Shown here: positions 1 through 20,189 of the stretch, piece after piece
Position numbering within the stretch: position 1 is the stretch's first letter
Layout: each line of letters begins with the position of its first letter
Virus record (IMG/VR): IMGVR_UViG_3300017738_000738
Span: 1 to 20,189 of that record
Direction: 5' to 3' (one strand)
Length of the DNA stretch: 20,189 bases
DNA from: a virus
The notes under the pieces: model-generated
The model's database searches: none
Told to the model about the DNA's origin: nothing
What the model saw: only the letters and a program-made list of their open reading frames with translations
Made by a program: the position numbers and the translations under genes

Positions 1-2469
1 AAGAATAGTATCTGTATCGGCATCATATTGTGCTTCAGTTTTTTCTTGTCTAGTTTTTGTAGGGTCAAATACTACTTCACCTGTTTGACCTGCTACTAAA
101 TTTTCTGAAGATAGTATGTCATTACTAACAATGACTCCTGTTTCTGCAAGTCCTAATTTATTTAATCTTTTCTTTAACTCTTTAGCAAACTTATTAGTTC
201 TGCCTTCTTCTACAACTTCATTAAAGTTTAATATTTTTGGTTCTATTTCAGCAGGTGGTAATACTTTTTCTTGTCGCACACGCTCAGATTCTATTAACTG
301 GTTAATAGTTTCTTCTGGTAAAATATTTTCTTGACGCAGCCTAGCTCCAAATTCATCTGGTGTTTCTCCAAATGCTTCTGCTTTTCTAGCTATATCAAAC
401 TCAAAGTTATCTCTAATTCTTAATATTCTAGGATTATCTTTATTAGGTCTTTCGGCTCTACCACTTGTTCTTAAGTCAGAACCAAAGGTAGCAACTTGCT
501 CATCTAAGATTCCTTCATTAAGTCCTATTTCTATGTCTAAAGTATTAGTAAGTCCATAAATATCTTTATAATATTTTGATTGTCTACCTGTAAATCTATC
601 TTTTAAATATGTTGCAATGTCATCATATGTAAAAGTTTGTTTACCTACACCACCTACAAAGTCAGCCATATCTTGTGCTGTGTATTCTCTAATTCTAAAA
701 TCAGGTAAAGGTGTTAATGAATTAAATTTAGGTAGTGAATGTATTCTTGCTAATAATAATTCTCTTTGACCACGACTCATTCCTTTGAATGAGCTTGAGC
801 CAGTAAGCATTTCATTGAATCTACTAAAAGCTACGCTATCAATATCTAAATCTATATTTTTAGAACCAGCTAATTCTTTTAAATATTTTAATGAAATATC
901 TAATTGTTCTTTATCTGCACGAATAGAAGGCTCGCCTCTTTTTTCAGATTCTGTAAATACAGTTTTTGACATATCAGCATTAAGTTCATTAAATGCTTTA
1001 GCAGATAAAAACTTTTTAGCTTCTGCCATAGAGTAAGTTGTTTTGAATGGTAACTTACGAGTATTCTCTACATAATTTTTTATATCTATTAAATCATCTT
1101 GATTGCCAGATGTATCTATTCTTTTCTTTTTCTTTGCTCCTTTATATTTAGGGTCAAAGTTAAGAAGTGTTTGTAAATTAACTTGTGTATTGTTTGGGTC
1201 AAGAACAGTTGCACCAATATCTTGAGCTGTTGCACTTTCGCTTAAGCCCATGCTATATAAATCATTGTCTAATCTAGACTTTAACTTATCTCTTTGGTAT
1301 TGGTTTTGTTGTTTGTCTCTAAGAACTAGAGCTTCTGTTTCGGTGGGTGCTGATGCAATAACAGGATTTTCTGTTGCTTGTGTATCAATAACTCCATAAG
1401 AGCCATCAGCAAGTTGTACGATTTCTAATTGTGGTTCTGCTCCTGAAACTCCAGGCACAGGTATATCTGGTTTGGCTACTGATATAGGTTGTTGATATTC
1501 GGTTACTTCTCCTTGGTCTAAAGCTCTTTCAAACTTACCTTGCTCTTGTAAATAGAGTTTATTTTCTCTAGCTTTAGCTTCTCTGTCTCTGTGATAGGCA
1601 TTACGATATGAACGCTTGCCACCCATAGCACTAAGAAGCACATTAGCACTACCACCAATAATACCGCCAATAGTAAACTCATCAAACCAACTTTCTCCTA
1701 TTGGTAACTCATCACTATATAAACCTCTAGCAGTTAAATCTTGTGCAAGACTTGCTAGTAATTCTTGACTACCTTCAGTCACAGCACCAGTACCAAATTG
1801 TTTTAATGAATTAACTATGCTCTCTCTAGTAGTAGGATTTTTTAAAGCAGACTTAGGTACATTTTGTAAGAATCTAGCAATAGGTAATACTTCTGTAGCA
1901 CCTATAGCTCCACCAAATAGTTCAGCAAATACTTCAGCTACTGGTCCAACATCTTCACCCATTTCTCTAGCCATTGACATTCTATCAACCTGTCCAGAGA
2001 CACCTACAGGAATAGCCAAAGACATAGGAATACCATATGTTCCTACAGTTGGACTTACAATTCCTCTACTAGCTAATGCTCTACCAGCTAAACCAGCACC
2101 TAAAAAAGGTATAAATGACCCAGCACCTTCTGCTAAAGCAGTACCATATGTATCTTTAAACTTTGGGTCTGAAGCAAAAGGAGAATCTGTTCTAAGATAG
2201 TCTTGGTACTCTTGCAAATCTTCAACTAATTCGCTGTCATTGCCCATATCAAATAAAGCAGCTAAACCTAGAAGTTCTCTTGTTGCTATTCCTATAGTAC
2301 CTCTACCTACTGATTTAACTTTATCAGCAGCACTTTCTAAAAAAGTAGATTGATTTATATCAACACCATAAGCAGCTTTAATGTCTTCTGCTATTTGTGC
2401 TCTTTTGTCAGGGTCTAAATTATCTGGAACATTTAAAGTTTGACCATTTTCTAATTGATATTGAGGCAT
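1..2469 (-). CDS. Large virion-associated protein, N-terminal 823 codons (runs off window)
   Basis: The frame is open from ATG at 2469 down to base 1 (exactly 823 codons), so the C-terminus lies outside the window. The start has an AGGA ribosome site about 8 bases upstream, 10 bases after the preceding stop. The N-terminus (MPQYQLENGQTLNVPDNLDP) resembles the short leader domain of phage internal or ejection proteins. Residues about 45-260 are rich in Gly, Ala and hydrophobic stretches (for example FIPFLGAGLAGRAL) that could be membrane-active. The rest is charged and helical. The last visible part (NKLGLAETGVIVSNDI, then QYDADTDTIL) looks like the segment that precedes a metalloprotease-like HExxH domain in large polyvalent phage proteins; that is inference. 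The position at the end of the structural block fits an internal virion or DNA-ejection protein. No enzyme motif is visible in the part present. Confidence 0.75.
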   Translation of the reverse strand, partial: MPQYQLENGQTLNVPDNLDPDKRAQIAEDIKAAYGVDINQSTFLESAADKVKSVGRGTIGIATRELLGLAALFDMGNDSELVEDLQEYQDYLRTDSPFASDPKFKDTYGTALAEGAGSFIPFLGAGLAGRALASRGIVSPTVGTYGIPMSLAIPVGVSGQVDRMSMAREMGEDVGPVAEVFAELFGGAIGATEVLPIARFLQNVPKSALKNPTTRESIVNSLKQFGTGAVTEGSQELLASLAQDLTARGLYSDELPIGESWFDEFTIGGIIGGSANVLLSAMGGKRSYRNAYHRDREAKARENKLYLQEQGKFERALDQGEVTEYQQPISVAKPDIPVPGVSGAEPQLEIVQLADGSYGVIDTQATENPVIASAPTETEALVLRDKQQNQYQRDKLKSRLDNDLYSMGLSESATAQDIGATVLDPNNTQVNLQTLLNFDPKYKGAKKKKRIDTSGNQDDLIDIKNYVENTRKLPFKTTYSMAEAKKFLSAKAFNELNADMSKTVFTESEKRGEPSIRADKEQLDISLKYLKELAGSKNIDLDIDSVAFSRFNEMLTGSSSFKGMSRGQRELLLARIHSLPKFNSLTPLPDFRIREYTAQDMADFVGGVGKQTFTYDDIATYLKDRFTGRQSKYYKDIYGLTNTLDIEIGLNEGILDEQVATFGSDLRTSGRAERPNKDNPRILRIRDNFEFDIARKAEAFGETPDEFGARLRQENILPEETINQLIESERVRQEKVLPPAEIEPKILNFNEVVEEGRTNKFAKELKKRLNKLGLAETGVIVSNDILSSENLVAGQTGEVVFDPTKTRQEKTEAQYDADTDTIL

Positions 2470-2479
2470 TATTTATCCT

Positions 2480-4000
2480 TTAGGTAACAGATATTCCACT
2501 TTCTCGTAATCTTCTTTGCCTTTCTTCTTCTTTATCTACTGAGGCATAACCTTGTATTTTTGCTAACTGTGCACTTAAAGAATTTATATATTCTTGCACT
2601 TGTGTTATTTGTGCAACACTTTGTTCACTACCATCATTTTGTTCAATTAATGTTTTAAGATATTTTGCATAAGTATCTATTTCTGTTCTCAATTGTTTAG
2701 CAGGCATCATTGCTGTTTCAGCTTGAATCTTACCTGTTTGTGCTTGATAGTATTGTTGTTGTGCTTCAGATAAATCTTGTGTTGCATCTCTAGTTTGTAT
2801 GTTACTAGCTAGACCAGCAATACCTTTACCCATTTCAGTTAAGTTTCTAGAGCCTAATATAACTCCACCTAGTTGTGCTATATCAAGACCAGCCTTTCTT
2901 CTTTCTGCTTTGCCTCTAGCATCCTTAGCATTTACAAAATCTGTAAGCGATACGATTCTAGCATCTTCATCTCTAGCAGCTTGTATCTTAGCTAATCTTT
3001 CTCCTTCTGCTTCGGCTGCTAATCTTAAGTTTCTTTGTTCTTCTGTTTCAGGTGCTTCGCCTTGATTTGTTAAACCTAATGGAGATTCTGGGTCTATTAA
3101 AGCATATGTTGAACCTGCTGCAAGAGTACCTGCTCCTAACTTAACAGGTAAATCTCTCCTTACTGCTTTTTGACCAAGGTCTCTTACCATTTGTGGGTTA
3201 TATGGTACTGTAGCTGGTACACCACCTTTTCTAGCCAATTCATTTTGACCAGCTTTTAAAAACTTATTTGCCCTACGAGCTTGATTCATTTTGCTTAATG
3301 CACTAATACCTCTACCACCTAATGCTAATAATTTAGTAACTCCTGCTGCAATCCTTGCTCCTGGTGCAGGTGTAACTAAAAGAGCTAATGCCAAAGCATC
3401 TAAGCCAAGTATTGCTTTTTGTCCTGCACTTAAACCTTCAGACTTTTCTACTATTTCTGCTCTATCACTTTCAGATAAAGATTCTATTGGAATAGTGTCA
3501 CTTGAATTTGTTTTTGAAAATGGTCCACCAAGTTCAATTGGATTATTTACCATTTGATTTAATCCTTGTGATGAGTTTGGTTTAACACTATAACCACCAC
3601 CATATCCAGAACTAAAACTTCCTGGACCAAAACCTGATTCACCAAATGCACTATATCCACCACCATAATATCCAGTTCTGCCACCACTTGCTGCCATTTG
3701 CATAGGAGCAGAGGCAGGCATACCACTAGACTCTGGTGAGAAAACATCAGTTGGAGCTGACCCAGATGGCATACCTGCTTGCAAACCTTTAGGTTGAATA
3801 AACTCATTAACAACTTCTTCAGCTACTGTAGTAGTAGGCTGTTGTTTCATTGCTGCATAAGCTTTTTCATTCTTTGTTCTTCTTTGTATTTCTGATATAA
3901 CCAAATATTGTGGATAACGAGAGTCAGGGTTTTGTGACATTTCAGCCAATTGCTGTTTAGGCACATACTCTAGTTCATTTGCTATTTGTACTAAATTCAT
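2480..4000 (-). CDS. Gly/Tyr-rich virion-associated protein (marine phage type)
   Basis: 506 aa. The ATG at 4000 has a strong GGGAGG ribosome site about 6 bases away, overlapping the end of the preceding gene. The N-terminal 60 residues (MNLVQIANELEYVPKQQLAE, then a SRYPQYLVISEIQRR segment) match a conserved leader of marine phage structural-region proteins that I recognise by eye. Residues about 105-140 are a low-complexity Gly/Tyr/Ser stretch. Residues about 193-230 are hydrophobic (LDALALALLVTPAPG) and could insert in a membrane. Residues about 400-500 are Gln/Ala-rich with a coiled-coil look. The gene sits between the 530-aa repeat protein and the large terminal protein. A minor or internal virion protein is the best guess. 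No catalytic motif is seen. Confidence 0.75.
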   Translation of the reverse strand: MNLVQIANELEYVPKQQLAEMSQNPDSRYPQYLVISEIQRRTKNEKAYAAMKQQPTTTVAEEVVNEFIQPKGLQAGMPSGSAPTDVFSPESSGMPASAPMQMAASGGRTGYYGGGYSAFGESGFGPGSFSSGYGGGYSVKPNSSQGLNQMVNNPIELGGPFSKTNSSDTIPIESLSESDRAEIVEKSEGLSAGQKAILGLDALALALLVTPAPGARIAAGVTKLLALGGRGISALSKMNQARRANKFLKAGQNELARKGGVPATVPYNPQMVRDLGQKAVRRDLPVKLGAGTLAAGSTYALIDPESPLGLTNQGEAPETEEQRNLRLAAEAEGERLAKIQAARDEDARIVSLTDFVNAKDARGKAERRKAGLDIAQLGGVILGSRNLTEMGKGIAGLASNIQTRDATQDLSEAQQQYYQAQTGKIQAETAMMPAKQLRTEIDTYAKYLKTLIEQNDGSEQSVAQITQVQEYINSLSAQLAKIQGYASVDKEEERQRRLRESGISVT

Positions 4001-4001
4001 A

Positions 4002-5594
4002 TTAGCCTCCCATTCCTCTGTATAGACCTAGACCACTTAGTCCTGCACCTACTGCAGTTTGAAATAATCCTGGTTGTTGTTGATATGTGCTTCTCATAGC
4101 TGTTGGTGTTACTGGCACACCTCTTAATAGACCACCAAAGTCACTAAGTTGTTGTTTAGCATAGTTTTGTTGTCGTAAGAAATCTTCATAACCCATATCT
4201 AAACTTGCTTGTTGTAAAGCACGCTGTTGTGAGCCGATACCTTGAAGTGCTTGTATTCTAGAAAGTGCATCTGCTTGTTGTGCACTTCCTAATCCTTGTA
4301 AGCCTTCTGCAGCAGCTAAGTTATAACGACTAGATAAATCAAATCCGCTTTGTCTAAACTTCTCTTGAGCTTGTCTAGCTGCCTCATTTTGTTGTGACGC
4401 TGTTAAACCAAGCCTAGCTGCTTGTTGTCTTGCAGCTTCACCTGCTTGATAAGCTTGTATTCCTTGTGCACCCTGCTGTTGCAATGCTGATTGCTGTGCT
4501 CTAAAAGCATCTAATCCTTGTGCACCTTGTTGTTGTAAGGCTTGCTGTTGCATTTGGAATCCAGACTGACTAAATTTTTCTTGAGCTTGTTTAGCTGCTT
4601 CTTCTTGTTGCTGTGCATTTAATCCTAACTCAGCAGCTCTTTGTCTTGCTGATTCACCAGCACCATATGCTGCTTGAGCAAACGATTCTTTTTGTTGTCT
4701 TGATTGTTCAGCTTGTTGAAATGCTGCTTGTGATAACTGTTCTTGTGTTTGTCTTGCACCTTCACCAGCAGTAAATCTTTGTAATCCAAGTTGTGCTGCA
4801 CCTAATCCGCCAGCTCTTTCTCTTTCAAGTTGTTGTTGTGCAGATTCAAATGCTGCTTGACTACCTCTAGCTTGTATATCACCTAGTTGTTGACCAAGAT
4901 TACGCTCTCTTTCTGATTGCATAATAGCTTCACGATAACCGCCTAATCCACCTGATTGAGTAGCTGCATCTTGTATGCTTTTACCTGATATTTCAGATTG
5001 TCTTCTAGCTTCACGCTTTTCTATATCAGTAACATTTTGTTGATATGGAGACATAAACCTTTGTAAGTTTTCTTCATAGCCTAGAGGTGTATAGGCATCA
5101 CCCATAGAACCTGCTTGATATGTAGACTGTCTTATAGTTGGGTCATAGCCTGATGTAATATCTCTTGCTTGATATCCTGGACTAAACTGTCCTGCTTGAT
5201 ATTGTGGAGAAAACTCACCAGCTTGATATGTTGGTCCTACTTGACCAGCTTGATAAGTAGCACCCATTTCTCGTGGTTGATAGCCTGCTTGTGCTTGACC
5301 AGCAGTATATTCTCCGCCAATAGTACCTTGCATATTAAGTCTACTTTGTGCATCTGTATAAGCTTGTGGAGTTCCAGAGGTAGCAAAACCTCTAGTCATT
5401 GCCTGTGATGTTAATTCATCAGGAGAAAAATAAGCTAGTCTTTGACCTCCATATGGGTCATAGCCTTGAAGACTTTCTGCTTCACCTCTTTGTAGCAGTC
5501 GCTTAAAATACGGCTCTACATAATCTGGTAAATCAGTATTAGTTACAGTTGTTTCTGTTGGTGCGGAACTACCGCCTCCTTTATAATATCTCAT
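4002..5594 (-). CDS. Gln/Ala-rich repeat protein, probable virion component
   Basis: 530 aa, starting at an ATGA overlap with the upstream GNAT-like gene. Residues 1-70 (MRYYKGGGSS, DLPDYVEPYFKRLL, YGGQRLAYFSPDE) form a conserved-looking head typical of marine phage structural clusters. Residues 95-163 hold degenerate 8-10 residue repeats built around YQAG. Residues 180-480 are long amphipathic helices very rich in Gln and Ala, with a duplicated module (GESARQRAAELGL at 313 and GEAARQQAARLGL at 385). The C-terminus (FQTAVGAGLSGLGLYRGMGG) is a short Gly-rich hydrophobic tail. An extended coiled-coil virion protein, perhaps an ejection protein or scaffold-like component, fits. The function is not established from sequence. 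Confidence 0.75.
   Translation of the reverse strand: MRYYKGGGSSAPTETTVTNTDLPDYVEPYFKRLLQRGEAESLQGYDPYGGQRLAYFSPDELTSQAMTRGFATSGTPQAYTDAQSRLNMQGTIGGEYTAGQAQAGYQPREMGATYQAGQVGPTYQAGEFSPQYQAGQFSPGYQARDITSGYDPTIRQSTYQAGSMGDAYTPLGYEENLQRFMSPYQQNVTDIEKREARRQSEISGKSIQDAATQSGGLGGYREAIMQSERERNLGQQLGDIQARGSQAAFESAQQQLERERAGGLGAAQLGLQRFTAGEGARQTQEQLSQAAFQQAEQSRQQKESFAQAAYGAGESARQRAAELGLNAQQQEEAAKQAQEKFSQSGFQMQQQALQQQGAQGLDAFRAQQSALQQQGAQGIQAYQAGEAARQQAARLGLTASQQNEAARQAQEKFRQSGFDLSSRYNLAAAEGLQGLGSAQQADALSRIQALQGIGSQQRALQQASLDMGYEDFLRQQNYAKQQLSDFGGLLRGVPVTPTAMRSTYQQQPGLFQTAVGAGLSGLGLYRGMGG
4341..4658 (-). repeat. Duplicated 72-residue helical module in the 530-aa protein
   Basis: Residues 313-346 and 385-418 of the 530-aa protein align without gaps (GESARQRAAELGL against GEAARQQAARLGL; AQEKFSQSGF against AQEKFRQSGF), offset by 72 residues (216 bases). 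Between them the heptamer QQQGAQG occurs twice (354-360 and 372-378), an 18-residue sub-repeat. The pattern indicates growth of the helical rod by internal duplication. Confidence 0.8.
5106..5312 (-). repeat. YQAG degenerate tandem repeat inside the 530-aa protein
   Basis: Residues 95-163 of the 530-aa protein repeat an 8-10 residue unit: YTAGQAQAG, YQPREMGAT, YQAGQVGPT, YQAGEFSPQ, YQAGQFSPG, YQARDITSG, then a final YQAGSMGDA. At DNA level it is visible on the plus strand as recurring cttgatat units roughly every 27-30 bases. The units have diverged in codons, so this is an old protein-level repeat and not a recent slippage tract. Confidence 0.8.
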
Positions 5595-6070
5595 TCTTCT
5601 GCATCCTTAAAATTATATTCATAAAAAGTAGCTGGCTTCTTCCAGCCTTTTCTATTCTTTACCCAATTCCATTGTCCATGTCTACCCATGCCTTCAATGC
5701 CATCACATTCTGTTTCTTTAGCAAACTTAATAATTACATCTAATCCTATTTCTACCCAGTTTTGCATGTTATTTCCAGAAGTATGCTCAAGGTTTAACAT
5801 TTTCTTTCCTGTGGGATAAGTATTAAACATAGTTATTAAGACACCAGAAATTTCTAAACTACCTTTGTCAAAGATAATCCATAAATTACATCTGTTATTT
5901 AAACAGTCATAAAAAATGTCTTGTACTCTTATTCTATTTCCAGAACGATTTGCAGATTTTTTTAAATACTTTTCACAATCATCCCATACTAAAGATAATT
6001 TATCAGAAGTTACCAACGATAAACTATACTCTCCTGTTTTAGTTTCTGGTTTTACTGCTGTTTCATTCAT
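5591..6070 (-). CDS. GNAT-fold gp13-like protein of the structural cluster
   Basis: 159 aa, with ATGA overlaps at both ends. The order of motifs matches small acyltransferase-like (GNAT fold) phage proteins related to T7 gp13: an N-terminal helix (LVWDDCEKYLKKS), a strand with a tryptophan (CNLWIIFDKGSLEISGVL), a mid-protein ISGVLITMFNTYP segment, then W-x-x-x-x-L helices and the late AKETECDGIEGMGRHGQWNW segment, equivalent to the usual 'GC..ie..GR.GW' signature. Acetyl-CoA binding and enzymatic activity cannot be confirmed; many phage members have an unknown or structural role. Its place between the LysM protein and the repeat protein supports an internal-virion or assembly role. Confidence 0.65.
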   Translation of the reverse strand: MNETAVKPETKTGEYSLSLVTSDKLSLVWDDCEKYLKKSANRSGNRIRVQDIFYDCLNNRCNLWIIFDKGSLEISGVLITMFNTYPTGKKMLNLEHTSGNNMQNWVEIGLDVIIKFAKETECDGIEGMGRHGQWNWVKNRKGWKKPATFYEYNFKDAEE

Positions 6071-9000
6071 GCTGGTAGTAGCCCTCCTGCATTAGCTAAC
6101 CTAGGTGCTTGCTTTGTAGTTCCTGTTTTTTCTTTACGAACTCTATCCATCATGTCATAAAGTTCTTTAGAACCAGCATCTGAACTGCCATCTCCTAACA
6201 TTGATACTACATCAGCAGGAACAATAAACTCATCTTGTGATACGGCTATTCTTTCTTTATTGCCAATACGACCAAATAAGTCATCATCCATTCCGCCATT
6301 ACCATCGCCTTGTATCTGTCCTTCTGTTTGTGCATTAGGAACTAGACTTTGTAGTATTTGTTCTCTTAATTGCATAAATGCTTCATTACCATATTTTTGT
6401 ATAAAGGCATTAAGAGCTTCATTATTATCAGATTCTCCTAAAATAAATGCAGTTACTTCAGTAATAAGTGGGTCTACTTCTGTTTCACCACCTGCTTGTT
6501 TGAAGCCCATTTCATTTCTTACTGATTCAGGCAGATTAGGCAATCCTTTATTGTCTGCTGGTATATCTTTAAGTGTGTCACCACCTTCTGCTCTACCTCT
6601 TGCCATTGCTCTAGGAGAAGGTCTTCCTGCTATTCTTGTTTGTGGTAATGGTAAATTAACAGATGGAGCAGGTATCATTCCTAAGTCAACAGGCATTTGT
6701 GGCATTACAGGACTTGTTATTGCTGGAATACTAACTGGAGTAGTTGGCAATTCAAGTTGAGGCAATACTGGTTGTGGCATAAATCCACCCTGTATTAATT
6801 CATCTCTACCTGTAATATTTACTGGTGGAGGTGTAATCCCTACACTATCTCGAAAGTCTCTATCATCAACTATCATTCCTGCATCAGGCATTGGTTGCTG
6901 CATTATTGGTTGCGGTGCTATAGGCATTGGTTGAGGTGCATCCAAAACAGGCATAGGTTCTTGCATTGCTGGAGGTGCTATAGATACTGGAGGTGTAAAT
7001 GGAACACCTATTTCATTTGGCATAGGTGGTATTCCTGTATCTATTGGTGCAACAGGCATACCTATAGATTCAATTCTATCATCTGGCAATCTATCTATAG
7101 ACATAAAATCTTCACGCCTTGGTGGCATAATTGGTTTTTGCAATATTTCTCTTTCAGGTATTGCAGATATGTCTAAAGCAGGACCTCCACCTAAAACTGG
7201 TGGTGGTGTATCTTTAATAAATGGTTCATTAATTTCTCCTGGTGCAGGCATATTAATCATTCCAAAATCAGGTTCTGCAATAGGTGAAATCATTTCATCT
7301 GGTCTTTGTATAGAAAAATTTCTACCATCAGGAATTTCGTCTAATAATCCACCACCAGGAACATCTAAAGGAGGTTTAATCATAAAGTCTTGACCTATTC
7401 CTGTATCTATTTGTTCTTTAAGATTTGGATTAAACTGTGAAAAGTCTATTCCACTAAAATCTAAATCAGCTAATCCACTTAAATTTATATTACCTAAACC
7501 TCCAAATCCTCCGCCTATTCCACCTATTCCTGGAATATTAATTGGAAAATCAAATGGAGGGTCATATGGTGGAACTATTGGTGGTGTGATTGGTGGTCCA
7601 TCTGGAGGTGTGATTGGTGGTGTAATTGTTGGTGGTGGTGGTGCAACATCAGTAAATTTCATACCTTCTGGTGCTGGTCCTGTGTATGCTGCAAATGGGT
7701 CAATAGATACTTGTGGTGCAATAGATGCTTGCATGCCTCCAAAGCCTCCTTTAGAGCCTTCATAAGTATCAACACCTGCTGGTGGTCCACCTCTAGTTAA
7801 GTTACTAGCAGGAGCACTTACAGTAGATGGATTAAAATACATTGTTTCTGGTGCAAAACCAGCCATAAAGTCTGGATTTACTTGATAAGCTTGTCTATCA
7901 GGTGCAAATATTTGTGGAAGATTTCCGCCTGTATAATCATCATCTTCAGACCTACCGCCTCCTCTAAAATTTGTTACTCCGCCATTTGCAGAATAAAGAA
8001 TTGGTTCTGGTGCATTTCTATACATTTCTGCTCTATCTGCATCATATTGTGCTTGCCTTTCCGCTTCTTGACGAGCAAATTCTTCTTGAGATTGAATTAT
8101 AGATGTACCACCCATACCTATTCCCATTGGAATATAAGCACTAGGTTGAGTTAATCCTTGCATTAAATTACCCATTCCTGAGCCAAATTGTGTGCTAGCT
8201 CCGCCAACAGGAGCACCAGTAAAGGCATTAGCAGCTAACATTTCTCCACCAAAACTTGCTGGAGCGAGTGCTGATTCTACTAATGGATTAACTACATTAG
8301 AACTTACTGTTGGGTTTCCAAATGCAGTTGATAAATTTTGAATACCTGAAGATTGTGCTGCTGTTGCTGCTGCTTCTGCACCTGCTTGTTGAGTAGCTCT
8401 GGCAATTGCATTAGCACCAGCTTCAGTACCCATCCTGCCTGCTTCTGTAACTCCTTTAGTTGCTATATCACTACCAACTCCTGCACCTGCTGCACCTGCA
8501 GCACCTTGTAATGCAGAACCTATTCCATAACCAGTTAAACCAGCTAACATACCTTGTTTGAGGTCTCCTGTTACTGCTGTTTGTGCTAGTCCTGAGCCTA
8601 AAGCACCCATAGCAAGAGAACTTAACCCACCTAATCCAAGTGCACTTGCTGCTGCTCCACCAGCTAAACTACTACCAATCAAAGAACCTGCTATAGGTGC
8701 TATAAAAGGTAGAAAAGCTTCAGGTTGTCCTGTTTGTGGATTTACAGTTATAGGCATTGCTTGTGCCAAGCCTTTAACTTCTGCAGGATTTACATGCAGT
8801 AGCATAGAATCGCCATAGCGACCTTGTGCTGCTACATTTTTAGTTTGTTCTTGAATGTTCATACTTCCACCTTTATTAAAATTATATCTTGTTTGTCCAC
8901 CTATAGCCGAAAGATTTATATTACTTCTTCCACCTTGTCCTGTTCCTTCTTGAGGTCCAAAATAACCCATAAAATTTCTTAGTTGTGCATATGGATTAAA

Positions 9001-9684
9001 ACCAGCTTCAGGAATTGTTGAATAATATTCTTTTATTTTTTGCAATCCTGTTGCTTGTGTTTCAGGTGCAAAATCAAAAGTATCTACAACACGATAGCCA
9101 CCACCTTCTTGTGGTACAACTGTAGCTTGTCCTAAAAATGTTTTTAGATTGTAGTAAGGATTTTGTATTTTACTTGCTAAATCTCGAACAGACATATTGC
9201 TTGTCTTATCAACATCTGTATATTGGCTACCTTCAGAGGTTGTTTCATAATCTTTATATTCAATAAGATTAGGGTCTAGTCCTTGAGCTTTTTTTTCTGC
9301 AATTCTTTCTGATGTTTGACTACGAGCTACAACTTCTTTTAAAGCATCTAATTCTTTTGTTGATAAATCTTCTGCAGTTCTATCTTCATAAGGATTTAAA
9401 AATTGTCTTACATTAATTGGTAATATAGGTTCTCTTTTTTTTTCTACTATTTTCTTTTGTTTCTTTTTTTTCTTTGGTTTAATTACTTCTTTTTTTTCTT
9501 CAGGTATAACTCTTTCTACAGTAGATGCTTTCTTTTTTTTTGGTTGAGGTATAGTTAAACTTGCACCAGCTTGTATCTTATTAACATCTTTTATATTATT
9601 AGCTTCTGCTAAATCTTTTACAGATATACCTAGTTTTCTAGATATAGCACTAAGAGTATCTCCCTTTTTAATTTTATATTGCAT
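6067..9684 (-). CDS. LysM-domain, proline-rich large structural protein
   Basis: 1205 aa, starting at a TAATG overlap with the upstream gene. Residues 1-46 are a LysM peptidoglycan-binding domain (YKIKKGDTLSAISRKLGIS, then a NNIKDVNKIQAGASLTIP segment). Residues 48-83 are Lys-rich. Residues 175-205 (NPYYNLKTFLG, DTFDFAP) and 275-325 (MNIQEQTKNVA, GRYGDSMLLHVNPAEVKGL, NPQTGQPEAF) match widespread marine phage structural motifs. Residues about 325-405 are Gly/Ala-rich and hydrophobic. Residues 678-1015 are dominated by Pro, Met and Ile with runs such as PPPPTITPPITPP. Residues 1040-1205 form a compact acidic C-terminal domain (EFIVPADVVSMLGDGSSDAG, LYDMMDRVRKEKTGTTKQ). A virion protein contacting the cell wall during entry is plausible; the LysM assignment is firm and the rest is inference. 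Confidence 0.8.
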   Translation of the reverse strand: MQYKIKKGDTLSAISRKLGISVKDLAEANNIKDVNKIQAGASLTIPQPKKKKASTVERVIPEEKKEVIKPKKKKKQKKIVEKKREPILPINVRQFLNPYEDRTAEDLSTKELDALKEVVARSQTSERIAEKKAQGLDPNLIEYKDYETTSEGSQYTDVDKTSNMSVRDLASKIQNPYYNLKTFLGQATVVPQEGGGYRVVDTFDFAPETQATGLQKIKEYYSTIPEAGFNPYAQLRNFMGYFGPQEGTGQGGRSNINLSAIGGQTRYNFNKGGSMNIQEQTKNVAAQGRYGDSMLLHVNPAEVKGLAQAMPITVNPQTGQPEAFLPFIAPIAGSLIGSSLAGGAAASALGLGGLSSLAMGALGSGLAQTAVTGDLKQGMLAGLTGYGIGSALQGAAGAAGAGVGSDIATKGVTEAGRMGTEAGANAIARATQQAGAEAAATAAQSSGIQNLSTAFGNPTVSSNVVNPLVESALAPASFGGEMLAANAFTGAPVGGASTQFGSGMGNLMQGLTQPSAYIPMGIGMGGTSIIQSQEEFARQEAERQAQYDADRAEMYRNAPEPILYSANGGVTNFRGGGRSEDDDYTGGNLPQIFAPDRQAYQVNPDFMAGFAPETMYFNPSTVSAPASNLTRGGPPAGVDTYEGSKGGFGGMQASIAPQVSIDPFAAYTGPAPEGMKFTDVAPPPPTITPPITPPDGPPITPPIVPPYDPPFDFPINIPGIGGIGGGFGGLGNINLSGLADLDFSGIDFSQFNPNLKEQIDTGIGQDFMIKPPLDVPGGGLLDEIPDGRNFSIQRPDEMISPIAEPDFGMINMPAPGEINEPFIKDTPPPVLGGGPALDISAIPEREILQKPIMPPRREDFMSIDRLPDDRIESIGMPVAPIDTGIPPMPNEIGVPFTPPVSIAPPAMQEPMPVLDAPQPMPIAPQPIMQQPMPDAGMIVDDRDFRDSVGITPPPVNITGRDELIQGGFMPQPVLPQLELPTTPVSIPAITSPVMPQMPVDLGMIPAPSVNLPLPQTRIAGRPSPRAMARGRAEGGDTLKDIPADNKGLPNLPESVRNEMGFKQAGGETEVDPLITEVTAFILGESDNNEALNAFIQKYGNEAFMQLREQILQSLVPNAQTEGQIQGDGNGGMDDDLFGRIGNKERIAVSQDEFIVPADVVSMLGDGSSDAGSKELYDMMDRVRKEKTGTTKQAPRLANAGGLLPA
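7549..7653 (-). repeat. Polyproline tract within the LysM protein
   Basis: Residues 678-712 of the 1205-aa protein consist of short TPP/PP-containing units (PPPPTITPPITPP, PPITPPIVPPYDPP). On the plus strand this reads as repeated ggtggtgtgattggtgg-like blocks. Polyproline runs of this kind usually form an extended stalk and can stall ribosomes. Confidence 0.7.
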
Positions 9685-10022
9685 TATCTATCCTCTTTAG
9701 TTTCGCATCCAAACATATTAAAACTCATATCTACTGCACTTGTATAAACTTTTACAACATCTGTTTGGTTTAATGTTATACCTAAAACAATTGCCAAGGA
9801 ATCATTTGCAGCAACTGATTTATCGTAATATATATATTGTTTATCATCTGCACCTGCACCAGCTACATGAACACTTAATCTAAATGTTATTGCAGAACCT
9901 GTTCTATTAGCTGCAACTATTGAGCTAACAGTTGTTTGTGTCATGTTAGGCACAGTATAAAGAACAGTTGTGGTAGTTGCTGCTGGGTCTAGTTGACCTA
10001 ATACTTTAAGATTATCAGCCAT
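9684..10022 (-). CDS. Small beta-rich virion or tail-associated protein
   Basis: 112 aa. It overlaps the upstream gene by 8 bases and is joined to the LysM gene by TAATG. It begins MADNLKVLGQLDPAATTTTV, followed by a YTVPNMTQTTVSSIVAANRT segment and a YIYYDKSVAANDSL segment. This pattern (leader with 'LGQ..PAA', then 'LYTVP..T..vvSsi.v.Nrt' and 'i.yd..i..ndt') recurs in small phage proteins encoded beside tail genes, often predicted as beta-sandwich decoration or tail-fibre-associated proteins. No signal peptide or membrane segment is present. The exact role is unknown. Confidence 0.7.
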   Translation of the reverse strand: MADNLKVLGQLDPAATTTTVLYTVPNMTQTTVSSIVAANRTGSAITFRLSVHVAGAGADDKQYIYYDKSVAANDSLAIVLGITLNQTDVVKVYTSAVDMSFNMFGCETKEDR

Positions 10023-10218
10023 GCTTCATTCCCATTAATAAAAATTGATGTCGTTTAGATGCTTTGCTTGTAGTTGTTGATTGCATCCTTTGTATAGTAA
10101 CAATTTTATTGTTTAAATCTTCTATTGCTATTTCAATAGACCTTCTAGTTAATGCCTCATTATCAGAGTCATATTGCATATTAGGCAATGGTAATGCTAT
10201 CGTTTTGATATCAGCCAT
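10015..10218 (-). CDS. Small conserved structural-region protein, unknown function
   Basis: 67 aa, starting at a TAATG junction with the 621-aa protein and overlapping the next gene by 8 bases. It opens with MADIKTIALPLPNMQYDSDN, followed by a helical EALTRRSIEIAIEDLNNKIVTI segment and a basic tail (SKASKRHQF). The leader and helix resemble small proteins found directly downstream of this type of tail protein in marine phages. Strict translational coupling on both sides supports it as a real gene. It could be an assembly helper; nothing more can be said from sequence. Confidence 0.65.
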   Translation of the reverse strand: MADIKTIALPLPNMQYDSDNEALTRRSIEIAIEDLNNKIVTIQRMQSTTTSKASKRHQFLLMGMKHG

Positions 10219-12083
10219 TATCTTTTACCATCTGGTCTAATATCTAATCTAATATCACCTAATCGCCATCCATAATCACTAGCTTCGCTTGATATTCTAA
10301 CTGCTGCTTGTCTGCTTCTTGCTCTTGTATTTGCAAATGTTGATTGAGGAGTAACATTAATTGTTTGCAAAGTAGACAAGTCTTGTAATGGATAATCTCT
10401 ACCTTTTATAGTAAATGTAACTGTGTCTGAAGTAGTTTGTTGGTCTCTAAACTCTACATCAGGTATTAATCTAGATATAAATGTAAATTTTTCTCCATCT
10501 GGATTTAAGTCAAAGTCACTTGATTCTATAAAAGCTGTAAAATTATCTGCTCCATCGCCATGACCAACTTCATGTCTGTAAATGTAATTAGTATTAGTGC
10601 TATCATTTTTACTGCTAGCTAAAGGATTTTCATATACAGATGCTTCATCCCAGGCTGTTCTTACAAAATTATCAGTAGTTGTACCTATAGACCATGTGCC
10701 TTCTAAATAGTTATATAAAACATATTTGTCTATTTCTTTATTTGTGCCAGAAGGATAGAAAAACATTATTTCGTTTACTCCTTCATTAGCTGCTGCAAAT
10801 ACTTTAAATGCCTGGTCTTGGTTTAAATCAGATAAAACATAATCTAATACTGTACATGGTAATCTTTGCGTAGAACCTGAATAAACATGAAAGCCATCTC
10901 TATCCATAAAATATACTCTATTGTTTGCACTAACTGCTGCATTAGGAGATATTAAACTTGGACCTTCAGCTACTTCTGTAAATGAAAATATAAATGGTTC
11001 TCCAACAAAACGCATAGAAACAATACCTGCATCAGTCCATATAAGTATTTCTTGTCTTGTTCTAAGTGCTCCAATAATTATAGAGCCTGTTGATAGTTGA
11101 ACACCGCCAGCTTGGTTTGTTGCTGTTGGAGTCCAGTCTACTGCACTTTCTGTATCTGAAAATCTAACTAATAAAGGGTCAAGTTCAGAAGAACCTATTG
11201 GATTACAACCAAAAGCTATAACATGCTTGTCAACATCAGACATCATTATTTGCAATACTTTTGTAGGCACATCGCTAGCACCTGATTCTGCAGATAATAA
11301 AGTTGCTCTATCGCCAGTACCAGATGATTTATCCCAAAAATATATTTGGTCTGCTCTTGGTGCTGCAATTATATCGTCACCAAAATTATCTATTGACCAT
11401 AATCTTAATTGATTAGTAGATGTTAAATCACCTGCTGAACCAAATGTTCCAGCACCCCATGTATTTACACCCCAACCAGTACCTCTTACATAGACATCTA
11501 GTCCTGTATTTATTTGATATGCACCATCAACACCAGAACCACCATTACCTGAATCAGAACTATTTGCTGTTACTTCATCACCAGATGTATCTTTTGCAAT
11601 AATAGTATAAGTATCTTCGCTTGTTACTGTTTCTATTTGATATTCTTGATTTAATACATCAGCAGTAATTAAACCGCCTAAAGTAACTGCACCTGAAATT
11701 GTAACAAAATCTCCTGTAAGTGCTCCATGAGCATCGTCTGTTACAGTTAATGTGCTTGAACCATTAGTAGCAGAAAAGACAATACCATTCGTAGTAGTAG
11801 CCCTTATAGGAGTTATATCGTAAAAAACATTACCAGTTAAATTATATAATTTTTGATGTGTTCCTAAACCAATATAAGTATCACCACTTGCTGCTCTATA
11901 TGGATGTATCTTTCTTGCCGTGCCAATAAAACCATTCTCACTAAATTTAGTCCAGCCTCCTATTCTTTCAGGCTTTCCTTTTCTAAATCTAACTTTATCT
12001 GCATCAAACCAGCCACCTTCATTACTATAATTAGTACCTTCTTTATTTATGCCAGGTTTAAATACATACTTCATTAATGGCAT
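10218..12083 (-). CDS. Tail/stabilisation-type virion protein
   Basis: 621 aa, beginning MPLMKYVFKPGINKEGTNYS and continuing with an EGGWFDADKVRFRKGKPERI segment. This 'FKPGIN.e.T.Ys.EGGW.d.dkvRFR.G.PEkIGGW' opening marks a large family of podovirus-type tail proteins in environmental phages, probably equivalent to tail-tube or DNA-stabilisation (P22 gp10-like) proteins. The rest is beta-rich with repeated Trp/Gly strands and a Thr/Ser/Gly-rich insertion around residues 105-190. A GAGG-type ribosome site lies about 7 bases before the ATG. It starts 3 bases after the lysozyme stop, the boundary between lysis and structural genes. The virion role is well supported by family resemblance; its exact place in the tail is inferred. 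Confidence 0.75.
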   Translation of the reverse strand: MPLMKYVFKPGINKEGTNYSNEGGWFDADKVRFRKGKPERIGGWTKFSENGFIGTARKIHPYRAASGDTYIGLGTHQKLYNLTGNVFYDITPIRATTTNGIVFSATNGSSTLTVTDDAHGALTGDFVTISGAVTLGGLITADVLNQEYQIETVTSEDTYTIIAKDTSGDEVTANSSDSGNGGSGVDGAYQINTGLDVYVRGTGWGVNTWGAGTFGSAGDLTSTNQLRLWSIDNFGDDIIAAPRADQIYFWDKSSGTGDRATLLSAESGASDVPTKVLQIMMSDVDKHVIAFGCNPIGSSELDPLLVRFSDTESAVDWTPTATNQAGGVQLSTGSIIIGALRTRQEILIWTDAGIVSMRFVGEPFIFSFTEVAEGPSLISPNAAVSANNRVYFMDRDGFHVYSGSTQRLPCTVLDYVLSDLNQDQAFKVFAAANEGVNEIMFFYPSGTNKEIDKYVLYNYLEGTWSIGTTTDNFVRTAWDEASVYENPLASSKNDSTNTNYIYRHEVGHGDGADNFTAFIESSDFDLNPDGEKFTFISRLIPDVEFRDQQTTSDTVTFTIKGRDYPLQDLSTLQTINVTPQSTFANTRARSRQAAVRISSEASDYGWRLGDIRLDIRPDGKR

Positions 12084-12086
12084 TGG

Positions 12087-12560
12087 CTACACCTCATACC
12101 ATTCTTTGCCTTCAAACAATAAAGCTTCTGCTTCTCTGCGTCTTATTAAACCTTGTAAAACTTTTCCTCCAGCTTTATTCCAGCGTTTTATTTGACTAGG
12201 AGTAGTGTGATAATCACCAGCATTTAAAAGTTTTAATAAAGTTGAAGATTTTAAATTAGAAGGACCGAGATTAAATACCCATGCTACTAAAGCATCAAAT
12301 TGATTTTGATTTAATTCTACTTTTACCATGTCATTAATATAACCTTCATACTCATTCATTTCATGTAAGAGTAAATCTTCTGCTTCTTGCATAGTAATTT
12401 TCATACCATCTTCTACTGGCTTACCTTTATATTTTAGGCTGCCATATCCAATTGTTGCTTTATTTGCTGCACATCTATAAGAAACTGCATTACCATCATT
12501 GTCTGTAGGACAACCTTCAAATTTTTTAATAAGAGATAAACCTTCTTGTGATATATTCAT
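12087..12560 (-). CDS. Endolysin, T4-type lysozyme (GH24)
   Basis: 157 aa when started at ATG 12560 (MNISQEGLSLIKKFEG). This start is preferred because a GAGGA ribosome site sits 6-7 bases upstream and the longer frame would add 21 residues that overlap the upstream gene. Catalytic features of GH24 are visible: Glu15 in KKFEG, Cys30 in SYRC and Thr36 in the ATIGYG motif (the E-D/C-T triad, with Cys in place of Asp as in some P1-like lysozymes), plus the C-terminal GLIRRREAEALLF signature. There is no signal peptide, so release through a holin is expected. It hydrolyses peptidoglycan at the end of infection. The spanin genes lie directly upstream, giving a standard lysis order. Confidence 0.92.
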   Translation of the reverse strand: MNISQEGLSLIKKFEGCPTDNDGNAVSYRCAANKATIGYGSLKYKGKPVEDGMKITMQEAEDLLLHEMNEYEGYINDMVKVELNQNQFDALVAWVFNLGPSNLKSSTLLKLLNAGDYHTTPSQIKRWNKAGGKVLQGLIRRREAEALLFEGKEWYEV

Positions 12561-12564
12561 ATTT

Positions 12565-12945
12565 TTATTCCTCGTTATTTGTAGTAACTGTCCTATAATA
12601 GACAACAACTTCTTTAAGTTCATTCATATACCTTTTAAGCTCTTGCATATTGTAAGCCATTACCTCGTAATCAGGTATTGTCATAGCTAAAAAAACTAAT
12701 TCACCTTCTTGTTTTTCTATTCTAGCAAGTTGTTCTTCCCAATTGTCAGGAGTAACAACAATCCACATAGGTTCTTTTAGGTCAATTTCTCTAGGCATAA
12801 CTGGTTGCACTATAGTTCTGTCTAGTGGTTTTGCTGTAACTTGTATTTCTTTAGTTGGAATTAGGCTGCAACTGCAAACCATCATCAAGGTTATCAACAA
12901 CATTGCTGATTTTCTCGATGTCTTCCATAATGTGTTTTGTTCCAT
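12565..12945 (-). CDS. o-spanin-like outer-membrane lipoprotein
   Basis: 126 aa. The N-terminus (WKTSRKSAMLLITLMMVCSC) is a basic region, a hydrophobic core and a lipobox ending at Cys26 (V-C-S-C). The mature part begins with Pro-containing extended sequence (PTKEIQVTAKPLD, QPVMPREIDLKEP), as in o-spanins, and then a WIVVTPDNWEEQL segment followed by a helix (MQELKRYMNELKEVVVYYR). The gene starts inside the 3' end of the i-spanin gene in another frame (95-base overlap), the Rz/Rz1 arrangement. It is longer than classical Rz1, because a distinct C-terminal domain seen in marine phage lipoproteins of this kind follows the Pro-rich part. It would pair with the i-spanin to fuse inner and outer membranes after lysozyme action. 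The spanin role is inferred from architecture. Confidence 0.75.
   Translation of the reverse strand: MEQNTLWKTSRKSAMLLITLMMVCSCSLIPTKEIQVTAKPLDRTIVQPVMPREIDLKEPMWIVVTPDNWEEQLARIEKQEGELVFLAMTIPDYEVMAYNMQELKRYMNELKEVVVYYRTVTTNNEE
12567..12573 (-). promoter_or_regulatory. Ribosome binding site deciding the lysozyme start
   Basis: GAGGAAT on the minus strand ends 6 bases before ATG 12560 and is formed by the last codons and stop of the o-spanin gene. No comparable site precedes the longer in-frame ATG at 12623, so the shorter lysozyme is preferred. Confidence 0.7.
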
Positions 12946-13246
12946 TATTTATTTTTCTCTCCATTTCTACTGGGTCTGCCAGTATTTTTGCAGATAATTC
13001 ATAGTCTTTTATAAACTGAGTATATCTATTAAGTTCTCTTTGAGCTGCTTGACTTTTAACTGTAAGTTCATTTAGTTGAGTTGTTTGTAAAAGAAAGTCA
13101 TTTTGTAAATTTTGTATAGCTTCTTCTTGTGTAGCTATAGCACCTTCTAAAGCAAGGTTATTAGATTTAAGTGTAGTGTTTTCTTGATATAACCAATAAC
13201 AACCTAAACTTAAAACTAAAATTATGCCTATAAATATTTGTTGCAT
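12851..13246 (-). CDS. i-spanin-like protein (TM plus coiled coil)
   Basis: 131 aa. An N-terminal transmembrane segment (residues about 3-20, IFIGIILVLSLGCYWLY) is followed by a long periplasmic helix with heptad character (residues 21-100, Asn/Gln/Glu/Leu-rich). This is the Rz topology. A GAGGA ribosome site lies 7 bases before the ATG, which overlaps the upstream stop as TAATG. The last 95 bases also encode the signal peptide of the o-spanin. Position immediately before the o-spanin and lysozyme supports the assignment. Sequence similarity to classical Rz is not evident, which is normal for this fast-evolving function. Confidence 0.75.
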   Translation of the reverse strand: MQQIFIGIILVLSLGCYWLYQENTTLKSNNLALEGAIATQEEAIQNLQNDFLLQTTQLNELTVKSQAAQRELNRYTQFIKDYELSAKILADPVEMERKINNGTKHIMEDIEKISNVVDNLDDGLQLQPNSN

Positions 13247-13485
13247 TAAACATCCTCTATAATGTAATTAAGACCTGCAGAACTTCTATACTCTATAAGT
13301 TTATTATTTTCATCTCTAAATTTAAGATGTTTTTCTTTTTGTATTAATATCTTTTTAGTAATATAAGTTTTATCATCTGCATCACCATATTCTTTATTAA
13401 AAGATACTGTAACTTTATAGCGTGTCTTAAATTTCTCTAAAATCCATTTCCAAATTAATTTAATTTTATTGAGTATTTTGTTCAT
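13246..13485 (-). CDS. Small basic protein conserved in marine phages, unknown function
   Basis: 79 aa. An N-terminal basic amphipathic stretch (KILNKIKLIWKWILEKFKTR) precedes a beta-rich part (YKVTVSFNKEYGDADDKTY, ITKKILIQKEKHLKFRDENN) and ends SSAGLNYIIEDV. The layout 'Lys/Trp helix, then a strand pair, K..I..K.IK..D..g..iE..., then Y.I..' resembles short marine phage proteins I have seen without assigned function. It overlaps the cyclase gene by 20 bases and the i-spanin gene by one base, and lacks a clear ribosome site, so it is probably translated by coupling. Confidence 0.6.
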   Translation of the reverse strand: MNKILNKIKLIWKWILEKFKTRYKVTVSFNKEYGDADDKTYITKKILIQKEKHLKFRDENNKLIEYRSSAGLNYIIEDV

Positions 13486-15244
13486 AAGTAAATATTTTTA
13501 ATGGTTTAGATTTACCTTTTACCTCAATAGGTTCTAGTTCTTTTAAATGATAACCACATAAACTTTCAGTAGATTCTCCAATTAATAAATCTACATCTCT
13601 TTCTTTTGTAGAACTTTCTAATCTAGCTGCTGTATTAACAGCATCCCCAATAGCAGTATAATCAAATCTAGATTCTGAACCCATATTTCCAATTACTGCA
13701 TCTCCTGTATTTATACCTATACCAATAGCTATAGGTGGCAATCCTTCTTCTTGTAACTCTATATTAAGAATAGACATATTTTCTATAATATCAAAAGCAC
13801 ACTCGACTGCTATTTTAGGATGATTTATTAAATCTATAGGTGCATTAAATATAGCCATCATTGCATCGCCAATATATTTATCAACCATACCACCATGTTT
13901 TTGTACTGCGGATTGTTGTGCAGTTAAAGCTTTATTCATTATATAAGTTACTTTTTCTGGTTCGAGAGTTTCTGACATAGCGGTGAATCCCCTAACATCA
14001 GTAAATAAGAAGGTAGCATACTTTTTTTCTCCTCCTAACTTTAATAAGTCAGGGTTATTTTGTAATTGTTTAACCTGTCTTGGGTCAAGATAATGTTCAA
14101 ATTGTTTTTTAATTTGTTGTCTTAACTTGTATTGTTCTCTAAATCTTAAATAAAAAGCTATAGAAGCTGTTATAAATTGAGATATTAAAGTCCAACTTAC
14201 ATCTATAAGAATACCTTTTTGTATAAGATAATGTCCACTAAATGCCGTTATAAAAAATAATATACTGGTAAATAGTATTCCTGTCGTTATTCCTAAAATA
14301 TTTATTAACAACCACGCCAAAGCTACTGTTGTAATAAAGATTAATATTTCTGCAGCCAATGCCCAATCAGGAATATAAGGACTATCTTGTATTAATATAG
14401 ATTCTGCTAATGCAGCTTGTATTTTATGAGGTTCTAATAAACCAACTGGAGTAGCTATTTGTGGCATAACACCATTTGCAGTAACTCCAACTATTACAAA
14501 CTTACCATTTACATCCATTTCTTGTAAATCTGTTTGTGGTGTATCTATCCAACTAATCCATTTACGACCAAAACTATCTGTTTTTATTGGTGGTATTCCT
14601 CTTATTGATATTTCTTCTATACCATTATCATTAGTTTTTATAATGTAAGTTTTTACATTAAATAAAGATTTGTATATTTGCGTACCAAAAGCAGGAATCC
14701 AATTATTATCAGGTGTTTTTACTAAAAGAGGTATTCTTCTTACAAGTTGGTCAACTTCGGTGGGAGCAATGGCTAGACCCTGTAATGTATTATTTGTAAG
14801 AGTGTTCAGGTTTTCCTTAACTCCCAAAGATACTATACCACCATTATCTTCACCTTTCACTACTGTACCTGTAGGTTTAGGATATTTTCCTTTACCATCT
14901 TCAAACATAGCTATAACAGATGGTGCATACCCTAAAGACCTTGCAAAGTCTTCATCACCTCCCATTCTATCTGGTTGTGGAAAAGATATAACCCAGCCAA
15001 CACCAACAGCACCTTTACCTAAAATTTCCATTTGTATTTCAGCTAATCTTTGTCTAGGTAGTGGATATCCACCTTCACGCTCTACATCTTCTTCAGTTAT
15101 ATTGAGTATGACAAAGTTTCCTGATTCTTCTGGTGTTTCTATAAAAGTATCAAATATTTTTAATTTAAGTATTTCTGTTGGGGTAGACTGAAATACTAAA
15201 GGTAAACTTAGTATTATAAGTATTATGAATATTAACTTCTTCAT
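13466..15244 (-). CDS. CHASE2-domain membrane class III adenylate cyclase
   Basis: 592 aa. Residues 1-20 are a membrane anchor. Residues about 25-285 are a periplasmic CHASE2 sensor domain (FVILNITEEDVEREGGYPLP, then VGWVISFPQPDRMGGDEDFA). Three transmembrane helices follow at about 293-315, 318-338 and 343-363, then a linker helix. Residues about 405-585 form the cyclase domain. All key positions are present: metal Asp416 (FTDVRGF) and Asp460 (KYIGDAMMAIF), adenine-site Lys456 and Thr530, and transition-state Asn537 and Arg541 (AIGDAVNTAARLES). The Lys/Thr pair points to class IIIb and to ATP as substrate. It makes cAMP in response to an unknown periplasmic signal. The one-base TAATG junction with the FecR gene matches a pairing often seen in bacterial genomes. 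Such a full-length receptor cyclase is unusual in a phage. Confidence 0.93.
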   Translation of the reverse strand: MKKLIFIILIILSLPLVFQSTPTEILKLKIFDTFIETPEESGNFVILNITEEDVEREGGYPLPRQRLAEIQMEILGKGAVGVGWVISFPQPDRMGGDEDFARSLGYAPSVIAMFEDGKGKYPKPTGTVVKGEDNGGIVSLGVKENLNTLTNNTLQGLAIAPTEVDQLVRRIPLLVKTPDNNWIPAFGTQIYKSLFNVKTYIIKTNDNGIEEISIRGIPPIKTDSFGRKWISWIDTPQTDLQEMDVNGKFVIVGVTANGVMPQIATPVGLLEPHKIQAALAESILIQDSPYIPDWALAAEILIFITTVALAWLLINILGITTGILFTSILFFITAFSGHYLIQKGILIDVSWTLISQFITASIAFYLRFREQYKLRQQIKKQFEHYLDPRQVKQLQNNPDLLKLGGEKKYATFLFTDVRGFTAMSETLEPEKVTYIMNKALTAQQSAVQKHGGMVDKYIGDAMMAIFNAPIDLINHPKIAVECAFDIIENMSILNIELQEEGLPPIAIGIGINTGDAVIGNMGSESRFDYTAIGDAVNTAARLESSTKERDVDLLIGESTESLCGYHLKELEPIEVKGKSKPLKIFTYEQNTQ

Positions 15245-16362
15245 TAATCACTCTGAGTTATAGTTATAATTGAATCGCTACCGCCATTCACCTTGACCAC
15301 ATTAGATATACCATCTTGTATAAATATAACTGTATAAGAGTTATTTCCATCTAAATCTACTCGTACTGACTCATTTACACTTCTACGCAAACTTATAACA
15401 TCACCTGCTATTAAAGTTGTTATTTGTGTGTCTGGGTCTTTACCTAATAGTGTTCCTGTTATTTGCGTACTAGTTGCTTGTGCTAGTTGGTCTTCTTCTT
15501 CAGCTACAGCTAACGCATCTAAAACATTAAGTAAATCTTCCAGGTAATTGACATCTAAATAATTTATATCTAATTCAGTAAACTCTAAACTATCATCTGT
15601 TAAAAAATCTTCGGCAAGATAATCTATATCTAAATCATTAAAATCTAATACACTATCAACTTTAGTAGAAGTTGTTTCTTCTTCAAGTATTTGTTCTTCT
15701 TTAGGCGGTGTGACAATTAGCATGTTATCTATAATATCTAAAGTTAAATCTAATATTACAGGTTTGCTAGGTGCTGATTCAAATACACTTACTGTAGTAG
15801 CTTCATAAGGTTTATTAAGTAAAACAGTACCCATAGCAGTAACCACCTCTATTTCGCCACTAGAAAGCCCTAGAGCGTCTGGTAGAAGTATTATAAGGCT
15901 ACGACCTAGTTCATCTACTGTAGCTGTAAAATCAGTACCACGAATAGCTATATTTGCTGTAGGAGTTTTAAGTGTAATATTTTGTTTATCAATTTTATTA
16001 AAACTGCCAGTAATAAATCTAGCTGTGCCTAAACCAAAAGTAAGAGCCATTTTTGCTTTAGATGGGTCTGGGTCATAAATATACTCATCTATAAGCAATT
16101 GTGAATGTTCAGTTAGTTTTACTGTTGAATCATCTAAAAAAGTAATAGCCATTCTGCCATTAGTAGTGATAGCTTCATCATTACTTTGAATTGCAAATTT
16201 TAATTCGGCATTTAATGGTTTATCTCTTACTATCTGTGCTGAACCATTTAGTTCAGATATATCCCCAATATCAGCAGCTTGTGCTTGTACCTTGGTCGTT
16301 TTGAATGACGCAGACAGTAGAAGCAGCATTACCGCCAATTGATATAATTTTAAGCCAGTCAT
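15244..16362 (-). CDS. FecR-domain periplasmic protein
   Basis: 372 aa. Residues 1-29 look like a Sec signal peptide (LYQLAVMLLLLSASF, cleavage near VQAQA). Residues about 58-150 match the FecR domain: DEAITTNGRMAITFLDDSTV, SQLLIDEYIYDP, GTARFITGSF and the hallmark TPTANIAIRGTDF. Residues 240-278 are an acidic repeat (LDIDYL, LDINYL, LDVNYL). The last 35 residues (YTVIFIQDGISNVVKVNGG, then SIITITQSD) look like a curlin-type repeat. No lipobox and no C-terminal membrane anchor are seen. FecR domains act as periplasmic sensors or scaffolds. Adjacency to the CHASE2 cyclase suggests it delivers or modulates the signal. The first 92 bases overlap the curlin-like gene. Confidence 0.85.
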   Translation of the reverse strand: MTGLKLYQLAVMLLLLSASFKTTKVQAQAADIGDISELNGSAQIVRDKPLNAELKFAIQSNDEAITTNGRMAITFLDDSTVKLTEHSQLLIDEYIYDPDPSKAKMALTFGLGTARFITGSFNKIDKQNITLKTPTANIAIRGTDFTATVDELGRSLIILLPDALGLSSGEIEVVTAMGTVLLNKPYEATTVSVFESAPSKPVILDLTLDIIDNMLIVTPPKEEQILEEETTSTKVDSVLDFNDLDIDYLAEDFLTDDSLEFTELDINYLDVNYLEDLLNVLDALAVAEEEDQLAQATSTQITGTLLGKDPDTQITTLIAGDVISLRRSVNESVRVDLDGNNSYTVIFIQDGISNVVKVNGGSDSIITITQSD

Positions 16363-17002
16363 TATCTTGGGTACTCAGTTGTTGTATGTTAAAAGTTCTT
16401 TGACCGCCTGTATGGTCTAGCCAAAAATATCCACCTGCTGAAGCATTAACACCAGTACCTGTATAAGTTACTGTATTATCAGAACCATCTATGTCCATAT
16501 AGTTTGTTGCTCCATCAATATTTATATTTGATGTTACTGTATTGCTAGAACCTTGAATAATCCAATCTAAATTTAAGTTTGCTGCTATTGCTGTAGTACC
16601 TTGATTTAAAGTAAATGTATTACTATTACCTGTAACTGCTATATTTTGGTCAGAACCAGCAGAACTATATGTATTCGTTGGGTCTACTTGTATCGTAAAA
16701 GTATTAGTATCTCCAGTAAAATTATATAATCCTGTAAAAGTAGTAGCGTTTATATCACCTAAAAATTTATTGGTATTACCAATCATATTAATATCAAGTG
16801 TCATAGTAGCACCATCTAAATCAAAGGCAGTTAAAGACCCTGCAGTAGAATTTAAACCACCAATGATATTAGAAATACCTAATTGTTCTAAATCTATATT
16901 TGCACCAGTACCTGACTGGTCTACATAAATTTCGTTATCAGCCGCGTATATTGTCGATGCACTCAGCATCACAATCAGGCTCATCAATTTTAATTTCTTC
17001 AT
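16271..17002 (-). CDS. Curlin-like secreted repeat protein (candidate CsgG substrate)
   Basis: 243 aa from ATG 17002, chosen because it gives a clean Sec signal peptide (MKKLKLMSLIVMLSASTIYA, cleaved before ADNE) and has an AGGAG site 11 bases upstream. The frame also has an ATG at 17032. The mature start (IYVDQSGTGANIDLEQLGIS) is curlin-like, with alternating hydrophobic residues and Q-x-G-x-x-N spacing. A G-x-x-N-T-[FV] motif then recurs: GNTNKF 75, GDTNTF 97, GNSNTF 125, GSSNTV 151, GSDNTV 173, GGQRTF 199, every 22-28 residues, consistent with stacked beta strands. It ends with a Cys pair (VCVIQNDQGTSTSC; Cys231 and Cys243). The full E. coli curlin repeat is not kept, so amyloid formation is inferred. 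It overlaps csgG by 65 bases. Confidence 0.75.
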   Translation of the reverse strand: MKKLKLMSLIVMLSASTIYAADNEIYVDQSGTGANIDLEQLGISNIIGGLNSTAGSLTAFDLDGATMTLDINMIGNTNKFLGDINATTFTGLYNFTGDTNTFTIQVDPTNTYSSAGSDQNIAVTGNSNTFTLNQGTTAIAANLNLDWIIQGSSNTVTSNINIDGATNYMDIDGSDNTVTYTGTGVNASAGGYFWLDHTGGQRTFNIQQLSTQDNDWLKIISIGGNAASTVCVIQNDQGTSTSC

Positions 17003-17810
17003 GTTTCCAAAAACTCCTGTCGTAACCGACATTTATTATTTCTAACACAGCACTTTCTATAGCTTTCATAAGTGCTAATGTTGTTGACTCGTTCCTTGAA
17101 TTACCCAATTCAATCTCAACAAGCTCCGTGCCCATTTCAATAAAACGAAATACATCTTCTGATTTACCATAACTAAATATAGTTTTTTCAGTCATTACTT
17201 CAATCAATATTTCACCTGTGGCTACTGATACCATGCGTAAGGTAACTGTGACGCTATCTTCTCTATATTGAATACTAGAACCAATACCTAAGTATCTAGC
17301 TCCTGTACCTCCTGTAGCAAGATTGCTTTCATAGGCAATAACAGCACCTTCGATTAAAACTCCTGCAAATAATAATGGTTGTAATTGTTTTTTCTTTTCT
17401 TCATCACTAGCAAATTGTTCTCTAGCTGACCTTATTAATTGTCTTTCTTTTGTTAAATTATCTAACCCAACTCTTTCAACAACTGTAAAAAATTCTCCAT
17501 TAGACGCATGTTTTAATGCTCTTATAAGTAAAGAACTTGGTTGTTGTGTAACTGCTGTACTAAATAAAGCAAATTCGCTATTGCTTTTTCTTTGTCCAGT
17601 TTGGTCTGTAAATGATGATGGATATACAGCAACTACAGGTTTTATAATAGGTTGTATTACATTAGCTAGTTCTTGAGATTGTAGTTCAGATATTTCAACA
17701 ATATCATGTGCCTTAAATCTTTGTTCGTATGTATCTTCAAACTGGTTGAATATAGAACAACTAGAAAGTAAAAGTACCGATAGGTATCGTAATTTCAGTA
17801 ACTGTTCCAT
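16938..17810 (-). CDS. csgG: CsgG curli secretion channel lipoprotein
   Basis: 290 aa, close to the E. coli CsgG length (about 277). A lipoprotein signal (LRYLSVLLLSSC) places the acylated Cys at residue 18. Family segments are clear by eye against E. coli CsgG: VAVYPSSFTDQTGQRK, FSTAVTQQPSSLLIRALK, FTVVERVGLDNLTKERQLIR, the near-identical AYESNLATGGTGARYLGIG (159-177), VATGEILIEVMTEKTIFSY, DVFRFIEMG and YDRSFWK. CsgG forms a nine-subunit outer-membrane pore exporting unfolded curlin. In the constriction loop only Phe83 (E. coli Phe56) is kept; the Tyr51 and Asn55 equivalents appear to be Ser and Leu. The gene overlaps csgF by 50 bases, nearly exactly its signal peptide length, and carries an acidic Cys-containing tail (DEPDCDAECIDN) that may be lineage-specific. 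Confidence 0.93.
   Translation of the reverse strand: MEQLLKLRYLSVLLLSSCSIFNQFEDTYEQRFKAHDIVEISELQSQELANVIQPIIKPVVAVYPSSFTDQTGQRKSNSEFALFSTAVTQQPSSLLIRALKHASNGEFFTVVERVGLDNLTKERQLIRSAREQFASDEEKKKQLQPLLFAGVLIEGAVIAYESNLATGGTGARYLGIGSSIQYREDSVTVTLRMVSVATGEILIEVMTEKTIFSYGKSEDVFRFIEMGTELVEIELGNSRNESTTLALMKAIESAVLEIINVGYDRSFWKHEEIKIDEPDCDAECIDNIRG
17014..17018 (-). promoter_or_regulatory. Ribosome binding site for the curlin-like gene
   Basis: AGGAG on the minus strand, 11 bases before ATG 17002 and inside the csgG coding region. It supports the internal start that gives a standard signal peptide. Confidence 0.5.
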
Positions 17811-18294
17811 CTGCTTCCGTTATTTTAAGGGTTAATGTTACACCATCACTAGTATATTCTATGGTGTTGCCTTCTAAAGTTATTGTGCCTGAACTTTGAG
17901 GCGTTTCCCCAAATAAATTATTTACTAACTGTCTTGATAGTTCTGCATATACTCTTGATTCTAAATTTCTCATAAATCTTGCAAGAGTAGAATTTTCTTT
18001 TTCTCTTTCTATTTCTTCTTGCAAAGCTTTAATTTCTTCTTTTATTGTAAGCTTACGACTAAATTCTTGATTTTCTATTGTTAAATAATGACTTGATGTA
18101 GCTTGTCCGTTAAAACTAGGTGATTTAAACTTGTGTACTATTTGGTCTGCTTTGATATTTTGAACAAAAATACCAACAAATAAAATTATACCTATAACCG
18201 CTATAATTTTAATTAATAAATTTTTTTCAGTTTGTTCTTGTAAAGCTTTTATATCAGCTTCATTTAGACTCCATTTTTTCTTTTTTACTGTCAT
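17761..18294 (-). CDS. csgF: CsgF-like curli assembly partner of CsgG
   Basis: 177 aa. A 26-residue cytoplasmic N-terminal extension (MTVKKKKWSL...) precedes a hydrophobic segment (LLIKIIAVIGIILFVGIFV, about 27-45) ending in IKA|D, which could be a cleavable signal or an anchor. The part after it matches CsgF: HKFKSPSFNGQA corresponds to the E. coli QFRNPNFGGN pore-binding region, then a helical section (RFMRNLESRVYAELSRQLVN, like the CsgF IQSQILGGLLSN helix) and a beta-rich end (DGVTLTLKITEADGTVTEIT). CsgF plugs the CsgG channel mouth and guides curlin nucleation at the surface. A Glu/Lys-rich insertion (about 80-100) is longer than usual. No alternative Met start exists nearby. The gene overlaps the upstream membrane protein gene by 35 bases and csgG by 50. 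Confidence 0.85.
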   Translation of the reverse strand: MTVKKKKWSLNEADIKALQEQTEKNLLIKIIAVIGIILFVGIFVQNIKADQIVHKFKSPSFNGQATSSHYLTIENQEFSRKLTIKEEIKALQEEIEREKENSTLARFMRNLESRVYAELSRQLVNNLFGETPQSSGTITLEGNTIEYTSDGVTLTLKITEADGTVTEITIPIGTFTF

Positions 18295-18532
18295 TTGTTA
18301 ATTCCTGCTCTTTGAGCTGTAATACTGTATTGACTTTTTGCTGCAACCTAATCATATCTTGGTCAAGTAATCTTAATTGGTCAGTTAATCTAATTATAGT
18401 TTTTTGCATTTCACTAATTGCAGGTTCAACAGTTTTAGTTACTGTAGACCAAACATAATAAACAAAGTAACCTAAACCTACGACCATAACAGTAGCAAAT
18501 CCAAATTTTTCTATAAGAGCTACTATATCCAT
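18260..18532 (-). CDS. Small membrane/coiled-coil protein, holin-like (paralogue 2)
   Basis: 90 aa. One N-terminal transmembrane segment (about 11-30, GFATVMVVGLGYFVYYVWST) is followed by a charged coiled coil (about 38-75) and a Lys/Glu-rich tail. It aligns without gaps over 73 residues with the neighbouring 97-aa protein (IEK-x-G at 7-11, GYF at 21-23, D-x-[MI]-IR at 58-62). The shape resembles BhlA/UviB-type holin-related proteins. It begins at the one-base junction with its paralogue and overlaps csgF by 35 bases. A role in lysis or in membrane organisation is inferred only from topology and position. Confidence 0.65.
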   Translation of the reverse strand: MDIVALIEKFGFATVMVVGLGYFVYYVWSTVTKTVEPAISEMQKTIIRLTDQLRLLDQDMIRLQQKVNTVLQLKEQELTNDSKKEKMESK

Positions 18533-18825
18533 TAGTCTCGTCTTGCGTCTATTTTGCCGTCTTCTACAAAGTTTTCTGCCCTGGCTATTCTATCTAAATC
18601 AGGAGCTATGTTTAAAGCACTAGATACGCTTGTATCAATACGAATAATATCGTTATTCATTGTTGATGCTCTAGTTATAAGCATTTTGGTAATACCTTCT
18701 ACTGTTTTAATTTTATTAACTAAACCAGTCATCATCTGTTTCATTATAAGAAATATAAAATATCCCATAATTAAACCACTAGCTATAGGCAATCCAACCT
18801 TTTCTATAAGGTCAAAGGCTTCCAT
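18532..18825 (-). CDS. Small membrane/coiled-coil protein, holin-like (paralogue 1)
   Basis: 97 aa. The N-terminal membrane segment (VGLPIASGLIMGYFIFLIM, about 10-28) precedes a helical region with evenly spaced hydrophobic residues (TKMLITRASTMNNDIIRIDT) and a charged tail (DLDRIARAENFVEDGK). It is the tandem paralogue of the 90-aa protein downstream, aligned without gaps across 73 residues though strongly diverged. It begins 3 bases after the holin candidate and lacks an obvious ribosome site, so translation is probably coupled. The pair may form a hetero-oligomer. Confidence 0.65.
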   Translation of the reverse strand: MEAFDLIEKVGLPIASGLIMGYFIFLIMKQMMTGLVNKIKTVEGITKMLITRASTMNNDIIRIDTSVSSALNIAPDLDRIARAENFVEDGKIDARRD

Positions 18826-18828
18826 AGA

Positions 18829-19200
18829 TTATTTGCTATTGATTTTATCTTTGGCTGTTCCTGCGTATAAACCAAACCAAGCTGCACCTGCACCTACTAC
18901 TATTGAAATTAAACCTGATTGTTCAAATGATGGTTCAGGTAAATTCATAAACCATATAGTACATTTATATAAAAGAACTATATAAACTGTTAAAAACATT
19001 CTTGGAAATATTCTCCAGGCATCTATCATGTTAGAAAACCATATCCAGTTTTGCCATGGATTATCAGGCTCTTTTTCATTTTCCATTTCCATAATTTTTT
19101 GTTTTAGTTCACCAATTTCTTGAACCATAGCCATAAATTTATTTAGGTCAATTTCAACCTCATTACGACTCATATCTCCGCTAAATCTTTCTTCACTCAT
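18829..19200 (-). CDS. Holin candidate, two transmembrane segments
   Basis: 123 aa. A charged N-terminal helix (about 12-45) leads to an NPWQNWIWFSNMIDAWRIFP segment and two membrane spans (MFLTVYIVLLYKCTIWFM, about 68-85; GLISIVVGAGAAWFGLYAG, about 96-114) with a short basic tail. The small size, the two spans, the 'GAGAAWFGLYAGT' end (a pattern I associate with holin-like proteins of marine phages) and its place in a lysis region support a holin. An AGGAG ribosome site sits at 19207-19211, 6 bases before the ATG, the clearest site in this part of the window. Confidence 0.7.
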   Translation of the reverse strand: MSEERFSGDMSRNEVEIDLNKFMAMVQEIGELKQKIMEMENEKEPDNPWQNWIWFSNMIDAWRIFPRMFLTVYIVLLYKCTIWFMNLPEPSFEQSGLISIVVGAGAAWFGLYAGTAKDKINSK

Positions 19201-19203
19201 AAT

Positions 19204-19626
19204 TTACTCCTGGGGTGTGAATTTTCCTAATTCTATTAATTTTTGTCTGTTTATTAAATGTTCTGCTTCTACATCATCTTTAGATTGACCAAAGTAAGCT
19301 ACAGCTAAATAATTTTTTACCATAGTTTCATTAATATTTAATCCATCAACAATAACATTGCCTAAAACTCTGCCGTATTTACCTCTAGAATCTTTTAGTT
19401 TAGTTTGTATAACTACTTGAGTGCCATTATCTACAGCATCTTTTAGGAAAGCCCCAGCCATTTTTCCTCTAACTTTCTCATCTTTGTTACGAGTGCGTGA
19501 TTCGGGAGTATCAATACCATATAAACGAACACGAGACTTAAACATAATGTCAAAACCAAGGTCCAAAACAACATCAATAGTATCACCATCAACCACTCTA
19601 TCAACTGTGCAACTGTATTCATACAT
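19204..19626 (-). CDS. Thermonuclease (SNase family)
   Basis: 140 aa, about the size of the mature staphylococcal nuclease core. The OB-fold motifs are intact: VVDGDTIDV (Asp15), SRVRLYGIDTPESRT with Arg34, Asp39, Thr40 and Glu42, and RGKYGRVLGNV with Arg86. These match the catalytic Arg35/Glu43/Arg87 and calcium-ligand positions of the family. There is no signal peptide, so it should act in the host cytoplasm, cutting DNA or RNA, for example to recycle host nucleotides. It starts at a TAATG junction after the small basic protein. SNase genes occur in several marine phages. Confidence 0.92.
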   Translation of the reverse strand: MYEYSCTVDRVVDGDTIDVVLDLGFDIMFKSRVRLYGIDTPESRTRNKDEKVRGKMAGAFLKDAVDNGTQVVIQTKLKDSRGKYGRVLGNVIVDGLNINETMVKNYLAVAYFGQSKDDVEAEHLINRQKLIELGKFTPQE

Positions 19627-19868
19627 TATCTTTTTTTTCCTTTATGCAAGCCATGTCTTGCATGTTGTTTACCTTTTCTTGTTGCTTCACGTTTTTTCTT
19701 ATTAGCTCTAGCAAGTTTACTTCTACCTTTAGATGTAGATTTTAATTTTTGTATTTGTGCTTTAGGTGCATAGACTTCACCTGTTTCAGAAGATTTTTTA
19801 CCACTAGGAGTAGTCCATTTTTGTTTAGTCCAACGCTTTAAAGACCTTTGTGACTTTTTTAATGGCAT
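19626..19868 (-). CDS. Small very basic protein, DUF5872-like
   Basis: 80 aa with about a third Lys/Arg. The order KKSQRSLKRWTKQKWTTPSG, then GEVYAPKAQIQKLKS, then KKKREATRKGKQHARHG matches a family of short basic proteins in marine phages and bacteria that I recall as DUF5872 (family number from memory). No enzymatic motif is visible; nucleic-acid binding is likely from charge. Both ends use TAATG overlaps. Its place before the thermonuclease gene may be incidental. Confidence 0.65.
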   Translation of the reverse strand: MPLKKSQRSLKRWTKQKWTTPSGKKSSETGEVYAPKAQIQKLKSTSKGRSKLARANKKKREATRKGKQHARHGLHKGKKR

Positions 19869-20086
19869 TAATCCTCCTCTTGGAAACCTTCGCTATATAA
19901 ATTATTAAATGTAGTTAGTGGGTCAAGATAACTTTCGTGACCTTCTGCTGAATGTATATGTTGTGATGGAGCAAAGTCTGGTGGACCTTCTCCTGTAACC
20001 CATAAAGCAGGACTAGTAGCTCTAACTCTATTATTTGGTAAAGCAACTAGGTTGCCTTTCCATTCACAGTCTTCTGTAATGTACAT
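19868..20086 (-). CDS. Small unknown protein, minus-strand member of a head-to-head pair
   Basis: 72 aa from ATG 20086 (MYITEDCEWKGN, LPNNRVR, TSPALWVTGEGPPDFAPSQ, acidic end GFQEED). An in-frame ATG at 20113 would add nine residues, but that extension is read antisense through the homologous copy on the plus strand and is unlikely to be genuine. I do not recognise the family. The partial plus-strand copy shows the same protein with five changes in 37 residues and mostly synonymous DNA differences, evidence that the frame is under selection. The start lies in the palindrome ATGTACAT shared with the opposite gene. If this junction is an assembly chimera, the true upstream sequence is missing. 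Confidence 0.65.
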   Translation of the reverse strand: MYITEDCEWKGNLVALPNNRVRATSPALWVTGEGPPDFAPSQHIHSAEGHESYLDPLTTFNNLYSEGFQEED

Positions 20087-20189
20087 AACTGAAGATTGCA
20101 AATGGAAAGGCAATATAATTGCTTTACCAAATAATAGAGTAAGAGTTACAAATCCTGCTTTATGGGTTACAGGAGAAGGTCCACCAGAT
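19976..20189. repeat. 214-base imperfect inverted repeat centred on ATGTACAT
   Basis: Position p pairs with 40165 minus p; the centre lies between 20082 and 20083 with no spacer. Over 107 paired positions I count 13 mismatches and no gaps (about 88% identity), with an uninterrupted match of about 35 bases near the outer end. Eight mismatches fall at third codon positions and are synonymous. The repeat reaches the window edge and may continue. Confidence 0.92.
20079..20189 (+). CDS. Partial plus-strand homologue of the 72-aa unknown protein
   Basis: An open frame of 37 codons from ATG 20079 to the window edge (MYITEDCKWKGNIIALPNNR, then VTNPALWVTGEGPPD). It is the only plausible plus-strand gene in the window and is homologous to the minus-strand gene starting within the same palindrome. 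No ribosome site precedes it, because its upstream sequence is the coding strand complement of its partner. Either it is a real divergent duplicate or it belongs to a chimeric join. Confidence 0.5.
   Translation, partial: MYITEDCKWKGNIIALPNNRVRVTNPALWVTGEGPPD

Follow-up and report, generated by a model that had tools for sequence, protein, structure and literature searches.

We asked whether this marine phage contig ends in two small genes that start head to head within one palindrome, as a first-pass annotation had proposed, or in a join between two related phage strains. The window, by which we mean the whole stretch of DNA analysed, is an entire IMG/VR record: one linear contig, 20,189 bases long.

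An inverted repeat at the end of the contig

An inverted-repeat search of the window returned arms at 19977-20082 and 20083-20188, each of 106 nt, 89% complementary and with zero spacer, which is by far the longest such repeat (the runner-up is 38 nt at 71%). The repeat without intergenic space that had been described is present, and the 8-base palindrome placed at its centre, ATGTACAT, was located at 20079-20086, its sole occurrence in the window. A recount over 111 nt of the coding arms agreed with the earlier tally of 13 differences, 8 of which are synonymous third-position changes. The right arm runs to the very edge, as had been stated, and this edge coincides with the end of the record itself as well as of the window; the record stops 103 nt beyond the palindrome. 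Compared with two other IMG/VR contigs, L172 and L020, the end of the window reads as follows.

19868..20086, minus strand: 3′ part of the main phage's phrog_3704 gene, the last 72 codons and the stop (the L172 gene is 226 aa, with MYITED from codon 156)
20075..20086, plus strand: junction TGTAATGTACAT, the 9-12 bases common to the left parent's antisense strand and the right parent's sense strand, including ATGTACAT (from the parent comparison)
20087..20189, plus strand: putatively foreign piece, another strain's phrog_3704 gene from about codon 158, truncated by the contig end (103/103 identical to L020)

Two structures were tried and rejected. Simple fold-back of one molecule, which the first-pass annotation had also excluded, is at odds with arms that differ at 13 of 111 positions and with a right arm identical to the sequence of another strain, L020. 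A hairpin telomere or terminal hairpin genome end was set aside on the same 13 differences and on the position of the end inside a gene.

Elsewhere in the window, positions 13466-15244 (minus strand) encode a 592 aa protein that combines a CHASE2 sensor domain with the catalytic domain of adenylate/guanylate cyclases. It shares 32-33% identity with annotated cyclases of Pelagibacter phage HTVC008M and the Methylophilales phages Melnitz, and phage-borne cyclases of this kind are therefore already in the records; a literature search for CHASE2 cyclases of phages found no paper. Positions 18260-18825 (minus strand) hold two adjoining small genes of 90 and 97 aa, each matching phrog_18771, which form a tandem pair of related genes.

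The codon at the centre in related phages

The left copy was scanned against IMG/VR, which gave 599 relatives; 80 of these were fetched, and codon 1 of the window's copy could be aligned in 79 loci. Where the window has ATG, the aligned relatives carry ATA, TTA, CTT, CTG, TTG, ATG and similar, an internal Met, Leu or Ile codon preceded by a conserved in-frame stretch, ...IAD-PAQHKQSHV. The upstream frame is open in 79/79 loci, with an in-frame stop after 153-180 codons in 76 and the other 3 running off the contig, and the full gene is roughly 220-245 aa long. Neither copy has a start of its own at the centre, judging by all 79 aligned relatives and by the intact 226 aa gene of L172. These alignments indicate that each arm is a 3′ portion from within a single longer gene and that the two were truncated at the same codon. 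The first ~155 codons of the left gene fragment are absent because the contig changes strain at 20079-20086.

With an internal codon at the centre and an open frame upstream, the proposal of two genes starting head to head at the palindrome fails, and the genome turning point that had been placed there finds no support. Ribosome sites had been reported missing and are indeed absent on both sides, but the internal codon explains this, since no gene starts at the centre.

The complete gene of L020 (5527-6201, 224 aa) matches phrog_3704 over residues 1-210 (E = 2.9e-27), and its counterpart in L172 lies at 7263-7943. The gene is related to one of T4-like cyanophages and pelagiphages, with relatives in 107 phage records; the broken gene of the window belongs among them, although the window holds 3′ fragments only. 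A comparison of the gene with Pfam gave no match. Its cyanophage relatives are named either 'ferredoxin' or 'PurM / phosphoribosylaminoimidazole synthetase', names that are incompatible, and the two labels look like carried-over mistakes.

Two parents and the join between them

L172 (IMGVR_UViG_3300017786_000258) is 99.3% identical to window positions 10765-20098, a span of 9,334 bases that reaches the join, and this extent of identity indicates that it is the same phage as the main body of the window. Past the join, the window agrees with L172 at 31/103 positions, which is chance level, and the L172 gene continues as a normal 226 aa gene, with MYITED from codon 156 and small same-strand genes ahead of it. 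L172 has one copy of the gene and no inversion, and the two matches found in it are both window arms landing on the same gene. Over the final ~500 bases identity to L172 is lower, at 92-94%, and given this 6-8% divergence the exact left parent across the join probably differs from L172; an exact 41-mer of the left arm had no match in IMG/VR. The right arm is identical at 103/103 positions to L020 (IMGVR_UViG_3300025102_000826); in that contig it forms part of an intact 224 aa gene present in single copy, and an exact core 42-mer of this arm was found in 7 IMG/VR contigs.

Each arm thus matches its own parent without interruption across the join, the body L172 and the right arm L020. The letters common to both parents at the join are TGTAATGTACAT, a microhomology of up to 12 bases, or at least 9 if the codon of the left parent is not ATG; this codon is ATG in L172 and ATA in L003. 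A shared stretch of 9-12 bases is typical of template switching. Wherever two copies are joined in inverted orientation at TACAT, a conserved motif (Tyr-Ile), the product would be ATGTA followed by CAT, that is ATGTACAT, on both strands. The palindrome arises necessarily, because both gene copies carry TACAT and are joined head to head, and the comparison of the parents indicates that the 'shared palindromic start' came about through the joining of two copies at this motif. The first-pass annotation had advised looking for the same junction in independent assemblies, and a degenerate junction pattern had no match among 2.9 million IMG/VR contigs, a set that may omit records very close to that of the window.

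We considered that the phage might carry the gene twice, as diverged copies placed head to head by a real inverted duplication, as the divergence of the arms as coding sequence, in place of identical arms, would suggest. However, the same phage as represented by L172 carries the gene once and uninverted, the right arm is an exact match to another strain and not a diverged paralogue, and both copies would be without about 155 N-terminal codons. The gene also occurs exactly once in 21/21 larger relatives, so that the head-to-head arrangement is conserved neither there nor in L172, nor is its junction found in IMG/VR. L172 and the single-copy relatives lead us to reject a paralogue pair, and we give a real duplication next to no chance.

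Origin of the inverted join

We conclude that the contig end is very probably an artefactual inverted chimera of two phage strains, whatever step made it, with a probability of roughly 0.94. The chimera of two related strains that the first-pass annotation had preferred is borne out by a body matching L172 (99.3% over 9.3 kb) and a right arm matching L020, both with the gene intact and in single copy. The inverted repeat is almost certainly not a biological feature and contains no head-to-head genes, and bases 20087-20189, as part of this probable chimera, should not be attributed to the main phage.

Amplification or library preparation is the most likely step at which the join formed, ahead of the assembler and of any natural process. 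In the sequence of events that we propose, DNA synthesis on the main phage would run out of the 3′ part of the phrog_3704 gene in the direction of its first codon and halt at ...TGTAATGTACAT. The 3′ end of the new strand would pair with the opposite strand of the homologous gene from a related phage present in that sample, over the 9-12 bases that the two have in common. The paired end would then be extended on that phage's strand, and the assembler would follow the chimeric read or reads for ~100 bases and stop.

Inverted chimeras have been described for two such steps. Of the chimeras formed in MDA, 85% are inverted, and the joins usually involve 2-21 complementary bases (Lasken and Stockwell 2007, PMC1855051). 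The window resembles these products, a frequent artefact, in its inverted join with a complementary stretch in that range; most MDA inversions, however, arise inside a single molecule, and the arms of the window come from two strains. Fragmentation and end repair also yield inverted chimeric reads between similar molecules, and in the PDSM model similar molecules pair as single strands over a short inverted or palindromic sequence, after which the strands are filled in (PMC10908179). Such reads likewise join a strand to an inverted relative, although the DNA there was human and the partner here is another phage strain.

A pure assembler error with no chimeric molecule would be a sub-case of the artefact, separate from a chimera made in the library. 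Two strains of one gene in a metagenome could tangle the assembly graph, and the join does fall at a palindrome. Usual assembly k-mers, however, exceed the 9-12 shared bases, and at least one read containing the join was therefore probably needed. We consider such an error unlikely.

Natural illegitimate inverted recombination between co-infecting phages would instead make the join real DNA in the sample. Both parents belong to real marine phage lineages and share a short homology where they meet, and a search of 243 related loci turned up one other inverted repeat, carried by L042 (IMGVR_UViG_3300017767_000153), a second contig of mirror type. Its arms, at 5521-6673 and 7168-8326, are 84% alike, and both phrog_3704 copies are intact. 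Left matches of relatives end at ~6671-6673 and right matches begin at ~6663-6665, an overlap of roughly 9-11 bases, and the region near 6663-6673 is a second inverted inter-strain join, in another contig and at another place; a join of this kind also accords with the artefactual reading. Against recombination in the window, the junction was not found in other IMG/VR contigs, a gene conserved in both parents would be broken and a mirror genome would result, and the contig continues for just about 103 bases past the join, a length that one or a few chimeric reads would account for. Natural recombination is very improbable for the window, and it is just as doubtful that the inverted joins of the window and L042 together are products of recombination between co-infecting strains; if they were, mirror-type genomes would follow.

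For viral metagenomes, an artefactual chimera of two strains at this contig end carries a caution. Contig ends may carry ~100 bases of another strain in inverted orientation, and such ends can be mistaken for a divergent gene pair, a hairpin end or an inverted duplication.
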